Below the pieces are notes generated by a model that was not told the origin of the DNA, ran no database searches, and saw nothing but the letters and a program-made list of their open reading frames with translations. A program made the position numbers and the translations under genes. A stretch of 64,000 nucleotides of DNA from Bacteroidia bacterium (lineage in GTDB: Bacteria > Bacteroidota > Bacteroidia > B-17B0 > Aurantibacillaceae): the NCBI GenBank assembly GCA_026003255.1, contig BPGX01000002.1:1-64000 (forward strand), in the 5' to 3' direction. Shown here in pieces: positions 1 to 64,000 of the stretch; within the stretch, counting starts at the first letter, position 1; the number at the start of each line of letters is the position of its first letter.

Positions 1-2
1 GT

Positions 3-668
3 ATTTATTACACGTTCAAATGGGGGAGTGAATGGGTAAGTGCATTTGTGGCCGATATTATACCTGTTGAAATTCAGGAACAAATGGGACAATATACTTT
101 ACAATCTCTGGAAGCACAGGGAATGCAACAAAGTAAATTGCCTGTTTTTACTCAAAATAAAATTCGTCGTTTCTTTAATAATATAATGGATAAAGATAGT
201 GTGAATATTCATCTTGTTTTTAAAGATGCTGAATTCCCGAATGCTCTTGCACTTCCGGGTAATACAATTGTTTTGTTGGATTCTCTCATATTATTGAGTA
301 AAGATACCGTAAGGTATGAAGATGTTTTAGGAGTGCTGGCGCACGAGGCGGGGCATTTGCATTACAAGCACAGTTTGAAGTTGATGATAAAATCTGGTTT
401 GACAGCTGCAGTAGTGGGTTATTTCATTGGCGATTATTCTGCTTTTCTGGCTACATTAGCCCATCAATTGTTTTCATTGTCTTATTCAAGAAGTTACGAA
501 GAGCAGGCCGATGATTATGCCATTCAATTATTGAAACAACACAATATTTCTACCTTACCATTAGCAGATTTGTTAGAAACCATTAGTAAAGATACCGAAC
601 ACATTCCTGCTTTTTTATCAACACATCCAGTTACAAAAGAAAGAGTGAAGAAGTTGAGAGGAAGTTAA
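3..668 (+). CDS. M48 family metallopeptidase, 3' part only
   Basis: This is the C-terminal part of a zinc metalloprotease. The reading frame is open to the left edge of the window, so the true start lies outside; the GTG at 48 is not a convincing start because the upstream codons read as continuous protein (YYTFKWGSEW...). The zinc-binding HEAGH motif lies near nt 343-357, and a downstream glutamate in SYEEQADDYA is the expected third ligand of M48 proteases. The segment between them is hydrophobic and could be membrane-associated. Proteins of this type usually process or degrade envelope proteins. The family is clear; substrate and exact subfamily are not. Confidence 0.85.
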   Translation: MYYTFKWGSEWVSAFVADIIPVEIQEQMGQYTLQSLEAQGMQQSKLPVFTQNKIRRFFNNIMDKDSVNIHLVFKDAEFPNALALPGNTIVLLDSLILLSKDTVRYEDVLGVLAHEAGHLHYKHSLKLMIKSGLTAAVVGYFIGDYSAFLATLAHQLFSLSYSRSYEEQADDYAIQLLKQHNISTLPLADLLETISKDTEHIPAFLSTHPVTKERVKKLRGS

Positions 669-683
669 GTGTGTTATTTAACT

Positions 684-1107
684 CAAATAATGTATTTAAT
701 GCTTCGTAAGTGCCTTGTTTTTCTTTGCTGATGCATTCTTGTTTGTTTTTTATTTTCACCAATTAAGTGCTTGGTAATAGCGAAGAAAAAGGGCGTCATT
801 GCGACCCTTCCATAAAATGGAAGTGAAAGCGATCTCGCAAAGGAAGGAGGAATAACTTTTGAGATTGCTTCAGGAACGATGTTCCTTCGCAATGACGGGC
901 ATTTTCATTTGAGATTGCTTTGGAAGCGATGCTTCCTCGCAATGACGGGCAACTTCATAAGGGATTGCTTCGTCGCTACGCTCCTCGCAATGACGCGTCG
1001 GGATTGCAATGACGGGCATGTTCACAGGAGATTGCTTCGGATGCTTTGCATCCTCGCAATGACGGGCTTATTCAAACGTTTTAGAAATGCCTAATGAATA
1101 ATTTAGG
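684..1107. repeat. MITE-like cluster of hairpin repeats (element A)
   Basis: No gene is supported here. The stretch holds four hairpin units of about 40 bp at 861-900, 911-950, 961-997 and 1028-1067, all built as ATTGC-stem-loop-stem-GCAATGACG. A collapsed unit lacking the inner hairpin lies at 1000-1017. A degenerate copy in the other orientation starts near 794 (CGTCATTGCGACC). The outer ends (near 684-705 and 1091-1107, CTAATGAATAATTTAGG) form imperfect inverted repeats and recur around 57.2-57.4 kb and 61.9-62.2 kb. I infer a non-autonomous mobile repeat of the REP/MITE type; no transposase is present in the window. Confidence 0.75.
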
Positions 1108-1140
1108 TTAAAATTATTTTTTTCTTTGAAAAATATTTCT

Positions 1141-1148
1141 TACCTTTG
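1141..1148 (+). promoter_or_regulatory. -7 promoter element TACCTTTG
   Basis: Exact match to the Bacteroidota -7 consensus TAnnTTTG. Transcription would begin near 1155, about 11 nt before the ATG at 1166. The -33 region has only a T-run (about 1117-1120) at the right spacing. The position argues that translation does not start at the in-frame TTG at 1126. Confidence 0.6.
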
Positions 1149-1165
1149 TGTCAAAATCTACAATT

Positions 1166-1246
1166 ATGAAAACACAATTATCTACTCCGGCAAAAGGTGT
1201 AGAAATGTTTTCTACACTACACTACACTACCAACATTCATCTTTGA
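1166..1246 (+). CDS. Leader ORF, out of frame with the downstream T9SS protein
   Basis: A 26-codon ORF starts at the first ATG after the promoter and ends at TGA 1244-1246. Its last third is the pentanucleotide tract (CTACA)3.8 at 1212-1230. Removing one 5-nt unit would join this ATG in frame to the protein beginning at 1261, with no stop in between, extending its N-terminus by 30 residues. The ORF is seen directly; that it is a phase-variable start rather than a plain upstream ORF or broken start is inference. Confidence 0.45.
   Translation: MKTQLSTPAKGVEMFSTLHYTTNIHL
1212..1230 (+). repeat. Pentanucleotide tandem repeat (CTACA)3.8
   Basis: Nineteen bases with an exact 5-nt period between the promoter-proximal ATG (1166) and the signal-peptide coding region of the next gene. 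A period not divisible by three makes unit gain or loss frame-switching. Confidence 0.75.
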
Positions 1247-1260
1247 AGAAAAAGAATATG

Positions 1261-4200
1261 TTGGAGTATTTTATTTGTCGGAGCAAACGATGGTGGCAGG
1301 TAGTGTTTGTTTTTTTAAGTGGTTTGTTTTTTGAATTGCAAGCACAGTTTCAGGCGGGACTGGATGCCGGTCATCCATTTACAATCCTTGTAAATACGGA
1401 TAGTATTTATTATCAAAATCAAACACATGGATGGTTTAAGTTTAATACCAACAATTTTAGTAATATTACTGGAAATGCGGTGACTTTAAAAGGGGCGTTA
1501 TTACCCACTTCATCAAGAATCATCCAGTATGATACCGTATTTGTAAAAAGTTTGATTATTTATGATAGTTTGATGAATATCGTATTTGCAGATACAATAA
1601 AACACATTCAAGACACATTAAATATCAATGTAACACTTAATAAGAATCAAAACTACTGGATAGATGTAATAGCGAATTATCCCTGTGATACTTGCGTGTA
1701 CAATCAGGAAGTAACTTATAGTTTAGGTATTTTAGGTTGCCCATCTTGTCCACCGATTAATTTATGTTTTGTATGTAATGTGTTAAGTGGGGTTTTGACT
1801 ACCAGCCCACCGCCAAACCAGAGATATTGTATTAATTCTCAAGTCATCATCAATAGTAATATCACATTTTCTTCTTCTGAATTCAAGATGGGACCGAATG
1901 CAAAGATAATTATTGGAAACGGCGGTATGCTGACGATTGATAATTGTCATATTTATACCTGTGGGAACTGGATGTGGGATGGTATCAAAATTTACGACCC
2001 GGCTACTAATTCGGCGTCTACTGGCCGGTTATTTATTCAGAATAATAGTTTAATTGAAGATGCGAAATGTGCAGTAAGTATTCCTTATGGTTCACCGGTA
2101 GTGTGGACAAATTTACTTGGTGTTACGAACACTGTTTTCAATAAAAACGATACGGCCATTGCTATTCGTAATTTTTATCCTACTACTTCACCTGCGTTAA
2201 TTGGTATTTCGTCTACGATTTTCACTTGTCGGAAAATTCCATACAGTCAAAATCCGCCTTTTGTAGTACCGGCGGCCTATTATACAGCCGTGCGTGGCAG
2301 CAGTTCATATCCCGGTTCGGCATTAACCAGCCCTTATATAAATAATTCTACTTATCCTGTTACCACTACTAAGGCGGGACAGAATGCCAAAATTGGAATT
2401 TATCTGAATGATGTTGGAACTACTTCGGGTACGTCTTTGCCATTATCTTATAATGTCATTCAAATTGGTTTTGGCTCATCCTTTATTCCTGTTGGTACCG
2501 TTAAGGATATCAATATTTTTGATAATATGCAGGAGGCCGGTATTTATGCTATTAATGCTAATCTGAAATGTGTCAATAATGTGTTTCAAAACGGAGCACC
2601 AAAATTATCGAAGAAATTTGGTATCATATACGGACAAGGTATTTATGCTGAAGCTACCACAAAAAATTGTGTTTTGAGAGTTAGGCATGTTCTTCCATTT
2701 TTTTCACCTGTGAATCCTTATTCTTATTGGGGACCTGGTAATAATATCTTTTTTGATGTGAGCAGAGCCGTTAATGTTAAAAATTATTTAGATGTAGAAA
2801 TAAATAATTGTGATATTCGCAGTACACAAACGGCTACTGGTACCTTGCATAAAGGAGAGTTCGGCATTTTAGATAATACCTATCAGTTTTTCAGACACTA
2901 TGTAGTGTTCAATACACTCTTTAATATTGAGAATGGTATTGCAATCTGGACGGATTATGGATCTGTTAATATCCCCTCTGTTGGTTCTTTTGCCAATGCT
3001 CAATACTCCGGACGAATGAAAGTAGATAGTAATATCGTACAAGCGAATTATTTCTCTCAAACAGTTACCACACAATTTGTCAGTAATGCTATTGTAGTTG
3101 ATAATACTGCTGTTACTGGTGTACCATTAATCGCACCTTACATTATTTCCGTTAAAGGGAATACCTTGAAAGATGTATATAGAGGCATTTATGTCAATAA
3201 TTATTTTAAGAAAAATGTGTATGTTTATAGAAATTGCATTACTTTGAGAACAGAAAGTGGGAACCCATTGCAATACGGTATTGTAAAAAAGATGTTGACC
3301 GGCACCGGATTTCTTACTAATTTTTGTACAGAAAATGATATTAAAGGACCGGGACCTACTAACCCGAATATGTACGGCATACGAATCGACCAATCTTTGA
3401 ATGAGCAGGTCAAATGTAATAGAGTGGACAAAGTGTATAACAGCATTGCTTTTGATGGAGGCAGCGGTGTATGCCGGTTTACAGGAAACTCCATGTTTAA
3501 TTACATGTATGGCTATTCGCTGAAAAACAATTCTATTATCGGACCACAAGGTGCACCCGGCAGCCCTTCTGACAACCAATGGGGCGCTGCTAACTGTTTT
3601 ACACAATTCAAAACACTGGTAATGAATGCCAACGCTCTATCATCGCCTTTGTATGTCCGCCCCAATCCACCAGTTTTTAATCCTAATGGGTGCGGTTTTG
3701 CCGTAGGAGGTATGCCCTATTCTGTTTCTAATGGTTTAATTTACACTACTGGTGGCATTGCTTTGCCTTGTGGAATACCGACACAATTTAATACTTGTGA
3801 TCCTTACTTTCCACCTACCCCTATTACCCCATCTAATGAACCCACTCCACCACCATTTGCCTCTACGGCCAGTGTGGCTTTGATACAAACCTTAGAAAAA
3901 ATTGCCCAGAATCAAATCCCTCTGCCGGCACTGGATCAATGGCAACAGCATAATTTTCTCTACCGTTTGCTGAGCAGTGATACTGCTTTGAGGAGCACTT
4001 CGCCGATATTAAACAATTATTATTTAGCCAATCAAAACAGTGTTCATCAGAATATCATGGATATTGAGAACGATTTGTTTGGAGGCAATTTAGCAGGAGC
4101 GCAGAGCAAACTAATGAGCTGGAACCCGCAAAACAGCAAAGAAAGTACCTTAAAGGATTACTATACCATTCGTTTAAATTATGCTTTGAATAACCAACAA

Positions 4201-4647
4201 TTAACTACCAACGATAGTATTCAGTTGTACTCTATCGCTGCTTCCTGTGAACAAACCAATGGCTATGCGGTGAGTTTTGCCCGTACATTTTATGATATGT
4301 TATATGAACGGATTCATCTCTGGACAGATAATTGCAACACTTCCAGTGGTCAGAGAAAACTACAATCCGATATTTATCATCCGGTCAGTGATGCCAATTC
4401 GAATCTGAAAGTTATACCCAATCCTGCCAGAGAAAGTTCGGTTCAACTCTGGTGTGAGGATTGTGCGGAGGTTACTAAAATTAAAGTGATGGATTTGAGT
4501 GGCAAAGTATTGTATGAGAAAACAGAAGAGAAGGTTCAATTCCCATATACTTTAAGTATACCTTATTCATCCGGTGTGTATCTCATTCAGATTATGGAAG
4601 GTAATGGTACCATACACACTCAGAAAGTCATTTTACAAAACCGATAG
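1261..4647 (+). CDS. Secreted T9SS cargo protein (beta-helix-like, type A sorting domain)
   Basis: Large surface or secreted protein of about 1,128 residues. The ATG at 1261 gives a basic n-region followed by a hydrophobic core (VVFVFLSGLFF) and cleavage near LQAQ, a good signal peptide. An early cysteine-rich part (about residues 138-165, with CDTC, CPSC and CFVC) precedes a long Asn/Gly-rich region with repeated N-x-I and G-I-Y strands typical of parallel beta-helices. The last 80 residues start with VIPNPARESS and run through IKVMDLSGKVL to GVYLIQIM, a type A T9SS C-terminal sorting domain. The protein would cross the outer membrane by T9SS. The ligand is unknown. The start is uncertain because an out-of-frame ATG and pentamer tract lie upstream. 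Confidence 0.85.
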   Translation: MEYFICRSKRWWQVVFVFLSGLFFELQAQFQAGLDAGHPFTILVNTDSIYYQNQTHGWFKFNTNNFSNITGNAVTLKGALLPTSSRIIQYDTVFVKSLIIYDSLMNIVFADTIKHIQDTLNINVTLNKNQNYWIDVIANYPCDTCVYNQEVTYSLGILGCPSCPPINLCFVCNVLSGVLTTSPPPNQRYCINSQVIINSNITFSSSEFKMGPNAKIIIGNGGMLTIDNCHIYTCGNWMWDGIKIYDPATNSASTGRLFIQNNSLIEDAKCAVSIPYGSPVVWTNLLGVTNTVFNKNDTAIAIRNFYPTTSPALIGISSTIFTCRKIPYSQNPPFVVPAAYYTAVRGSSSYPGSALTSPYINNSTYPVTTTKAGQNAKIGIYLNDVGTTSGTSLPLSYNVIQIGFGSSFIPVGTVKDINIFDNMQEAGIYAINANLKCVNNVFQNGAPKLSKKFGIIYGQGIYAEATTKNCVLRVRHVLPFFSPVNPYSYWGPGNNIFFDVSRAVNVKNYLDVEINNCDIRSTQTATGTLHKGEFGILDNTYQFFRHYVVFNTLFNIENGIAIWTDYGSVNIPSVGSFANAQYSGRMKVDSNIVQANYFSQTVTTQFVSNAIVVDNTAVTGVPLIAPYIISVKGNTLKDVYRGIYVNNYFKKNVYVYRNCITLRTESGNPLQYGIVKKMLTGTGFLTNFCTENDIKGPGPTNPNMYGIRIDQSLNEQVKCNRVDKVYNSIAFDGGSGVCRFTGNSMFNYMYGYSLKNNSIIGPQGAPGSPSDNQWGAANCFTQFKTLVMNANALSSPLYVRPNPPVFNPNGCGFAVGGMPYSVSNGLIYTTGGIALPCGIPTQFNTCDPYFPPTPITPSNEPTPPPFASTASVALIQTLEKIAQNQIPLPALDQWQQHNFLYRLLSSDTALRSTSPILNNYYLANQNSVHQNIMDIENDLFGGNLAGAQSKLMSWNPQNSKESTLKDYYTIRLNYALNNQQLTTNDSIQLYSIAASCEQTNGYAVSFARTFYDMLYERIHLWTDNCNTSSGQRKLQSDIYHPVSDANSNLKVIPNPARESSVQLWCEDCAEVTKIKVMDLSGKVLYEKTEEKVQFPYTLSIPYSSGVYLIQIMEGNGTIHTQKVILQNR

Positions 4648-4668
4648 AAAATTTAAGAACAGAGGGAC

Positions 4669-4708
4669 AACAGAATGCACGGACATTTGCCGTGCATTCT
4701 GTTTTATA
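4669..4708 (+). terminator. Rho-independent terminator
   Basis: A perfect 14-bp stem (AACAGAATGCACGG paired with its complement) closes a 7-nt loop and is followed by TTATATTTT. It lies just after the stop at 4647 and ends the first T9SS gene before the next one starts at 4725. Confidence 0.8.
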
Positions 4709-4724
4709 TTTTAAGAAATTAAAA

Positions 4725-7211
4725 ATGAAAAAAAAGAAATATTATTTCTGGGGAGTTCTGATATTGTTTCAATGTTTGTTATTGACGGCTCAGACGAAGT
4801 TTGACAAGTTGATATGGTTTAATAATTTGCCGGCTTATGTAGCGAAGGATAATGCGCATTTTTATGTGAATGCAATAGAATATAATAAGGCGTATTATGT
4901 ATTTGGTTTTAATACAGGGCGGATACAGACGAGTAATTGCAATGATAGTTATGATGGCTGGAATGTGTTTAAGTTGGATAGCAATGGGAATTTGTTGAGG
5001 GCATTGAGGATAGGAGGACCGATAGATGGAGAGAGGATGTTTGGACCTGTTATTCAGACGAGAGATAAGGGTTTTTTAATATCGGGCCATAGTACTTCTT
5101 TTTCATACACTCAAAGGTGTGATTCGTTTGATATGGATTGTAATTTTTTGAAACTGGATAGTAACTTAAATTTTCAGTGGTTAAAGTCCGTTGGTGGTCG
5201 TAAAAGTGAGATATTAGTGAAATGTTATGAATTAAAAAATGGTGGATATATGGCATTTGGAGCGACGAATTCTTTTGGTTATGGGGGCAATGATTCTTTG
5301 TTGAAGGATATATTTGACAATGGGGATATTTACATTATGAAACTTTCATCGAATGGACAATTATTAGGGAGTATTACTTATGGTACTAAGTATGCGGATA
5401 TAATTTTAGATGTTGAGAAGGATGAGGGGGATAATTTTTACATAATTGGAAGGTATCAAGAAAATGATACAAGTTCGAATCCAATTGGTACAAGAGTATT
5501 GCCATTTGTTATGAAAGTGGATAGTAATTTAAATGTTTTATGGTCGCATTACTATTATATTACACCAATTACACCATTAGATCCATTAAAAACAGCTTCT
5601 ATCTTTGGAAGTATAAAATTATTAAAAAACAATGTTCTTTATCTTACTCAGTATCATCCCAAACCTGGTTCAAATTCTTATTTTCAGAAAATTTTGAGAA
5701 TAGATCCTAATACAGGTAATATAATACCTGCAAATAATAATTGGTATCTTTTTCCAAGTGAAGTGCCTGGTGCTGCTGGTCCTGATGAGAAAATTTTAGT
5801 ATATAATAATAATTTATACGTTCAATGGTGGTCGTTTTATACTTACATTGCCTATTTATCCAGAATAATTGGTGTTTTTGATACTTCTCTTTATTTATTA
5901 AAAATGAGCCATATTCCTCGACCTTTGAAAGAAGTATGCATGTACTCTATAGGTCCTGGTAGTTTGATAAATCATCCTTTTATTGATTCTCACAGTGATT
6001 TCCTTTTAGGTTCAACGGCTATTTTAGATACAATGAATTTTACTAAAAATTATCTATATCTCACGAAGATGACCCCTGATTTTGAGACCTGTTATCCGGA
6101 TACGGGCTCTATTCCAGAGGATACGGCTACTATTTCTTACATTCCGGTAGCCACCGGAAGTATTACTTCTATCAATCAAGGAATTGTATTGAGTTGGACA
6201 CCGACAATCGTAGAAGGCGCAAAAGATTCTACGCTTTGTTTTTGCCCAGGTATTCCGATGCAAACGCAGGTTACACCGGTCAATTGCTTTTCAAACGGTG
6301 CTGCTACTCTCACGCCATTACAAAACGGGAATTACACTTATCAATGGACACCTTCTGTAAGTTCAACCAATACTGCCAGCAATCTAACGGCTGGTACATA
6401 TACGGTTATTGTTTCAGATTCTACGGGCTGCTGGCACAGGGAATTGATTACGATACCGGTACAGATGTCGTTTCCTTTGACAGTAAGCGGTTCGACGGCA
6501 TTATGTTCCGGAGAGAGCGGGACGATTTCTGTTAGAGGTGGAGAGTCGTATAGTTGGAGTACAGGAGATACGAGCAGTGTGATAGTGGTACAACCTTCTG
6601 TTACGACGAATTATACTCTTACTGCTGCTGCCGGGAGTTGTACTCAAACGGTTGTGTACACGATATCTGTAACTGCTACGCCGACGGTGGTTGCTTCGCC
6701 ATTGAGTGGTACGATTAGTAGTGGAGATACGATAGAGATAACATTAAGTGGTGCGGGAAGTTATTCAATAGTTTCCGGTGGTAATTATTTATGGATAGAT
6801 ACGAATAAGGTGTTGTTATATCCGAGGGAGACGGAGATATATTGTATAGAGGGGGAGAACCTGGGTTGTGTAGATAGTAGTTGTGTTCGTGTGGTAGTGG
6901 ATGGTTCGTGTATGGATGTGGAGGTTCCGAATGTATTTACGCCGAATGGGGATGGTGTGAATGAGTGGTGGAAGGTGAATTGGCGATGTTCGGAGTTGGT
7001 GGAGGGTTTTAAGGTGGAAGTATTTGACAGGTGGGGAGTTTTGGTTTATGTGAGTGAGGATAAGTTTTTTCGTTGGGATGGTAGATGTAAAGGCGGAAAG
7101 GTATTAGGTGATGGGGATAGGTGTGTGAGTGGGACGTATTATTATGTGATGAGTTGGGAGGTGCATAAGAAAAAGGTAGAACGGAAAGGTTATATAACAT
7201 TGTTGAGATGA
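4725..7211 (+). CDS. Secreted protein with PKD-like region and gliding-motility-type C-terminal domain (T9SS type B)
   Basis: About 828 residues. The ATG at 4725 is preferred over an ATG 11 codons upstream because it yields a lysine-rich n-region and a hydrophobic core ending in LLLTAQ. Residues about 25-480 contain repeated FKLDSNGNLL and KLDSNLNF-type motifs, like propeller-type beta repeats. PKD/Ig-like segments rich in Ser, Thr and Gly follow. The last 90 residues begin VPNVFTPNGDGVNE and contain VFDRWGVLVY and WDG, the hallmark of the gliding-motility-associated C-terminal domain (type B T9SS cargo). The ends of the gene are strikingly G-rich on the coding strand while the middle is not. 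The role is probably adhesion or another surface function; substrate unknown. Confidence 0.85.
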   Translation: MKKKKYYFWGVLILFQCLLLTAQTKFDKLIWFNNLPAYVAKDNAHFYVNAIEYNKAYYVFGFNTGRIQTSNCNDSYDGWNVFKLDSNGNLLRALRIGGPIDGERMFGPVIQTRDKGFLISGHSTSFSYTQRCDSFDMDCNFLKLDSNLNFQWLKSVGGRKSEILVKCYELKNGGYMAFGATNSFGYGGNDSLLKDIFDNGDIYIMKLSSNGQLLGSITYGTKYADIILDVEKDEGDNFYIIGRYQENDTSSNPIGTRVLPFVMKVDSNLNVLWSHYYYITPITPLDPLKTASIFGSIKLLKNNVLYLTQYHPKPGSNSYFQKILRIDPNTGNIIPANNNWYLFPSEVPGAAGPDEKILVYNNNLYVQWWSFYTYIAYLSRIIGVFDTSLYLLKMSHIPRPLKEVCMYSIGPGSLINHPFIDSHSDFLLGSTAILDTMNFTKNYLYLTKMTPDFETCYPDTGSIPEDTATISYIPVATGSITSINQGIVLSWTPTIVEGAKDSTLCFCPGIPMQTQVTPVNCFSNGAATLTPLQNGNYTYQWTPSVSSTNTASNLTAGTYTVIVSDSTGCWHRELITIPVQMSFPLTVSGSTALCSGESGTISVRGGESYSWSTGDTSSVIVVQPSVTTNYTLTAAAGSCTQTVVYTISVTATPTVVASPLSGTISSGDTIEITLSGAGSYSIVSGGNYLWIDTNKVLLYPRETEIYCIEGENLGCVDSSCVRVVVDGSCMDVEVPNVFTPNGDGVNEWWKVNWRCSELVEGFKVEVFDRWGVLVYVSEDKFFRWDGRCKGGKVLGDGDRCVSGTYYYVMSWEVHKKKVERKGYITLLR

Positions 7212-7225
7212 AGTATACGTCATAT

Positions 7226-7960
7226 TTATCTCTTCACAATTAAAATATCTTCTCGTCTGTTGGCCATTGGTAGATTAGGATTTTGAGGAAGTAAATAGGT
7301 TTCACAACCAAATTTTCTGAACCGCATCATCAAAGAAAATATTACAGTATCGTCCATTTTTTGATTCAAATTTTCGTGAGCGGTTGCACCTTTTAATTTT
7401 TTCTGATTTTTCAGAAATGCTTTACCTTCAGCTGATTGTAAAAAACGATTTCGCTTATCAATATTAGGAATGTCTCCAATCAACATTCTTCCGCCCGGTT
7501 TTAATAAATCTACGGCTTCGTGAAGAAATTGGAAGATATTATCGTTTGCAAACACATAAAATAATACACTGTAGCATAAGATGTAATCTACTTTTCCTTT
7601 GTATCGCTTCAAAGTAGGATGTTCCAGAGGAAATTTTCCTGCAATATGTTTCGGGTAATTATCTTTTGGTAAATTATCTAACATTTCCTGAGAATCGTTT
7701 AATAATAATGTGTGTTTTTGTTTTTTACACAAATCAATGATTTTGTGTGTCAAAACATCACAACCACAACCAATGTCTAATACAACCTTTTTTGTTTCTT
7801 TATCAAAAGGTAATTTTGAAAGGATGTCTTCTAATATAGCATCGTAATACCCTTCTCTATAAGAGTTGGGGAAGCCGATTTTTTCTGGTAGTTTAAGATT
7901 TTTTTGTCGGGCTAATTTTTGAAAATCTTCAAAAGTCAGTTCTTTATTTTTTTTACTCAT
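7226..7960 (-). CDS. Class I SAM-dependent methyltransferase
   Basis: A 244-residue enzyme with a Rossmann-type SAM-binding core: motif I is VVLDIGCGCDVLT (about residues 79-91), followed by LLLNDSQEMLDNL and, later, DYILCYSVLFYVF and LLKPGGRMLIGDIP. It is the last gene of a tight operon; its ATG overlaps the stop of the cupin gene (ATGA). The neighbouring sugar-ketoisomerase-like cupin suggests modification of a sugar or surface glycan, but the substrate cannot be read from the sequence. Confidence 0.8.
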   Translation of the reverse strand: MSKKNKELTFEDFQKLARQKNLKLPEKIGFPNSYREGYYDAILEDILSKLPFDKETKKVVLDIGCGCDVLTHKIIDLCKKQKHTLLLNDSQEMLDNLPKDNYPKHIAGKFPLEHPTLKRYKGKVDYILCYSVLFYVFANDNIFQFLHEAVDLLKPGGRMLIGDIPNIDKRNRFLQSAEGKAFLKNQKKLKGATAHENLNQKMDDTVIFSLMMRFRKFGCETYLLPQNPNLPMANRREDILIVKR

Positions 7961-8367
7961 ACATAAAATGCTTTATATTTATTGTAATCACGAATATAAT
8001 CATTTTCGTCGTAAATTTCACTTGCTAATACTAATTGTACGGCTGTGTGTGAGTATTCCATGTAATGCCAGCAATAAGGAGGTAAATAAATACCTATGTT
8101 TGGTTTATCAAGCGTGTAGGCATTTTTAGTGCCATCGGGTAGTTCGGTATGAACAATGATTTTTCCGGCAACGGCTATGAGAATTTGTTCGGCTTTGTAA
8201 TGAGCGTGATGTCCGCGAGTCAGTTCTTCTGGAGTGAAGTAAGTCCAAAAAACTCTTTTTATCTCAAAAGGGATACTTTTCAAATTTTCAGCAACAGATA
8301 TATAACCAACTGTGCTATTGCCAATTTTTGAAAATTCTATAAAATAAGGTGGGGAATATTGGGTCAT
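7957..8367 (-). CDS. WxcM/FdtA-like cupin, putative dTDP-sugar 3,4-ketoisomerase
   Basis: A 136-residue single-domain cupin. The motif RGHHAHYKAEQILIAVAG with PPYCWHYMEYS downstream matches the FdtA/QdtA (WxcM C-terminal) family, which isomerises dTDP-4-keto-6-deoxyglucose to the 3-keto sugar in O-antigen or S-layer glycan synthesis. I choose the ATG at 8367 rather than 8394 because it overlaps the upstream FtsE-like stop as ATGA, like the next junction. The usual aminotransferase and acetyltransferase partners are absent nearby, so the exact reaction is inferred from the family only. Confidence 0.75.
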   Translation of the reverse strand: MTQYSPPYFIEFSKIGNSTVGYISVAENLKSIPFEIKRVFWTYFTPEELTRGHHAHYKAEQILIAVAGKIIVHTELPDGTKNAYTLDKPNIGIYLPPYCWHYMEYSHTAVQLVLASEIYDENDYIRDYNKYKAFYV

Positions 8368-9029
8368 AATTGAGTTATCTTCTGATTTTCGCAAATTAAC
8401 GTAATTCCTTTGATTTTTTGATATACTAAAATGTCGTGCGTAGCTAAAAGAACGGCTGTTCCTTGTTCAGAGAGTTTTTTAAGCAATTGAACAATTTCAA
8501 GAGATGTTTGTGGGTCTAAATTTCCTGTTGGTTCATCGGCAATGATTAATTCGGGTTGATTAACTAATGCACGGGCAATACACACTCTTTGCTGTTCTCC
8601 GCCTGAAAGTTCGTAAGGCATTTTGTTGTGTTTGCCTTTAAGCCCAACGCTTTCAAGAACTTCGTGAATACGGTTATCTATTTTTTGCGCTTGTTCCCAT
8701 CCAGTGGCTTTCATTACAAAAAGTAAATTGTCATACACATCACGGTCAGGAAGGAGTTGAAAGTCCTGAAAGACAATGCCGATTTTTCTTCTTAAGTATG
8801 GAATTTCTTTGTTTTTTATTTTAGTGATGTTGTAATTGCATACAACAGCATTGCCTTTTTTAATGGGAATATCCGCATAAATACTTTTTATCAAACTGGA
8901 TTTACCACTCCCACTTTTTCCTAATAAATACACAAAATCACCTTTTTGAATATGAAGATTAACATCCTGTAATATTAAATGATCGTCGTAGTAAATATCT
9001 ACATTTTCGTACTTTAATACAGTGCTCAT
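8364..9029 (-). CDS. ftsE: FtsE-like ABC transporter ATPase
   Basis: A 221-residue ABC ATPase with all motifs intact: Walker A GKSGSGKSS (about residues 37-45), Q-loop VFQDFQLLPD, signature LSGGEQQR, Walker B LIIADEP and H-loop ATHD. The length and the QLLPDRDVYDN segment fit FtsE, which pairs with FtsX at the division septum to control peptidoglycan hydrolases. No ftsX lies beside it; instead it heads an operon with a cupin and a methyltransferase. An FtsE-like ATPase of another small exporter is the main alternative. Confidence 0.8.
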   Translation of the reverse strand: MSTVLKYENVDIYYDDHLILQDVNLHIQKGDFVYLLGKSGSGKSSLIKSIYADIPIKKGNAVVCNYNITKIKNKEIPYLRRKIGIVFQDFQLLPDRDVYDNLLFVMKATGWEQAQKIDNRIHEVLESVGLKGKHNKMPYELSGGEQQRVCIARALVNQPELIIADEPTGNLDPQTSLEIVQLLKKLSEQGTAVLLATHDILVYQKIKGITLICENQKITQL

Positions 9030-9047
9030 TGTTCAATTTTGAATGGA

Positions 9048-9055
9048 CAAAGTTA
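9048..9055 (-). promoter_or_regulatory. -7 promoter element for the ftsE-like operon
   Basis: Read on the minus strand this is TAACTTTG, an exact TAnnTTTG match. The predicted transcript starts near 9042, about 12 nt before the ATG at 9029. Confidence 0.55.
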
Positions 9056-9182
9056 ATGGGATTATATGGAGTAGTAAGATAGTTATGCGGAATTTTACTA
9101 ACAAGAGCAGGTGGATAAAATTTGGAGTTTAGTAGCAGAATACACTACATCAATATATAATTTTACCGAAATTTTTTGAAGA

Positions 9183-12100
9183 ATGAAAGTGGTTGTAAAA
9201 CTAATAAGTGTTTCATTTTTTTTTACTTATGTTTTTGCTCAAAAGACAGTTTATTATACAAATGATAATTTGAACTATCAAAAAGCACTGGAATTATTTG
9301 ACAATAAGGATTATTCTAATGCCTATCAATTGTTTGAAAAATACTTACAGCAAAAAAACAAAGAACAATTATTAACTACAGATGCAGAATACTTTAAAGC
9401 ACTTTGTGCGTATTATCTTGAAAATAAAGATGCGGAACTACAATTGAAAACTTTTATTGAGAAACATCCTGAAAATACACGGATTAACGATGCTTTGTTT
9501 TATCTTGCTGATTTGTATTACAAAAGAAAAAAATACGATGAGGTATTACGAAATTATGAACGAATAGAATTAGAAAATTTGACGAAACATCAACAGGCGG
9601 AATATCACTTCAAGAAGGGTTATGCTTTAATGGAAAAAGGAAAATTAAACGAAGCATCTGCAGAGTTTTATGAAATCAAAGACACAGATAATCCCTATTA
9701 TCAGCACGCTACTTACTATTACGCACATATTGCCTATCAACAAAAAAAATACGAAACGGCTCTTGAAAATTTTCTTAAATTACAAAAAAGCACACACTAT
9801 GGAATTATTGTTCCCTATTATATCACGCATATTTATTTTATACAAAATAAATTCGAAGAAGTTGTAAAAAGTGTTTCACAATTAGTTCAGGATTCATTGT
9901 TTTATCAGAAATTGCCTGAAATTCAACGAATGTTAGGAGAATCGTATTTTAATTTGAAACAATATGAACAATGTGCTGAAGCGTTGGAAAAGGCGAATCA
10001 ATTGAGTGGGCTGGATAATCAAGGAAATTATATTTTAGCGTACGCATATTATCAAGTCAGAAATTATGATAAAGCAGCAAAATATTTTGAGAAGTCCGTA
10101 GGTAAGAATGATTCTATTGCACAGAGTGCATGGTATCATTTAGCCGATTGTTATTTGAAACTCAATCAAAAAGACAAAGCCAAGAACGCATTTTATGGAG
10201 CATCACGATTGAATTTTATTCCATCTATTACAGAAGATGCATTGTTCAATTTTGCTAAATTATCCTATGAATTAGAGTATAGTCCATTTAGTGAAACGAT
10301 TAAAGCATTTACTGATTACATTCAACTTTATCCAAAGTCGTCCAGAAAAGATGAAGCGCTGAAGTATTTAATCAATGCGTATGCTACTACAAAAAATTAT
10401 GAGATGGCATTAAAGAGCATAGAGGAATTATCTATCAAAACTCCGCAAATTGAACAGATTCAACAACGTTTGTTGTACAATCTTGCAGTCAAATATTTTA
10501 ATGATAAAAATTATCCATTAGCGGAATTGTATTTCAATAAAGCCATTAAAGTTTTGAATGAATCTATTTTTACTACATTATCGTATTATTGGTTAGGAGA
10601 AATTTTTTACCAGAATAAAGATTATACTAATGCCATTACTATTTGGAAGAAGTTCCAATTGTTGCCTTTTGCTCCATCTATGAAGGAATATGATATAAGT
10701 AACTATAACATAGCGTATTCTTATTTGAAGCGTCAACAAGAAAATGATATTTCAGAAGCGGCTGTTTTTTTTGCAAAGTTTGCCAATAGCAGTTCTAATG
10801 ATTATTTGAAAAAAGCAGATGCTTCCGTTCGTGCAGGTGATTGTTTTTTTCTTCAACAAAATTATCCAATGGCTATTGATTATTACAATAAAGCCATTCT
10901 GTTAGATAAAATGGATGTGGATTATGCAATGTATCAAAAATCTTTATGCTCTGGCTTGATGAAAAAGTTAGATGAAAAAATTTCCACGCTCAAGCAGTTG
11001 ATTCAACAATATCCAAAATCAGAATATAGACCGTTGGCTATCCTTGAAATAGCGGATACTTACAACAACGATTTGAAGAACAATACTATGGCCATTCAAT
11101 ATTATCAACAGTATCTTTCAGAGTTTCCTGAACATTCATCATCTACCAGAGCGATGGTCTCAATTGGTTTAATTTATTATAGTCAAAAAGAGGATGATAA
11201 AGCATTCCAATATTTTGATAAAGTGGTGAAAGCCAATCCAAAGAGTGAAGAAGCACAAGAAGTATTACCAATTATAAAAAAGATTTTTGAAAACAAAGGT
11301 CAAATTGCTGAAATGGAAAGATATTTTGAAAGTATTGGAAATCCTTTGTCTATAAGCCAAGTAGAAAGTTCATTGTATGAATCCGCAAAAGATTATTACT
11401 ACAATCAGAAAAATTGTGAGAAGGCGAAATCATTATTTGAAGAATATCTTCAAAAGTTCCCTGATGGAAAATATAATTTAGAAGCACATTATTGCATTGC
11501 GGAATGTTTGTATAATACCAATGATTCTTTCAATGTTTCAAAGGCAATTGAACATTATCAGGTTATTATTAAGCATCCCAATCGTTTTGTATTTACTGAA
11601 GATGCTTTATCCAAAACAGCGTTTTATTTTTACAAAGTAAAACGTTATACAGAAGCGTTGCCATTATTATTGAAATATGCTGAAATAACGGAAGAACCAA
11701 ATAATATTTTTCAGGCAAAATGGTTGGCTCTTAAATCTGCTTTTCAAATCAATAATTACGAAAAAGTGTTAGAATTAAGTAACTATATTATTTCCAATAG
11801 TACCAAAGCAAATGACAACCAGATTAAAGAAGCCAAGTATTATCGTGCAATAGCGTTATATGAACAACAGCAATATAATGAAGCATTGAAAGAATTTATA
11901 GTATTGCCGAAATTGCTTAAAAACTCTAATGGTGCAAGGTGCTTTGTGTATGCTGCAAAAATTTATTTAGGGCAAGGAAATTATAAGCAATGTGAAAATA
12001 CAATAAACGATTTACTTTCTTATCAATATACCAATGAAAATGTAAATGCAGAAGGAATGCTTGTGTTGGCTGATGCATATATTCAACAAAAAGATTATGC

Positions 12101-12284
12101 CAATGCCAAAGTGATTCTGGAAACAATATTATCAGCCAAAGTAAAACAAGAATATATCCAGCAAGCCCAACAAAAATTAGATGAAGTCAATAGGTCATTA
12201 AATCAAAATGAAAATAAAGAACAGGATAAAGATTTGTTTGATAAAATGTTTGAGGAATATCAACAATCTAAACAACAACAATAA
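9183..12284 (+). CDS. Large exported tetratricopeptide-repeat protein
   Basis: A 1,033-residue protein. The N-terminus (LISVSFFFTYVFAQ) is a signal peptide with predicted cleavage near residue 19. Almost all of the rest is TPR-like helix pairs with the usual small-residue and aromatic spacing, e.g. ALELFDNKDYSNAYQLFEKY, KYFEKSVGKNDSIAQSAWYH, AIQYYQQYLSEFPEHS and ALPLLLKYAEITEE. The C-terminus is a charged, Gln-rich tail. Such periplasmic TPR scaffolds often partner outer-membrane proteins, and the next gene (10 nt downstream) encodes a barrel. Function beyond protein-protein interaction cannot be assigned. Confidence 0.85.
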   Translation: MKVVVKLISVSFFFTYVFAQKTVYYTNDNLNYQKALELFDNKDYSNAYQLFEKYLQQKNKEQLLTTDAEYFKALCAYYLENKDAELQLKTFIEKHPENTRINDALFYLADLYYKRKKYDEVLRNYERIELENLTKHQQAEYHFKKGYALMEKGKLNEASAEFYEIKDTDNPYYQHATYYYAHIAYQQKKYETALENFLKLQKSTHYGIIVPYYITHIYFIQNKFEEVVKSVSQLVQDSLFYQKLPEIQRMLGESYFNLKQYEQCAEALEKANQLSGLDNQGNYILAYAYYQVRNYDKAAKYFEKSVGKNDSIAQSAWYHLADCYLKLNQKDKAKNAFYGASRLNFIPSITEDALFNFAKLSYELEYSPFSETIKAFTDYIQLYPKSSRKDEALKYLINAYATTKNYEMALKSIEELSIKTPQIEQIQQRLLYNLAVKYFNDKNYPLAELYFNKAIKVLNESIFTTLSYYWLGEIFYQNKDYTNAITIWKKFQLLPFAPSMKEYDISNYNIAYSYLKRQQENDISEAAVFFAKFANSSSNDYLKKADASVRAGDCFFLQQNYPMAIDYYNKAILLDKMDVDYAMYQKSLCSGLMKKLDEKISTLKQLIQQYPKSEYRPLAILEIADTYNNDLKNNTMAIQYYQQYLSEFPEHSSSTRAMVSIGLIYYSQKEDDKAFQYFDKVVKANPKSEEAQEVLPIIKKIFENKGQIAEMERYFESIGNPLSISQVESSLYESAKDYYYNQKNCEKAKSLFEEYLQKFPDGKYNLEAHYCIAECLYNTNDSFNVSKAIEHYQVIIKHPNRFVFTEDALSKTAFYFYKVKRYTEALPLLLKYAEITEEPNNIFQAKWLALKSAFQINNYEKVLELSNYIISNSTKANDNQIKEAKYYRAIALYEQQQYNEALKEFIVLPKLLKNSNGARCFVYAAKIYLGQGNYKQCENTINDLLSYQYTNENVNAEGMLVLADAYIQQKDYANAKVILETILSAKVKQEYIQQAQQKLDEVNRSLNQNENKEQDKDLFDKMFEEYQQSKQQQ

Positions 12285-12293
12285 AATTTTGAT

Positions 12294-12470
12294 ATGAAAA
12301 AAAATAAAGCAGCATTATTTGCAATATTTTTAATAGCGGGAGTTTTGTTGATACCCGCACAAGTGCAGGATATAAGTTTTAATGTGCAATCCCATTTTCA
12401 ACCTATCATCAAATCAGCGAATAAAATTTCTGATAATCCAGAGGTGGCTGATACAATAAAAAAAAATTAA
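12294..12470 (+). pseudogene. N-terminal fragment of an outer-membrane barrel gene (frameshifted at A9)
   Basis: A 58-residue ORF starting at ATG 12294, 10 nt after the TPR gene, with a clear signal peptide (KKNKAALFAIFLIAGVLLIPAQ). It ends at a TAA just after a run of nine adenines (12458-12466). Dropping one A joins it to the following frame: ...ADTIKKINTFDYSITSFP..., continuing without a stop to 13962. The two pieces therefore look like one gene of about 556 residues that is either broken, wrongly assembled at the homopolymer, or expressed by slippage. Confidence 0.75.
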
Positions 12471-12528
12471 TACATTTGATTATTCTATTACATCTTTTCC
12501 TATCTATAAAAAGTATACACTGGAACCA

Positions 12529-13962
12529 TTGACTTACGCGAAGCATAAAGAAAAATATATCTGGAATGCTTATCAATCCTATATTAAAGGAGGATATGGA
12601 TTGATGTATAATATGCCCTTGTTGGAATTGTATTTTGGAAACAAGAATGATAAGGATTTGCGGTATGGAATTTTGTATAATTTATTAGCATCTGGAAAAC
12701 AATTGCAGAATGTGGGTTATAGCGGTTTTACTGACCACAAAGCCGAAGCATTTGCTGAAAAATATATTGCTAAACATTTTGTGAAGTTTAATTTAGATTA
12801 TGCTAATAACAAGTTATACAATTACGGATTTGATACATCGGTAGTAAAAATTTCAGATAGAAGCGCATACAGACAGCAGTATTATTATTGGTCTCCAGCA
12901 TTAAGAATAAAAAGTAATTACAACGACTCTGATAAAATTCATCATGATATTATGCTTTCTTATTACAATTTACAAAATTACAGCGATGCGAGAGAAAATA
13001 ATTTTAAGTTGAATGCTTTATTAAATAAATTTATTCATCAGGAAAATTTTTATTTGCAAGTAAATTATGATTTCTATAATCATAAATTAAATCAAGATAC
13101 CTTGAATAACCAAATTTTTACATTGTCCCCGTACTTTTTATCAAAGAATGAAGATTTGGAAATTCGTGTAGGAGTGAAAACTACATTAGATGTTTTTAAA
13201 ACGAAAAAATTTTATTTTTATCCTGTATTTTTTGGTAATTATAATCTGTATCGGCATATTATTGAGGTTTTTGCAGGCATTGATGGACAATTACAAAAGA
13301 ATAGTATTCAATCATTATCTAATGAAAATCCATTTATTGCAACACAATTTTATGCATATAACCAGAGTTTGCATCTTGCTAATTCCAATCAATCTATTAA
13401 TATCTATGCAGGATTCAAGGGACGTTTAAGTTCCAAAACAGATTATATTGTACAAGGAAGTTATGAACGATGGGATAGTTTGTATTTCTTTAATCCGTTT
13501 TTTGATAAAAACACTAATTTATCTAACCTGTATCAGGTGGAATACGATAATACAACGCTTTATACTTTAAATGCACAAGTGCGATTTGATGCAAGCAGGC
13601 AAGTACAAATCATTGCATCTGGAAATTATTATCATTATCAATTAAAAAATTTCACACGGCCGTGGCATAAGCCGTTATACAAAGCACAATTATCTGCAAA
13701 ATATAAGTTGAATAATTCTTTTCATTTTGGTTTAGATGCTTTTCTGATAAGTGAAAGATGGGCCAAATCATCTCTCAATGGAGATACAAAATTATTATCT
13801 TCTATTGTGGATGTAAATCTGATTGCAGAATACAAACGCAATCAAAAGTTTTCTGTATTTGCTATGATTAACAATATTGCGAATTTGCGTTATTATCAAT
13901 GGTACAATTATCCTTCGCAACGATTTAATTTAATGCTTGGATTTACGTATGTTCCTTTTTAA
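12529..13962 (+). CDS. Outer-membrane beta-barrel protein, C-terminal part (frameshifted gene)
   Basis: Main body of the barrel gene whose start is the fragment at 12294. This frame is open from 12460 but has no ATG until about 12604 and only a TTG at 12529, in keeping with a missing N-terminus. It shows alternating hydrophobic/polar strands rich in Tyr, Asn and Phe and ends in LMLGFTYVPF with a terminal Phe, as expected for an outer-membrane barrel recognised by BamA. It resembles TonB-dependent-receptor-type barrels, but no plug domain or TonB box is visible. The upstream TPR gene is the likely functional partner. Confidence 0.7.
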   Translation: MTYAKHKEKYIWNAYQSYIKGGYGLMYNMPLLELYFGNKNDKDLRYGILYNLLASGKQLQNVGYSGFTDHKAEAFAEKYIAKHFVKFNLDYANNKLYNYGFDTSVVKISDRSAYRQQYYYWSPALRIKSNYNDSDKIHHDIMLSYYNLQNYSDARENNFKLNALLNKFIHQENFYLQVNYDFYNHKLNQDTLNNQIFTLSPYFLSKNEDLEIRVGVKTTLDVFKTKKFYFYPVFFGNYNLYRHIIEVFAGIDGQLQKNSIQSLSNENPFIATQFYAYNQSLHLANSNQSINIYAGFKGRLSSKTDYIVQGSYERWDSLYFFNPFFDKNTNLSNLYQVEYDNTTLYTLNAQVRFDASRQVQIIASGNYYHYQLKNFTRPWHKPLYKAQLSAKYKLNNSFHFGLDAFLISERWAKSSLNGDTKLLSSIVDVNLIAEYKRNQKFSVFAMINNIANLRYYQWYNYPSQRFNLMLGFTYVPF

Positions 13963-13991
13963 CGAAATACATTTTTAATATGTAAACCGAT

Positions 13992-14033
13992 AGAACGCAG
14001 ATGACACAGATAAGAACAGATTTTCGCAGATTT
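13992..14033. repeat. Dispersed repeat, ACGCAGATGACACAGAT type
   Basis: This 42-bp stretch shares most positions with 52753-52793 (AGAACRCAGATG-CACAGAT ... AACAGATTTT-CAGATT). It is intergenic between the barrel gene and the sugar permease. Similar words recur in many bacterial genomes as short dispersed repeats. Confidence 0.6.
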
Positions 14034-14094
14034 GATACCAGACAGTGCTACAAGTGAAGGTTCAATCTATTTAAAAAAATAATAAGATTATAAA

Positions 14095-15471
14095 ATGAAA
14101 AAAATCACTCCACAATTTTTCAGTATTGCAGGGCTTTTTTTCTTTTGGGGATTTGTTGCGGCCAGCAATGATGTGCTAATTCCTATATTCAAAGACCATT
14201 TGCAATTAGAACAATGGCAATCACAAATGATTTCTTTTGTGTTTTATGTGGCATACACTATTGGCAGTATTTTGTATTTATGGATATGTCAAATATTGAA
14301 AGCCGATTTACTTGAAAAGATGGGATATACAAAAGGTTTAAGTATAGGTCTACTTATTTCATTTATTGGTGTCTTGTTTTTTATTCCAGCATCGCTTTAT
14401 AGTTCTTTTCTGGCATTAATAATTGGGTTATTGATAATTGGTTTAGGTTTTTCACTTCAACAAACTGCTGCGAATCCACTTGTAATAAAATCAGGTGATG
14501 AATCCTTTGGTTCTCAACGATTAAGTTTAGCAGGAGGTATTAATAATATTGGGACAACTATTGGACCACTATTAGTATCTTATGCTGTATTTGGGCAATC
14601 CAAGGATATTGAAAGTTTAAATAACCTGATGTATCCTTATTTATTTCTGGGCTTGTTGTTTATTGTGTTTACCATTTATTTTCAAATGATAAAGATAAAT
14701 TTTTCAAATGATTCAAAAATATCTGTTGTTACAAACCTGCAAAATATAAAAGATGTTATTATTCAAAAAGATGTATGGATGGCTATGCTGGCTATTTTTA
14801 CTTATGTTGGTGTAGAAGTATCAACAGCGGCTAATCTGGCTGAATTTGCAAAACAAAAGGCAAATGTTTCTACAAGTGAAATAGCGCCATTCATTTCATT
14901 GTATTGGGCTTGTTTGATGATTGGAAGGTGGGCTTCTGCTGCTGATGTTTTCGCAAACAGAAAATTCATTAAAATCTTTTTCAAAATTCTTTTTCCACTT
15001 CTTGCTTTTGGATTGTTTATGATTATTTTAAATCTCAATAATAAGTCCATTCCACACTTAGAATGGATGTTTGGATTTATTGCTTTATTAATAGTTGCGG
15101 ATTTTATTTCGGAGGGTAATGCGAATAAGCAACTAATATTATATGCAGCACTTGGTTTGATAATGATAACAATTGGTATGGCTTCAAATGGCTTAACTGC
15201 TGTGCTTTTTATGGTGTCGGTTGGTTTGTTTTGTTCAACACTATGGCCTTGTATTTTTGAAATTGCCCTAAAAGGGAAAAAACACAATTCTGGATTAATT
15301 TCAAGTTTGCTGATTATGATGATAATGGGCGGCGGATGGATTAGTATATTACAGGCCTATTTATCTAAATTTGTTGGAATAAACGCAAGTTATAGCGTTG
15401 GCGTATGTTGCTTTGTGTATTTGATGATTTATGGAATCCAATCAATGAGAAAATTAGATAATGCGAATTAA
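14095..15471 (+). CDS. MFS sugar permease, FucP/GluP-like
   Basis: A 458-residue integral membrane protein with about 12 hydrophobic segments. The start (FFSIAGLFFFWGFVAASNDVL) and the motif LQQTAANPLV (about residues 121-130) are diagnostic of the fucose/glucose-galactose H+ symporter group. It would import a hexose or deoxyhexose across the inner membrane. Its stop codon abuts the ATG of the sulfotransferase, so the two are co-transcribed. Substrate cannot be fixed; a fucose biosynthesis gene lies 32 kb away but is not linked. Confidence 0.85.
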   Translation: MKKITPQFFSIAGLFFFWGFVAASNDVLIPIFKDHLQLEQWQSQMISFVFYVAYTIGSILYLWICQILKADLLEKMGYTKGLSIGLLISFIGVLFFIPASLYSSFLALIIGLLIIGLGFSLQQTAANPLVIKSGDESFGSQRLSLAGGINNIGTTIGPLLVSYAVFGQSKDIESLNNLMYPYLFLGLLFIVFTIYFQMIKINFSNDSKISVVTNLQNIKDVIIQKDVWMAMLAIFTYVGVEVSTAANLAEFAKQKANVSTSEIAPFISLYWACLMIGRWASAADVFANRKFIKIFFKILFPLLAFGLFMIILNLNNKSIPHLEWMFGFIALLIVADFISEGNANKQLILYAALGLIMITIGMASNGLTAVLFMVSVGLFCSTLWPCIFEIALKGKKHNSGLISSLLIMMIMGGGWISILQAYLSKFVGINASYSVGVCCFVYLMIYGIQSMRKLDNAN

Positions 15472-16530
15472 ATGGAAATTGACAAAATCCAAAAATTACC
15501 AATACATTTTATTTTTTGCACTGAACGTTCAGGAAGTAGTTTGCTAAATACAATACTCAATCAATCCCCTGAAATATTGGCCACTTCAGAAGAATTATTT
15601 GCATTGTATTTATATCCTAAATACCACAAGAAAATTTCTTACACCGAAAAGGAAATTAAAACATTAGTAAGAGAGTTTGTTTATGTGTCGGAGAAAAATT
15701 TAAAGATGTTTTTTAGTGATATTAAAGTATTTGAAGAAAATTTAATGAAACATAAAGAACATCTCCCCTACTCTTTTTTGGTGCGTCTTATCTACTTTCA
15801 TTTTTTTGATTTGAAGGATAAATTACAATTAAAACTGATTGTTGATAAACAAATTAAATTTTTATATTACATTGAAGATGTGCTAAAAATATTCCCTGAT
15901 TCAAAATACATTATTCTGGTTAGAGATGTGCGAGATAATGTATTAATCAGAAAAAGCAGAAACCTTGATAATACAAGCGATGTGGTATATATGGCAGGTA
16001 TATGGAATGATACATATAAAAATGTAGAATATCTTTTTGACAAAATTTCAAAGGATAAAATTTTAGTGATTCATTATGAAGATTTGATGAAAAGTACTGC
16101 AGAAGTTATTCGAAAAACATGTCATTTTTTAGAAGTCAATTATTTTCCAGAAATGTTGAATTATCAGGAAACTTATAGAAAGTTTATTGAATTAAAACGA
16201 CCATTAGTTGGTGAAGAATATTACAAAAGAACATTAGATTTTCATAGCGGTTTGTTGAAGCCGATTTCAACGGAAAAGATTGGAATCTGGAAAAAAGAAT
16301 TAACACCATTGCAACTCCAAAAAATTGCCACAATATGTGGAAAAACTGCTTCTTATCTTGGATACGACTTATCTGAAAACGGAACAACATCATTAACATT
16401 TAACGATAAATTTCAATTGCTTAAAGCAAGATTAAAAAGATATTGGTTTTTGAAGTTTTATTTGAAATTACCACTTGGGCTAAAAGTATTTATCAAAAAA
16501 GTCAGAGGTAAAAACACAATGGATGTTTGA
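15472..16530 (+). CDS. Sulfotransferase family protein
   Basis: A 352-residue protein. Residues 10-22 (IHFIFCTERSGSS) form the 5'-phosphosulfate-binding P-loop of PAPS-dependent sulfotransferases, and YIILVRDVRDNVLIRKSRN (about 143-161) is the 3'-phosphate-binding region. A basic C-terminal tail follows. It would transfer sulfate from PAPS to a sugar, lipid or peptide acceptor. The start codon touches the stop of the sugar permease. No PAPS synthesis genes are in the window, and the acceptor is unknown. Confidence 0.8.
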   Translation: MEIDKIQKLPIHFIFCTERSGSSLLNTILNQSPEILATSEELFALYLYPKYHKKISYTEKEIKTLVREFVYVSEKNLKMFFSDIKVFEENLMKHKEHLPYSFLVRLIYFHFFDLKDKLQLKLIVDKQIKFLYYIEDVLKIFPDSKYIILVRDVRDNVLIRKSRNLDNTSDVVYMAGIWNDTYKNVEYLFDKISKDKILVIHYEDLMKSTAEVIRKTCHFLEVNYFPEMLNYQETYRKFIELKRPLVGEEYYKRTLDFHSGLLKPISTEKIGIWKKELTPLQLQKIATICGKTASYLGYDLSENGTTSLTFNDKFQLLKARLKRYWFLKFYLKLPLGLKVFIKKVRGKNTMDV

Positions 16531-16544
16531 TAAATAATGAGAAA

Positions 16545-17129
16545 TTAGTTTTTGAGAATTGAATTTAATTGATGTTTCAGAGATTTAACAATAGGTACAA
16601 CTTCATTATCATTTAATTGATAACCTAAGTAATAGTTTTTACCTAACACATTTATTCTGATTCTTGGCTTGCCTTTATTCCAGAAACTATTTGAAATAAA
16701 GTCAGTAAAGCTTTTTTCATTAAATTCTTCAATAGCAACCTCATTGATGTGTTCAATTTTCCATTTAAATGTTTTAGATTTTTTCAAAATACTTTCTTCA
16801 TAAAATAACTCATTGTTTTTTATCCATAATTTTTCTTTTCCCCATTTTCTCCATCTAAAAATTTGAATCATTTTCCATTCATAATACAGCCAGAATACAA
16901 CAAAGACAATAATAAACAACTTTTGTTCATTAGTAGTAGTGAGTTTGTAACTTGAAATAATTAATATACCACAAACGGTCCAGGCAATAACCCATGCTAT
17001 TAATGCCCAATACCTCCATTTATCAATATAGGGCAAAATAACTAAACTCCAGATTTTATTATCATTAGAATAGGATTCTGCAATGGATATTCTGTTACCA
17101 ATGGTTTTAATTTTCAAATTTTCGGACAT
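16545..17129 (-). CDS. Membrane protein of unknown function
   Basis: A 194-residue protein with two adjacent hydrophobic segments (about residues 40-57 and 68-83) and a soluble C-terminal half rich in charged and aromatic residues. The pattern resembles bacterial PH-like membrane proteins, but I see no motif that settles it. It starts 4 nt after the stop of the E2 gene, so it is probably the last gene of the pyruvate dehydrogenase operon. No link to that enzyme is evident. Confidence 0.7.
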   Translation of the reverse strand: MSENLKIKTIGNRISIAESYSNDNKIWSLVILPYIDKWRYWALIAWVIAWTVCGILIISSYKLTTTNEQKLFIIVFVVFWLYYEWKMIQIFRWRKWGKEKLWIKNNELFYEESILKKSKTFKWKIEHINEVAIEEFNEKSFTDFISNSFWNKGKPRIRINVLGKNYYLGYQLNDNEVVPIVKSLKHQLNSILKN

Positions 17130-17133
17130 AAAA

Positions 17134-18723
17134 TTAGAGTAACATACTGATAGGATTTTCTAAATAACTTTTTAGTGTTTGCAGAAAAGCCGCACCAGTA
17201 GCACCATCCACTGTCCTATGGTCGCAAGCCATAGTTAATGTCATAACATTACCAGGAACTACCTGATTATTTTTCACTACAGGAACAGCACGAATAGCAC
17301 CTACTGATAAAATGCAAGATTCAGGGCTATTGATAATGGATGTAAATTGAGAAATTCCGAACATGCCAAGATTAGAAACTGTAAAGGTATTGCCTTCCCA
17401 ATCTTTGGGCTGTAATTTTCTTTCTTTGGCTTTTTGTGCAAGCGCTTTACTCTCGGCTGATATTTGTAGTAAAGATTTCTGGTCTGCAAAACGAATAACG
17501 GGCACTATAAGTCCATCTTCAATGGCTACAGCTACACCAATATGAATATGATTGTAATAGCGAATTTTGTCACCTAACCAACTGCAATTTACTTTTGGAT
17601 GTTTTCTCAATGATATTGCAGCGGCTTTTATAATAATGTCGTTGAATGATATTTTGGTTTCGGTATTTTGATTAGCCATGTTGCGGAATGCAATGGCATT
17701 GTCCATATCTACATCAATCGTTAAATAATAGTGTGGTGCAGAATTTTTACTTTCAGTTAGGCGACGGGCAATGGTCTTGCGCATTTGCGTTAATTCTTCA
17801 TCACGATAAGATTCCTGATATATTTCAGTAGTAGAGGCAATAGTAGAAGTTGCAACAGGTTTGAAGTTTTCAACATCTCGTTTTGTAATTCTTCCATTTT
17901 CGCCTGTACCTTTCACTTGTGATAAGTCAATGCCTTTTTCTTTGGCTAATCGTTTGGCTAATGGAGATGCTTTGATTCTGCCAGATGGGGTGGTGGAGGT
18001 AATATTAGATGAGGAAACAACAGGTGCAGAAGTAGTTTCTGTTTTGGTGCTTGTCGAAGCAGAAGCAAATGTGGAGGTTTTTGTGGAAGCCCCAGAATTA
18101 TTTAGAGCGCCTAATATCGCATTTACATCTTCATCGCCCTTTCCAATAATGGCTAATAAACTATCTACCGGTGCAGATTGTTTTTCCTGAACTCCGATGT
18201 GTAACAATACACCATCGTAAAAAGATTCAAATTCCATCGTGGCTTTATCTGTTTCAATTTCAGCCAGTATCTCTCCGCTTTTGACTTTATCACCTACCTT
18301 TTTATTCCATTTTGCTACTACACCTTCCGTCATTGTGTCGCTTAATTTGGGCATTTTGACAATGTGAACAGTAGGTGGTATAGAAACATTGATAGTGGAA
18401 GCAGATGTGGTTTCAGATTTTTTTTCAGGTGCAGGTGTTGAAGATGTACCATTGGAATTATTGAGTAATGCTTGAATATCTTCTCCTTCGTTGCCAATAA
18501 TAGCAATGACAGCATCTACTGGCACTGCTTTCTTTTCAGGTACGCCAATGTGTAACAATACGCCATCATAAAACGATTCAAATTCCATGGTTGCTTTATC
18601 GGTTTCAATTTCAGCCAATATATCTCCGCTTTTTACCTTATCTCCTACTTTTTTATTCCATTTCACAATTACGCCTTCCGTCATTGTATCACTTAATTTT
18701 GGCATTTTGACAATGTGTGCCAT
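17134..18723 (-). CDS. pdhC: Pyruvate dehydrogenase E2, dihydrolipoyl acetyltransferase, two lipoyl domains
   Basis: About 529 residues. Two N-terminal lipoyl domains (about 1-75 and 120-195), each with the lipoylation motif ETDKATMEFESF, are nearly identical in protein and very similar in DNA, pointing to a fairly recent internal duplication or gene conversion. A linker rich in Ala, Ser and Thr leads to the peripheral subunit-binding domain (ASPLAKRLAKEKGIDLSQ) and the catalytic domain ending in CDHRTVDGATGAAF, with His and Asp of the acyltransferase site. The ATG at 18723 is preferred to the TTG at 18732. The E1alpha gene is upstream on the same strand, but a two-gene cassette separates them. 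Confidence 0.93.
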   Translation of the reverse strand: MAHIVKMPKLSDTMTEGVIVKWNKKVGDKVKSGDILAEIETDKATMEFESFYDGVLLHIGVPEKKAVPVDAVIAIIGNEGEDIQALLNNSNGTSSTPAPEKKSETTSASTINVSIPPTVHIVKMPKLSDTMTEGVVAKWNKKVGDKVKSGEILAEIETDKATMEFESFYDGVLLHIGVQEKQSAPVDSLLAIIGKGDEDVNAILGALNNSGASTKTSTFASASTSTKTETTSAPVVSSSNITSTTPSGRIKASPLAKRLAKEKGIDLSQVKGTGENGRITKRDVENFKPVATSTIASTTEIYQESYRDEELTQMRKTIARRLTESKNSAPHYYLTIDVDMDNAIAFRNMANQNTETKISFNDIIIKAAAISLRKHPKVNCSWLGDKIRYYNHIHIGVAVAIEDGLIVPVIRFADQKSLLQISAESKALAQKAKERKLQPKDWEGNTFTVSNLGMFGISQFTSIINSPESCILSVGAIRAVPVVKNNQVVPGNVMTLTMACDHRTVDGATGAAFLQTLKSYLENPISMLL

Positions 18724-18735
18724 AGTTTTCAAAAT

Positions 18736-19056
18736 TTAATTGGTTTTATAGTTTGTAGTAATGTAATTTTCAATTTTTTTAATATCGTTCAAGATAGAGG
18801 GTGTGTAATTTAAGATATTTTGATAAAGTTCTGCATAATTCGTTAAAGAATAATCGTGTGCAGAATAGTTTCTGATTTCCCGAATTTTTATCCATATATC
18901 GCTATCAGTTATCCATTCCTTTTTTTCTGCTATGTTTAATAAATCTCTCAAACTTTGAAATTCAAACAATTCTATTTGTGCAAGGAGTTTAATCATTTTT
19001 TTTAGAAATATATCACTTGTTCTTGCAAATCGACTGGCAAATGCTTCCAATTTCAT
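18736..19056 (-). CDS. HEPN-domain protein, C-terminal part (partner of MNT nucleotidyltransferase)
   Basis: A 106-residue helical ORF containing REIRNYSAHDYS, the R-x4-6-H motif of HEPN domains. The text around it (LEAFASRFARTSDIFLKKM...LRDLLNIAEKK) matches HEPN proteins that accompany minimal nucleotidyltransferases in MntA/HepT-like toxin-antitoxin modules. The frame stays open upstream to 19095 without an ATG, and residues there (NNWEKLNDQEL) look like protein, so the true N-terminus lies in the fragment at 19089-19205. If the break is real the toxin is probably inactive. Confidence 0.7.
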   Translation of the reverse strand: MKLEAFASRFARTSDIFLKKMIKLLAQIELFEFQSLRDLLNIAEKKEWITDSDIWIKIREIRNYSAHDYSLTNYAELYQNILNYTPSILNDIKKIENYITTNYKTN

Positions 19057-19088
19057 AAGCTCCTGATCATTTAATTTTTCCCAATTAT

Positions 19089-19205
19089 TTATATTTTATT
19101 TATTGTATGACATTGTTCAAAAGATTCACTTAATCTTTGAGCGCTTTTTTTTAATAAATTTAAGGTAAAATACAAATGTTCCCATTCTTCTTTTGATATT
19201 TTCAT
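19089..19205 (-). pseudogene. N-terminal fragment of the HEPN gene (frameshifted)
   Basis: A 38-codon ORF whose ATG overlaps the stop of the nucleotidyltransferase gene as ATGA, the normal arrangement for such pairs. It reads KISKEEWEHLYFTLNLLKKS and so on, a plausible first HEPN helix, and stops at TAA 19091-19089 in an A/T-rich stretch. The HEPN continuation is in another frame starting right there. A one-base deletion or two-base insertion explains the break; misassembly is the alternative. Confidence 0.6.
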
Positions 19206-19486
19206 AATTCAATCAGGTCTTTTGAAATACTTTTAATAAAAGGGTTTTCGTCTAATCGTTTTGCAATCACAACATCTATTTTTTGTTCTTCCATTTGTTT
19301 GAATAAATCACACCGAATGTCAATAAGGTCAGAAAAACTCAGTGTATCGGATAATACTAAAATATCAATATCCCCTCCTTTTTTGTTGTCTTTTGTGCGA
19401 GAACCAAATAAAAAAATTTTTGCGTTTTTATCTCTCTTCAAAATGGATGTTTTAATTATTTTTATCTCATCAGGTTGGATACGCAT
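19202..19486 (-). CDS. MNT-type minimal nucleotidyltransferase
   Basis: A 94-residue protein with the polymerase-beta-like nucleotidyltransferase signature FLFGSRTKDNKKGGDIDILV (about residues 25-44) and a third acidic residue in KIDVVIA. In MntA/HepT-like modules this protein modifies and silences the HEPN partner by adding AMP groups. Here it begins 9 nt after the E1alpha stop and overlaps the HEPN start by 4 nt. The module sits inside the pyruvate dehydrogenase operon. Confidence 0.85.
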   Translation of the reverse strand: MRIQPDEIKIIKTSILKRDKNAKIFLFGSRTKDNKKGGDIDILVLSDTLSFSDLIDIRCDLFKQMEEQKIDVVIAKRLDENPFIKSISKDLIEL

Positions 19487-19495
19487 TTAAAAAAA

Positions 19496-20521
19496 TTATT
19501 CTTTAATGAAAGGATAATCGCTTTGAACATAGACATCTTCATAAAGTTCGTATGGATCTGGGTAAGGACTTTCTTCGGCAAATTGAACGCTTTCTTCAAC
19601 AATGGCTTTTACTTTTTCTTCTAACTTTTCAATATCATCATCGGTGATCCAATTATTTTCTTTCATGGTTTTTATCACTCTTTCAATACAATCGTTTTTC
19701 TTATACTCTTCTACTTCTTCTTTTGTTCTGTAGGTTTGAGGGTCAGACATGCTATGTCCTCTGTAACGATAAGTACGCATTTCTAAGAGGGTAGGGCCTT
19801 CGCCTCTTCTGGCTCTTTCAGCAGCTTCATATATGGCATTATGAACATCTTCTACACTCAATCCGTCCACCTGATAGGAAGGCATTTCATAAGCACATCC
19901 AAGTTTATAAAGATCTGTAACATTGCTGGTTCTTGCAACAGATGTGCCCATTGCATATAGATTATTTTCAATAACAAACACAACCGGTAATTTCCAGGTC
20001 ATGGCCATGTTCAGGGCTTCGTGAAAGGCGCCTTGACGAACAGCACCGTCTCCCATAGAAGTGATGCACACATTCGTAGTGCCTAAGTATTTTTCAGCAA
20101 AGGCAATACCAGCACCCAACGGAATTTGTCCACCTACAATACCATGACCTCCAAAGAAATTGTGTTCTTTACTAAACATGTGCATGGAGCCGCCTTTTCC
20201 TCTGGAACAACCCGTTTTTTTGGCGTACATTTCTGCCATGACATATTTAGGATGTAGCCCTAATGCAATGGGATAAGCGTGGTCTCTATATGCTGTAATG
20301 TGTTTGTCGTCTTTTTTAGTAGCACTGACAATACCTGCTGCTACGGCTTCCTGTCCAATGTACAAATGGCAAAAACCCCTGATTTTTTGCTGAACATAGA
20401 GTTGCCCTGTCTTTTCTTCAAAACGACGCATGAGCAACATTTGTTCTAACCATTGATAGTATTGTTCTTTTGAAAAAGAAGTAGTTTTTTTATTAGATTT
20501 TTTGGTTTCTACCTTTCCCAT
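19496..20521 (-). CDS. pdhA: Pyruvate dehydrogenase E1 component, alpha subunit
   Basis: A 341-residue thiamine-diphosphate enzyme subunit. Visible markers are the E1alpha N-terminal motif MLLMRRFEEKTGQLY, the RDHAYPIALG segment, KGGSMHMF, and the ThDP-binding GDGAVRQGAFHEALN...VIENNLYAMGTS. The phosphorylation-loop region RYRGHSMSDP is present. It decarboxylates pyruvate with an E1beta subunit that is not in this window. It heads the operon and has a clear -7 element upstream. Confidence 0.95.
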   Translation of the reverse strand: MGKVETKKSNKKTTSFSKEQYYQWLEQMLLMRRFEEKTGQLYVQQKIRGFCHLYIGQEAVAAGIVSATKKDDKHITAYRDHAYPIALGLHPKYVMAEMYAKKTGCSRGKGGSMHMFSKEHNFFGGHGIVGGQIPLGAGIAFAEKYLGTTNVCITSMGDGAVRQGAFHEALNMAMTWKLPVVFVIENNLYAMGTSVARTSNVTDLYKLGCAYEMPSYQVDGLSVEDVHNAIYEAAERARRGEGPTLLEMRTYRYRGHSMSDPQTYRTKEEVEEYKKNDCIERVIKTMKENNWITDDDIEKLEEKVKAIVEESVQFAEESPYPDPYELYEDVYVQSDYPFIKE

Positions 20522-20541
20522 GACGCAAATTTGTTTGGCTA

Positions 20542-20549
20542 CAAAAGTA
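20542..20549 (-). promoter_or_regulatory. -7 promoter element for pdhA operon
   Basis: Minus strand reads TACTTTTG, an exact TAnnTTTG match about 20 nt upstream of the ATG at 20521, giving a short 5' leader. No clear -33 TTTG is visible. Confidence 0.55.
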
Positions 20550-20714
20550 AATTATTTTTTTCTGATAATAAAATGATAAAAGATGGTTGTTCAATTATTC
20601 TCCTGTAAATATCCTTGTGTAAAAAACATTTATTGCAAATATTGCAAAAATTTTATACAGATGCGCTTATAAAATGAAAAGAATTGAATATAGATGTTAT
20701 TAATGAAATTTCAT

Positions 20715-20750
20715 GCCACGAATGACACTAATTATTCGTGTATTTGTGGC
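20715..20750. repeat. GCCACGAAT-type palindromic dispersed repeat
   Basis: Imperfect palindrome running from GCCACGAATGACACTAAT to ATTCGTGTATTTGTGGC, in the roughly 490-bp divergent gap between pdhA and feoA. Repeats built from this word are seen in many unrelated bacterial genomes. Apart from this repeat, the two promoters and the feo operator, I see nothing else in the gap. Confidence 0.6.
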
Positions 20751-20961
20751 GATTTAGATTTAAACGAATTTTCACAGGTTGTTTTTCAAGATTTTTGAAT
20801 ATTCTATAAATGGAAGATTTTCATTTGCTGGTATGTTATTAAAAGAACTTTTTTAGATGAAATACATAAAAAATTTGACATGTGTAAAAATTTCAATAAA
20901 AAAAATCTGAATTAATCATTTTTAGCAATGTACAACTGATTTTTTTCCAATAATGAACAAT

Positions 20962-20979
20962 ATACCTAAAAGTAGGTAT
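20962..20979. promoter_or_regulatory. Palindromic operator candidate upstream of feoAB
   Basis: Perfect inverted repeat ATACCTA-AAAG-TAGGTAT. It lies 23 bp upstream of the -7 element of feoA and so abuts the expected -33 box, where a repressor would block RNA polymerase. The half-site TAGGTA resembles DtxR/MntR-family recognition half-sites (TTAGGT-like), making an iron-responsive repressor a reasonable guess. Binding is not shown. Confidence 0.5.
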
Positions 20980-21002
20980 TTTTTTAGCGGGTATTCATTT
21001 AC

Positions 21003-21010
21003 TATCTTTG
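21003..21010 (+). promoter_or_regulatory. -7 promoter element for feoAB
   Basis: TATCTTTG matches TAnnTTTG exactly and ends only 6 nt before the ATG at 21017. Transcription would begin at or next to the start codon, giving a leaderless or nearly leaderless mRNA. Confidence 0.6.
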
Positions 21011-21016
21011 TCCTTC

Positions 21017-21256
21017 ATGAAAAACAATAATTTATATACCTTGAAACAAGCACACCAGGGAGAAAAATTGGTCATAAAATCTATAAAAGATTCTCATCTC
21101 AAAAATTATTTGGGACAAATAGGTATTTTTACGGATCAGGAAATTATCGTTACTAAAATAGCACCTTTTGGTTCTATGATTGCAGTATTGACAAATGATA
21201 CTGAAATCGCCATAAGAAAAGAAGTAGCGGAAGTAATAGAAGTTCAATCTCTGTAA
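21017..21256 (+). CDS. feoA: FeoA-like ferrous iron transport accessory protein
   Basis: A 79-residue SH3-like protein with the FeoA pattern: L-QAHQGEKLVIKSI, LKNYLGQIGIFTDQEIIVTKIAPFG and IAIRKEVAEVIEV. It is thought to modulate FeoB at the inner membrane. The ATG at 21017 is preferred over the TTG at 21008, which overlaps the promoter. feoB follows 11 nt downstream. Confidence 0.88.
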   Translation: MKNNNLYTLKQAHQGEKLVIKSIKDSHLKNYLGQIGIFTDQEIIVTKIAPFGSMIAVLTNDTEIAIRKEVAEVIEVQSL

Positions 21257-21267
21257 CTAATTGTAAC

Positions 21268-23280
21268 ATGTCTTCGTTTAAACGTTTTCTGCTCGTCGGT
21301 TCGCCTAACACAGGAAAAACAACGCTTTTTAATAGTTTAACAGGTTTACATCAGCGAACGGCCAATTATGCGGGCGTTACAGTTGAAAAAACAATAGGTA
21401 CTTTTTTAAGCGATGGTGAAACTTTTGAAATTATTGATTTGCCGGGTATTTACTCACTTTATTCAGAAAGTTTAGATGAACAGCTTGCTATTCAGGAAAT
21501 TCTGGAAGGCAATTATGATGGTATTATTTTAGTGGCAAATGCTGACCAGTTACAGAAAAATTTACTATTGATTTTGCAAGTTTTAGATTTAAGAAAGCCC
21601 TGTGTGTTGGTACTGAATATGATTGATGAGGCGCAAAAAAAGAAAGTGCGGATACACACAGATGTATTATCCAATATTCTGAATGTTCCTATTGTGTCAA
21701 CCAATGCCAGAACGCAAGAGGGTATTAATGACCTAAAATTAGCATTGAAGAAAAAATCTTCAAGTAATGGCATTTTTCACGATGTAAATATTTTCAATAA
21801 GATATCTGATTTCAGGAATAAAGAGGTAAGTTATTTAGAATGGATAGATTATTATTTAAAGCAGTTACAACATTCTAATGATAATAAGTCCAATTATAGT
21901 TCAGTTGTGGAAGAAGATTTGAGTTATAAGCAGCAATTGATAAAATATATTACTTCAAAAGTTGTAAGCAGACATACTCTCATTCAGAATTACTCATCCA
22001 GAATAGATTACTATTTAACGCACAAGGTTTGGGGATTTGTATTTTTGATATTAACACTTCTAATTGTGTTTCAGGTAGTGTTTTTAGTGGCAGAATATCC
22101 GATGCAATGGATAGAGTGGGGATTAAGCAATTTTTCAAGATGGATAGATCAATTTTTGCCACCGACAGAATGGGCTAATTTAATTGTAAATGGTGTTATT
22201 CCCGGAATTACAGGGGTTGTGATGTTTGTGCCACAAATTGCATTATTGTTTTTAATGATTGGGATTTTAGAAGAATCGGGATATATGGCCAGAATTAGTT
22301 TTTTGCTGGATAGTGTTTTTCGTCAATTTGGCTTAAGTGGAAAATCGTTGATACCATTGGTAAGTGGAACGGCCTGTGCAGTACCTTCTATTTTGTCGAC
22401 GCGCACTATTACAAACGTAAAAGAAAAAATTATAACCATAATGGTGTTACCATTTATGAGTTGTTCAGCGCGTTTGCCTGTTTATACAATGTTGATTAGT
22501 TTGATATTTCCTGAAAATACAAATTTTGGCTTTTTGAATCTTAAAGGATTAATGCTGTTAGGAATGTATTTGTTTGGATTAGTAGTGGCATTGTTGTATG
22601 CGTGGATATTTCATAAATTAATGAAACAAAATCAGAGGAGTTTTTTCTTCATTGAATTACCTTCGTACAAAGTGCCATATTGGAAAAATTTATTTATCAA
22701 TGTATGGAATAAAGTGAAGATTTTTATTCTGGATGCCGGAAAAATTATCATGGCTATTTCAATTGTCTTATGGTATTTAAGTGCTCATACTTTCCCTTCT
22801 ATTCAAAAAGAACTTGAAAGAAAATATGCACATCATTTACAGGATGAAAATGTACAAAAAGAATATCAAAGAGAATTATTAGAGCAATCTTATGTGGGAA
22901 TAATTGGTAAAAAGATAGAGCCCATTATTGCGCCGCTTGGCTATGATTGGAAGATAGGTATTGCCTTGGTTACATCTTTTGCAGCAAGAGAAGTTTTTGT
23001 GGGTACCATGGCAACTTTGTATTCAGCTGAGTCAGAAGACGATTTGATTACATTAACTGAAAAAATTCAACATGCTCGAAAAAGCAATGGAGAATATGTG
23101 TTTTCAACAGCCACTTGTGTTTCATTGCTCGTTTATTATGCGCTGGCAATGCAATGTATCAGCACAATGGTAGTTGTTTATAGAGAGTTGCGGTCTATAA
23201 AGTGGATGATTCTACAGTTTTTAATAATGAGTGGGACGGCTTATGTGTTGTCGTTTGTCGTATACCAGTTGTTAGTTTAA
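21268..23280 (+). CDS. feoB: Ferrous iron transporter FeoB
   Basis: A 670-residue GTP-gated Fe2+ permease. The N-terminal G domain has G1 GSPNTGKTTLFN (about residues 12-23), G3 DLPGIYSL and G4 NMID. The membrane part has the two gate motifs, GTACAVPSILSTRT and SCSARLPVY, each with the conserved cysteine. A helical linker of about 90 residues separates the two parts. It is co-transcribed with feoA under an operator that looks metal-responsive. The Cys-rich small membrane protein that commonly follows feoB is absent here but a candidate lies at 30160. Confidence 0.95.
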   Translation: MSSFKRFLLVGSPNTGKTTLFNSLTGLHQRTANYAGVTVEKTIGTFLSDGETFEIIDLPGIYSLYSESLDEQLAIQEILEGNYDGIILVANADQLQKNLLLILQVLDLRKPCVLVLNMIDEAQKKKVRIHTDVLSNILNVPIVSTNARTQEGINDLKLALKKKSSSNGIFHDVNIFNKISDFRNKEVSYLEWIDYYLKQLQHSNDNKSNYSSVVEEDLSYKQQLIKYITSKVVSRHTLIQNYSSRIDYYLTHKVWGFVFLILTLLIVFQVVFLVAEYPMQWIEWGLSNFSRWIDQFLPPTEWANLIVNGVIPGITGVVMFVPQIALLFLMIGILEESGYMARISFLLDSVFRQFGLSGKSLIPLVSGTACAVPSILSTRTITNVKEKIITIMVLPFMSCSARLPVYTMLISLIFPENTNFGFLNLKGLMLLGMYLFGLVVALLYAWIFHKLMKQNQRSFFFIELPSYKVPYWKNLFINVWNKVKIFILDAGKIIMAISIVLWYLSAHTFPSIQKELERKYAHHLQDENVQKEYQRELLEQSYVGIIGKKIEPIIAPLGYDWKIGIALVTSFAAREVFVGTMATLYSAESEDDLITLTEKIQHARKSNGEYVFSTATCVSLLVYYALAMQCISTMVVVYRELRSIKWMILQFLIMSGTAYVLSFVVYQLLV

Positions 23281-23440
23281 TTGCTTGCATTTTATAAGTA
23301 TTTTGTTTGAAGTTTTCTTGTTAAATTTATACCTGGATAAAAGAATTTTTATTAAATTTGTTGTTCAACAAACATTTTAATATCAATACGAAAAAAATTA
23401 GATATTTATTTATATTAAAAACAAATATCAAAAGAGAAAA

Positions 23441-24154
23441 ATGCATAAAACAAAATGGATAATAGGGAGTTTGTTTTTGGGTTGTATGATGGTTTTAAGT
23501 TTTTATGGTCAAAATGATTTTCATTTTAATAAAAAAAATTACTTCACTATAAGTTGTAAGGGAAGAGCGATGTTCCCCCTGGTATCTCAAAGAAAAATAA
23601 TTGATGGATGGATAATTGAAAATAAAAATTTCAGCGATACTTTATATTTAAAAACTTCTTTCAATCCAGCAGTAGAAATGAGTTTTATGAAAACATATAA
23701 AAGATGGGTTTGGAGTGTTGGTGGAGAGGTAGGATGGACTAGTTTTGGTACATTTTCTGCGTTCTCTTCTTCGTGTAATTGTATTAAAAAGGTAAATGGT
23801 AGTATTTATTATTTAGATGGTCTTTTTCATGCTGCTTACAGAATGGATGCGAGAAAATTTTCTATTTTGTCGGGATTAACTTTAAGAAGTAACTTTACTT
23901 ACTGGTGGAGTAGTCATGAGGCAGCATCTCTGCAGTACTATGAAGGGTTTGACTTTAGAACATCCGGAATATTTTTTATTCCGTTGCAAATTAATTTTAG
24001 AGGAAGTGTGGTATTCCCAATTAAGAATAGTGACAAGAAATGGTGTGTAGGGATTGAATTGTTGGGAATTGACAATGCGTCCAATTGGCGATTTTTCAAT
24101 TACATGAAAGGGAGTTATTATTTTGCAATTTTGGGAATTGGATTAATACTATAA
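23441..24154 (+). CDS. Exported protein of unknown function, probable small outer-membrane barrel
   Basis: A 237-residue protein with a signal peptide (WIIGSLFLGCMMVLSFYGQ). The mature part shows alternating hydrophobic residues with many aromatics and a hydrophobic C-terminal strand (YYFAILGIGLIL), suggesting an 8- to 10-strand barrel. I do not recognise the family. It stands alone between feoB and a roughly 490-bp gap. Confidence 0.7.
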   Translation: MHKTKWIIGSLFLGCMMVLSFYGQNDFHFNKKNYFTISCKGRAMFPLVSQRKIIDGWIIENKNFSDTLYLKTSFNPAVEMSFMKTYKRWVWSVGGEVGWTSFGTFSAFSSSCNCIKKVNGSIYYLDGLFHAAYRMDARKFSILSGLTLRSNFTYWWSSHEAASLQYYEGFDFRTSGIFFIPLQINFRGSVVFPIKNSDKKWCVGIELLGIDNASNWRFFNYMKGSYYFAILGIGLIL

Positions 24155-24641
24155 AAGTATAAATGATGATGGGTATGCTGAGAGAGATAAAAATTAGATT
24201 AGTTCTTAAAATCTGCTAGTGAAATTACAAAAATTTTTCTATAACCAGTTGTAACTCTTGTTAATTCAACATTTAATAAAATTAAGTTATTTTGTTAAAT
24301 GCACTATTTTGGTGCATTATAGTTTTAGAAAGTTGTGTCTTAATCCTGCTTACGCCTTTGATTCTGGAAGTATGCATAAAAATTACTTGAGGATTTTAGG
24401 TAGTAATTACAATGGTTAATTCAAACTTCAATGCTGAATTGCCCTTTGGTGTAGTCCAGTGTTTAAATGGTATTATTTGTCGTTTTTAAGAAAAAACTGA
24501 TTTATATGAAATTGTTTGAAATGTCTGTGTTTTCCTATTGTTTAAATATTCTTGTAAACCATTAACATTTTTTATTTTTACCTTATTCTTCGCTTTACAA
24601 TCTATAAAGAATTATTGTCTAAATTTATCCGCCAAAAAAGT
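24155..24641. other. Intergenic stretch without a recognised gene
   Basis: No supported ORF. The only structure I see is a 7-bp inverted repeat at 24298-24318 (AATGCAC ... GTGCATT, 7-nt loop) with no T-run after it. The region before the biotin-carrier gene probably holds its promoter, but no clean TAnnTTTG is present. Confidence 0.4.
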
Positions 24642-25154
24642 ATGTATCAAATACATCTGGATAATCAGCAAGTTTTTACATTTGATGAAATAAAATTAAA
24701 CGATAACGTTATCACAGGTAAAATTAACAATACGCCTTTTTCTGCAGAAGTTCAACAAACACATACCTACGAATATTTCTTGAGATACAATAATCAATCT
24801 TTTAATATCTTATTACTAAAATTTTTTCCTGATGAAAAAAAAATGGTTTTGAAAATTAACGGGAAAAGAACCACTATACAGATAAAGGATAAATATGATT
24901 TGCTCTTACAACAACTTGGAATGGATAAAATGTCCTCCAAAAAAACAGAAAGTATCAAAGCACCTATGCCCGGCCTGGTATTGAATGTTTTGGTTTCTGA
25001 AGGGCAGGCTGTTAAAAAAGGTGATACTATTCTTATTCTAGAAGCCATGAAGATGGAAAATGCTTTGAAAGCGCCCCACGATGGGATTGTTAAAAAAGTA
25101 GCGGTATCAAAAGGAACAGCCGTAGAAAAAAATCAATTACTCATTGAACTCTAA
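24642..25154 (+). CDS. Biotin carboxyl carrier (biotin/lipoyl domain) protein
   Basis: About 170 residues. The C-terminal 75 residues form a biotinyl domain, with SIKAPMPGLVLNVLVSEGQ at its start and the biotinylation motif EAMKMEN. The N-terminal half is a beta-rich domain as in the separate biotin carrier subunit of acyl-CoA (propionyl-type) carboxylases of Bacteroidota. The ATG at 24642 is preferred over the TTG at 24615. No carboxylase or carboxyltransferase gene is adjacent, so the partner enzyme is not defined here. Confidence 0.85.
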   Translation: MYQIHLDNQQVFTFDEIKLNDNVITGKINNTPFSAEVQQTHTYEYFLRYNNQSFNILLLKFFPDEKKMVLKINGKRTTIQIKDKYDLLLQQLGMDKMSSKKTESIKAPMPGLVLNVLVSEGQAVKKGDTILILEAMKMENALKAPHDGIVKKVAVSKGTAVEKNQLLIEL

Positions 25155-25165
25155 AAATAAAATAT

Positions 25166-25939
25166 ATGAAAACTAATAGAAGGCAATTTTTATTTACCAC
25201 CTCTTTAATTGGCTTTGGATGGATATTGAATAAAGCAGGATTTTTATTTGGACATCAATCATCTTTACATTATTCCGAGGAAACGATTTCTAATTCAGTG
25301 ATGGATAGTAATTTTGGAGACCAATTCCCTTATTCTTTGCCTAAATTACCTTATGCTTATGATGCTTTGGAGCCCTTTATTGACAAGCAAACGATGGAAA
25401 TTCATCATACCAAACACCATCAGGCATACGTGAATAATTTAAATAAAGCACTGGAAAACCAATCTTTCAAAAATGCCCCTTTAGTTGAATTGTTTAAGAA
25501 AGTATCTACATTAGATAAAGCTATACGTAACAATGGTGGTGGGCATTACAACCATACTTTGTTCTGGCAAATGTTGAAAAGTAATAAAGAGAACAAAGAA
25601 AATTTACCTTCTCAAAAATTGATAGAAGTTTTAAATAAACATTTTGGAAGTTTTGAAAACTTTAAAAAGGAATTTTCTGAAAAAGCACTAAAACTCTTTG
25701 GTAGTGGCTGGTGCTGGCTTGTAAAAGATAATAAAAATACTCTCAAAATTGTTACAACGCCCAATCAGGATAACCCTTTAATGGATGTGGTTGATGAAAA
25801 AGACCGTGGTTTTCCATTATTAGGAATAGATGTGTGGGAACATGCTTATTATTTAAAATATCAAAACAGACGTGCAGAATACATTGAAAATTTCTGGAAA
25901 ATTATTAACTGGGAATTTGTAGAAAATAGATTGTCTTAA
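25166..25939 (+). CDS. sodA: Exported Fe/Mn superoxide dismutase with twin-arginine signal
   Basis: 257 residues. The start KTNRRQFLFTTSLIGFGW is a twin-arginine (Tat) signal, placing the folded enzyme outside the cytoplasm. After a linker, the SOD fold begins at LPKLPYAYDALEPFID. Metal ligands are visible in MEIHHTKHHQAY, GHYNHTLFW and GIDVWEHAYY. It converts superoxide to peroxide and oxygen. Choosing iron or manganese from sequence alone is unsafe. It lies 11 nt after the biotin carrier gene. Confidence 0.92.
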   Translation: MKTNRRQFLFTTSLIGFGWILNKAGFLFGHQSSLHYSEETISNSVMDSNFGDQFPYSLPKLPYAYDALEPFIDKQTMEIHHTKHHQAYVNNLNKALENQSFKNAPLVELFKKVSTLDKAIRNNGGGHYNHTLFWQMLKSNKENKENLPSQKLIEVLNKHFGSFENFKKEFSEKALKLFGSGWCWLVKDNKNTLKIVTTPNQDNPLMDVVDEKDRGFPLLGIDVWEHAYYLKYQNRRAEYIENFWKIINWEFVENRLS

Positions 25940-25961
25940 TAATTTTCGTTAGAATGATTTT

Positions 25962-26372
25962 ATGAAAACATCTGTTGTAAAGAAAATTACGTTTTGTGCC
26001 GCACATCGCTTACATAATCCGGAATGGGATGAAGCAACTAATCAAAAAGTTTTTGGAAAATGCAATCATCCTAATTATCACGGACACAATTATGAACTAC
26101 ATGTGAAAGTTACTGGTGAAATAGATCCTTCTACTGGTTTTGTAATGGACTTAAATGTATTGAGTGATATAATCAAAAAAGAAATTCATCAAAAATTTGA
26201 TCATAAAAATTTAAATCTGGATCTGGAAGAGTTTAAAAATCTCAATCCTACTGCTGAAAATATTGCGGTAGTTATTTACAATTTATTACGACCTAAAATA
26301 TCGGAACATCTGGAATTGCAAATTATTCTTTATGAAACACCAAGAAATTATGTTATTTATCCAGAAAAATAA
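25962..26372 (+). CDS. queD: 6-carboxytetrahydropterin synthase / 6-pyruvoyl-tetrahydropterin synthase family
   Basis: A 136-residue protein with zinc-site histidines in FCAAHRLH and HPNYHGHNYE, the catalytic cysteine in FGKCN, the KFDHKNLN motif and the glutamate of PTAENIA. In most bacteria this enzyme makes 6-carboxytetrahydropterin for queuosine and other 7-deazapurines. The insert between the first His and Cys is a little longer than in E. coli QueD and looks more like the eukaryotic PTPS form. No other queuosine genes are nearby. Confidence 0.85.
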   Translation: MKTSVVKKITFCAAHRLHNPEWDEATNQKVFGKCNHPNYHGHNYELHVKVTGEIDPSTGFVMDLNVLSDIIKKEIHQKFDHKNLNLDLEEFKNLNPTAENIAVVIYNLLRPKISEHLELQIILYETPRNYVIYPEK

Positions 26373-26424
26373 TTGCAAAACTCATTTTTAATATCGTTAT
26401 TTGCGAATATAAACTGGTTATTTC

Positions 26425-27048
26425 ATGGAAATTTTGTTACTCATCATTGCTGCGTACTTGTTAGGTTCAATTCCTACTTCGGTATGGATAGGTAAGTATT
26501 TTTATGGAATTGACATTCGTGAGCATGGCAGCGGAAATGCAGGTGCTACCAATACTTTTCGGGTTTTAGGTAAAATTCCGGGAATCATAGTATTGATTAT
26601 AGATATTTTAAAAGGTAGTGCGGCGGTGAGTTTGGCGTATTTGTTTGAAGACACATTACCTTCCAATGAGTTTGTGGACATTGAAATAGGATTGGCGATT
26701 GCGTGTGTGTTTGGACATATTTTCCCAGTGTTTGCAGGATTTAGAGGTGGGAAAGGCGTGGCTACTTTGTTAGGGGCTACTGCTATTATTACGCCTATTT
26801 CATGTGCATTAGCGTTAGTGGTATTTCTGCTTGTGCTTTTTTCATCGCGCTATGTGTCATTAAGTTCTATGTCAGCCGGTGTGAGTTATCCTATTATATT
26901 GCACTTAATTATGCATAACGAACAACGCACCTTAACCATTTACTCTATTTTAATAGCCATACTATTAATTATCACGCATCGCAAAAACATTCGTCGCTTA
27001 CTTTCAAAAACAGAATCTAAAGTGGTATTGTTTAAATCAACGGCATAA
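26425..27048 (+). CDS. plsY: Acyl-phosphate glycerol-3-phosphate acyltransferase PlsY
   Basis: A 207-residue membrane enzyme with the three PlsY loops: LLGSIPTSVWIGK, EHGSGNAGATNTFRVLG and GHIFPVFAGFRGGKGVAT. It transfers the acyl group from acyl-phosphate to glycerol-3-phosphate, the first step of phospholipid synthesis. Its stop overlaps the start of the T9SS plug gene by one base. Confidence 0.95.
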   Translation: MEILLLIIAAYLLGSIPTSVWIGKYFYGIDIREHGSGNAGATNTFRVLGKIPGIIVLIIDILKGSAAVSLAYLFEDTLPSNEFVDIEIGLAIACVFGHIFPVFAGFRGGKGVATLLGATAIITPISCALALVVFLLVLFSSRYVSLSSMSAGVSYPIILHLIMHNEQRTLTIYSILIAILLIITHRKNIRRLLSKTESKVVLFKSTA

Positions 27049-28322
27049 TGTTTTTTATACGCTGTTTTATTTTTCTGAATGTTATAATTTCGATATTACA
27101 GGCACAAAATCTTCATTACGAAGATTATGTTTATCAAAAAAATATTCGTTCCGTATTTCTACATCCAGCAGATTTTGAAATGGGCTTACCAGTATTGGAC
27201 TTAAATAATGCTGACCAACAATTGGAATTAAGTTTTGATGATTTAGATGCCGATGTGAAAAATTATTCTATTTACTTTATTCATTGTGATGCTTACTGGA
27301 GACCAAGTGATTTAATGACTTCTGAATACATCAATGGATTTTTTGAACTCAATATTCTTAATTATGCTTTTTCTCAAAACACCTTACAAAAATATACACA
27401 TTATGATATTAAATTTCCTACACCTAATATGCAATTCACAAAAGCAGGGAATTATTTGTTAGTGCTCTATCAAACACCTGATAAGTCAAAGATTGTCGCC
27501 ACCAAACGTTTCTATGTTTTAAATAATGTAGTGGATATTGCAGCCCAGATTACACAACCTATTGGAAATGATTTACAATATGTTGGGCAACATATTGATT
27601 TTACTATTAGTGCAAAAAATTATCCATTAACCAATCCTGTAACAGATATGAAAGTTTTTTTAATGCAAAATGGCAGATGGGACAATATGGTAAGCAATAT
27701 TCCCGCTACGTTTATGACCGGCAATAGTTTTCAATACACTTTAGATGACCGCACAACCTTTTTAGGTTCGAATGAATTTCGCTACTTTGATATTCGTACG
27801 TTATTCACTTATACAGAGCGTATTGCGAACATAGTAAAAGACGATAATGGTAAATGGCACGTTTATCTCACTCCTGATGAACCGAGATATAAGCAAAAAT
27901 ACGCTTTTCAAAATGATATTAACGGGAATTTTTTAATTCGTAATAATGATCGGCTATCCAATCCAGATTTAGAAGCCGATTATGCGTATGTACATTTTCA
28001 ATTTTCTTATCCCTATCCGATTAGCAAAGGGAATGTATATATTTTAAGTCGTATTAATAATTGGGCACTAACTGAAGATAATAAAATGACTTACAATGAA
28101 ACCACAAAAGCTTATGAATGTACGATGTATTTAAAGCAAGGTTATTATAACTACATTTATTCTATTCAATATGATGATGATACAAAATGTAATGAAACCG
28201 AAACAGAGGGTAATTATTGGCAAACAGAAAATGATTATTACATCTTTGTATATCATCAACCGAGAGGATATTTTTATGATCAATTGGTAGGACTTTTGCG
28301 TATCAATACTTTGAAAAGATGA
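27048..28322 (+). CDS. Type IX secretion system plug protein (DUF5103)
   Basis: A 424-residue periplasmic protein with a short signal peptide (LNVIISILQAQ). Family markers include the N-terminal YEDYVYQKNIRSVFLHP, LSFDDLDADVKNYSIYFIHC and a C-terminal immunoglobulin-like part with NIYNYIYS-like strands. The DUF5103 family contains the Plug that blocks the SprA translocon on the periplasmic side in Flavobacterium. That fits the three T9SS cargo proteins in this window. It is co-transcribed with plsY and the next small gene. Confidence 0.85.
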   Translation: MFFIRCFIFLNVIISILQAQNLHYEDYVYQKNIRSVFLHPADFEMGLPVLDLNNADQQLELSFDDLDADVKNYSIYFIHCDAYWRPSDLMTSEYINGFFELNILNYAFSQNTLQKYTHYDIKFPTPNMQFTKAGNYLLVLYQTPDKSKIVATKRFYVLNNVVDIAAQITQPIGNDLQYVGQHIDFTISAKNYPLTNPVTDMKVFLMQNGRWDNMVSNIPATFMTGNSFQYTLDDRTTFLGSNEFRYFDIRTLFTYTERIANIVKDDNGKWHVYLTPDEPRYKQKYAFQNDINGNFLIRNNDRLSNPDLEADYAYVHFQFSYPYPISKGNVYILSRINNWALTEDNKMTYNETTKAYECTMYLKQGYYNYIYSIQYDDDTKCNETETEGNYWQTENDYYIFVYHQPRGYFYDQLVGLLRINTLKR

Positions 28323-28828
28323 AGGCGTTTTCGAGATGTTATTTACTTTTGTTTATAACTTTTTTATTTTTTATAAATTTTATTTATAGTCAAAATAAGG
28401 GCAAGTATCAATACCGTTGGGCACTATTTCATCCTGTGGCTGCCATTAAGGTCAAAAAAATTTACAAGAGAAATTTGTATATTTACCAAGAAGTGAAGCA
28501 ACAAAAATTATTAGATACAATTGAAAATGGAGGAAAATTGGATGCCTTTCGACATGCCTTTTTTATGGCGTGTTTTGCTCAAAAAGTGAAGCCCAAAAAA
28601 TTAGTGAAATTAGGCATAGCACACGAAAAAGATGATGTGTGGTTGTATAAGAAAAAGAGAAAAATAGAATTTCGAGATGTGCCGGATAGTGCAAGTATTC
28701 AAATGGATTTGTATAACAATCAGGTGGGAATTGAAATAGGAAGAAAATATAGAAACATCACAACAATTCAATTGAGGGACACGATATTGTTTTATGTGAA
28801 GGAGAATAAATTTAGAACTATTCGATAA
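28319..28828 (+). CDS. Exported protein of unknown function (DUF6973-like)
   Basis: A 169-residue protein with a signal peptide (CYLLLFITFLFFINFIYSQ). The mature part has GGKLDAFRHAFFMACFAQ, then LGIAHEKDD and MDLYNNQVGIEIGR. These conserved His, Asp, Glu and Asn residues are arranged as in the DUF6973 group, a resemblance I recall but cannot test here. ATGA overlap with the plug gene implies translational coupling, so a T9SS- or envelope-related role is possible. Confidence 0.7.
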   Translation: MKAFSRCYLLLFITFLFFINFIYSQNKGKYQYRWALFHPVAAIKVKKIYKRNLYIYQEVKQQKLLDTIENGGKLDAFRHAFFMACFAQKVKPKKLVKLGIAHEKDDVWLYKKKRKIEFRDVPDSASIQMDLYNNQVGIEIGRKYRNITTIQLRDTILFYVKENKFRTIR

Positions 28829-28880
28829 AAGTAAAATTAAATTTGGTTTTGAAAAAATGAACAAACGAAAATTATGTGTA

Positions 28881-28910
28881 TTGTAAATGAGTTACAAAAT
28901 CTTAACTTTG
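28881..28910 (+). promoter_or_regulatory. Promoter for purK (TTG-N19-TAACTTTG)
   Basis: A TTG at 28881-28883 and an exact -7 TAACTTTG at 28903-28910 with 19-nt spacing. The resulting leader before the ATG at 29015 is about 100 nt long, unusually long for this window. Confidence 0.6.
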
Positions 28911-29014
28911 TGGCCTTTGATAAAATCTTTTAATTCATTTTGGGTTTATAAATCTTTTGAAACTTAAATTGTTTAAGTATAAAAAATGTACCTTAATGCC
29001 CGAAATGTTTGACT

Positions 29015-30157
29015 ATGAATAAACTTTTCAATCATAAAAAAATTGGTATACTTGGCGGAGGACAATTAGGAAGAATGTTATTACAAAAAGCAATGGATTT
29101 TGCATTAGAGGTGTATGTTCTTGATCCAGATAAAAGTGCACCTTGTAAAAGCATTACTTCTAACATTGTAAATGGTGATTTTAAGAATTACGAAGATGTT
29201 TATCATTTTGGAAAAAAATTGGATTTAATTACCATTGAAATAGAAAATGTCAATGTAGAAGCACTGAAAAAGTTACAACAAGAAGGCAAGGAAGTTTATC
29301 CTCAACCCGAAATTATTGAAATGATACAGGACAAAGGATTACAAAAAATTTTTTATCAAACGCACGGTATTCCAACAGCCGATTTTTTTCTTGTGGAAAA
29401 CAAACAGCAAATTGAAAAGTATCTTGATTATCTGCCTTTCTTTCAAAAAACACGCAAGGGCGGATATGATGGAAAAGGAGTCAGAAAAATAGTCGCTAAA
29501 CAGCATTTGAGTAATGCCTTTGATGAACCCTGTGTTTTAGAACGAATGGTAGATGTGGCTAAAGAAATCAGTGTGATCGTAGCACGAAATGTAGCGGGTG
29601 AAATTCAAACATTTCCGCTAGTTGAGAGTGTATTTAATCCACAAGCACACCTGGTAGATTTTTTGATTTGCCCTGCAAGTGTTTCAAAAAAGATTCAGGA
29701 AGAAGCGGAAAATCTTGCAAGAAAAATTGCTGAACAGTTGAATTTAGTCGGATTACTTGCTATTGAGTATTTTCTAACAAAAGATGGAAAACTATTGGTC
29801 AATGAGATGGCGCCTCGGGTGCATAATTCAGGGCATCATACCATTGAAGCGTGTGTAACTTCTCAATTTGAACAACACTGGCGTTCTATATTAAATTTGC
29901 CATTAGGAGATACATCGCTTGTTAGACCTGCAGTAATGGTAAATTTGTTGGGTTCAGAAGGTTTTGAAGGCGAAGCGCATTATGTTGGCATTGAACAGAT
30001 ATTGAAATATAGCGGCGTGTATCCACATTTGTATGGAAAAAAGAAAGTGAAAGCGTACAGAAAAATGGGACATATTACTGTTACAGATAAAACTCTTTCA
30101 TCTGCCATGCAAAAAGCCAGAAAAATTAAAGAACTTATTAAAGTAACGGCACTGTAA
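29015..30157 (+). CDS. purK: N5-carboxyaminoimidazole ribonucleotide synthase
   Basis: A 380-residue ATP-grasp enzyme of purine synthesis. The N-terminal GILGGGQLGRMLLQKA, the ATP-binding FFQKTRKGGYDGKG and the C-terminal NEMAPRVHNSGHHTIEACV are diagnostic. It carboxylates AIR to N5-CAIR. The ATG at 29015 is taken instead of the TTG at 29009. purE, its usual partner, does not follow; a tiny Cys-rich membrane peptide does. Confidence 0.94.
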   Translation: MNKLFNHKKIGILGGGQLGRMLLQKAMDFALEVYVLDPDKSAPCKSITSNIVNGDFKNYEDVYHFGKKLDLITIEIENVNVEALKKLQQEGKEVYPQPEIIEMIQDKGLQKIFYQTHGIPTADFFLVENKQQIEKYLDYLPFFQKTRKGGYDGKGVRKIVAKQHLSNAFDEPCVLERMVDVAKEISVIVARNVAGEIQTFPLVESVFNPQAHLVDFLICPASVSKKIQEEAENLARKIAEQLNLVGLLAIEYFLTKDGKLLVNEMAPRVHNSGHHTIEACVTSQFEQHWRSILNLPLGDTSLVRPAVMVNLLGSEGFEGEAHYVGIEQILKYSGVYPHLYGKKKVKAYRKMGHITVTDKTLSSAMQKARKIKELIKVTAL

Positions 30158-30159
30158 TT

Positions 30160-30264
30160 ATGGACGATTTTGTAGTTTTGATAATTGTTGGTTTATCAGC
30201 CATTTATCTGGTATACAGAATATTCAGGAAGAAAAAATGTAATGATAACTCGTGCTGTAAATGA
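30160..30264 (+). CDS. Small Cys-rich membrane protein, FeoB-associated type
   Basis: A 34-residue ORF starting 2 nt after the purK stop. One membrane helix (VVLIIVGLSAIYLVYRIF) is followed by a short basic, cysteine-rich tail (KKKCNDNSCCK). This is the layout of the FeoB-associated Cys-rich membrane proteins of Bacteroidota, which usually sit right after feoB. Here it is about 7 kb from feoB and behind purK. The family assignment rests on layout only, because the protein is too short for strong similarity. Confidence 0.6.
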   Translation: MDDFVVLIIVGLSAIYLVYRIFRKKKCNDNSCCK

Positions 30265-30374
30265 TTTTTCTGTATCACTATGAATTAATTACCAGGTCAA
30301 TTTCAAGAAACGATTAAGAGTTGTTTTGTTTAAGTATTGCGCTACATACCTTTTTAGTTACGAATTTCTTTCAG

Positions 30375-30382
30375 TATTTTTG
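30375..30382 (+). promoter_or_regulatory. -7 promoter element for ppk-ppx-cdaA
   Basis: TATTTTTG matches TAnnTTTG exactly, 22 nt upstream of the ppk ATG. No good -33 TTTG is visible at normal spacing. Confidence 0.5.
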
Positions 30383-30404
30383 CTACTGATAGAAGTTTTT
30401 TGAT

Positions 30405-32501
30405 ATGAAAAAGAATTTTACACCGCATATAAATCGTGAAATTAGTTGGCTATCTTTTAACGAAAGGGTGTTGCAAGAAGCAGAAGATAAAAGGAATCCA
30501 CTTTTAGAACGTTTGAAATTTTTAGGTATTTTTAGTAATAACAGAGATGAATTTTATCGTGTCAGAGTCGCTACTGTTAAACGTTTAATGAAATTGGGAC
30601 ACAGAGCCATTGAAATTTATGGTGAGGATCCGGAAGTTTTATTAAAACAATTGCAAAACAAAGTATTAGCGCAGCAACAGAAGTTTGATGAATTGTATTT
30701 GCAAATTTTGGAGGAATTGAAAGAGAATAATATCTTTATCGTAAATGAAAGAGAAGTATTGGAAGAACATAAAGAATATATATCTAATTTTTTTCATAAT
30801 GAAGTGATGCCTTCCCTTTTCCCCATCTTAATTGACGCCCGAAGACCATTTCCTTTTTTAAAGGACAAGTATGGTTATTTGTATATAAAACTTCGTTCAA
30901 TTTTTGCACCTAATCAAAATAAATTTGCACTCATTGAAATTCCTACTAAGGTATTAAGTCGTTTTGTTATTTTACCACCCGTCAAGAGTAAAAAATATAT
31001 TATTTTATTAGATGATGTGATTCGTTTAAACATCAACGAAATTTTCAATGTGTTTGGATTAGAATGTGTGGGAGCATATAATATTAAATTAACAAGGGAT
31101 GCGGAGTTGGAAATTGATAATGACCTGAGCGAAAGTATTTTAGAAAAAGTGAGTAAAGGATTGAAGGATAGGCAAAAAGGCAAGCCCGTTCGATTTGTTT
31201 ATGATAAAGATATGCCACAGGACATGTTACAATTTGTTATGCGAAAGCTAGGAATGACAAATACAAAAGATAGTGTAATTCCGGGTGGAAGGTATCACAA
31301 TTTCAAAGATTTTATCAACTTTCCGGATTTGGGATTAAAGCATTTAACTTTTCAAAATCCGCCGCCAATCAATATTCCAGAATTAGACGAATTGAATACG
31401 CCTATCATTGATTATGTCTTAAAAAAAGACATTCTTTTTCATTTTCCTTATCATTCTTATAATTATCTGATTAAAATTTTACAGGAGGCGTCAATTGATC
31501 CAAGAGTTCAAAGTATTCAAATCACATTGTATCGTTTAGCAGAATCATCAAGAATTGCGAATGCTTTAATTAATGCAGTAAAGAATGGAAAAAAGGTTAC
31601 AGTTGTTGTTGAATTACAGGCCAGATTTGATGAAGAGCATAATATCTATTGGGCTGAAAAATTGAAGGAAGAAGGCGCGGAAGTAATTTATGGTGTGCCC
31701 GGATTAAAAGTACATTCAAAGTTGTTTTTAATTGAGGGCAAAATAAAAAATCAGTCATTTAGAATTGCTCATATTGGAACAGGAAATTTTAATGAGAAAA
31801 CGGCGAGAGTTTATACGGATTTATCATTGATTACTGCTCATAAAGGTATCTGTAAAGATGTTGGGACAATTTTTAATTTTTATCGTAATAACTTGAAAAT
31901 CGGAGAATACAAACATTTGATTGTCTCGCCATTTAATATGCGTTCTGAATTTATTAAGTATATTCACAAAGAGATTAAAAATGTCAAAAGAGGATTAAAA
32001 GGTGAAATTATTTTAAAGTTGAATAATCTTGTAGATAAAGAGATGATAAGCCATTTGTATAAAGCATCGCAGGAGGGGGTGCAAGTTTTTTTAATTGTTC
32101 GGAGTGCTTGTTCATTGGTTACAGAATTACCAAATTATAGTGATAATATTCGTGCTTATAGTATTGTGGATAAATACCTTGAACACGCCAGAATTTTTAT
32201 TTTTCACAATGGTGGAAATGAAAAAGTTTTCATATCATCGGCAGATTGGATGACCAGAAATCTTGATCATCGCAGTGAAGTGGCTACACCAATTTATGAT
32301 GAACACATCAAAAAAATTATCAAGGATTTGATAAACATTCAATTATCTGGTAATCAAAAGGTGAGAATCATTGACAGACATCAAACCAATAAATACAAAC
32401 TGCCTGCACCGGGAGAAGAAATCATTCGTGTGCAGGATAAAACTTATGAATATCTGAAAGAATTGCCATATAAAAAAACAGCGAAAATTAATCTGGTATG
32501 A
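30405..32501 (+). CDS. ppk1: Polyphosphate kinase 1
   Basis: A 698-residue enzyme with the standard PPK1 plan: N-terminal REISWLSFNERVLQEAED, the middle domain, the autophosphorylated histidine region GLKVHSKLFLIE and the second site YLEHARIFIFHNGG, then DWMTRNLDHRSEVATPI. It makes inorganic polyphosphate from ATP. The ppx gene overlaps its stop by 4 nt (ATGA). Confidence 0.95.
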   Translation: MKKNFTPHINREISWLSFNERVLQEAEDKRNPLLERLKFLGIFSNNRDEFYRVRVATVKRLMKLGHRAIEIYGEDPEVLLKQLQNKVLAQQQKFDELYLQILEELKENNIFIVNEREVLEEHKEYISNFFHNEVMPSLFPILIDARRPFPFLKDKYGYLYIKLRSIFAPNQNKFALIEIPTKVLSRFVILPPVKSKKYIILLDDVIRLNINEIFNVFGLECVGAYNIKLTRDAELEIDNDLSESILEKVSKGLKDRQKGKPVRFVYDKDMPQDMLQFVMRKLGMTNTKDSVIPGGRYHNFKDFINFPDLGLKHLTFQNPPPINIPELDELNTPIIDYVLKKDILFHFPYHSYNYLIKILQEASIDPRVQSIQITLYRLAESSRIANALINAVKNGKKVTVVVELQARFDEEHNIYWAEKLKEEGAEVIYGVPGLKVHSKLFLIEGKIKNQSFRIAHIGTGNFNEKTARVYTDLSLITAHKGICKDVGTIFNFYRNNLKIGEYKHLIVSPFNMRSEFIKYIHKEIKNVKRGLKGEIILKLNNLVDKEMISHLYKASQEGVQVFLIVRSACSLVTELPNYSDNIRAYSIVDKYLEHARIFIFHNGGNEKVFISSADWMTRNLDHRSEVATPIYDEHIKKIIKDLINIQLSGNQKVRIIDRHQTNKYKLPAPGEEIIRVQDKTYEYLKELPYKKTAKINLV

Positions 32502-33421
32502 ATCATTCAAATAATGAAAAGCAGTATGGAACGTTATTAGCGGCTATTGATATAGGCAGCAATGCTATTCGCTTGTTGTTATCAAGAGTTTTTGAAGATA
32601 AAAATTTGTTGTTATTTCATAAAGAAGAATTGATTAGAATGTCCATTCGTCTTGGTGAAGATGTTTTTTTGCAAGGAAAAATTTCAGATGAAAAAATCCA
32701 ACGATTAATTCATGCCATGAAGGCCTATCATCATATTATGAATGTTTATCAAGTCAAGGCCTATAAAGCGGTAGCAACCAGTGCGATGCGAGATGCTCAA
32801 AATGGTAAAGAAGTAATTCAATTGTTGGAAAAAGAAACAGGCATTAAGATTGAAATTTTAGATGGCAAAACAGAAGCCAGTTTAATTTTTGAAAATCATA
32901 TTGAAGAGATTTTAGATCCGGATAAAGCATATATGTACATTGATGTGGGTGGTGGAAGCACTGAAATTACCATTTACAATAAACATAAAGCCATTGCTTC
33001 CAAGTCATTCAATATTGGTACCTTACGGCTTCTCTACAACAAAGTAGAAGAGAATACATGGGACGAAATGAAACAATGGATAAAAAAACAAACGCAAGGT
33101 ATTTATCCTATCTATGCCATTGGATCTGGTGGGAATATCAATAAATTGTACAAGATGAGCGGCAAGAAGGAGAATAAATCATTGGGATATAATAAATTGA
33201 AAGGATTGTACGAAATGCTGCAATCGTATACTTATGAAGAGAGAATGAAATTATTGGGTTTAAAGCCAGATAGAGCTGATGTAATTGTGCCTGCCGCTAA
33301 AATATATTTGACTGCAATGAAAACAGCCGATATTGAAAAAATTTATGTTCCACAAATTGGATTGTCTGACGGGGTGATTCATAAGTTATATGAAGAATTA
33401 AAATCAAAAGATCTTGTATAA
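32498..33421 (+). CDS. ppx: Ppx/GppA-family exopolyphosphatase / pppGpp phosphohydrolase
   Basis: A 307-residue member of the sugar-kinase/actin fold. Phosphate-binding loops AAIDIGSNAIRLLLSR and YIDVGGGSTEITIY are present, and a catalytic Glu is in the KTEASLIF segment. It is the short form without the C-terminal helical domains of E. coli Ppx. It degrades polyphosphate or removes a phosphate from pppGpp. It is translationally coupled to ppk, and its stop abuts the cdaA start. Confidence 0.9.
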   Translation: MNHSNNEKQYGTLLAAIDIGSNAIRLLLSRVFEDKNLLLFHKEELIRMSIRLGEDVFLQGKISDEKIQRLIHAMKAYHHIMNVYQVKAYKAVATSAMRDAQNGKEVIQLLEKETGIKIEILDGKTEASLIFENHIEEILDPDKAYMYIDVGGGSTEITIYNKHKAIASKSFNIGTLRLLYNKVEENTWDEMKQWIKKQTQGIYPIYAIGSGGNINKLYKMSGKKENKSLGYNKLKGLYEMLQSYTYEERMKLLGLKPDRADVIVPAAKIYLTAMKTADIEKIYVPQIGLSDGVIHKLYEELKSKDLV

Positions 33422-34213
33422 ATGCACGAAAGTAAGGACATATTACATATTGGTTGGAATGATGTATTAGACATTTTTTTGGTTGCTGTATTGTTGTATG
33501 TTTTATATAATTTAGTGAAGGGCACATCTGCTCTTAAAGTATTCTGGGGACTTGGATTAATTTACTTGGTATGGGTAATTGTTACTGCTCTAGATTTCAA
33601 ATTATTAAGTTCTATTGTTGGCAAGTTTATCAATGTAGGTATTATTACAATTATTGTGATATTTCAACAAGAGATTAGAAAATTTTTATTACTAATAGGT
33701 TCTACTCAATTTTGGAAACAACACTATTCATTATTCAAAATAAAAGAAGCTTTTAAAGAAGATATTATAGTTAATATTCCATTAAATATTTTACAAGATG
33801 CTTGTTACAACATGTCACGTAATAAAACAGGAGCATTGATTGTTATTGCTCAAAAAGATGATCTGAACTTATATGAACAATCTGGCTGGCCGGTGAATGC
33901 ACCGGTAACAGAGTATATGTTAGAAAGCATATTTTATAAAAATGCTCCGATGCACGATGGTGCCGTGATTATTAAAAATAACATTATTGTGGCCGCTAAA
34001 TGTATATTACCGGTGAGTGAATCCGATAAATTACCTTCACACGCTGGTACAAGGCATCGTGCAGCACTTGGCATTTCTGAACAAACCGATGCTCTGGCTA
34101 TTTCTGTAAGTGAACAAACAGGGGCTGTTTCAATTGCAAAAAACGGCGAATTGCATCATAATGTAGAACACAAAGATTTTATTCCATTGTTGGAAAAATT
34201 ATTAGCACCATAA
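33422..34213 (+). CDS. cdaA: Diadenylate cyclase CdaA (c-di-AMP synthase)
   Basis: 263 residues. Hydrophobic segments occupy about residues 12-75, followed by the DAC domain with the catalytic motifs MHDGAVII (about 178-185) and GTRHRAALGISE (about 209-220). It makes cyclic di-AMP from two ATP at the inner membrane. Its ATG follows the ppx stop with no gap, so polyphosphate turnover and c-di-AMP synthesis share one transcript here. No CdaR-like regulator is adjacent. Confidence 0.95.
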   Translation: MHESKDILHIGWNDVLDIFLVAVLLYVLYNLVKGTSALKVFWGLGLIYLVWVIVTALDFKLLSSIVGKFINVGIITIIVIFQQEIRKFLLLIGSTQFWKQHYSLFKIKEAFKEDIIVNIPLNILQDACYNMSRNKTGALIVIAQKDDLNLYEQSGWPVNAPVTEYMLESIFYKNAPMHDGAVIIKNNIIVAAKCILPVSESDKLPSHAGTRHRAALGISEQTDALAISVSEQTGAVSIAKNGELHHNVEHKDFIPLLEKLLAP

Positions 34214-34214
34214 A

Positions 34215-35555
34215 TTATTCAACATCTTTTAGGATTCTCCATTCTGTTGGGAAGTAATTATTTACTCTGTTCTCCAATACTTTGATCCATCCTAATCCCA
34301 AATTTTTGTATCTCAACAAATACAAGTTTTTCTCGGCGTGAATGTGCAATGTACTTTTCTGCAAAAATTTAATTGCTTGGTCTTTTGAACATTCCAGATT
34401 TAAAATGTTTTGATTGAGATATAAAGATAATGCAAGTTCAGCAGCAGGAATGTGAGAGTTTTTTTCTGCTATGAATGTGCCTATTGAAAGATAATTAAAT
34501 CCAGAGGATAAAACACATTCAATCATTTGATTAGATAAAAATAACTTGTTTTTTATTTGGTAAGCAGCGTGAAAGCTTTGCCAATCAATAAAATCTTTAA
34601 ATGCAAAATTTTCTTTGTTCGGTAATTTTTGTGGAATGTTTTTTTTATTGAATTTATGGATAATTTGTGTTGATGAAGTATTTATTTTTTGAAATACAGC
34701 GTAATAAAAACCTTCCGTATTGGATAAATGCGGAAAGAAACGAAGTCCCATTGTAGATTTGAGAATTCCCCATTTTTGGGGTACATCAATCTCTATGTGT
34801 TCAAAACCATTATTTATGATAAATTGAGCTATGTCTTCATTTTCTTCGGATGTAAATGAGCAAGTACTGTATATTAAATAACCTCCACTCTTGATAGTGC
34901 AAAAGATGTTTTGAAGAATTTGTTTTTGACGCTGCACACATTGTTCTACGAGTTTTTCATTAAAGGTATTCATCCACTCGGGATATTTTCTAAATAGACC
35001 AGAACCAGAACAAGGCGCGTCACATACCACAACATCAAATAAATCTTGAACAGCATTGAATTTCACAGAGTCGTTATTAGTAACTAAAAAATTACACTTT
35101 CCCCATTTTGATAAATTGTACGATAAAATTTTAGCACGATTAAAATTTATTTCATTACTCCACAATACACCTTCATCATTCAAATAATTACTTAGTATTA
35201 TAGATTTTCCGCCGGGTGCTGCTGCAATGTCCAATATATAAGCATTTTTTGAAACATTTAATTGTTTTAGTAGATATTCCAAAAACATTGAAGATGCGTC
35301 CATTACATAGTATCCGCCTGCATAAAAGATAGGGTCTGCATAAAAAGCCGGTCTATCATCAACATAAAAACTATTGTCAGCCCATTGGATTTTTTTACCC
35401 AATATAAATTCAAGTGTATTTGTATCTTTGATTTTATTGGTATTTAATTTAATACTTGTTTTTGGCGATTTTTGATGGGCTTCAAGAAATTGTTGTTCAT
35501 CAATAGAAACGGATTTTTTAATGCTTTCTAATGCAAGAGATAATGCTTTGTGCAT
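34215..35555 (-). CDS. RsmB/RsmF (NOP2) family rRNA m5C methyltransferase
   Basis: 446 residues. The N-terminal SAM domain contains AAAPGGKSIIL (motif I), DAPCSGSGLFRKYPEW with the resolving cysteine and STCSFTSEENED with the catalytic cysteine. The C-terminal 150 residues form the RsmF-type accessory (PUA-like) domain, ending LGWIKVLENRVNNYFPTEWR. It probably methylates a cytosine in 16S rRNA. It converges tail to tail with cdaA with a one-base gap. Confidence 0.9.
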   Translation of the reverse strand: MHKALSLALESIKKSVSIDEQQFLEAHQKSPKTSIKLNTNKIKDTNTLEFILGKKIQWADNSFYVDDRPAFYADPIFYAGGYYVMDASSMFLEYLLKQLNVSKNAYILDIAAAPGGKSIILSNYLNDEGVLWSNEINFNRAKILSYNLSKWGKCNFLVTNNDSVKFNAVQDLFDVVVCDAPCSGSGLFRKYPEWMNTFNEKLVEQCVQRQKQILQNIFCTIKSGGYLIYSTCSFTSEENEDIAQFIINNGFEHIEIDVPQKWGILKSTMGLRFFPHLSNTEGFYYAVFQKINTSSTQIIHKFNKKNIPQKLPNKENFAFKDFIDWQSFHAAYQIKNKLFLSNQMIECVLSSGFNYLSIGTFIAEKNSHIPAAELALSLYLNQNILNLECSKDQAIKFLQKSTLHIHAEKNLYLLRYKNLGLGWIKVLENRVNNYFPTEWRILKDVE

Positions 35556-35564
35556 TTGATTGAT

Positions 35565-36455
35565 TTAAAAACGTTTGTCGGTGCCCCAGTATAACTTAGT
35601 TTTTAAGGAATGAAAAAAATGAAAAGGATGTGGAATAACTAATTGAAATTGATGTGCAAGTTTTGAAACTTTTATGGACTCTTTTGAAAAATCCATATTT
35701 GGTTGATATACTCTTGAATCTAAAGATAAAGTATATTGCGGATTTCGGCCATATAGTTTAAACGACAAAATATGTTGATTGGAAATAACAATGGGTCTTG
35801 CATTAAGAGAGTGAGATGCAATGGGCGTAATAATCATTGCATTTAATCCAGGTTCAAGAATTGGACCTCCGCAACTCAACGAATAAGCAGTAGAACCAGT
35901 AGCAGTTGAAACAATAACGCCGTCAGCAAAAAATGTAGTAAGATATTGATCATCGATGAATATTTCAATATACAACATTGAACCGGTATCTTTTTTATGA
36001 ATAACAATTTCATTCAATGCATAATTGATTTCTCCAATATCGTGTTGTGGGAGTATTAACTCTATCAGATTTCGCTTTTCTATAGAATATTTTTTTTGCA
36101 AGATTAAATCAATGGCATCTGAAATGTTTTGATTGAAATCATAAGTTAAAAAGCCCAGTTTCCCTGTATTGATACCGAACACAGGAATGGGAAGCTTCTT
36201 AATAAGAGATAAAGTTTCTAACAAAGTGCCATCTCCACCTAAACTGATTAACAGATCTATTTTATAGTTAAGGAAATCTTCTGTGTTGCAAATAATAGGC
36301 ACATCTAAGTTAAAATTAAAATTGTTTTTTAAGAAATTGTAATAGGATTCGCAAATGAAGAGTTGGTTATTTTGTTCTTTCAATTTTTGATAAATTTCCA
36401 GAACTAATTCTGGTTTGTTGGCTATTGTGTTTCTGGCGTATAATGCGATATTCAT
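35565..36455 (-). CDS. nadK: NAD kinase
   Basis: About 296 residues. The NAD kinase motifs SLGGDGTLLET, GINTGKLGFLTYDF and VSTATGSTAYSLSCGGP are all present. It phosphorylates NAD to NADP. The ATG at 36455 (NIALYARNTI) is preferred over one 10 codons upstream because it clears the polA stop by 11 nt and begins at the first beta strand. It lies in a polA-nadK-rsmF-like operon. Confidence 0.95.
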   Translation of the reverse strand: MNIALYARNTIANKPELVLEIYQKLKEQNNQLFICESYYNFLKNNFNFNLDVPIICNTEDFLNYKIDLLISLGGDGTLLETLSLIKKLPIPVFGINTGKLGFLTYDFNQNISDAIDLILQKKYSIEKRNLIELILPQHDIGEINYALNEIVIHKKDTGSMLYIEIFIDDQYLTTFFADGVIVSTATGSTAYSLSCGGPILEPGLNAMIITPIASHSLNARPIVISNQHILSFKLYGRNPQYTLSLDSRVYQPNMDFSKESIKVSKLAHQFQLVIPHPFHFFHSLKTKLYWGTDKRF

Positions 36456-36466
36456 AAATTTATAGT

Positions 36467-39274
36467 TTAATGAGCATCTAACCAATTATTTCCAATACCG
36501 ATATTAACTTCAATTGGAACTTCTAAAGGTAAGGCATTTTTCATTTCTTGCGTTACAATTTCTTTTAAGGTAACTACTTCATTGTGTGGAACTTCAAATA
36601 ATAATTCGTCGTGAATTTGTAATAGTAATTTAGATTTTAATTTTTCTTTTTTGATTTTGTGGAAGATGTTAATCATTGCAATTTTAATCATATCGGCTGC
36701 TGTGCCTTGTATAGGTGTGTTGATGGCAATTCTTTCAGCATTAGCCCTAACATTGGCATTTTTGGAGTGAATGTCTGGAAGCCATCTTTTTCTTCCTGAT
36801 AGTGTTTGAGTATATCCTTTTTCTTTAGCCGTTTGTATCAGATTGTCCATCAATTGTTTGATTTTGGGATATTTTTCAAAATAATTTTCAATTAGTTTTT
36901 TAGCTTCTGTTCTTGAAATACCAAGATTTTCTGCTAATCCAAATGCGCCCTGTCCATAAATGATTCCAAAGTTTACACTTTTTGCTTTGCGACGCATATC
37001 TTTCGTTACTTCACTTTCAGGAATGTTATAAATTTTTGCTGCTGTAGAAGTATGAATATCTTTTTGATGTTTGAATGCATCTATCATTGATTCATCTTTG
37101 CTTAATGCGGCTACAATTCTCAATTCAATTTGAGAATAATCGGCGCTCAATAAAACGTGTTGTTCATCCGATGTTATAAATGCTTTTCTTACTAGTTGAC
37201 CTAATTCAGAACGAATGGGAATGTTTTGCAAATTCGGATTATCGCTGCTTAATCTGCCTGTTGCTGCAATGGTTTGATTAAAGGTAGTATGTAAGCGTTT
37301 TGTTTTAGGATTGATTAGTTTGGGTAAAGCATCTACATAAGTTGTTTTTAATTTGGTGAGTTCTCTGTAATTTAATATTTCTTCTACAATCTTGTGTTTG
37401 TGTTGTAGTTTAAGCAAAATATCTTCACTGGTGGCATATTGACCTGTTTTTGTTTTTTTAGGTGCTTCGTCAATTTTAAGGTGTTCAAATAAAATTTCTC
37501 CAACTTGTTTGGGTGAAGCGATATTAAAATATGTTCCTGCGTAGTCATATATTTTCTTTTCAGTTTCTTTTATTTTGTAATCAATTTTTTCAGAGAGTTG
37601 TTTTAAGAAAGCTGTGTCTAATTTTACGCCATTACGTTCCATTTCTACTAATACTGGTATGAGCGGCATTTCAATTCTTTGAAAAACTTCCGATGTTTGT
37701 GTTTCATCTAATTTTTTTTCCAGAATATTTTTTAATTGGAGTGCAATATCAGCATCTTCTGCAGCGTAATCTTTAATGGCATTCCCGTCTAATATACTCA
37801 TGCTCAATTGTCCATCTTTTCTGCTTCCAATTAAGGCATCAATTTTAATGGGTGAATAGTTTAAATAGGTTTCTGATAAATAATTTAAATTATGTTTATT
37901 GTCATCTGGATTTATGAGAAAATGTGCTACCATTGTGTCCCACAACTGGCAATGAATAGAAAGGTTATGATTATTTAGTATATGATAATCGTATTTAATA
38001 TTTTGACCAATTAAAATTTTATGTTGGTTATTAAAGTAAGTTTGTAGTTTTTTCAAAATTTCATTGGCATCAGGGTTATTAAACAAATGAATATAATAGG
38101 CAGTATGTGGTTCAAAAGCAAAAGACATTCCTACTATTTCAGCTAATAAAGGATGGAGAGAGGTTGTTTCTGTGTCAAAAGCAAAACACTTGTGATGTTT
38201 TAATTTTTCTAATAGTTCATTAAATTTTTCATCGTTTATGCTTTCAATCAAATAATAATGATGTGGCGTGTTGTGAATAGTATTAAAATTGGAAAAATCA
38301 ATGTTTGGTAAATTTTCTGATGAGTGTGTTTGGGAATTGGAGGCATTATCGTCAAAAAGAGAAGGTGGATTTTTTTGTATTTCTTTTCCCCATTCTAAAA
38401 CCTGTGCTGCTAATTTTTTGAATTCAAGTTCTTTGAAAACGTCCAATAATTTTTCTTTGTGGATGTTTTTTACTTTCAAATCATCTAATGTGTATTGAAT
38501 AGGTACATTCGTATTAATAGTGGCTAATTGTTTGGATAAAAATGCTTGTTCTTTATATTCAAGAAGTTTGTCTTTTAACTTGCCTTTTACTTCATCTATG
38601 TTTGTGTAAATGTTTTCAATACTTCCGAATTGATGAATGAGTTGAGTAGCAGTTTTTTCACCGATTCCTGGCACTCCGGGGATATTATCCGATGTATCGC
38701 CCATTAATCCAAGTATATCAATGATTTGATGAGGGTGTTGGATTTGCCATTTTTCACATACTTTTTGCGTATCCAATACTTCTGCATCATCGCCACTTCT
38801 GCCGGGCTTGTAAATAAAGATGTGTTCATTCAGTAATTGCCCATAGTCCTTATCTGCAGACATTATGTATACATCAAAATGCTTTTTACTTAACTGAATA
38901 GCCATTGTTCCAATGATATCATCGGCTTCATAGCCATCCAACATAATAGAATGAATATTCAAACCTTCAATGATTTTATGGATATAGGGAAGATTGTTAA
39001 GTATATCTTCTGGTGTTTCCGGGCGTTGGGCTTTATATTCTTTAAATTGGATGTGTCGTTCTGTTGGGGCTTTGGTATCAAAGGCAATGGCAATATGCGA
39101 AGGTTGTTCGTTTTTCAAAACGTGTAAAATGGAATTAGTAAAACCGAATGAAGCCGATGTGTTCAGTCCTTTTGAATTGATGAGTGGATTGCGAATAAAT
39201 GCAAAGTATGAACGATAAATTAAAGCCATTGCATCTATCAGAAATATTTTATTTTTAACAGGTTTAGTGAGCAT
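36467..39274 (-). CDS. polA: DNA polymerase I
   Basis: A 935-residue polymerase with three domains. The 5' nuclease domain (about 1-290) has LIDAMALIYRSYFAF and GIGEKTATQLI. The 3'-5' exonuclease domain keeps its acidic motif in FAFDTETTSLHPL, so proofreading looks intact. The polymerase domain has motif A SADYSQIELRIVAALS, motif B RRKAKSVNFGIIYGQG and motif C QIHDELLFEV. It fills gaps and removes RNA primers. Confidence 0.97.
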   Translation of the reverse strand: MLTKPVKNKIFLIDAMALIYRSYFAFIRNPLINSKGLNTSASFGFTNSILHVLKNEQPSHIAIAFDTKAPTERHIQFKEYKAQRPETPEDILNNLPYIHKIIEGLNIHSIMLDGYEADDIIGTMAIQLSKKHFDVYIMSADKDYGQLLNEHIFIYKPGRSGDDAEVLDTQKVCEKWQIQHPHQIIDILGLMGDTSDNIPGVPGIGEKTATQLIHQFGSIENIYTNIDEVKGKLKDKLLEYKEQAFLSKQLATINTNVPIQYTLDDLKVKNIHKEKLLDVFKELEFKKLAAQVLEWGKEIQKNPPSLFDDNASNSQTHSSENLPNIDFSNFNTIHNTPHHYYLIESINDEKFNELLEKLKHHKCFAFDTETTSLHPLLAEIVGMSFAFEPHTAYYIHLFNNPDANEILKKLQTYFNNQHKILIGQNIKYDYHILNNHNLSIHCQLWDTMVAHFLINPDDNKHNLNYLSETYLNYSPIKIDALIGSRKDGQLSMSILDGNAIKDYAAEDADIALQLKNILEKKLDETQTSEVFQRIEMPLIPVLVEMERNGVKLDTAFLKQLSEKIDYKIKETEKKIYDYAGTYFNIASPKQVGEILFEHLKIDEAPKKTKTGQYATSEDILLKLQHKHKIVEEILNYRELTKLKTTYVDALPKLINPKTKRLHTTFNQTIAATGRLSSDNPNLQNIPIRSELGQLVRKAFITSDEQHVLLSADYSQIELRIVAALSKDESMIDAFKHQKDIHTSTAAKIYNIPESEVTKDMRRKAKSVNFGIIYGQGAFGLAENLGISRTEAKKLIENYFEKYPKIKQLMDNLIQTAKEKGYTQTLSGRKRWLPDIHSKNANVRANAERIAINTPIQGTAADMIKIAMINIFHKIKKEKLKSKLLLQIHDELLFEVPHNEVVTLKEIVTQEMKNALPLEVPIEVNIGIGNNWLDAH

Positions 39275-39360
39275 TGAAATTTTATTTGCTGAAAGTTACT
39301 GAAAATTCAGATGTAAAATAAAAATTCTGTATGTTCGCCATACCTTGATTTATATTAAAA

Positions 39361-40266
39361 ATGGGATATATTGATTCATCATCGCTATTTATTATCAATA
39401 CATTATCTGGTAATCGTCGTGATAGAACGGATTTACTGAAAAGTATAAAAGTTAATTATCCCAATGCTAACATCTTCATAATAAAAAACAGAAATGATTT
39501 TAACCAATGTTTTGAATTAAGTAAACAAGACCAATTTCGTTATTTAATTATCAATGGTGGTGATGGTACGATTAATAGTTTTTTACCGATATTAATTCAA
39601 TACAATAAGATACTTGGGATATTGCCTTCTGGGTCTGGTAATGGATTGGCAAGAACATTAGGTATTCCATTAAATGCTTTTAAAGTACTTGAAATTTTGA
39701 AAAATCAAAATATTCAGTCAATAGATATTGGAAAAATTATTATTGATTTCGGCTCTAATCAAATTTTGAATTATTTTAGTTGTGCGGTTGGTTTTGGGAT
39801 AGATGCATACATTGCGCATCGTTTTGAGCAACAAAAAATGAGAGGATTGATGGGATATGTGATTGCAGCAATGAAAGAATTTTTTAAATACAAAGAAGTT
39901 ACTGCTAATTTGATAGTTGATAATAATGATATTGTAAAAAATAATTTTTTGATTCTATCAGTTATGAATATTCCGCAATATGGGAATGAGTTTTATTTAT
40001 CTCCATCTGCTCAATGCGATGATGGTTATTTAAATCTTGTTTCTTTAAACAAAATTTCAATCATACAATATCCTTTTGTGTTATTTAATTTGTTGAGAAA
40101 AAAAGAAAGAAAGCCAATGCAGTTTTTGAGATTGAAGAATTTGCAAATCAAAATTTTGAATGCAGAAAAAATTGTATATCATATTGATGGAGAGCCAAAA
40201 GTGATAGGTTCAAATGCTAATATAAAATTAGAAATTATGCCTTTAGCAATAAGAGTTTTGTGTTAA
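39361..40266 (+). CDS. Diacylglycerol/sphingosine kinase family lipid kinase
   Basis: A 301-residue kinase of the YegS/DagK catalytic fold, with NGGDGTINSF (about residues 63-72) and GSGNGLARTLGI (about 90-101) as the nucleotide-binding loops, and FSCAVGFGIDAYIAHRF later. It phosphorylates a lipid such as diacylglycerol or a sphingoid base. Sphingolipids occur in some Bacteroidota, but the substrate is not readable. Its stop codon overlaps that of the convergent Kdo transferase. Confidence 0.88.
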   Translation: MGYIDSSSLFIINTLSGNRRDRTDLLKSIKVNYPNANIFIIKNRNDFNQCFELSKQDQFRYLIINGGDGTINSFLPILIQYNKILGILPSGSGNGLARTLGIPLNAFKVLEILKNQNIQSIDIGKIIIDFGSNQILNYFSCAVGFGIDAYIAHRFEQQKMRGLMGYVIAAMKEFFKYKEVTANLIVDNNDIVKNNFLILSVMNIPQYGNEFYLSPSAQCDDGYLNLVSLNKISIIQYPFVLFNLLRKKERKPMQFLRLKNLQIKILNAEKIVYHIDGEPKVIGSNANIKLEIMPLAIRVLC

Positions 40267-41549
40267 GAATGATGGATGTAATTATTAAGTACATTTAAGG
40301 TTTTGAATGTAGCACCTTTATGAGCATCAATAAATGAAATAATTGATTTTTGTGCAGAATGATAGAACTCTTTATTGTTAATCAATTGATGAAAAATAAT
40401 GAATACTTCTTCTTCATTTTGTATACTAAAAGCGCCTTTTAACTTTATCAACTCTACTGCTTCATAAAATTTCTGATATTTTTTTCCAAAGATTACAGGT
40501 AGACCATAAACAGCAGGTTCTAAAATACTATGTATTCCATCTGAAAATCCGCCGCCAATGTATGCAATATGCGCAAAGCGATAAATTTTATTGAGTATTC
40601 CAATAGTGTCAATTATTAAAACATCTACTGAATTTAGTTGTGTGTTATTCTTTTCAATTTGTGTGTAACGAAGGTATGTTAATTGATATTTTTCAAACAA
40701 TTGAATTAATTTTTGAATGTTTTTTTCTTCAACTTGATGGGGTGCAATTATGAAACGAATATTGGAAATAGATTGCTTTAATTTTGCCCAAACAGGAATT
40801 AATAATTTTTCATCGGGATACCAGGTACTGCCTGCAATAATGATTTTATGAGATTGACAGAATGCTTTTATTTCATGAAAATTTACTTCTTGCTGTGCAA
40901 TTTCAATAACTCTATCAATTCTTGTATCACCTGCTAAAACAATATCGTTTTCAAAATTTATTTTTTTTAATAATCGTAATGATAATTCATCCTGAACAAA
41001 AATTTTGTCAAAAACCTTAAGAGCATCAATAAAAATAGAACCGTACCATTTGAAGAATGGCTGATGTTTGCGAAATATGGAAGAGATTAAGAAACATTTA
41101 ATATTATATTGTTCTTTTTTTTCTTTTAAGGTGAAAAGGAAGTTTAACCAGAATTCGTATTTTACAAATATTACAATAGAGGGTTTGACTATATCTATAA
41201 AATCATTGGCATTTTGAGGAATATCGTAGGGTAAATAGAAAACATAATCGGCATATTCAAAGTTTTTACGAGCATTAAAACCAGAAGGTGAGAAAAAGGT
41301 AAGAAGTATTTTGTAGTGAGGATACGATGTTTTAATTTGAATAATCAATGGTCTTGCTTGTTCAAATTCGCCTAATGATGAAACGTGAAACCAGATAATT
41401 GGTGCTGTGTTGTTTGATAATTTGTCCTTTAATTGTTTTCTCCAGTTCTTTCTGCCACTTATGGCTTGATGTGCTTTTGAATTGAAGAGGGCGGCTAATC
41501 GTATGATTAAAATTAAACAATAAATAGAAATGGAATATAAGATTTTCAT
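40263..41549 (-). CDS. waaA: 3-deoxy-D-manno-octulosonic acid (Kdo) transferase
   Basis: A 428-residue GT30 glycosyltransferase. Markers are the N-terminal membrane anchor, WFHVSSLGEFEQARPL containing the catalytic Glu, GSTWYPDEKLLIPVW, and the nucleotide-sugar binding site YIGGGFSDGIHSILEPAVYGLPV. It attaches Kdo to lipid A precursor, so the cell makes LPS. It follows the exported-protein gene at 41556 by 6 nt in one operon. Confidence 0.95.
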   Translation of the reverse strand: MKILYSISIYCLILIIRLAALFNSKAHQAISGRKNWRKQLKDKLSNNTAPIIWFHVSSLGEFEQARPLIIQIKTSYPHYKILLTFFSPSGFNARKNFEYADYVFYLPYDIPQNANDFIDIVKPSIVIFVKYEFWLNFLFTLKEKKEQYNIKCFLISSIFRKHQPFFKWYGSIFIDALKVFDKIFVQDELSLRLLKKINFENDIVLAGDTRIDRVIEIAQQEVNFHEIKAFCQSHKIIIAGSTWYPDEKLLIPVWAKLKQSISNIRFIIAPHQVEEKNIQKLIQLFEKYQLTYLRYTQIEKNNTQLNSVDVLIIDTIGILNKIYRFAHIAYIGGGFSDGIHSILEPAVYGLPVIFGKKYQKFYEAVELIKLKGAFSIQNEEEVFIIFHQLINNKEFYHSAQKSIISFIDAHKGATFKTLNVLNNYIHHS

Positions 41550-41555
41550 ACACGA

Positions 41556-42320
41556 TTAGTCATAAAAAAATATCCCATCGGCTTTGCGATATACTGGTAA
41601 AATCCAACCAAACTTTATACCAGCCAGCATATCGTGGCGAATTTTAGTATCTATTGATGCAGTAGCATAATCGTAATACCGAACATTTTGAGTGATAGCA
41701 TAATAAAACTCTAAACCTATTGTAAAGTTGACAAAACGATTTGATGAAAGATAAGTGTAGCCCAAATAATTGTAAACACAGCCGCCTATTGAAAGTCGGT
41801 CGTAACCTTTTATTCTATCACCTTTTATGGCGGCAATTTTTTGTTGAGCATCGTAGAGTTTTATTTTATGCTGTAAGTAGCCCAATCCAATTTGATAATG
41901 AATACCTCTGTTTTTGTTGTTCCCACCGATGTAGAAAATTTTACCAAAATTTAAAGTCAGATTCCAACCTCTTTCGGTGATTCTCAAATCAGCAGGAAAT
42001 CCTTCGTTGTCAATGACAAAACTTTCGCCACTTGGGGTAGATGTTTTCAGTTGAGACATTACATCTTCTTTAACATTTTTACTAAAAAAGTAGTTACCAT
42101 CAATGGCGAAGAGATAGTTGCTTTTTAATTTGTAAATAGTACTTCCCCCCACACTCATATTGTTTCCAAAACGTTTGCTTAAATCACCATAAGGTATTTG
42201 AAAAGAGGCGTGGAATTGAAAATAAGGAAACGTTAAAGACGAGTCATAAGTAAGTTGAGCAACATTTTTTAAATAAAGTAAATGAAGGAAAAATGTAAAT
42301 GCTATTATTTTATTTTTCAT
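41556..42320 (-). CDS. Exported protein of unknown function, probable outer-membrane barrel
   Basis: About 254 residues with a signal peptide (AFTFFLHLLYLKNVAQ). The mature protein alternates aromatic and polar residues, with strands such as NYLFAIDGNYFFSKN, HYQIGLGYLQHK and NFTIGLEFYYA, typical of small outer-membrane barrels. I do not recognise the family. The ATG at 42320 is chosen because the promoter element ends 6 nt upstream of it. It is co-transcribed with waaA, suggesting an envelope role. Confidence 0.75.
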   Translation of the reverse strand: MKNKIIAFTFFLHLLYLKNVAQLTYDSSLTFPYFQFHASFQIPYGDLSKRFGNNMSVGGSTIYKLKSNYLFAIDGNYFFSKNVKEDVMSQLKTSTPSGESFVIDNEGFPADLRITERGWNLTLNFGKIFYIGGNNKNRGIHYQIGLGYLQHKIKLYDAQQKIAAIKGDRIKGYDRLSIGGCVYNYLGYTYLSSNRFVNFTIGLEFYYAITQNVRYYDYATASIDTKIRHDMLAGIKFGWILPVYRKADGIFFYD

Positions 42321-42325
42321 TGCTG

Positions 42326-42333
42326 CAAAAGTA
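42326..42333 (-). promoter_or_regulatory. -7 promoter element for the barrel-waaA operon
   Basis: Minus strand reads TACTTTTG, an exact TAnnTTTG. It ends 5-6 nt before the ATG at 42320, so the transcript would be leaderless or nearly so. Confidence 0.55.
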
Positions 42334-42436
42334 GTAAATATAAATACATCCACCTATTTTGCTTTGATATGCTGATAGAGTTTTTATTTTACACATCTTT
42401 GAATATTCTGTATTATTGCAAAAAATCATTTTTACA

Positions 42437-43381
42437 ATGCAAGAAATCATTCCGCCTGTAAGTAAAGATATACTGATATCAGAATTAACAAAAGACAGAT
42501 TTGTTCGTTATACTAAAAATGGGAAGAATGAAATCTACATTGTCAATTATCACAATGCGCCTAATGTATTGAGAGAAATAGGAAGATTAAGAGAAATCAC
42601 ATTCAGACACGCCGGCGGCGGAACTGGAAAGGAATTGGATATAGATGAGTTTGATACTTCTGAAAATTGTTATGAACAATTGATTGTCTGGAATCCGGAA
42701 GAAAAAGAAATTGTAGGTTCATACCGATTTATTCTATGTAAAAATGCTTTCGTAAATGGTGAGTTACATCTTGCAACTTCAGAATTATTTCACTTTAGTG
42801 AAAAGTTTATTAAAGAATATGCACCATATACTATTGAGTTAGGACGTTCATTTATTCAGCCGAAGTATCAGCCAACGGAGGATTATCGGAAAGGATTGTT
42901 TAGTTTGGATAATTTATGGGACGGGCTGGGAGCATTGGTAGTAGATTATCCTGATATGCGTTATTTTTTTGGAAAAGTAACGATGTATACGCATTTTAAT
43001 AGAGAAGCACGAGATTTGATTTTAGGATTTATGCGATATTTTTTTCCGGATAATGAACATCTTGTTACACCTATTCATCCGATAGAAATTGAGCACGATA
43101 TTAGTTGGTTTATTGAGAAAATCAAAGGAATGTCTTACAAAGAAGCACATCTTGAACTGACACACGAAGTGAAAAAGAGAGGCGAACGAATACCACCATT
43201 GGTTAATAATTATATGAATTTATCTTCCACAATGAAAACCTTTGGAACAGCGATAAATCCGGGGTTTGGTGGAGTAGAAGAAACAGGGCTGATGGTGACT
43301 ATTGCAGATATTTATCCATCTAAAAAAGACAGGTATATACAGCCCTATATTGAGTATAAGAACAGCAAACAATTAACGTAA
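42437..43381 (+). CDS. GNAT-like N-acyltransferase, GlsB/OlsB-type (hemolysin-like)
   Basis: About 314 residues. The segment LREIGRLREITFRHAGGGTG, then VGSYRFILCKN and ELGRSFIQPKYQ, is characteristic of the OlsB/GlsB acyltransferases, often labelled hemolysin-like GNAT proteins. In Bacteroides, GlsB N-acylates glycine with a 3-hydroxy fatty acid in glycine lipid synthesis. A GlsA-type O-acyltransferase is not next to it. The ATG at 42437 is preferred over the TTG at 42416. It converges on msrB with a 9-nt overlap. Confidence 0.82.
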   Translation: MQEIIPPVSKDILISELTKDRFVRYTKNGKNEIYIVNYHNAPNVLREIGRLREITFRHAGGGTGKELDIDEFDTSENCYEQLIVWNPEEKEIVGSYRFILCKNAFVNGELHLATSELFHFSEKFIKEYAPYTIELGRSFIQPKYQPTEDYRKGLFSLDNLWDGLGALVVDYPDMRYFFGKVTMYTHFNREARDLILGFMRYFFPDNEHLVTPIHPIEIEHDISWFIEKIKGMSYKEAHLELTHEVKKRGERIPPLVNNYMNLSSTMKTFGTAINPGFGGVEETGLMVTIADIYPSKKDRYIQPYIEYKNSKQLT

Positions 43382-43894
43382 TGGAGTAGAATTATTCGTA
43401 GTGTCTGTCTCTGGTTCAAATTCAATACTTAAAGAGTTGACACAATAACGTTTTCCGGTTTGGGTAGGTCCATCGTCAAAGAGATGTCCAAGATGCGAAC
43501 CACAACAAGCACATAAAATTTCGGTTCGAATCATGCCGTAACTATAATCGGGTCTTTTGAGAATACGTTCGTTGTTACCTATTTCATCATCAAAACTGGG
43601 CCAGCCGCAGTGCGATTCAAATTTCATATCGGAAGTAAAAAGTTCATAACCACAGGCCGCACATTTGTAAATGCCCTTTTCAAAATGCATATAATACTTT
43701 CCGCTGAAAGGTGGTTCCGTTCCTTTTTCTCTTAAAATGTGGTATTGTTCAGGCGTGAGAATTTTTTTCCATTCTTCTTCCGTTCTAATGATTTTATTTT
43801 CTGACATAGTCGTTTTATTTTTGAATTGATTTTGACAAAAAGTTAATGAAGAGATTGTAAAAATAAGAAGATATAATAAAATACTGTTTTTCAT
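43373..43894 (-). CDS. msrB: Exported peptide-methionine (R)-S-oxide reductase
   Basis: About 173 residues. From the ATG at 43894 the protein starts with a signal sequence (NSILLYLLIFTISSLTFCQ), possibly a lipoprotein since a Cys ends the hydrophobic run. The MsrB domain has zinc cysteines in CAACGYEL and CACCGSHLGH, the HCGWPSF motif and the catalytic Cys in RYCVNSLS. It repairs methionine-R-sulfoxide in envelope proteins. An upstream ATG would bury the signal sequence and is not favoured. Confidence 0.9.
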   Translation of the reverse strand: MKNSILLYLLIFTISSLTFCQNQFKNKTTMSENKIIRTEEEWKKILTPEQYHILREKGTEPPFSGKYYMHFEKGIYKCAACGYELFTSDMKFESHCGWPSFDDEIGNNERILKRPDYSYGMIRTEILCACCGSHLGHLFDDGPTQTGKRYCVNSLSIEFEPETDTTNNSTPLR

Positions 43895-43972
43895 TGAGAG
43901 AATAATACTATCTGACAAATTTAAGGGATTTGTTTTTAAAAATAAGGTGAGTGAAAGATAAAATAACAAAAA

Positions 43973-44593
43973 TTAAAAATTATCGAAAAAAGAGTTTTGA
44001 ATTAAAATTTGTTTGAATTCATTGAGAATAAGAGCCGTGGCGCCCCAGATTATTTCATTTTGATAAATAAAAGCAGGAGCATCAATGTTCAGGTTATCTA
44101 CTAATCGGACTTTTGTCAATTGTTTTTTGAATCGGATTAATTCTATTATTGAACAAAATAAAATCTTTTCAACTTCATCAGGATTGAAATGAAAAGTAGG
44201 TGTCTGTGTGGTATAGCATATTATTGGATAAACAATGTGATTGCTCACAGGAATGTATAATTCGGTTAATCTTCGAATAGGAATAATGGTATTTCGAGAA
44301 ATTCCAATTTCTTCTTCACATTCTCGAACGGCGCAATGTTCAATATCTTCATCGGGGTCTAAACGTCCACCGGGAAGTGCGATTTGTCCTTTATGATGGA
44401 GGGAGTTGGCAGTTCTTTTAATAAGTGGAAAAAATATTTGTTGATTGTTTTCATAAAGTAAGATACATACCGCACTTGGAATAGCGTTAGAAGGTTTTTC
44501 AAAATTTCGATTGGTGAAGCTCATTTCTTTATGAGCAGAAATTCCGGGTAGTTCAGCGGATTTAAGATATTGGCAAACTTGTTTGATATTCAT
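43973..44593 (-). CDS. NUDIX hydrolase, CoA pyrophosphatase-like
   Basis: A 206-residue protein with a complete NUDIX box (GGRLDPDEDIEHCAVRECEE, followed by EIGI). The preceding LIKRTANSLHHKGQIALPGG is typical of the CoA diphosphatase (NudL/PCD1-like) group. It would hydrolyse CoA or derivatives to a phosphopantetheine and 3',5'-ADP. Its ATG overlaps the stop of the MauE-thioredoxin gene as ATGA. Confidence 0.88.
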   Translation of the reverse strand: MNIKQVCQYLKSAELPGISAHKEMSFTNRNFEKPSNAIPSAVCILLYENNQQIFFPLIKRTANSLHHKGQIALPGGRLDPDEDIEHCAVRECEEEIGISRNTIIPIRRLTELYIPVSNHIVYPIICYTTQTPTFHFNPDEVEKILFCSIIELIRFKKQLTKVRLVDNLNIDAPAFIYQNEIIWGATALILNEFKQILIQNSFFDNF

Positions 44594-45540
44594 TTGGTTT
44601 TAGAACTTGTATTATTTAGCCATTTTTCAATTTCATTTTGTTGAAGCGCGATGTAATTTACTCTACTTATCACAGTATCATTTTGAACCAGATAGATGGA
44701 TGGTAAATTTAGTCCAGCAAGATATACAAAAGGTTTCCCTAAAAGCATGCAATAAGGAATGTTAGTGGCTTTTGTGTCATTAAAAAATTTTTGTAAATCA
44801 GCTTCTTCACCATTTAATACAAAATAGAAAGGAAGGTTAGGATTACGTTCTTTCATCAGGCGCATTTTTTTGGCGGCGATTCTACAATGTGGACAGGTTA
44901 AGCTCATAAATGCAATGATGTGTTTACCTTTTTTTAATTCTTGTGGTGGTTGATGTATTTTGGCATATTTAAATAAAGTATCTAATTCAAGTGGGTAAAT
45001 ATCTTCTTTTTTTACGAGATAGTGTTCAGAATAAGATAATTCTACATAGTTTAAAATATGAGGAAGTGCCAGTGATGATAGAGCATTGAGAAGAATAAAA
45101 TATTTTGATTTATTCCAGTCGAAACCATTGTGAAAGAAATAAATTACCAACAGCAATCCTATCATTAAAATGTTTTTAATAAGTGCCTGCAAAGGGGTCA
45201 TAATTATTCGGGTTCCAAAACAACCACAATTTCCAGTATTGCCCTGAAACATTAGTATTGCTGTGAGGTAAATACAAAAAAGAAACAAAACTGCAATGGC
45301 TAATTTAGATGAGAATTTGACTTTTAGATTTGAGATAAGCATTAAACCGATAAAAAATTCTACGCTAATTAAAAAGCGAGCAATAAAGGGCGCTGTATAC
45401 CAATTGGCGATTTTTAGTTCAACAAAAGTAAGTTCAAAAGGTTCAATAGGATATAGCTTTGAATAAGCGGAGTAAATAAAAATTAAACCCAGTATTATAT
45501 TTAGAAAAGTAAGTAGTGAATGTTTAATTTTTGCTTGCAT
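44590..45540 (-). CDS. MauE/DoxX-like membrane protein fused to a thioredoxin-like domain
   Basis: About 316 residues. Four hydrophobic segments fill the first half (LLTFLNIILGLIFIYSAYSK to LIKNILMIGLLLVIYFF) with a GNCGCFG cysteine motif between them, as in MauE/DoxX redox proteins. The C-terminal part has a thioredoxin-like CPHC motif in IAFMSLTCPHCRIAAKKM. The combination suggests electron transfer across the inner membrane to periplasmic disulfides. The start is taken as the ATG at 45540. Confidence 0.82.
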   Translation of the reverse strand: MQAKIKHSLLTFLNIILGLIFIYSAYSKLYPIEPFELTFVELKIANWYTAPFIARFLISVEFFIGLMLISNLKVKFSSKLAIAVLFLFCIYLTAILMFQGNTGNCGCFGTRIIMTPLQALIKNILMIGLLLVIYFFHNGFDWNKSKYFILLNALSSLALPHILNYVELSYSEHYLVKKEDIYPLELDTLFKYAKIHQPPQELKKGKHIIAFMSLTCPHCRIAAKKMRLMKERNPNLPFYFVLNGEEADLQKFFNDTKATNIPYCMLLGKPFVYLAGLNLPSIYLVQNDTVISRVNYIALQQNEIEKWLNNTSSKTK

Positions 45541-45597
45541 CAATAGAATTGTTTTAGGGTGTGAAGTTACTGATTTTAATTTTTAAAAAAATAATTG

Positions 45598-45605
45598 TAC
45601 TTTTG
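45598..45605 (+). promoter_or_regulatory. -7 promoter element for the tandem lipoprotein pair
   Basis: TACTTTTG, an exact TAnnTTTG, 15 nt upstream of the ATG at 45621. Confidence 0.55.
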
Positions 45606-45620
45606 TAGTCAAATTGTTTC

Positions 45621-46496
45621 ATGTTTAGGTTGAGAGCAATTGTAGTTTTATTTTGTGTTATTTCATTTATTTCTGATTGTACAATACAAAAGCGCTTGTA
45701 TCGAAATGGGTTTTATATTGACAGAATAAGTAAGAACAAGGAGATTAAGCAAAGTAATAGTTCAAGATATAATGAAATTAGTTTTAATCCTATTCCTATT
45801 TTGGCCTTGAAAAATGAGAAATTATCAACGGAGTATGTTCAACTGATTAGTGTAAGTAACATTAGGGTACAAAATATAATTGTCCATAAAAAAAATAATA
45901 GAATAATACAGGATAGTTGTAATGATAAACTAATTTTTAGAAATGGAGATATAATAAAAGTTCGTGTAATAGAAGTGTCAGAAGAAAGCGTAAAGTATAA
46001 GCGGTGTGATATGTTAGATGGACCAATTTATTCAGTAGGTATAAATAAGATATATGCAATAGAATATAGAAATGGATATAAAGAATATTTTGAAAACAAA
46101 AAAATACAGGAGAAGATTGTAAGAAGTGATACTGAAAGGCAGTTCCCTCCAAGCTTGACAATTGCATTAATTATTGCTATCACCGGAATTATTGGTTATG
46201 GTTTACTTTTATATCCTTTAATTCCTTTTCTTACGGCCAATGCTAAAAAGAAGATAAAAGAACAACCGGATAAATATAAAGGTTGGGAGTTAAGCGGATG
46301 TTTGTATGCTGGTTCTCTTGTGATTATCGCAATGTTTGTATTAGCTTTATTGTTGATGTTTGCTTTTGAAAGTAGTGCGTTTGGTGGACTTACCTTCAGT
46401 TATTTGTTTTTGTTTTTCTTAATTTTGTTGGGGATAGGTTTATTTATTGCAGCAGCAAACAGTAAACGTACACCTAATAAAGATACTCAATTATGA
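45621..46496 (+). CDS. Membrane lipoprotein of unknown function, first of a tandem pair
   Basis: A 291-residue protein. The N-terminal hydrophobic segment ends in ISDCTIQKRLYRNGFY, where the Cys may be lipidated. A central domain (NGDIIKVRVIEVSEESVKYKRC onward) is followed by two or three hydrophobic segments from about residue 185. The next gene has the same design and clear sequence similarity, so this is a tandem duplication. Such surface or periplasmic domains with trailing membrane helices occur in Bacteroidota, but I cannot assign a function. Confidence 0.78.
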   Translation: MFRLRAIVVLFCVISFISDCTIQKRLYRNGFYIDRISKNKEIKQSNSSRYNEISFNPIPILALKNEKLSTEYVQLISVSNIRVQNIIVHKKNNRIIQDSCNDKLIFRNGDIIKVRVIEVSEESVKYKRCDMLDGPIYSVGINKIYAIEYRNGYKEYFENKKIQEKIVRSDTERQFPPSLTIALIIAITGIIGYGLLLYPLIPFLTANAKKKIKEQPDKYKGWELSGCLYAGSLVIIAMFVLALLLMFAFESSAFGGLTFSYLFLFFLILLGIGLFIAAANSKRTPNKDTQL

Positions 46497-47407
46497 AATT
46501 TAAGTATAAGTTTTCGTTATTGTTGATTTCATTTACTCTAATTTTTTTGTTCTCGTGTGATATTCAAAAACGTTTATACAGAAAGGGATATTATTTTGAA
46601 GGATGGAATAAAAAATCGAAAAATCCGATAGTAGTATCAAAAAATGCCTGTTATCAAATACTTTCACCTATTGGTTTAAAAGCAAGTAGAAATTTTAATG
46701 ATGAAACAAAACTGATAGTTGAAAATAAAAAACTTACAACATCACACATCAATACTAAACAAAAGTATAACAAATCGTATGTTCAAAAGCCCGATAGTTG
46801 TGGGGATAAATTATTATTAAAATCTGGTGATGAGTATGTTGTAAAAATAGTGGAAATATCGGATGACATGATTAAGTATAAACGTTGTGATTTTTTAGAT
46901 GGTCCGCTATACACTATTCATAAATCCAAAGTATACATGATTCAATATTCGAATGGAATTATTGAACATATTATTTATGAAGGAGAAAAGATTGAGAAAA
47001 AAACAAATGAATCGACTACAAATGTTTATTCAAATAACAATGCTTTAAAGAAATATCCAAGTGATTATTGGCTAACCATTACGCTATTTATAGTGGGTTG
47101 GTTTTTTGGTTTAGGTGCAATCTCATGGTACATGGCATTGTTTTATGCAAGAAAGACAAGACGAATTATTCAATCCAATCCGTCTCTATACAAGGGGTAT
47201 TTTGAGATGGGACTTATTATGTATTTTTTATTAACGATATTTAGTTTAGCGGCTATTTTGTCTTTTGTTATTGGAATAGTTATCTTTGCTATGGACCCTT
47301 ACTATCCATTGGCTTCTGCAATTGGTTTAGTATTAATAATTATAGGTATACTATTAGCTATACCACTTGTTTATTTTTTCAGGACCTCTAAAAAAACAGA
47401 TTTTTAG
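46493..47407 (+). CDS. Membrane lipoprotein of unknown function, second of a tandem pair
   Basis: A 304-residue paralog of the preceding protein: lipobox LFSC followed by [12 protein letters not shown], a central part with [20 protein letters not shown] and [12 protein letters not shown], and C-terminal membrane helices. It starts inside the stop of its paralog (ATGA), so the two are made together. Its stop overlaps the convergent fcl gene by 4 nt. Confidence 0.78.
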
Positions 47408-48348
47408 GCATTAATCCTTGTAAGTTGATTTTCTAAAAAATCCTGGTAGGTCATACGAATGCCTTCTTCCAATTCAATTTTTGAATACCAACCTAGTTGA
47501 TTCAGGTATGTGAGGTCTAATAATTTTCTTGGTGTTCCGTCGGGTTTACTGGTATCAAATACGATTTCTCCTTCAAAACCTACAATTTTTTTTACCAATT
47601 CTGCCAGTTCTTTGATGCTTATGTCTTTTCCTGTGCCAACATTGACAAATTGTTTTTCATTGTAATTTTTCATCAAGAAAAGACAAGCATCAGCTAAATC
47701 ATCCACATGCATGAGTTCTCTTCTTGGGCTACCGGTTCCCCATACAACAACATGAGGTAGATTGTTGATTTTAGATTCGTGGAACTTACGAATTAATGCG
47801 GGTAAAACATGAGAATTATTTAAATCGTAATTATCATTAGGTCCGTATAAGTTTGTAGGCATGGCGGAAATGAAATTACAACCATATTGGTCTCTATATG
47901 CTTCACACATCTTAATGCCCGTAATTTTTGCAATAGCATAAGGTTCGTTAGTCGGTTCTAAATAGCCCGATAAAAGGTATTCTTCTTTCATGGGTTGTGG
48001 AGCAAATTTGGGATAAATACAAGAAGAACCCAAAAAGAGCAATTTTTTTACACCATACTTATATGCAGAGTGAATCACGTTGTTTTGTATCATTAAATTG
48101 TCATATAAAAATTCTGCACGATAAGTATTGTTTGCCAGAATACCACCTACTTTGGCGGCTGCTAAAAAAACATATTCTGGTTTTTCATTCTTAAAAAATT
48201 CTTCAACCGATTGTTGGTTCCTTAAGTCCAATTCTTTTGATGTTTTTGTGATAATGTTAGTATATCCCTCCTTTTGAAGTTTTCTAACAATAGCAGAACC
48301 TACCATTCCTCTATGTCCTGCCACATATATTTTAGAGTTTTTGTCCAT
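47404..48348 (-). CDS. fcl: GDP-L-fucose synthase
   Basis: A 314-residue short-chain dehydrogenase/epimerase. NADP-binding [14 protein letters not shown] at the start, the [18 protein letters not shown] segment with the catalytic Ser, the Y-x3-K in PYAIAKITG and [14 protein letters not shown] are hallmarks of Fcl/WcaG. It makes GDP-L-fucose from GDP-4-keto-6-deoxymannose for surface glycans. GDP-mannose dehydratase is not adjacent. Confidence 0.95.
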
Positions 48349-48357
48349 ATAAAAATT

Positions 48358-49065
48358 TTAATGCATGGGTACTTCTATGAGTAATAAATCAGATAAGATA
48401 TTTTGGGTTTGAAATGTTATTTTCTTATTTGTATCCCAGATACCAATGGCATCTCTGTTATTGAGCAATTGTTGTGTTATCTCAACTTGCCCATTAATAC
48501 ACATTAAGTATAATCCATTATCTGAATGATGTAATGAATAATCAAAAGATTTTCCTTGTTCCAATAGTATTCTTGATATGTAAGCGTTTTGATGAATGTG
48601 TAGTCCGATTGGTTCATTAAAAGGTGTTACAAGGTAAATTAACTCGTTGTTTTTTAATTCATATTTCATTTGTTCGTAACGTGGTGTTAAATTTTTTTGG
48701 TCAGGAAAAATCCAGATTTGAAATAATTTTACAATTGAGTCACTACTATTTTTTTCTGAATGAAAAATGCCGCTGCCGGCGCTCATCACCTGTACCTCGT
48801 TTTGTTGAATAGTACCTTTGTTACCCATAGAATCTTCGTGAGTAAGCTCCCCTTCAAGCATTATAGTAATTATTTCCATGTCTTTGTGCGGATGAAAATC
48901 AAAACCAGAATGTGGGGCAATGGTATCATCATTTAAAACTCTCAACATTCCAAAATGAATAAGATGAGGATTATACCAATTTGCAAAAGAAAATGAATAA
49001 TAAGTTTTAAGCCAACCGTAGTCAGCATGTCCTCTTTCATTAGCCGGGAAAAGACGAAAGTTCAT
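48358..49065 (-). CDS. Pirin family protein
   Basis: About 235 residues, two cupin halves. The N-terminal half has the pirin motif HSGFDFHPHKDMEIITIMLE, ELTHEDSMGN and SGIFHSEKN with the metal-binding His residues. Pirins bind iron; some act as quercetinases or redox sensors. The ATG at 49065 begins right after the kynurenine monooxygenase stop (49071), supporting a shared transcript. Confidence 0.88.
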   Translation of the reverse strand: MNFRLFPANERGHADYGWLKTYYSFSFANWYNPHLIHFGMLRVLNDDTIAPHSGFDFHPHKDMEIITIMLEGELTHEDSMGNKGTIQQNEVQVMSAGSGIFHSEKNSSDSIVKLFQIWIFPDQKNLTPRYEQMKYELKNNELIYLVTPFNEPIGLHIHQNAYISRILLEQGKSFDYSLHHSDNGLYLMCINGQVEITQQLLNNRDAIGIWDTNKKITFQTQNILSDLLLIEVPMH

Positions 49066-49070
49066 AAGTT

Positions 49071-50438
49071 TTATTGATATTGAAATGGATGAAATTGAAG
49101 TTGTTGTAAGATGAATTGCTCTGTTTCTGATGAATCCCACTTTTGTTCAATGTTAGGTAATTGCAACACTTTTTGGATGATAGCGTCTTGATAATAACCT
49201 TTTTGCAATGCTTCACTGTAACGAATATCCGGGCGGTATGTAACCATATCGTATAATGGGATCCATTTATCGGGATGAAGTTTGTAAAACCATTGTTCAA
49301 TTTTCTTTTGCAGAATGAACTGTAGATTGGCTGTTTTATCGCGCATTTCAATGTGATTGTCTAATGCTAATTGAGCAATGGCATCTCCGTCTTTTTTTCT
49401 AAGCGTTTGATACTCTTGCAAGATTTTGTGCCAATTTCCGGAGTGTTTATCAATTAGTTCCATTAGTATAACACAATCTTCAAATCCGGCGTTCATTCCT
49501 TGACCATAAAAAGGAGTGATAGCATGTGCAGCATCGCCGATGAGTGCAACTTTGTTAATAACCCATGGATAGCAGCGGACGGTCACAAGAGAAGAAGTAG
49601 GATTTTTGAAAAAATCTTTGATGTAAGTATGCATTAAAGGAACGGCATCGGGGAAATGTGTTTCAAAAAAGTTTTTGACATCGCTTTCTGTTATGAGTTG
49701 TTCAAAGGAATTTTTTCCTTCAAAGGGCATAAAAAGCGTGCAAGTAAAATCACCAGTGGGATTGGGAAGTGCCATCAACATAAATTCTTTGCGTGGCCAG
49801 ATGTGCAGGGCTTCGTGATTATCAAGTTGAAATTTTCCATTAGCATCAGGAGGAATGATGAGTTCTTTATAACCTGTTTCAATGTAAAATTGTTGATACT
49901 GGTAACGGTCATTTTTGATCATCATATTGAGTCGTACAGCAGAGAAGGCACCATCAGCACCGAAAATAATTTCTGCTGATTCGGTTTGTAAATGTTTTGT
50001 CTCAGTATTTTCAAAGGTTGCAGTAGTGTTATTAAAATCAATGTCAATGCATTTTTCATTGAAGTGAAATGAAACATTGGGTAATTGTTCAGCAATATCC
50101 ATTAGCAAGAAGTTAATTTCAGAACGCGACACAGAGTAATTGCATTTTCCATCTGCACTATAAGGTTGAAAATAAGTGGATTTATCAGGTTGGTGAATCA
50201 TTCGCCCATAGACAGGGACGGTAATTTTCATCACTTCATCGTAAACACCGGCTAATTTTAATCCACGAATACCTCTATCACTGAGTGCTAAGTTAATTGA
50301 TTTTCCGGCGTATTGTCTGGTTTTACGCATGTCTGATCGCCGTTCAAATACTTTTACAGTATATCCCTTTTTCCCAAGTAGAATGGCTAATAATGAACCG
50401 ACTAATCCTGCACCAACAATGATAATGGGCTTATTCAT
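49071..50438 (-). CDS. kmo: Kynurenine 3-monooxygenase
   Basis: About 455 residues, an FAD aromatic hydroxylase. IIVGAGLVGSLLAILLGKKG is the dinucleotide-binding start, followed by ADGAFSAVR, and GDAAHAITPFYGQGMNAGFEDC is the second FAD motif. The last part has a hydrophobic stretch as in other Kmo proteins. It hydroxylates kynurenine in the tryptophan-to-NAD route. Other genes of that route are not in the window. The start is the ATG at 50438. Confidence 0.92.
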   Translation of the reverse strand: MNKPIIIVGAGLVGSLLAILLGKKGYTVKVFERRSDMRKTRQYAGKSINLALSDRGIRGLKLAGVYDEVMKITVPVYGRMIHQPDKSTYFQPYSADGKCNYSVSRSEINFLLMDIAEQLPNVSFHFNEKCIDIDFNNTTATFENTETKHLQTESAEIIFGADGAFSAVRLNMMIKNDRYQYQQFYIETGYKELIIPPDANGKFQLDNHEALHIWPRKEFMLMALPNPTGDFTCTLFMPFEGKNSFEQLITESDVKNFFETHFPDAVPLMHTYIKDFFKNPTSSLVTVRCYPWVINKVALIGDAAHAITPFYGQGMNAGFEDCVILMELIDKHSGNWHKILQEYQTLRKKDGDAIAQLALDNHIEMRDKTANLQFILQKKIEQWFYKLHPDKWIPLYDMVTYRPDIRYSEALQKGYYQDAIIQKVLQLPNIEQKWDSSETEQFILQQLQFHPFQYQ

Positions 50439-50491
50439 TTTTTTGAAACAATAATACAAAATTTAATAGGAGAAAAGCAAATGTGAGGTTA

Positions 50492-51133
50492 CTATTCTTC
50501 TTCTTTTAAACTTGGCTTTAATTCTGGCGTTTTAGGTTCTAATACAGGTAAGTTAGCAGATTCGTTTATTGTGTTGTTTTCAGTATCTGATTTTCTTTTT
50601 CTTTTTTTCTTTTTTGGCAATGGGTTGTTAGTAAATTGAGAGGATGAGTCCACATTATGGGTAGTATTTGGCGAAACGTTAGTATTAGTAATAGTTGTGG
50701 TTGTGTTTGATTGTATAACTGTGTTCGTGGTGGTAGCAGGAGATGAAGTAGAGAGAGAATCATTTGAAACATTTTTATTAGAAGATTTCTCAAGGATGCT
50801 ATCTTTGTTTGATTGGGGCAAATGTGTATTAGGGGTTGTATCATAGTATGAGACATCTGTGTTGGAAATATTTTCTTTTGGAGATGAGGGAGATAGTTTT
50901 ACAAAAATGTAAATGATAAATAAAATTATGAGAATTGAAATAGAGATAATTTTGAAGGTGGGATTTTTTAGAATATCGTGTAAAGAAAGTTTAAATGAAG
51001 AATGTTGATGTTTAATATTTTGAAATTCCTGTAATAAGGTTGTTTTTGTTTCTTCAGAAACAGGGATAGTAAAATTTTTTAAAGTTTCTCTGATGTATTC
51101 TTCAATTTGTTTATCTTCATTTAGTTCAGCCAT
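50492..51133 (-). CDS. Single-pass membrane protein, probable anti-sigma-like partner
   Basis: 213 residues. A charged N-terminal part (about 1-70) precedes one membrane helix (IISISILIILFIIYIFV) and a long low-complexity Ser/Thr/Asn tail ending in a basic patch (PKKKKRKRKS). It overlaps the stop of the sigma-like gene by one base, as anti-sigma genes commonly do. No zinc-type anti-sigma motif is seen, so the role is inferred from position and topology. Confidence 0.65.
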   Translation of the reverse strand: MAELNEDKQIEEYIRETLKNFTIPVSEETKTTLLQEFQNIKHQHSSFKLSLHDILKNPTFKIISISILIILFIIYIFVKLSPSSPKENISNTDVSYYDTTPNTHLPQSNKDSILEKSSNKNVSNDSLSTSSPATTTNTVIQSNTTTTITNTNVSPNTTHNVDSSSQFTNNPLPKKKKRKRKSDTENNTINESANLPVLEPKTPELKPSLKEEE

Positions 51134-51690
51134 TATACAATTGATTTAATGGAGGTAAATAAATTGTACTTTGCTTTTTCTAGGAGCGCTTTGATACTTA
51201 ACTCGTTATGTTCTAATATCTCTGCTGTTTCAGAAAGTGAAAATTGGTCAATACAAATAAGATTGTAAATTAATTGTTGTAAGGTATTCAGTTTTCGTAA
51301 ATGTTGAATAAGGTCGTTAGGAGTGAGTGTTTTATAATACTCAGAAGCTGCAAATAAATTAGTATCTTTCTTTTTGTAGGAAGAAACAATTGTGGTATCG
51401 GCGATTCTTTCTCCTTTTCTTTCGGCTAAAATTGTTTTGGCAACACATATAGTAAATTGTTTCAAAAAAGTAGTGTTGTCAAATTCTTCTTCTTCCCGGT
51501 CAAGCAATATTTTAAGAGTTTTCAAAAAACAGGATTTTGTATGATTATTAGCTTGCTCATCCGTTTTGGCATAACGAGAAGCAATACCATTGCAGTAGGG
51601 ATAAATATTTTCAATTAACTGTTCTAAAAAGGCATTATTATTTTTTTTGTGAACTAAAAAATCTTGTTTATTATAGATAATTTTTTGCAT
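51133..51690 (-). CDS. Sigma-70 family (ECF-like) RNA polymerase sigma factor, divergent
   Basis: 185 residues. The C-terminal part (LNTLQQLIYNLICIDQFSLSETAEILEHNELSIKALLEKAKYNL, about residues 135-178) is a region 4 helix-turn-helix as in ECF sigma factors. The N-terminal half would be region 2 but is weakly conserved. A membrane protein gene overlaps its stop, a typical sigma/anti-sigma layout. Targets are unknown. Confidence 0.72.
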   Translation of the reverse strand: MQKIIYNKQDFLVHKKNNNAFLEQLIENIYPYCNGIASRYAKTDEQANNHTKSCFLKTLKILLDREEEEFDNTTFLKQFTICVAKTILAERKGERIADTTIVSSYKKKDTNLFAASEYYKTLTPNDLIQHLRKLNTLQQLIYNLICIDQFSLSETAEILEHNELSIKALLEKAKYNLFTSIKSIV

Positions 51691-51758
51691 TTTGTAGTTG
51701 GTTGCCCCAATATACGAAATAGTACGGTAGTGTTCAAAAAAAATATTTAGTTCAAAAA

Positions 51759-52241
51759 CTAAAAATTTAGACTTAAAGGATTCCCTTCGTAATTAGTAGG
51801 TATTTTTTTTCGCAATAAAAATTTTCCAGCTTTGATATGTCCGTGAATCTTTAATCTAAATGAATTGGGTTGGTATAAAGTGTTTAATATGTCTTGCATA
51901 GTAATTTTGTCAAATGTGGTATTAAGTAATAAGTTATACGATTCAGATGAATTAGCAGGTATGTATATTTTTTTCATTAGAGTAGCTGTGCCTAGTGGAA
52001 GATTCATAAATTGAACATCTGCCTTACCTGAATAGATGTAAAATCCAAAATTATTGGGATTTTTAATTTTCACGGTGATTTCGGTTTGCATTCCTTCTTT
52101 TGAAATTTTTTTTACTTTGAATTGTTCAATGCCTTGCACTGAAACGTCTTTAATACTCAAGCAAGATGTGAAAATGATAGAAAATGTGAGTATTATAAAT
52201 GAATAAACAGATAGTGTTCTTATTTTAATGAAATGTTTCAT
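51759..52241 (-). CDS. LEA14-like lipoprotein
   Basis: 160 residues. A signal peptide ends in ILTFSIIFTSC, a lipobox with a lipidated Cys. The mature part has TEITVKIKNPNNFGFYIYSG and PLGTATLMKKIYIPANSSES, matching the late-embryogenesis-abundant type 2 (WHy-like) beta-sandwich. Bacterial members are periplasmic or envelope-attached, with no defined role. Confidence 0.8.
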   Translation of the reverse strand: MKHFIKIRTLSVYSFIILTFSIIFTSCLSIKDVSVQGIEQFKVKKISKEGMQTEITVKIKNPNNFGFYIYSGKADVQFMNLPLGTATLMKKIYIPANSSESYNLLLNTTFDKITMQDILNTLYQPNSFRLKIHGHIKAGKFLLRKKIPTNYEGNPLSLNF

Positions 52242-52439
52242 TTTTTAGCTGTAAATATATTGAGAAAATAAATGTCCAATTATTTATTAAATTGCAATTA
52301 GAAAAAATATGGGGTTAATCTTTATGGTAAAGAAGCGAAGAATATAGAAGCAGAGAAAGGATGAATTGTAAAGTTTTTGGGGATCAAATAGAATTAAATA
52401 TATGAGTTTCAAAGAAATACATTTTTTCTAAAAAACAAT

Positions 52440-52471
52440 TTTGAAATTTGATAAATGTTTATGTACATTTG
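52440..52471 (+). promoter_or_regulatory. Promoter for tRNA-Val (TTTG-N20-TACATTTG)
   Basis: TTTG at 52440-52443 and TACATTTG at 52464-52471, 20 nt apart, fit the Bacteroidota promoter fully. Transcription would start near 52477, about 24 nt before the mature tRNA. Confidence 0.7.
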
Positions 52472-52500
52472 CGGGCGATATTTTGAGGTACATTAAAAAC

Positions 52501-52575
52501 GGGATCATAGCTCAGCTGGTTCAGAGCACCTGCCTTACAAGCAGGGGGTCACAGGTTCGAATCCTGTTGATCCCA
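52501..52575 (+). tRNA. tRNA-Val (anticodon TAC)
   Basis: A complete cloverleaf. The acceptor arms are GGGATCA and TGATCCC with discriminator A, the D arm is GCTC...GAGC, the anticodon arm is CCTGC-CTTACAA-GCAGG with anticodon TAC, and the T arm is ACAGG-TTCGAAT-CCTGT. CCA is not encoded. Confidence 0.97.
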
Positions 52576-53048
52576 CTACTTTTACTAGGTTTATCATTAA
52601 AATTTGTTTTTATTTTTATTTTGTAATTTTTTATCAGAAAATTGTGAAGTTTCTTATTCCGTTATTTTGTAATATTGTAAAGTATTAGATGTTTCATTGA
52701 AAGTTTGAATATATTTCTCCCATAAATCTTCATTAGATAAACTTAAAACAATAGAACACAGATGCCACAGATTGAAACAGATTTTCACAGATTGTTTCTA
52801 CAAGATTTTTATTTGTCTGTGTGTCATTTGAAGAATTTCATGTACATTTCTAAATAAAATTAGAATATCATTTTTAAGTTTTCATTATGAAGGTAATGAA
52901 GAATTGTGTGCGAAGTTTATTAGTTTCAAAAAGTTGTAATATTAAAAGAACAATTAAGTACATTTATACTATTTTAATAATCATAAAAAAAAACCTAAAC
53001 TTGCAGCACAAAAACATCATTTCATCTAAACTTTAAACTCTTTTATCT
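52576..53048. other. Intergenic stretch with one dispersed repeat
   Basis: No supported gene. At 52753-52793 lies a second copy of the AGAACACAGATG-type repeat seen at 13992-14033. A weak -7 match TAAACTTG (52996-53003) may serve the lipoprotein gene at 53049. Confidence 0.5.
52753..52793. repeat. Dispersed repeat, ACACAGATGCCACAGAT type
   Basis: Copy of the repeat at 13992-14033. Downstream bases (TTTGTCTGTGTGTCATTTG near 52810) partly complement it and could form a hairpin. Confidence 0.55.
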
Positions 53049-53459
53049 ATGAAAAAAATAGCATTTGGTGTGGGATTTGTAACATTAATTTTTGCTTCCT
53101 GTAAAAAAGAAAAGTTTGATTTTGACAAATTTTCAAATTCTAATTTTAATGGTGAATACGCTGCTCCCCTGGTAGCATCAGAACTAACGATTCAGGACAT
53201 ATTGACAAATGCAGACAAGAATAACAACATTCAAGTAGGAAACGATGGTTTTTGTACATTAGTTTATCGCGGAACTTTGTTTACTTCCCGCGCTAAAGAT
53301 TTTGTGATTATTGGAAATCAAAATTTAGTGGGTTATACCTACGATTTTTCCAATACCACTTCATTAGCAAGTTTTAATGCTGCAGCCAATGGTACGCAAT
53401 TTGGACCCTACACGAATTCTGTTACTTCTATATATTGCGCCCACACCACCTTTAATTGA
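53049..53459 (+). CDS. Lipoprotein, N-terminal part (frameshifted gene)
   Basis: 136 residues. A lipoprotein signal (GVGFVTLIFASC followed by KKEKFDF) is clear. The reading frame is convincing until about TNSVTS, then ends after an unrelated tail (IYCAHTTFN). The continuation is one base over: the downstream frame reads IAPTPPLIDSLYTNSG from about 53432, next to a TATATAT run. One extra base there would explain the split. Confidence 0.75.
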   Translation: MKKIAFGVGFVTLIFASCKKEKFDFDKFSNSNFNGEYAAPLVASELTIQDILTNADKNNNIQVGNDGFCTLVYRGTLFTSRAKDFVIIGNQNLVGYTYDFSNTTSLASFNAAANGTQFGPYTNSVTSIYCAHTTFN

Positions 53460-54693
53460 TTCTCTTTATACAAATAGCGGTACATCTCTGGATATTACTA
53501 TTACAAATAATATGCCTGCTACGGCTTCGTTTACAATCTCTTCTTCCAGTATTATAGACCTTTCTACAAATTTAAATTTTAATAAAAATATAGTTTTAGC
53601 GCCCAATACGAGTACTCTTGTATCTTATGATTTAGGTAATCATTTGTTGAAATTAAATGATGGTGTCAATAGAAGCAGGTTGGGACTTTCTTATTCAGTA
53701 AAATTACAAAAATCTGGGAATGCTACCGGATTAGAGCAAATTGGAATCTCTGCAAGTTTAAATAATATCAGTTTTAATAAATTTATTGGTTATTTAGGTA
53801 ATAACTATACACATCCTAATTTTGCCCCTTATAAAGACACTGTTCCTATTACTTTGTTTTCAAGCACAGAACCTACTTACACAAACACAATTTTTTATTT
53901 AGTTGATCCTAAATTTGATATTCGTTTTTACAATGAAGTAGGCGCTTCGGCTGAAATTGATGTTACCCGATTAGATGCGTATACACCGGATGCATGGGGT
54001 AATAACTTAAATCCAAATACCTTAACAGGAAGTGCTGTTATTCAAAATGTAGTTATAAATTCTGCTACAGGTTTTAGCTCGCCAGTTACAACAACTCTTT
54101 CTATTAATAAAAATAATGAACCTCAAGTTGTTCCATTTATTAACTCTCGTCCAAAAAATGTAATTTATGAAGTGAATGGAAATATCAATCCTAATACTAC
54201 CGGATATGTGAGAAATTTCTTTACAGATACTTCTAAGATTAGAGTTGACTTAGATGTTATTCTTCCACTATGGGGAAATATGAAAGATTTGGTTTTTGTA
54301 GACACCATAAAAGATGTTGATTTGTCTAATATCCCGGAAGAAACTAAAAAGGTCTTATTACGAACCTATTTTGAAAGTACTTTCCCAATTGATATGGGTA
54401 TTGAAGTTGTTTTTACGGATTCTTTGTATCTTCCACAATATGTTTTTATACCTGCTAATACGGTGGTTATTCCGGGTGCATCTGTAGATAGTAATGGGAA
54501 TACATCTTCACCAAAGATATTTAAAAAAGATTACATTATACCTCAATCTGCAATGCCTAATGTTAGGAAAACAAGGAGAATTTTGATTCGTGCTTTTGCA
54601 AATACTACTAATTATCCAACGAACATTAAGATATATAATTTTCAAAAACTTAAAGTTAGAATTGGTGTAGATGTACAACCAGGGGTTAAGTAA
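53377..54693 (+). CDS. Lipoprotein, C-terminal part (frameshifted gene)
   Basis: The genuine protein part starts near 53432. The first residues from the ATG at 53377 are out-of-frame translation of the preceding piece. The remaining roughly 420 residues are beta-rich with no motif I know, e.g. TFPIDMGIEVVFTDSLYLPQ and PNVRKTRRILIRAFAN. Together the two parts form a lipoprotein of about 548 residues. It lies directly before a DUF5723-OmpA gene with which it probably acts at the outer membrane. Confidence 0.7.
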   Translation: MLQPMVRNLDPTRILLLLYIAPTPPLIDSLYTNSGTSLDITITNNMPATASFTISSSSIIDLSTNLNFNKNIVLAPNTSTLVSYDLGNHLLKLNDGVNRSRLGLSYSVKLQKSGNATGLEQIGISASLNNISFNKFIGYLGNNYTHPNFAPYKDTVPITLFSSTEPTYTNTIFYLVDPKFDIRFYNEVGASAEIDVTRLDAYTPDAWGNNLNPNTLTGSAVIQNVVINSATGFSSPVTTTLSINKNNEPQVVPFINSRPKNVIYEVNGNINPNTTGYVRNFFTDTSKIRVDLDVILPLWGNMKDLVFVDTIKDVDLSNIPEETKKVLLRTYFESTFPIDMGIEVVFTDSLYLPQYVFIPANTVVIPGASVDSNGNTSSPKIFKKDYIIPQSAMPNVRKTRRILIRAFANTTNYPTNIKIYNFQKLKVRIGVDVQPGVK

Positions 54694-54760
54694 TTTCAAA
54701 CTTAAAACTTAATATCTATAAATCTATAAAAAATATTAACTCTTTATTAAAAGTAACATT

Positions 54761-57127
54761 ATGAGAAAAGTAAGTGTAACATTTTTATTTCTTATTATCG
54801 CTAATTATATCAGTGCTCAATTTCAAATGATGCACTACAATTTAAAGCAAATACCTCAAACCTATCAATGGAATCCTGCTTTAATACCTCAATATAAATT
54901 TTACTGGGGAACAACATTTGTGCCTTTTGCACTGTCGCCAATGCCTGTTGCTAATTACTTGTATTTTAATAAAGGTACTACTGGCCCAGTAGTAAGAGAT
55001 TTCTTTCAAAAAAATGGTGACTCTGTTCAAGTTAATTATAATGTTCTTTCTTTATCTAAGAAAATGAACTATACACATTACAATTTTGAAATTGGGATTT
55101 TATCGTTTGGCTTCAGAATAAAAGACATTAATTATATTCATTTTTACTCTGCCCTCAAAAATCATTTCTGGTTAGGATATACCAAAGATGCATTGAAATT
55201 TTTAATAGAAGGTAATGGTGGAGCAAACGTTGGATACAATTTTGATATGAGTATTAAATCGAATCATAATTCTTATGTAGAAACCGGTATTAGTTTTGCA
55301 CGAATAATTAAGGAAGATAAATTGCAAGTAGGTGGTACACTCAAAATGTATAATGGTTTAGCAAACTTTCAAACAAAGAAAAATAAAACTACTTTCCTCA
55401 CAGGAGATACTGCTTTTGAATACATTGCACAAGCAGATTTGCAAGTTAATACAGCATATATTTATGACACTGCATCCAATTCTGTAAAAATAGGAAGCGC
55501 CTTTAAAAACATGGGTTTTGGAATTGACTTAGGTGCTCAATATGTTATTAACGACAAGTTTACTGTTAATGCAGCAGTTGTTGACTTGGGGTATATTAGA
55601 TACAAAACAAATGCTAAAAATTATGCATTTAATGATAAATTTTACTTTCCCGGAATAGATGTAAAAAAAATTATATCTGATACAATTGATGTAGATAAAG
55701 CACTAAAAGATTTACAAGATTCACTTTCGAAAAGATATAAATTTACTGAGACCAATAATGCTTACACTGTTTGGATGCCTACTAAAATCAATATTCAGGG
55801 AATTTATAATTTACATCCTAAGCATTCCTTTTCCGGAATTTTACAAACCGTTTTCTATGATAAAAAGCCGCATTTAGCAGGTTCTATTGCTTATGTATTT
55901 CGTCCTAATAGATGGTTCAATGCTTCTATAGCGTATCAAATTTACAATAGAAGTTATTCCAATATTGGGTTAGGTTTTGCATTTAATCTTGGATTTATGC
56001 AATGGTATGTAATGACAGATAACCTAATGGGTTTCTTCCGATATGCAGATATTTCATTCACAGCAAAAGAAAATGATAAAACGTATCGTTATACCATTAC
56101 CATTCCAACAAGTAAAAATATTAATATCCGAACAGGATGCAACTGGACATTTGGTGCTAAACCAAAAGACAGAGATAAAGATGGTATTCCAGATAGAAAA
56201 GATGTTTGTCCGGATAATTATGGTTTAGCCATTTATCAAGGATGTCCCGATTCTGATAACGATTCCATACCGGATAAAGATGATAAATGTCCTAATATCG
56301 CTGGTTTAAAGACCTTGCAAGGTTGTCCTGATAAAGATGGTGATGGCATTACCGATGCAGAAGATGCTTGCCCGGATGATGCAGGATTAGCAGAGTTTAA
56401 AGGATGCCCCGACAAGGATGGGGATAAGATTATAGACAAAGAAGACGATTGTCCGGAAGAAGCAGGATTGGCGGAATTTAAAGGTTGTCCAGATAAGGAT
56501 GGAGATGGCATACCAGATAAACAAGACGATTGTCCGGATGTTGCTGGATTAAAAGAGTTCATGGGTTGCCCGGATAAAGATTCAGATGGATTAATTGATA
56601 AAAACGATCAATGTCCGGATGTCGCTGGTCCAAAAGAAAACAACGGTTGTCCATGGCCGGATACTGATAACGATGGAATAGTAGATAAAGACGATGCCTG
56701 CCCCAATCAACCAGGAGTTGCAGAATTAAAAGGTTGTCCACCAGCACCTAAATTAACCGCCAAAGAAGAAAAAATCATCCAGAAGGCATTCAGTAATCTT
56801 GAGTTTGAAACTGGCAAGGATATTATTAGACCTAAATCTTTCCCAGCACTCAATGAGTTGGCTGGATTAATGAAGCAACATCCGGATTGGGTATTGACAC
56901 TTTCTGGATATACTGATAACCAAGGTGATCCGCAGAAGAATATGATATTATCTGAAAAACGTGCTAAAGCCGTCGCTAAATACTTAATTAAAAAAGGTGT
57001 AAAAGCAGAAAATATTGTTACAGAATGGTTTGGTGATACAAAACCAATTGCAGACAACAATACACCACAAGGAAGACAAAAGAACCGCAGAGTAGAAATG
57101 AAGATAACTTACAAAGAAAAACAATAA
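54761..57127 (+). CDS. DUF5723 barrel with thrombospondin type 3 repeats and OmpA C-terminal domain
   Basis: 788 residues. A signal peptide (TFLFLIIANYISAQ) leads to a DUF5723-type barrel region (about 20-460, beginning MMHYNLKQIPQTYQWNPAL). Seven thrombospondin type 3 repeats follow (about 468-660), each of the form D-D-DG-PD-DDCP with paired cysteines, which bind calcium. The last 115 residues are an OmpA-like peptidoglycan-binding domain with LTLSGYTDNQGDPQKNMILS and GRQKNRRVEM. The protein would tether the outer membrane to peptidoglycan through a calcium-stiffened linker. Confidence 0.9.
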   Translation: MRKVSVTFLFLIIANYISAQFQMMHYNLKQIPQTYQWNPALIPQYKFYWGTTFVPFALSPMPVANYLYFNKGTTGPVVRDFFQKNGDSVQVNYNVLSLSKKMNYTHYNFEIGILSFGFRIKDINYIHFYSALKNHFWLGYTKDALKFLIEGNGGANVGYNFDMSIKSNHNSYVETGISFARIIKEDKLQVGGTLKMYNGLANFQTKKNKTTFLTGDTAFEYIAQADLQVNTAYIYDTASNSVKIGSAFKNMGFGIDLGAQYVINDKFTVNAAVVDLGYIRYKTNAKNYAFNDKFYFPGIDVKKIISDTIDVDKALKDLQDSLSKRYKFTETNNAYTVWMPTKINIQGIYNLHPKHSFSGILQTVFYDKKPHLAGSIAYVFRPNRWFNASIAYQIYNRSYSNIGLGFAFNLGFMQWYVMTDNLMGFFRYADISFTAKENDKTYRYTITIPTSKNINIRTGCNWTFGAKPKDRDKDGIPDRKDVCPDNYGLAIYQGCPDSDNDSIPDKDDKCPNIAGLKTLQGCPDKDGDGITDAEDACPDDAGLAEFKGCPDKDGDKIIDKEDDCPEEAGLAEFKGCPDKDGDGIPDKQDDCPDVAGLKEFMGCPDKDSDGLIDKNDQCPDVAGPKENNGCPWPDTDNDGIVDKDDACPNQPGVAELKGCPPAPKLTAKEEKIIQKAFSNLEFETGKDIIRPKSFPALNELAGLMKQHPDWVLTLSGYTDNQGDPQKNMILSEKRAKAVAKYLIKKGVKAENIVTEWFGDTKPIADNNTPQGRQKNRRVEMKITYKEKQ

Positions 57128-57130
57128 AAC

Positions 57131-57160
57131 AAAAATCCCCTCAAAATTGAGGGGATTTTT
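57131..57160 (+). terminator. Rho-independent terminator
   Basis: An 11-bp stem (AAAATCCCCTC with its complement), 6-nt loop and T-run, directly after the OmpA-family gene. Confidence 0.85.
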
Positions 57161-57170
57161 ATTTATCCCA

Positions 57171-57406
57171 GATAATGTATTTGATGCTTCGTAAGTGCTC
57201 TGTTTCATTCAATTGGTGCGGTTTTCGTTCATTTTTTACTTTTATGATTTGAGGAGTTGATAAGCATGAAGAAAAAGGGGTCGTTACAACTCTTTCATAT
57301 TATGGAAGGGTCGCAATGACGAGAGAAAAGTCCGTCATTGCTAGGATTCAACGTTTCCAAAGCAATTGCTTTTGAATAACCTTAATTTCTAATGCATAAT
57401 TTTAGG
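57171..57406. repeat. MITE-like repeat element B
   Basis: The left end (GATAATGTATTTGATGCTTC) matches the left end of element A near 687-705, and the right end (CTAATGCATAATTTTAGG, from 57389) matches its right end. Inside are degenerate parts of the GTCATTGCGA hairpins and a TTATGGAAGGGTCGC stem. It abuts the recG stop codon. Confidence 0.6.
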
Positions 57407-57407
57407 A

Positions 57408-59519
57408 TTAAGCAATTTTAATCCACAATGGTTTTTCTTTTTCATTTTGAAGAATGTATTCTCTAATAGGCCAATGTTCCGGGAATTGCAAATTTTCATC
57501 TTTCTCAAGTAATTCAATAGCACTTTCGCGTGCCGCTTTGAGTATTGGATAATCGGTTGTCAAATCGGCTATTTTAAAGTTCAACATACCACTTTGCCTT
57601 GTACCGGCTAATTCACCTGGTCCCCGCAATTTCAAGTCCACTTCACTGATTTCAAAACCATTGGTTGTTCGTACCATAGTTTCTATTCTAACCTTTGCAT
57701 CTTCACTTAAATTATTGGTCAATAATATACAATACGATTTTTCTGAACCCCGCCCTACTCTTCCTCTTAACTGATGCAATTGAGAAAGTCCAAAGCGATT
57801 GGCGTTTTCAATTACCATAATACTTGCATTGGGCACATCTACACCAACTTCAATAACCGTCGTCGCCACCATAATTTGTGCTTCTCCTTTGTAAAAGGCC
57901 TGCATAGCCGCTTCTTTTTCCTCATTGCTCATTTTACCATGCACTTTTACCAATTTATACTTATCTTCCGAGAAGAATCGTTTTAAATCTTCATACCCTT
58001 TTTCAAGATCCTCCAGATCCATTTTTTCGCTTTCCTGAATCAGCGGAAAAACAAAGTAGGCCTGCCTTCCTGCATCAATTTGATCTTTCACAAATTGTAA
58101 TACATCCATTCGTTTGCTATAATAACGATGTGCCGTAACAATGGGCTTTCTGCCGGGCGGCAATTCATCCAAAACAGAGACATCCAAATCACCGTAAATC
58201 GTCATGGCTAATGTTCGTGGTATTGGAGTAGCGGTCATTACCAGTACATGCGGAGGAGGCTCACTTTTCAATTGTATTTTAGCACGTTGAGCTACTCCAA
58301 AACGATGCTGTTCATCAATAATCACCAATCCTAATTTATGGAATTGAACATTATCTTCAATTAAAGCATGCGTACCAATAAGAAAATGTAATTCATTCGA
58401 AAGTAACTGTTCGTGAATCAATTTTCTTTCTTTATTCGGAGTAGAACCGGTCAGTAGTTTTACATTTACTGGTAAAGATTGAAGTAACTTTGAAATGTTT
58501 TGAAAGTGTTGTTGTGCAAGAATTTCAGTTGGCGCCATCATAGCGACCTGAAAGCCATTGTCAATGGCAAAGAGAGCAGAAAAGACCGCTACAATCGTTT
58601 TACCACTTCCTACATCGCCTTGTAACAAACGATTCATTTGACGACCTGTTTTAGTATCGTTTCGAATTTCTTTAATTACGCGCTTTTGGGCATTGGTTAA
58701 TTCAAATGGTAGATGTTTATTGTAAAACTCATTAAATAACTCGCCCACATTCTGAAATACATATCCTTTACTCAACTTCATTTTTTTGTGCTGGCGGGCA
58801 ATATCCAACTGTGCAAAAAACAATTCTTCAAACTTTAAACGTGCTCGGGCTTTGTTTATTTGTTCTTTATTCTCAGGCAAATGAATCCATTTATAGGCCT
58901 GTTCACGACTGATCAGCTGATTTTTTTCAATGATTTCTTTGGATAAATTTTCCGGAATCTGTAATTGTGGATATTGTTGGTAGATATTGAATATCCACTT
59001 ACGAATGCTTTCTGTGTCAATTCTCCATTTTGAATTTTTGAGTCGTTCGGTAGTATTATATACTGCGCACCATCCTGCTTTAAATTTTAATGTCTCTTCT
59101 GTTGCTTCTTCAATTTCCGGATGTTGAATATTATAAGTATCTCTGAATTGATTTACTTTTCCATAAGCAATGTAGGTTTTCCCTATTTTCAAAAATTTTG
59201 AAAGCCATTTGATTCCGTTAAAAAAGACAAGATCAATTTTACCGGTAGCATCTTTCATTTGGGCAATTAGAACCTCTTTGTTTACGAACCTGTCTGTAAA
59301 GATATTGACAATATGTCCTTTGATTTGTGCATATTCAATAGTGTAATTGATAGAAGATATATTGTGAATAACAGACCTGTCTTCGTAGCGAAAAGGAAAG
59401 TAATTCAACAAATCAAATACTGTAAAAATTCGCAATTCTTCATTCAGCAGTTTAGCTCTATCCGGTCCAATTCCTTTTACATAAGCTATGTCTTGATATA
59501 AAATATCTCTGTATTTCAT
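57408..59519 (-). CDS. recG: ATP-dependent DNA helicase RecG
   Basis: A 703-residue helicase. The N-terminal wedge domain begins with VKGIGPDRAKLLNEE. Helicase motifs follow: LLQGDVGSGKTIVAV (I), MAPTEILAQQHF (Ia), IIDEQHRFGV (II), MTATPIPRTLAM (III) and QLRGRVGRGSEKSYC (VI). It remodels stalled replication forks and Holliday junctions. Confidence 0.96.
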   Translation of the reverse strand: MKYRDILYQDIAYVKGIGPDRAKLLNEELRIFTVFDLLNYFPFRYEDRSVIHNISSINYTIEYAQIKGHIVNIFTDRFVNKEVLIAQMKDATGKIDLVFFNGIKWLSKFLKIGKTYIAYGKVNQFRDTYNIQHPEIEEATEETLKFKAGWCAVYNTTERLKNSKWRIDTESIRKWIFNIYQQYPQLQIPENLSKEIIEKNQLISREQAYKWIHLPENKEQINKARARLKFEELFFAQLDIARQHKKMKLSKGYVFQNVGELFNEFYNKHLPFELTNAQKRVIKEIRNDTKTGRQMNRLLQGDVGSGKTIVAVFSALFAIDNGFQVAMMAPTEILAQQHFQNISKLLQSLPVNVKLLTGSTPNKERKLIHEQLLSNELHFLIGTHALIEDNVQFHKLGLVIIDEQHRFGVAQRAKIQLKSEPPPHVLVMTATPIPRTLAMTIYGDLDVSVLDELPPGRKPIVTAHRYYSKRMDVLQFVKDQIDAGRQAYFVFPLIQESEKMDLEDLEKGYEDLKRFFSEDKYKLVKVHGKMSNEEKEAAMQAFYKGEAQIMVATTVIEVGVDVPNASIMVIENANRFGLSQLHQLRGRVGRGSEKSYCILLTNNLSEDAKVRIETMVRTTNGFEISEVDLKLRGPGELAGTRQSGMLNFKIADLTTDYPILKAARESAIELLEKDENLQFPEHWPIREYILQNEKEKPLWIKIA

Positions 59520-59654
59520 TATCTAATAATTGGGCTAAAAATACAAAATCAGGATAAGAATGGGCATATTGAATTCACTGATAATTACAAAATTAAAAAA
59601 AATGAGAGTGTTTTATTTAGATAGATTTATTTCTTTCTTCACATAATAATGATA

Positions 59655-59800
59655 AGAAACACAAAACGCACAAAGTTTTCAAAAAGTACACAAAGTAGAT
59701 TTATCAGATCATTTTAGAAATTATTGTCTTGTCAGCATAGACAAATCTGGAAAATCTTTGAGTCCTTTGTGAAAAAAAACTTTGAGACCTTCGTGGTTTC
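59655..59800. repeat. Large inverted repeat of the CACAAAG / CTTTGTG type
   Basis: Two arms of roughly 45 bp (59655-59698 and 59754-59800) are imperfect inverted copies built from ACACAAAGT and ACTTTGAG words, with about 55 bp between. It sits in an 800-bp gap with no supported gene. Such arms recur in many genomes as dispersed repeats. Confidence 0.55.
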
Positions 59801-60035
59801 TGTTAATAACTTATTTACTTGATAAAGTAAGAAACTCTATCCTTATTTTACACTCTCAAAAAAATAATATACTTTTCTTGAAAATATCGTAGTATAAATT
59901 TATTAAGAAAAATTTTTCATTCGTTGATGTATTGGCACTGTTAAATATAGCAACTAACAGGATAAATTTGGAAAATCTCACATGCCTTTTGTATTAAGTT
60001 GATAGAACTTTAACCATATAAAGCCATTCTAAACT

Positions 60036-60175
60036 GGATGCCGAAGGCATCAAACGATTATAACAATAATAATCAGCCAATTTCTACGACCCCTTCCACT
60101 TTCTGGAAGGGTCGCACAATGCTTTTTATCCAATATCTGGCAACCTTCAATCCCTTCGGGATAAGATACGATTTA
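60036..60175. repeat. Cluster of small hairpins related to the MITE-like elements
   Basis: Three hairpins: GATGCC-GAA-GGCATC (about 60036-60050), CGACCCCTTCCA with TGGAAGGGTCG (60087-60114) and ATCCC-TTC-GGGAT near 60160. The second shares the ACCCTTCCA / TGGAAGGGT stem with elements B and C. The rest of 59801-60269 shows nothing I can name. Confidence 0.45.
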
Positions 60176-60269
60176 AAATTTTCGCAGAAATCGTTTTTTG
60201 TATGTTCTATTATGAAATAATAAATGCAAGTTGGTGTAAAAATTTTAATGCTAAAAAGTTTTTCATTCG

Positions 60270-60303
60270 TTGGTGCATAATTGAAAAAATTTATTTAAAT
60301 TTG
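60270..60303 (+). promoter_or_regulatory. Promoter for the delta-60 repeat gene
   Basis: TTG at 60270-60272 and an exact -7 TAAATTTG at 60296-60303, 23 nt apart. The leader to the ATG at 60321 is about 12 nt. The words around the TTG (TTTTTCATTCGTTG) also occur near 59913. Confidence 0.55.
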
Positions 60304-60320
60304 ACCTAAAATGTAAGATT

Positions 60321-61850
60321 ATGAAAACAACTTTACACTTTCTTATACTATTTTGGAGCATAATTCAAATCTTTGTTTTTGAAATGCAAGGACAACAGGG
60401 AACTCTGGATAGCACATTTGGGATTGGAGGAAAAGTAATTACTTCAATTGGGACAACTAGTGCTACTGCCCATTCTATAGCTATTCAAAATGACGGGAAA
60501 ATAGTAGTTGCTGGTGAAAGTTTAAATGGCTCCAATATGGATTTTGCTCTTGTACGTTATAATACAGATGGATCACTTGACAATACATTTGGGAATAATG
60601 GTATTGTTATCACCGATATTAATAATTCCTGGAATAGTGCATATTCTATTGCCATTCAAAATGATGGTAAAATTTTAGTAACGGGTGATAGTGATTATGG
60701 CGTGGCATTAATGCGCTATAATACCGACGGCTCTCTTGATACTACTTTTGGAACAAACGGAAAAGTTCTAACTTTTGTTTATGGTACTTCAGACGTTGGT
60801 CGTTCTGTAATTATTCAAAATGATAATAAGATATTAGTAGCAGGAGACAATGAAGAGAATTTTTTCATCATTAGATATAATCCAGACGGAACATTGGATA
60901 ATTCCTTTGGTACTGGAGGTAAAGTACCTATTCTTGCCGGTATAGTATCCCAATTAAATTCTGTAGTGCTTCAAAATGATGGAAAAATAGTAGTAGCAGG
61001 ATGGAATTATAGTGTACCCTATAACGGAAATGACTTTGTATTATTTCGTTTAAATACTGACGGCACACTTGATAATACATTTGGTTCAAATGGAAAAATA
61101 GTAACTGATTTTAGAACAAATCACGATGATGGAAGAAATGTTCTCATCCAAAATGATGGAAAAATTGTGGCAGTTGGTAGCAGTTATTACAGCTATTTGA
61201 CTTACAACTGGGATTTTGCCCTGGCAAGATATAACAGCAATGGTTCTTTAGATACAACTTTTGGTACAAGTGGAAAATCAGTGCTAATTATTAGTAATAA
61301 CATTGATTTTTGCTATTCTGGAATTCTGCAAAGTGATGGAAAAATTTTAGCAGTTGGAACAAGCTCAATCGGTACTAACTATGATTTTGTTTTAGTTCGT
61401 TTCAATAGCGATGGAACATTAGATAGCACCTTTGGTACAAATGGTATTGTTTTTACTGATTTTAGTAACAATTGGGACGAAGCTCACGCCGTTGCATTGC
61501 AAAGTGATGGAAAAATAGTGGTAGCAGGATTTAGTGATAATGCTACTGTAAGAAGTTTTGCTGTAGCAAGATATAACAACCAAATTGTTAATTCTCTCAA
61601 CTCTTTTAATGGTAAAATGAGTATATTAATATTTCCCAACCCAACGAACAATGTTTTAAAAATTTACCATCTTCCTAAAAAAAGTCAGATCAGAATATTT
61701 GACGTTTATGGAAAATTAGTTCATGAAAAAATAATCTCTGAAGATAATAATACTACTCTACAATTAGGATATTTAGAAGAAGGAATATATACTGTACAAA
61801 TACTTAATAACGACTTTCTATTTCAGAAAAAAATAATCGTAACGAAATAG
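60321..61850 (+). CDS. Secreted delta-60 repeat protein with T9SS type A sorting domain
   Basis: 509 residues. After a signal peptide (FLILFWSIIQIFVFEMQGQ) come about seven delta-60 repeats of roughly 55 residues, each with D-G-LD-TFG-G-K and IQNDGKIVVAG, a blade-like unit. The last 80 residues (SILIFPNPTNNVLKIYHLPK, then IRIFDVYGKLVHEK and GIYTVQIL) are a type A T9SS sorting domain. It is exported through T9SS and likely anchored at the surface. No catalytic residues stand out. Confidence 0.88.
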   Translation: MKTTLHFLILFWSIIQIFVFEMQGQQGTLDSTFGIGGKVITSIGTTSATAHSIAIQNDGKIVVAGESLNGSNMDFALVRYNTDGSLDNTFGNNGIVITDINNSWNSAYSIAIQNDGKILVTGDSDYGVALMRYNTDGSLDTTFGTNGKVLTFVYGTSDVGRSVIIQNDNKILVAGDNEENFFIIRYNPDGTLDNSFGTGGKVPILAGIVSQLNSVVLQNDGKIVVAGWNYSVPYNGNDFVLFRLNTDGTLDNTFGSNGKIVTDFRTNHDDGRNVLIQNDGKIVAVGSSYYSYLTYNWDFALARYNSNGSLDTTFGTSGKSVLIISNNIDFCYSGILQSDGKILAVGTSSIGTNYDFVLVRFNSDGTLDSTFGTNGIVFTDFSNNWDEAHAVALQSDGKIVVAGFSDNATVRSFAVARYNNQIVNSLNSFNGKMSILIFPNPTNNVLKIYHLPKKSQIRIFDVYGKLVHEKIISEDNNTTLQLGYLEEGIYTVQILNNDFLFQKKIIVTK

Positions 61851-61887
61851 AATTTTGCTTAGTTTTTCTATATTACTCATTTTAACC

Positions 61888-62179
61888 CAAATTATTCATT
61901 AGGACTTTCTCAAACGGTCTGCTCTTCTTTGCTACCGCTGGTTTTAGGCAATGTTTATTTTCACCCTTCCAAAGGTGGAAGGGTAGTTGTAAGAATAAAA
62001 AATAAGCCCGTCATTGCGAAGGCGTGTAACGCCTGAAGCAATCTTAACTTGCATTCTCCCTTCTCTTTCGAGATTGCTTCGCTACGCTCGCAATGACGAA
62101 CACCACACCCGTCATTGCGAGGAGCACAGCGACGAAGCAATCCCCCTGTGAATACATATAATTTCTAATGAATAATTTG
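61888..62179. mobile_element. MITE-like element C with 15-bp perfect terminal inverted repeats
   Basis: 292 bp bounded by CAAATTATTCATTAG (61888-61902) and its exact complement CTAATGAATAATTTG (62165-62179). Inside are the ACCCTTCCA-AAGG-TGGAAGGGT hairpin and three GTCATTGCGA hairpin units (62008-62046, 62070-62101 and 62108-62146). It has no ORF. The same ends and units occur in elements A and B. I infer a non-autonomous transposable element. Confidence 0.7.
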
Positions 62180-62223
62180 AGATAATCTGGGATAATTTGG
62201 TTCAGAATAAACAATGAAAATTT

Positions 62224-62256
62224 TTTGCACGAAAAGAATTTTTTTTATTAACATTG
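62224..62256 (+). promoter_or_regulatory. Promoter upstream of the S74-domain gene (TTTG-N21-TAACATTG)
   Basis: TTTG at 62224-62227 and TAACATTG at 62249-62256 (one mismatch to TAnnTTTG), 21 nt apart. The start point would be near 62263, about 11 nt before the ATG at 62274. This is the same distance as at the first T9SS gene. Confidence 0.6.
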
Positions 62257-62273
62257 CAAAAAAATGTAAAACA

Positions 62274-62375
62274 ATGAAACCACTATTACAAAAAAATAAA
62301 ACTACAACAATGGCGGCGCACCGCAAAATACAATACAATACAATTAGCGCACCGCGCATTTTGGGGCGTATGTAG
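62274..62375 (+). CDS. Leader ORF, out of frame with the S74-domain protein
   Basis: A 33-codon ORF (KPLLQKNKTTTMAAHRKIQY and so on) from the first ATG after the promoter to TAG 62373-62375. It contains the pentamer tract. Adding one 5-nt unit, or removing the 31 bp between two GCGCACCGC repeats, joins it in frame to the downstream protein and gives a normal signal peptide (AFWGVCSALMCLNLNAQ). The ORF is seen; its role as a switchable start is inferred. Confidence 0.5.
   Translation: MKPLLQKNKTTTMAAHRKIQYNTISAPRILGRM
62316..62355 (+). repeat. Pentanucleotide tract (ATACA)3.6 flanked by 9-bp direct repeats
   Basis: GCGCACCGC occurs at 62316-62324 and 62347-62355, exactly 31 bp apart. Between them lies an 18-nt stretch with 5-nt period (62327-62344). 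Both kinds of repeat can gain or lose length by slippage or recombination, and both changes alter the reading frame of the leader. Confidence 0.75.
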
Positions 62376-62382
62376 TGCTTTG

Positions 62383-63726
62383 ATGTGTTTGAATTTGAAT
62401 GCTCAAAATGTAGGAATTAATCCAACAGGAACTCCTCCTAATAATAGTGCTGGATTGGATGTAGATTTTCCAAATAAAGGTTTATTGGTTCCACGAGTAG
62501 CATTGACAAGTACAACAGATGGAGCAACTATTCCATCACCGGCGACTTCTCTTTTGGTGTATAATACTGGTGCTGGTGGCTTAACACCTGCTGGCTACTA
62601 TTACAATGCCGGAACACCTGGTTCACCAAACTGGGTACGCTTACTCATCACCGGCACGCCTTCTGATACATGGCTCACACTCGGAAATGCAGGCACTACA
62701 GCAGGGACACATTTTGTAGGGACAACGGATAATGTGGATTTAGTATTCAAAACAAACAACCTTGAAAGAATGCGTATTACAAGCACTGGCAACGTCGGCA
62801 TCGGGACGACGACACCGATGGCGAAGTTGGAAGTAAGCGGGAATATACTTCAACAAAATCAGAATGTTCTAATGGCCAGAAATTCTAGTGGAGTAGTAGA
62901 GGTCTGGATGTGGCCGAGATGGTCAGATGATGTTATGTACACCAATTTTGGTTCCGGCGGATGGAATATCAGAAATAACTCTTCTTCCAATGTTATGTTT
63001 TTGACAAATTCCGGCAACGTCGGCATCGGGACGACAAGCCCTGCAGTTAAACTTGAAATTGTTAATGGTAACAATACCGAATTTGTTCGATTAAATAGAG
63101 GTGTAGGGAATCCATTCCAAATTCTTTTTGGTGATAATCAAGGTGGAGAAAGTAACCCAGCTGGTGTTGTTTATTTTGAAATCGGTGGTAATGAATCTTA
63201 CGTCTTTGGGGGACATACAATGCCAGACGGTAATCTATCCAGAAATTTAGGTAAACCAGGCCATATGTGGAATGGTGTTTATGCCAGTGACTATTATATC
63301 AATGTCTGTGGAAGCTGGCTTTCGGCATGGACATGTTCTGATATCAGATACAAAAAAGACATCAAAGAGATAAGTAACACCTTAAATGATGTACTAAAAT
63401 TACAACCTGTATACTACAAATGGAGAAAGGATGAATTCCCAGATATGCATTTTAATGAGAAACAACAAATAGGTTTAATTGCACAGGATGTAGAAAAAAT
63501 ATTTCCTGAATTAATAAGTACTAATGATAAAGGATACAAATCTATTGATTATGGAAAATTTGCTCCTATACTTATTCAAGCCATAAAAGAACAACAATTA
63601 TTAATAACAGAACTCCAACAAAAAAATAAGATTTTAGAATCAAAAATTAAAGAATTAGAAAATCTGAAAGAAGAAATAGAACCCATTAAAAAAGGGATAG
63701 AAAGTAAAACAACAAGCAGTAAATAA
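62383..63726 (+). CDS. Surface protein with S74 (endosialidase-type) chaperone domain
   Basis: About 447 residues from the ATG at 62383, although the frame is open and signal-peptide-like upstream to 62278, so the true start is probably the ATG at 62274 in another frame state. The middle has ITSTGNVGIGTTTP-type repeats common in Bacteroidota exported tail-fibre-like proteins. The C-terminal part (SDIRYKKDIKEISNTLNDVL, QIGLIAQDVEKIFPEL) is a peptidase S74 auto-processing chaperone domain, followed by a coiled coil (IKEQQLLITELQQKNKILE). S74 domains fold trimeric fibres and may cleave themselves off. Despite the tail-fibre name there is no phage context. Confidence 0.8.
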   Translation: MCLNLNAQNVGINPTGTPPNNSAGLDVDFPNKGLLVPRVALTSTTDGATIPSPATSLLVYNTGAGGLTPAGYYYNAGTPGSPNWVRLLITGTPSDTWLTLGNAGTTAGTHFVGTTDNVDLVFKTNNLERMRITSTGNVGIGTTTPMAKLEVSGNILQQNQNVLMARNSSGVVEVWMWPRWSDDVMYTNFGSGGWNIRNNSSSNVMFLTNSGNVGIGTTSPAVKLEIVNGNNTEFVRLNRGVGNPFQILFGDNQGGESNPAGVVYFEIGGNESYVFGGHTMPDGNLSRNLGKPGHMWNGVYASDYYINVCGSWLSAWTCSDIRYKKDIKEISNTLNDVLKLQPVYYKWRKDEFPDMHFNEKQQIGLIAQDVEKIFPELISTNDKGYKSIDYGKFAPILIQAIKEQQLLITELQQKNKILESKIKELENLKEEIEPIKKGIESKTTSSK

Positions 63727-63750
63727 ATGAAAACATTCACAAAAAGCGTT

Positions 63751-63779
63751 TTGAATAACAAAAAATTTCCTACCTTTGC
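63751..63779 (+). promoter_or_regulatory. Promoter for rpsP (TTTG-N17-TACCTTTG)
   Basis: TTTG at 63751-63754 and TACCTTTG at 63772-63779, both perfect, 17 nt apart. The leader to the ATG at 63808 is about 22 nt. Confidence 0.75.
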
Positions 63780-63807
63780 CCCCCTTAATAATTAAAAACA
63801 ACTAACA

Positions 63808-64000
63808 ATGGCTACAAGAATGCGTTTACAAAGACACGGAAAGAAGAATTATGCCTTCTTTCACATTGTGGTAGCGGACAGTAGAGCCCCACGAGATGGG
63901 AAGTTCATCGAAAAATTAGGTTATTATAATCCTAATACCAACCCTGCCACCATTGAATTAAACTTCGATAGAGCCCTCCATTGGCTTAATGTAGGTGCTC
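63808..64000 (+). CDS. rpsP: 30S ribosomal protein S16, 5' part only
   Basis: The first 64 codons ([20 protein letters not shown], then [20 protein letters not shown]) are unmistakably S16, a small-subunit assembly protein. The gene runs off the right edge of the window. It begins a new transcription unit after the S74 gene. Confidence 0.95.

Follow-up and report, generated by a model that had tools for sequence, protein, structure and literature searches.

The window analyzed here, a stretch of 64,000 nucleotides, covers contig 2, bases 1-64000, of a draft genome of 3.05 Mb that is 89.6% complete. Near its start, between an ORF ending at 668 and an ORF starting at 1126, lies an array of short hairpins enclosed in a complete MITE bounded by terminal inverted repeats (TIRs); ORFs of at least 80 aa are absent from this element, 682-1107 (Table 1). 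The span initially annotated as hairpin repeats, 684-1107, falls within 2 bases of the complete element, and the hairpins placed at 861-900, 911-950, and 1028-1067 are present with the inner stems ascribed to them. The element is flanked by TTTAA (677-681) and TTAAA (1108-1112), which are identical at 4/5 positions. Two further TIR-bounded copies are found in the window; the AGGCGT/ACGCCT inner stem reported for an "element C" was located at 62009-62043, and the third copy is probably that element.

Table 1. Features of the MITE copies and their hairpin units in the window.
Feature	Position	Strand	Remarks
Complete TIR-bounded MITE copy	682..1107		426 bp; contains hairpin array
Left terminal inverted repeat	682..698	+	CTCAAATAATGTATTTA, diverged copy of CCCAAATTATKCATTA
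CGTC-REP unit	794..834	+	Long inner stem (CTTCCATAAAATGGAAG)
28-nt spacer	835..862		Of tags-outside (head-head) dimer 794-834 / 863-897
CGTC-REP unit	863..897	-	Inner stem AGGAAC/GTTCCT
15-nt tandem linker	898..912
CGTC-REP unit	913..947	-	Inner stem GGAAGC/GCTTCC
15-nt tandem linker	948..962
CGTC-REP unit	963..995	-	GGAGC/GCGAC class, tandem G.A mismatches
Partial CGTC-REP end	1005..1014	-	CGTCATTGCA
CGTC-REP unit	1030..1064	-	Inner stem GGATGC/GCATCC
Right terminal inverted repeat	1091..1107	+	CTAATGAATAATTTAGG
Second TIR-bounded copy	57167..57405		Diverged; CGTC units near 57312-57367
Third TIR-bounded copy	61886..62181		CGTC units 62009-62043 (+), 62072-62098 (-), 62110-62142 (+)

Read on the strand that carries CGTC, a unit consists of CGTC, ATTGC, GA, an inner stem (usually 6 bp), a loop of 3-4 nt, the complementary stem, GAA, GCAAT, C, and usually TC. 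The loose motif GATTGCTT-N8-30-CGCAATGACG has 50 matches genome-wide and 0 in a reversed control. Perfect inner stems are of few types (GGATGC, GGAAGC, GGGAAC, AGGAAC, AGGCGT, and GGGCGT), and in shorter units the inner stem has 2 bp and the loop is GNA. In a 33-nt class, the inner stem contains two tandem G.A mismatches; these are retained in 12/13 copies of the class, among them the window unit at 963-995, which the initial annotation had passed over. When folded as DNA, four 35-nt window units give the expected hairpin of two helices (z about -2.8 to -3.8); the one 27-nt unit tested and the 33-nt unit at 963-995 fold no better than shuffled sequences under nearest-neighbor parameters. The retained G.A mismatches, together with the GNA loops of the short units, suggest a DNA-type hairpin feature that standard folding misses. 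An Rfam search with the hairpins returned no match.

The hairpins are CGTC-tagged REPs, palindromic repeats already known from bacteria that have Bacteroidetes among their listed hosts and were reported in 2013 as being without a dedicated transposase (Di Nocera et al., 2013; PMC3733652). In each, one end is an unpaired CGTC and the first two pairs of the stem are AT (CGTCATTGC...GCAAT), and most have a three-base unpaired tail after the palindrome, CTC or CCC following GCAAT, where CCA is the commonest tail of CGTC REPs (PMC3733652). The published stem is 8-9 bp with a loop of 4-5 nt (PMC3733652); here, a GA/GAA internal loop divides the 11 pairs of the stem into 5+6, and the inner loop is 3-4 nt. 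CGTC families are described as predominantly forming head-head dimers, with negligible tandem (HT) dimers (PMC3733652), but among neighboring unit pairs within 120 nt in this genome there are 18 HH, 19 HT, and 7 TT, so that head-head pairs do not predominate. The assignment is kept because dimer arrangement is an organizational trend rather than a defining structure. As expected for this kind of REP, no hairpin unit occurs in the examined flanks of the tyrosine transposase genes at five Y1 loci.

The flanks of the hairpins are also repeated (GAATAAGCC before CGTC; TCTTKTGAATA...AATTTCTAATGCATAATTTGGG after), and extending them leads to the terminal inverted repeats, CCCAAATTATKCATTA... The genome contains 53 TIR-bounded elements of 128-448 bp, of which 30 carry CGTC hairpins. 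Exact target duplications of 5 bp flank 22/53 elements, against 4.2 expected from mismatched pairs; duplications of 2-4 or 6-9 bp show no excess among the 53. Three elements are nested in the left end of a family-A MITE with exact duplications (C1:476092-476376, TTAAA; C7:52600-52873, ATGAA; C1:70851-71042, TTAAA), and joining their flanks restores an uninterrupted family-A left end. The hairpins are associated with these ends: 58/87 CGTC units are flanked on either side by a TIR no more than 450 nt away (1% in reversed DNA), and 69/87 have one on at least one side (16% in reversed DNA). The remaining 18/87 units have no TIR nearby, and some of them adjoin another GC-rich repeat. Another family of MITEs, about 265-316 bp long (for example C1:92004-92292, C1:381163-381447, C2:590298-590587, and C16:2435-2724), shares the TIR class, lacks CGTC hairpins, and often has exact 5-bp duplications; some of its members lie inside family-A ends.

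Within the arrays the spacing of units is nearly fixed, with tandem linkers of 15 nt in 15/19 junctions genome-wide, head-head (tags outside) spacers of 28-29 nt in 14/18 pairs, and tail-tail (tags inside) spacers of 11-13 nt in 7/7 pairs. The 15-nt tandem linker reads as a right hairpin flank fused to a left one through GAATAA, which suggests recombination between short GAATAA-like repeats. Hairpins have probably also been exchanged between MITE copies, because stem type does not track backbone similarity: among single-hairpin family-A MITEs, the nearest backbone shares the stem type in 3/13 cases (permutation p 0.87), a comparison of only 13 elements whose nearest neighbors are 58-85% identical. 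GAATAA, present on both sides, was examined as a possible target duplication of a hairpin insertion into the MITE; hairpin-less family-A copies keep a related palindrome or a hairpin remnant at that place, and thus no empty hairpin site is seen in family-A MITEs.

The initial annotation had drawn attention to inner stems that change in sequence while pairing is kept, and had let its proposal depend on a pairing bias in other genomic copies; covariation there is far above chance. Across 33 genome copies of 35 nt, 178/198 inner-stem cells are Watson-Crick pairs, a value reached in 0/5000 trials of shuffling the 3' arms (mean 130.8). In a 23-copy alignment, both-side changes occur in 5/6 inner pairs, and the covariation score is 0.294 compared with 0.141 when shuffled (0/500) and 0.00-0.09 in slid controls. 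The outer arms are 99% paired and nearly invariant, and the inner arms are 95% paired and variable.

Such covariation, which includes some G-T pairs, and the intergenic position of the window copy could indicate that each copy is selected in place for an RNA hairpin, such as a terminator or mRNA stabilizer, and has undergone true compensatory substitutions. Selection for pairing in each copy should, however, produce compensated changes at single sites. The inner stem is perfect in 22/33 of the 35-nt units, but the 11/33 imperfect stems carry mostly single uncompensated changes (for example GGATTC/GCATCC and GGAAGC/GATTCC). The G.A mismatches kept in one class, the empty result of the Rfam search, and the sharing of stem types by many copies at unrelated sites, with no site-by-site variation, also count against selection in place, which is unlikely. 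Because the decayed copies carry uncompensated mutations, the perfect stems, as judged from the copies of this one genome, look like founders that were copied and then decayed rather than stems repaired in place. Of the earlier alternative between selection and hairpin-dependent copying, the part that is supported is that copying rather than chance has acted on the hairpins, as covariation and uncompensated decay indicate; the enzyme named for it, a RAYT, is not supported.

In the RAYT/REPtron explanation, which has been proposed for GTAG REPs, a Y1 (HUH) transposase recognizes the single-stranded hairpin and copies it. The hairpins have features that would suit such an enzyme, being REP-like units with a tag and a stem-loop, arranged in head-head dimers whose near-constant 28-29-nt spacer resembles that of REPINs, and including short units with GC-GNA-GC mini-hairpins. 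Mini-hairpins of this kind are unusually stable as DNA. The search for a Y1/RAYT gene elsewhere in the genome, recommended in the initial annotation, did find one with the PF01797 profile, a single Y1/IS200-like gene at C8:20559-20903, but it is not linked to the CGTC hairpins. The IS200/IS605 model is the better fit to its product, at 69.7 bits (cut-off 55), and the REP-associated model gives 28.9 bits, below its cut-off of 80. No CGTC unit lies within 1.5 kb of this gene, and none was seen in the flanks examined of four Y1 genes of CGTC-rich relatives. The 3' flank of the gene instead contains different palindromes, of the AATCCCGAAGGGATT type (L031 1136-1390, C8), which may be its true partner repeat. 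Palindromes of this kind also form a tandem array at C5 near 34721 (L104).

Comparison of 60 genomes leads in the same direction. Y1 genes are present in 16/24 genomes with CGTC units and in 24/36 without, so that the two are unrelated, and three relatives with many units, G002 (51 units), G027 (59), and G045 (65), have no Y1 match. The organization of a REPtron is not found, as no Y1 gene is flanked by the repeat and the tag is CGTC, not GTAG; likewise, none of the CGTC REPs of Di Nocera et al. (2013) were found to flank a Y1 gene (PMC3733652). Gene context, co-occurrence, and Y1-free high-copy relatives thus all argue against single-stranded transposition by a RAYT-like enzyme. As the spreader of the CGTC hairpins here, a RAYT enzyme is probably wrong, and the explanation built on it is improbable.

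The ends of the enclosing element point to a different kind of enzyme. The TIR occurs in 16/60 relatives, mostly ones without CGTC units (Fisher p 0.015, a negative association), and in six of these (G051, G019, G024, G015, G011, and G048) its distance from the ends of PF13701/IS1380 transposase matches is about 100 bp or less. In G051 both TIRs bound a 1285-bp element with one in-frame stop, and the G019 protein scores above the NCBIfam IS1380 cut-off (186 compared with 180 bits). G024, G015, G011, and G048 have fragments of IS1380 transposases beside the TIR, those of G024 and G015 matching the NCBIfam IS1380 model below its cut-off. The presence of TIR and of IS1380 genes is positively associated (6/16 compared with 4/44, p 0.017). 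In the genome studied here no IS1380 transposase was found, and the stretches searched contain no autonomous insertion sequence with matching ends, as no TIR pair is wider than 448 bp. The only PF13701 match is an IS1634-family transposase gene, which is intact and encodes 504 aa (C22:10999-11586; L158 694-2208). Repeated IS copies are often missing from draft assemblies of this type. The absence of an IS1380 gene is weak counter-evidence because the assembly is incomplete and repeated copies are often lost. A 5-bp duplication is known for the IS1380-family element IS1247 (PMC3281130), and the element is classified as IS1380-derived because of the ends shared with IS1380 elements; its mobilization would take place in trans.

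The MITE explains amplification of the hairpins in this genome, not everywhere, because the context of the units differs in G002, G027, G039, and G045. In G002, which is of the same genus, CGTC dimers lie in a different, long GC-rich mosaic repeat (GGGCGTGCCCCTC ... CCGCATCCCTCACGC; loci L171-L190), and no Y1 or PF13701 gene was detected. In G027, G039, and G045, 4/42 sampled CGTC flanks recur, and other genomes have CGTC dimers with unique flanks and without such a MITE. A scan of a genome collection for the junction of MITE and hairpin retrieved three unrelated bacteria that have CGTC units but no TIR. Since 18/87 units in this genome have no TIR and dimers free of the MITE occur elsewhere, the MITE cannot be the general mobilizer of CGTC REPs.

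CGTC REPs might instead move by a Y1-independent system of their own and have colonized the MITE by chance, the MITE then multiplying them secondarily. High-copy families with mostly unique flanks and neither Y1 nor IS1380-type TIR, such as those of G045 and G027, the quite different mosaic repeat that holds the units of G002, and the identical outer arms in unrelated bacteria make this a real possibility, although not the favored one; against it, neither an empty hairpin site in family-A MITEs nor a candidate enzyme was found. It complements the IS1380-MITE explanation and does not exclude it. A more tentative proposal is that CGTC REPs have at least two Y1-free routes: as payload of an IS1380-type MITE here and, in relatives with 59-65 units that have mostly unique flanks and no Y1, through a putative enzyme that would need the CGTC-ATTGC-GA / GAA-GCAAT frame and tolerate many self-complementary inner stems.

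The likely explanation for the array at 682-1107, favored with good confidence, is that it is the interior of a non-autonomous MITE with IS1380-type TIRs, which would be moved whole by a DDE transposase and whose hairpins would be reshuffled by recombination. A DDE transposase of the IS1380 family would act on the TIRs in trans and paste the whole element with its hairpins into AT-rich 5-bp targets. Tandem copies with the 15-nt linker would arise when the GAATAA-like repeats flanking a hairpin recombine, and inner-stem types would be swapped by exchange through the invariant outer arms. Apparent compensation would then largely reflect how a few perfect founders (GGATGC, GGAAGC, GGGAAC/AGGAAC, and GGGCGT/AGGCGT) spread and were shuffled, and these would afterwards decay without compensation. 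The TIRs, target duplications, nested empty sites, IS1380-adjacent ends in relatives, covariation, and fixed spacings are observed, and which transposase acts, how recombination proceeds, and how new founder stems arise are inferred. Copying can be demonstrated for the enclosing element, in the form of DDE-type transposition that leaves 5-bp target duplications; against the explanation stands the window copy itself, whose target duplication is imperfect.

This genome provides a concrete case of hairpin amplification free of RAYTs, with the hairpins as passengers of a DDE-type MITE. It also calls for caution, as covariation among dispersed hairpins can stem from copied founders rather than from compensatory evolution in place. 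The Y1-free high-copy relatives make the hunt for a general CGTC-REP mobilizer a definable comparison. CGTC REPs carried by an IS1380-type MITE are a combination not found in the literature examined.

The units resemble the CGTC-tagged REPs of Di Nocera et al. (2013; PMC3733652), which include RPE-4/RPE-6 of Rickettsia and dRS3 of Neisseria, in the unpaired CGTC tag, AT-first stem, and short loop, as well as in complementary stem changes between sub-families, inverted head-head dimers, and the lack of a linked tyrosine transposase. They differ from these in the two-part stem with its GA/GAA internal loop and variable inner stem, in forming tandem arrays whose linker is 15 nt, and in that most copies are inside a TIR-bounded MITE. 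Palindromic repeats in inverted pairs are shared with the RAYT-REPIN system of GTAG REPs, as far as the available text of its description goes (Bertels and Rainey, 2011; PMC3116915), but the tag here is not GTAG and no RAYT gene is linked. Like IS1380-family insertion sequences (e.g., IS1247, PMC3281130) and their MITEs, the element has TIRs that match those of IS1380-gene elements in relatives and makes a 5-bp duplication; unlike the insertion sequences, it has no transposase gene, carries a REP array as payload, and has no autonomous partner found in the genome. MITECca01 of Cardinium, likewise from a Bacteroidota genome, is an IS-derived MITE that measures about 240 bp, but its source is an IS982-family element, and the available text of its description does not mention REP hairpins (PMC9769881). 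BrickBuilt of Porphyromonas gingivalis (PMC4596501) is another Bacteroidota MITE with an internal tandem repeat array, in which the payload is a 23-nt minisatellite rather than tagged hairpins with variable stems.
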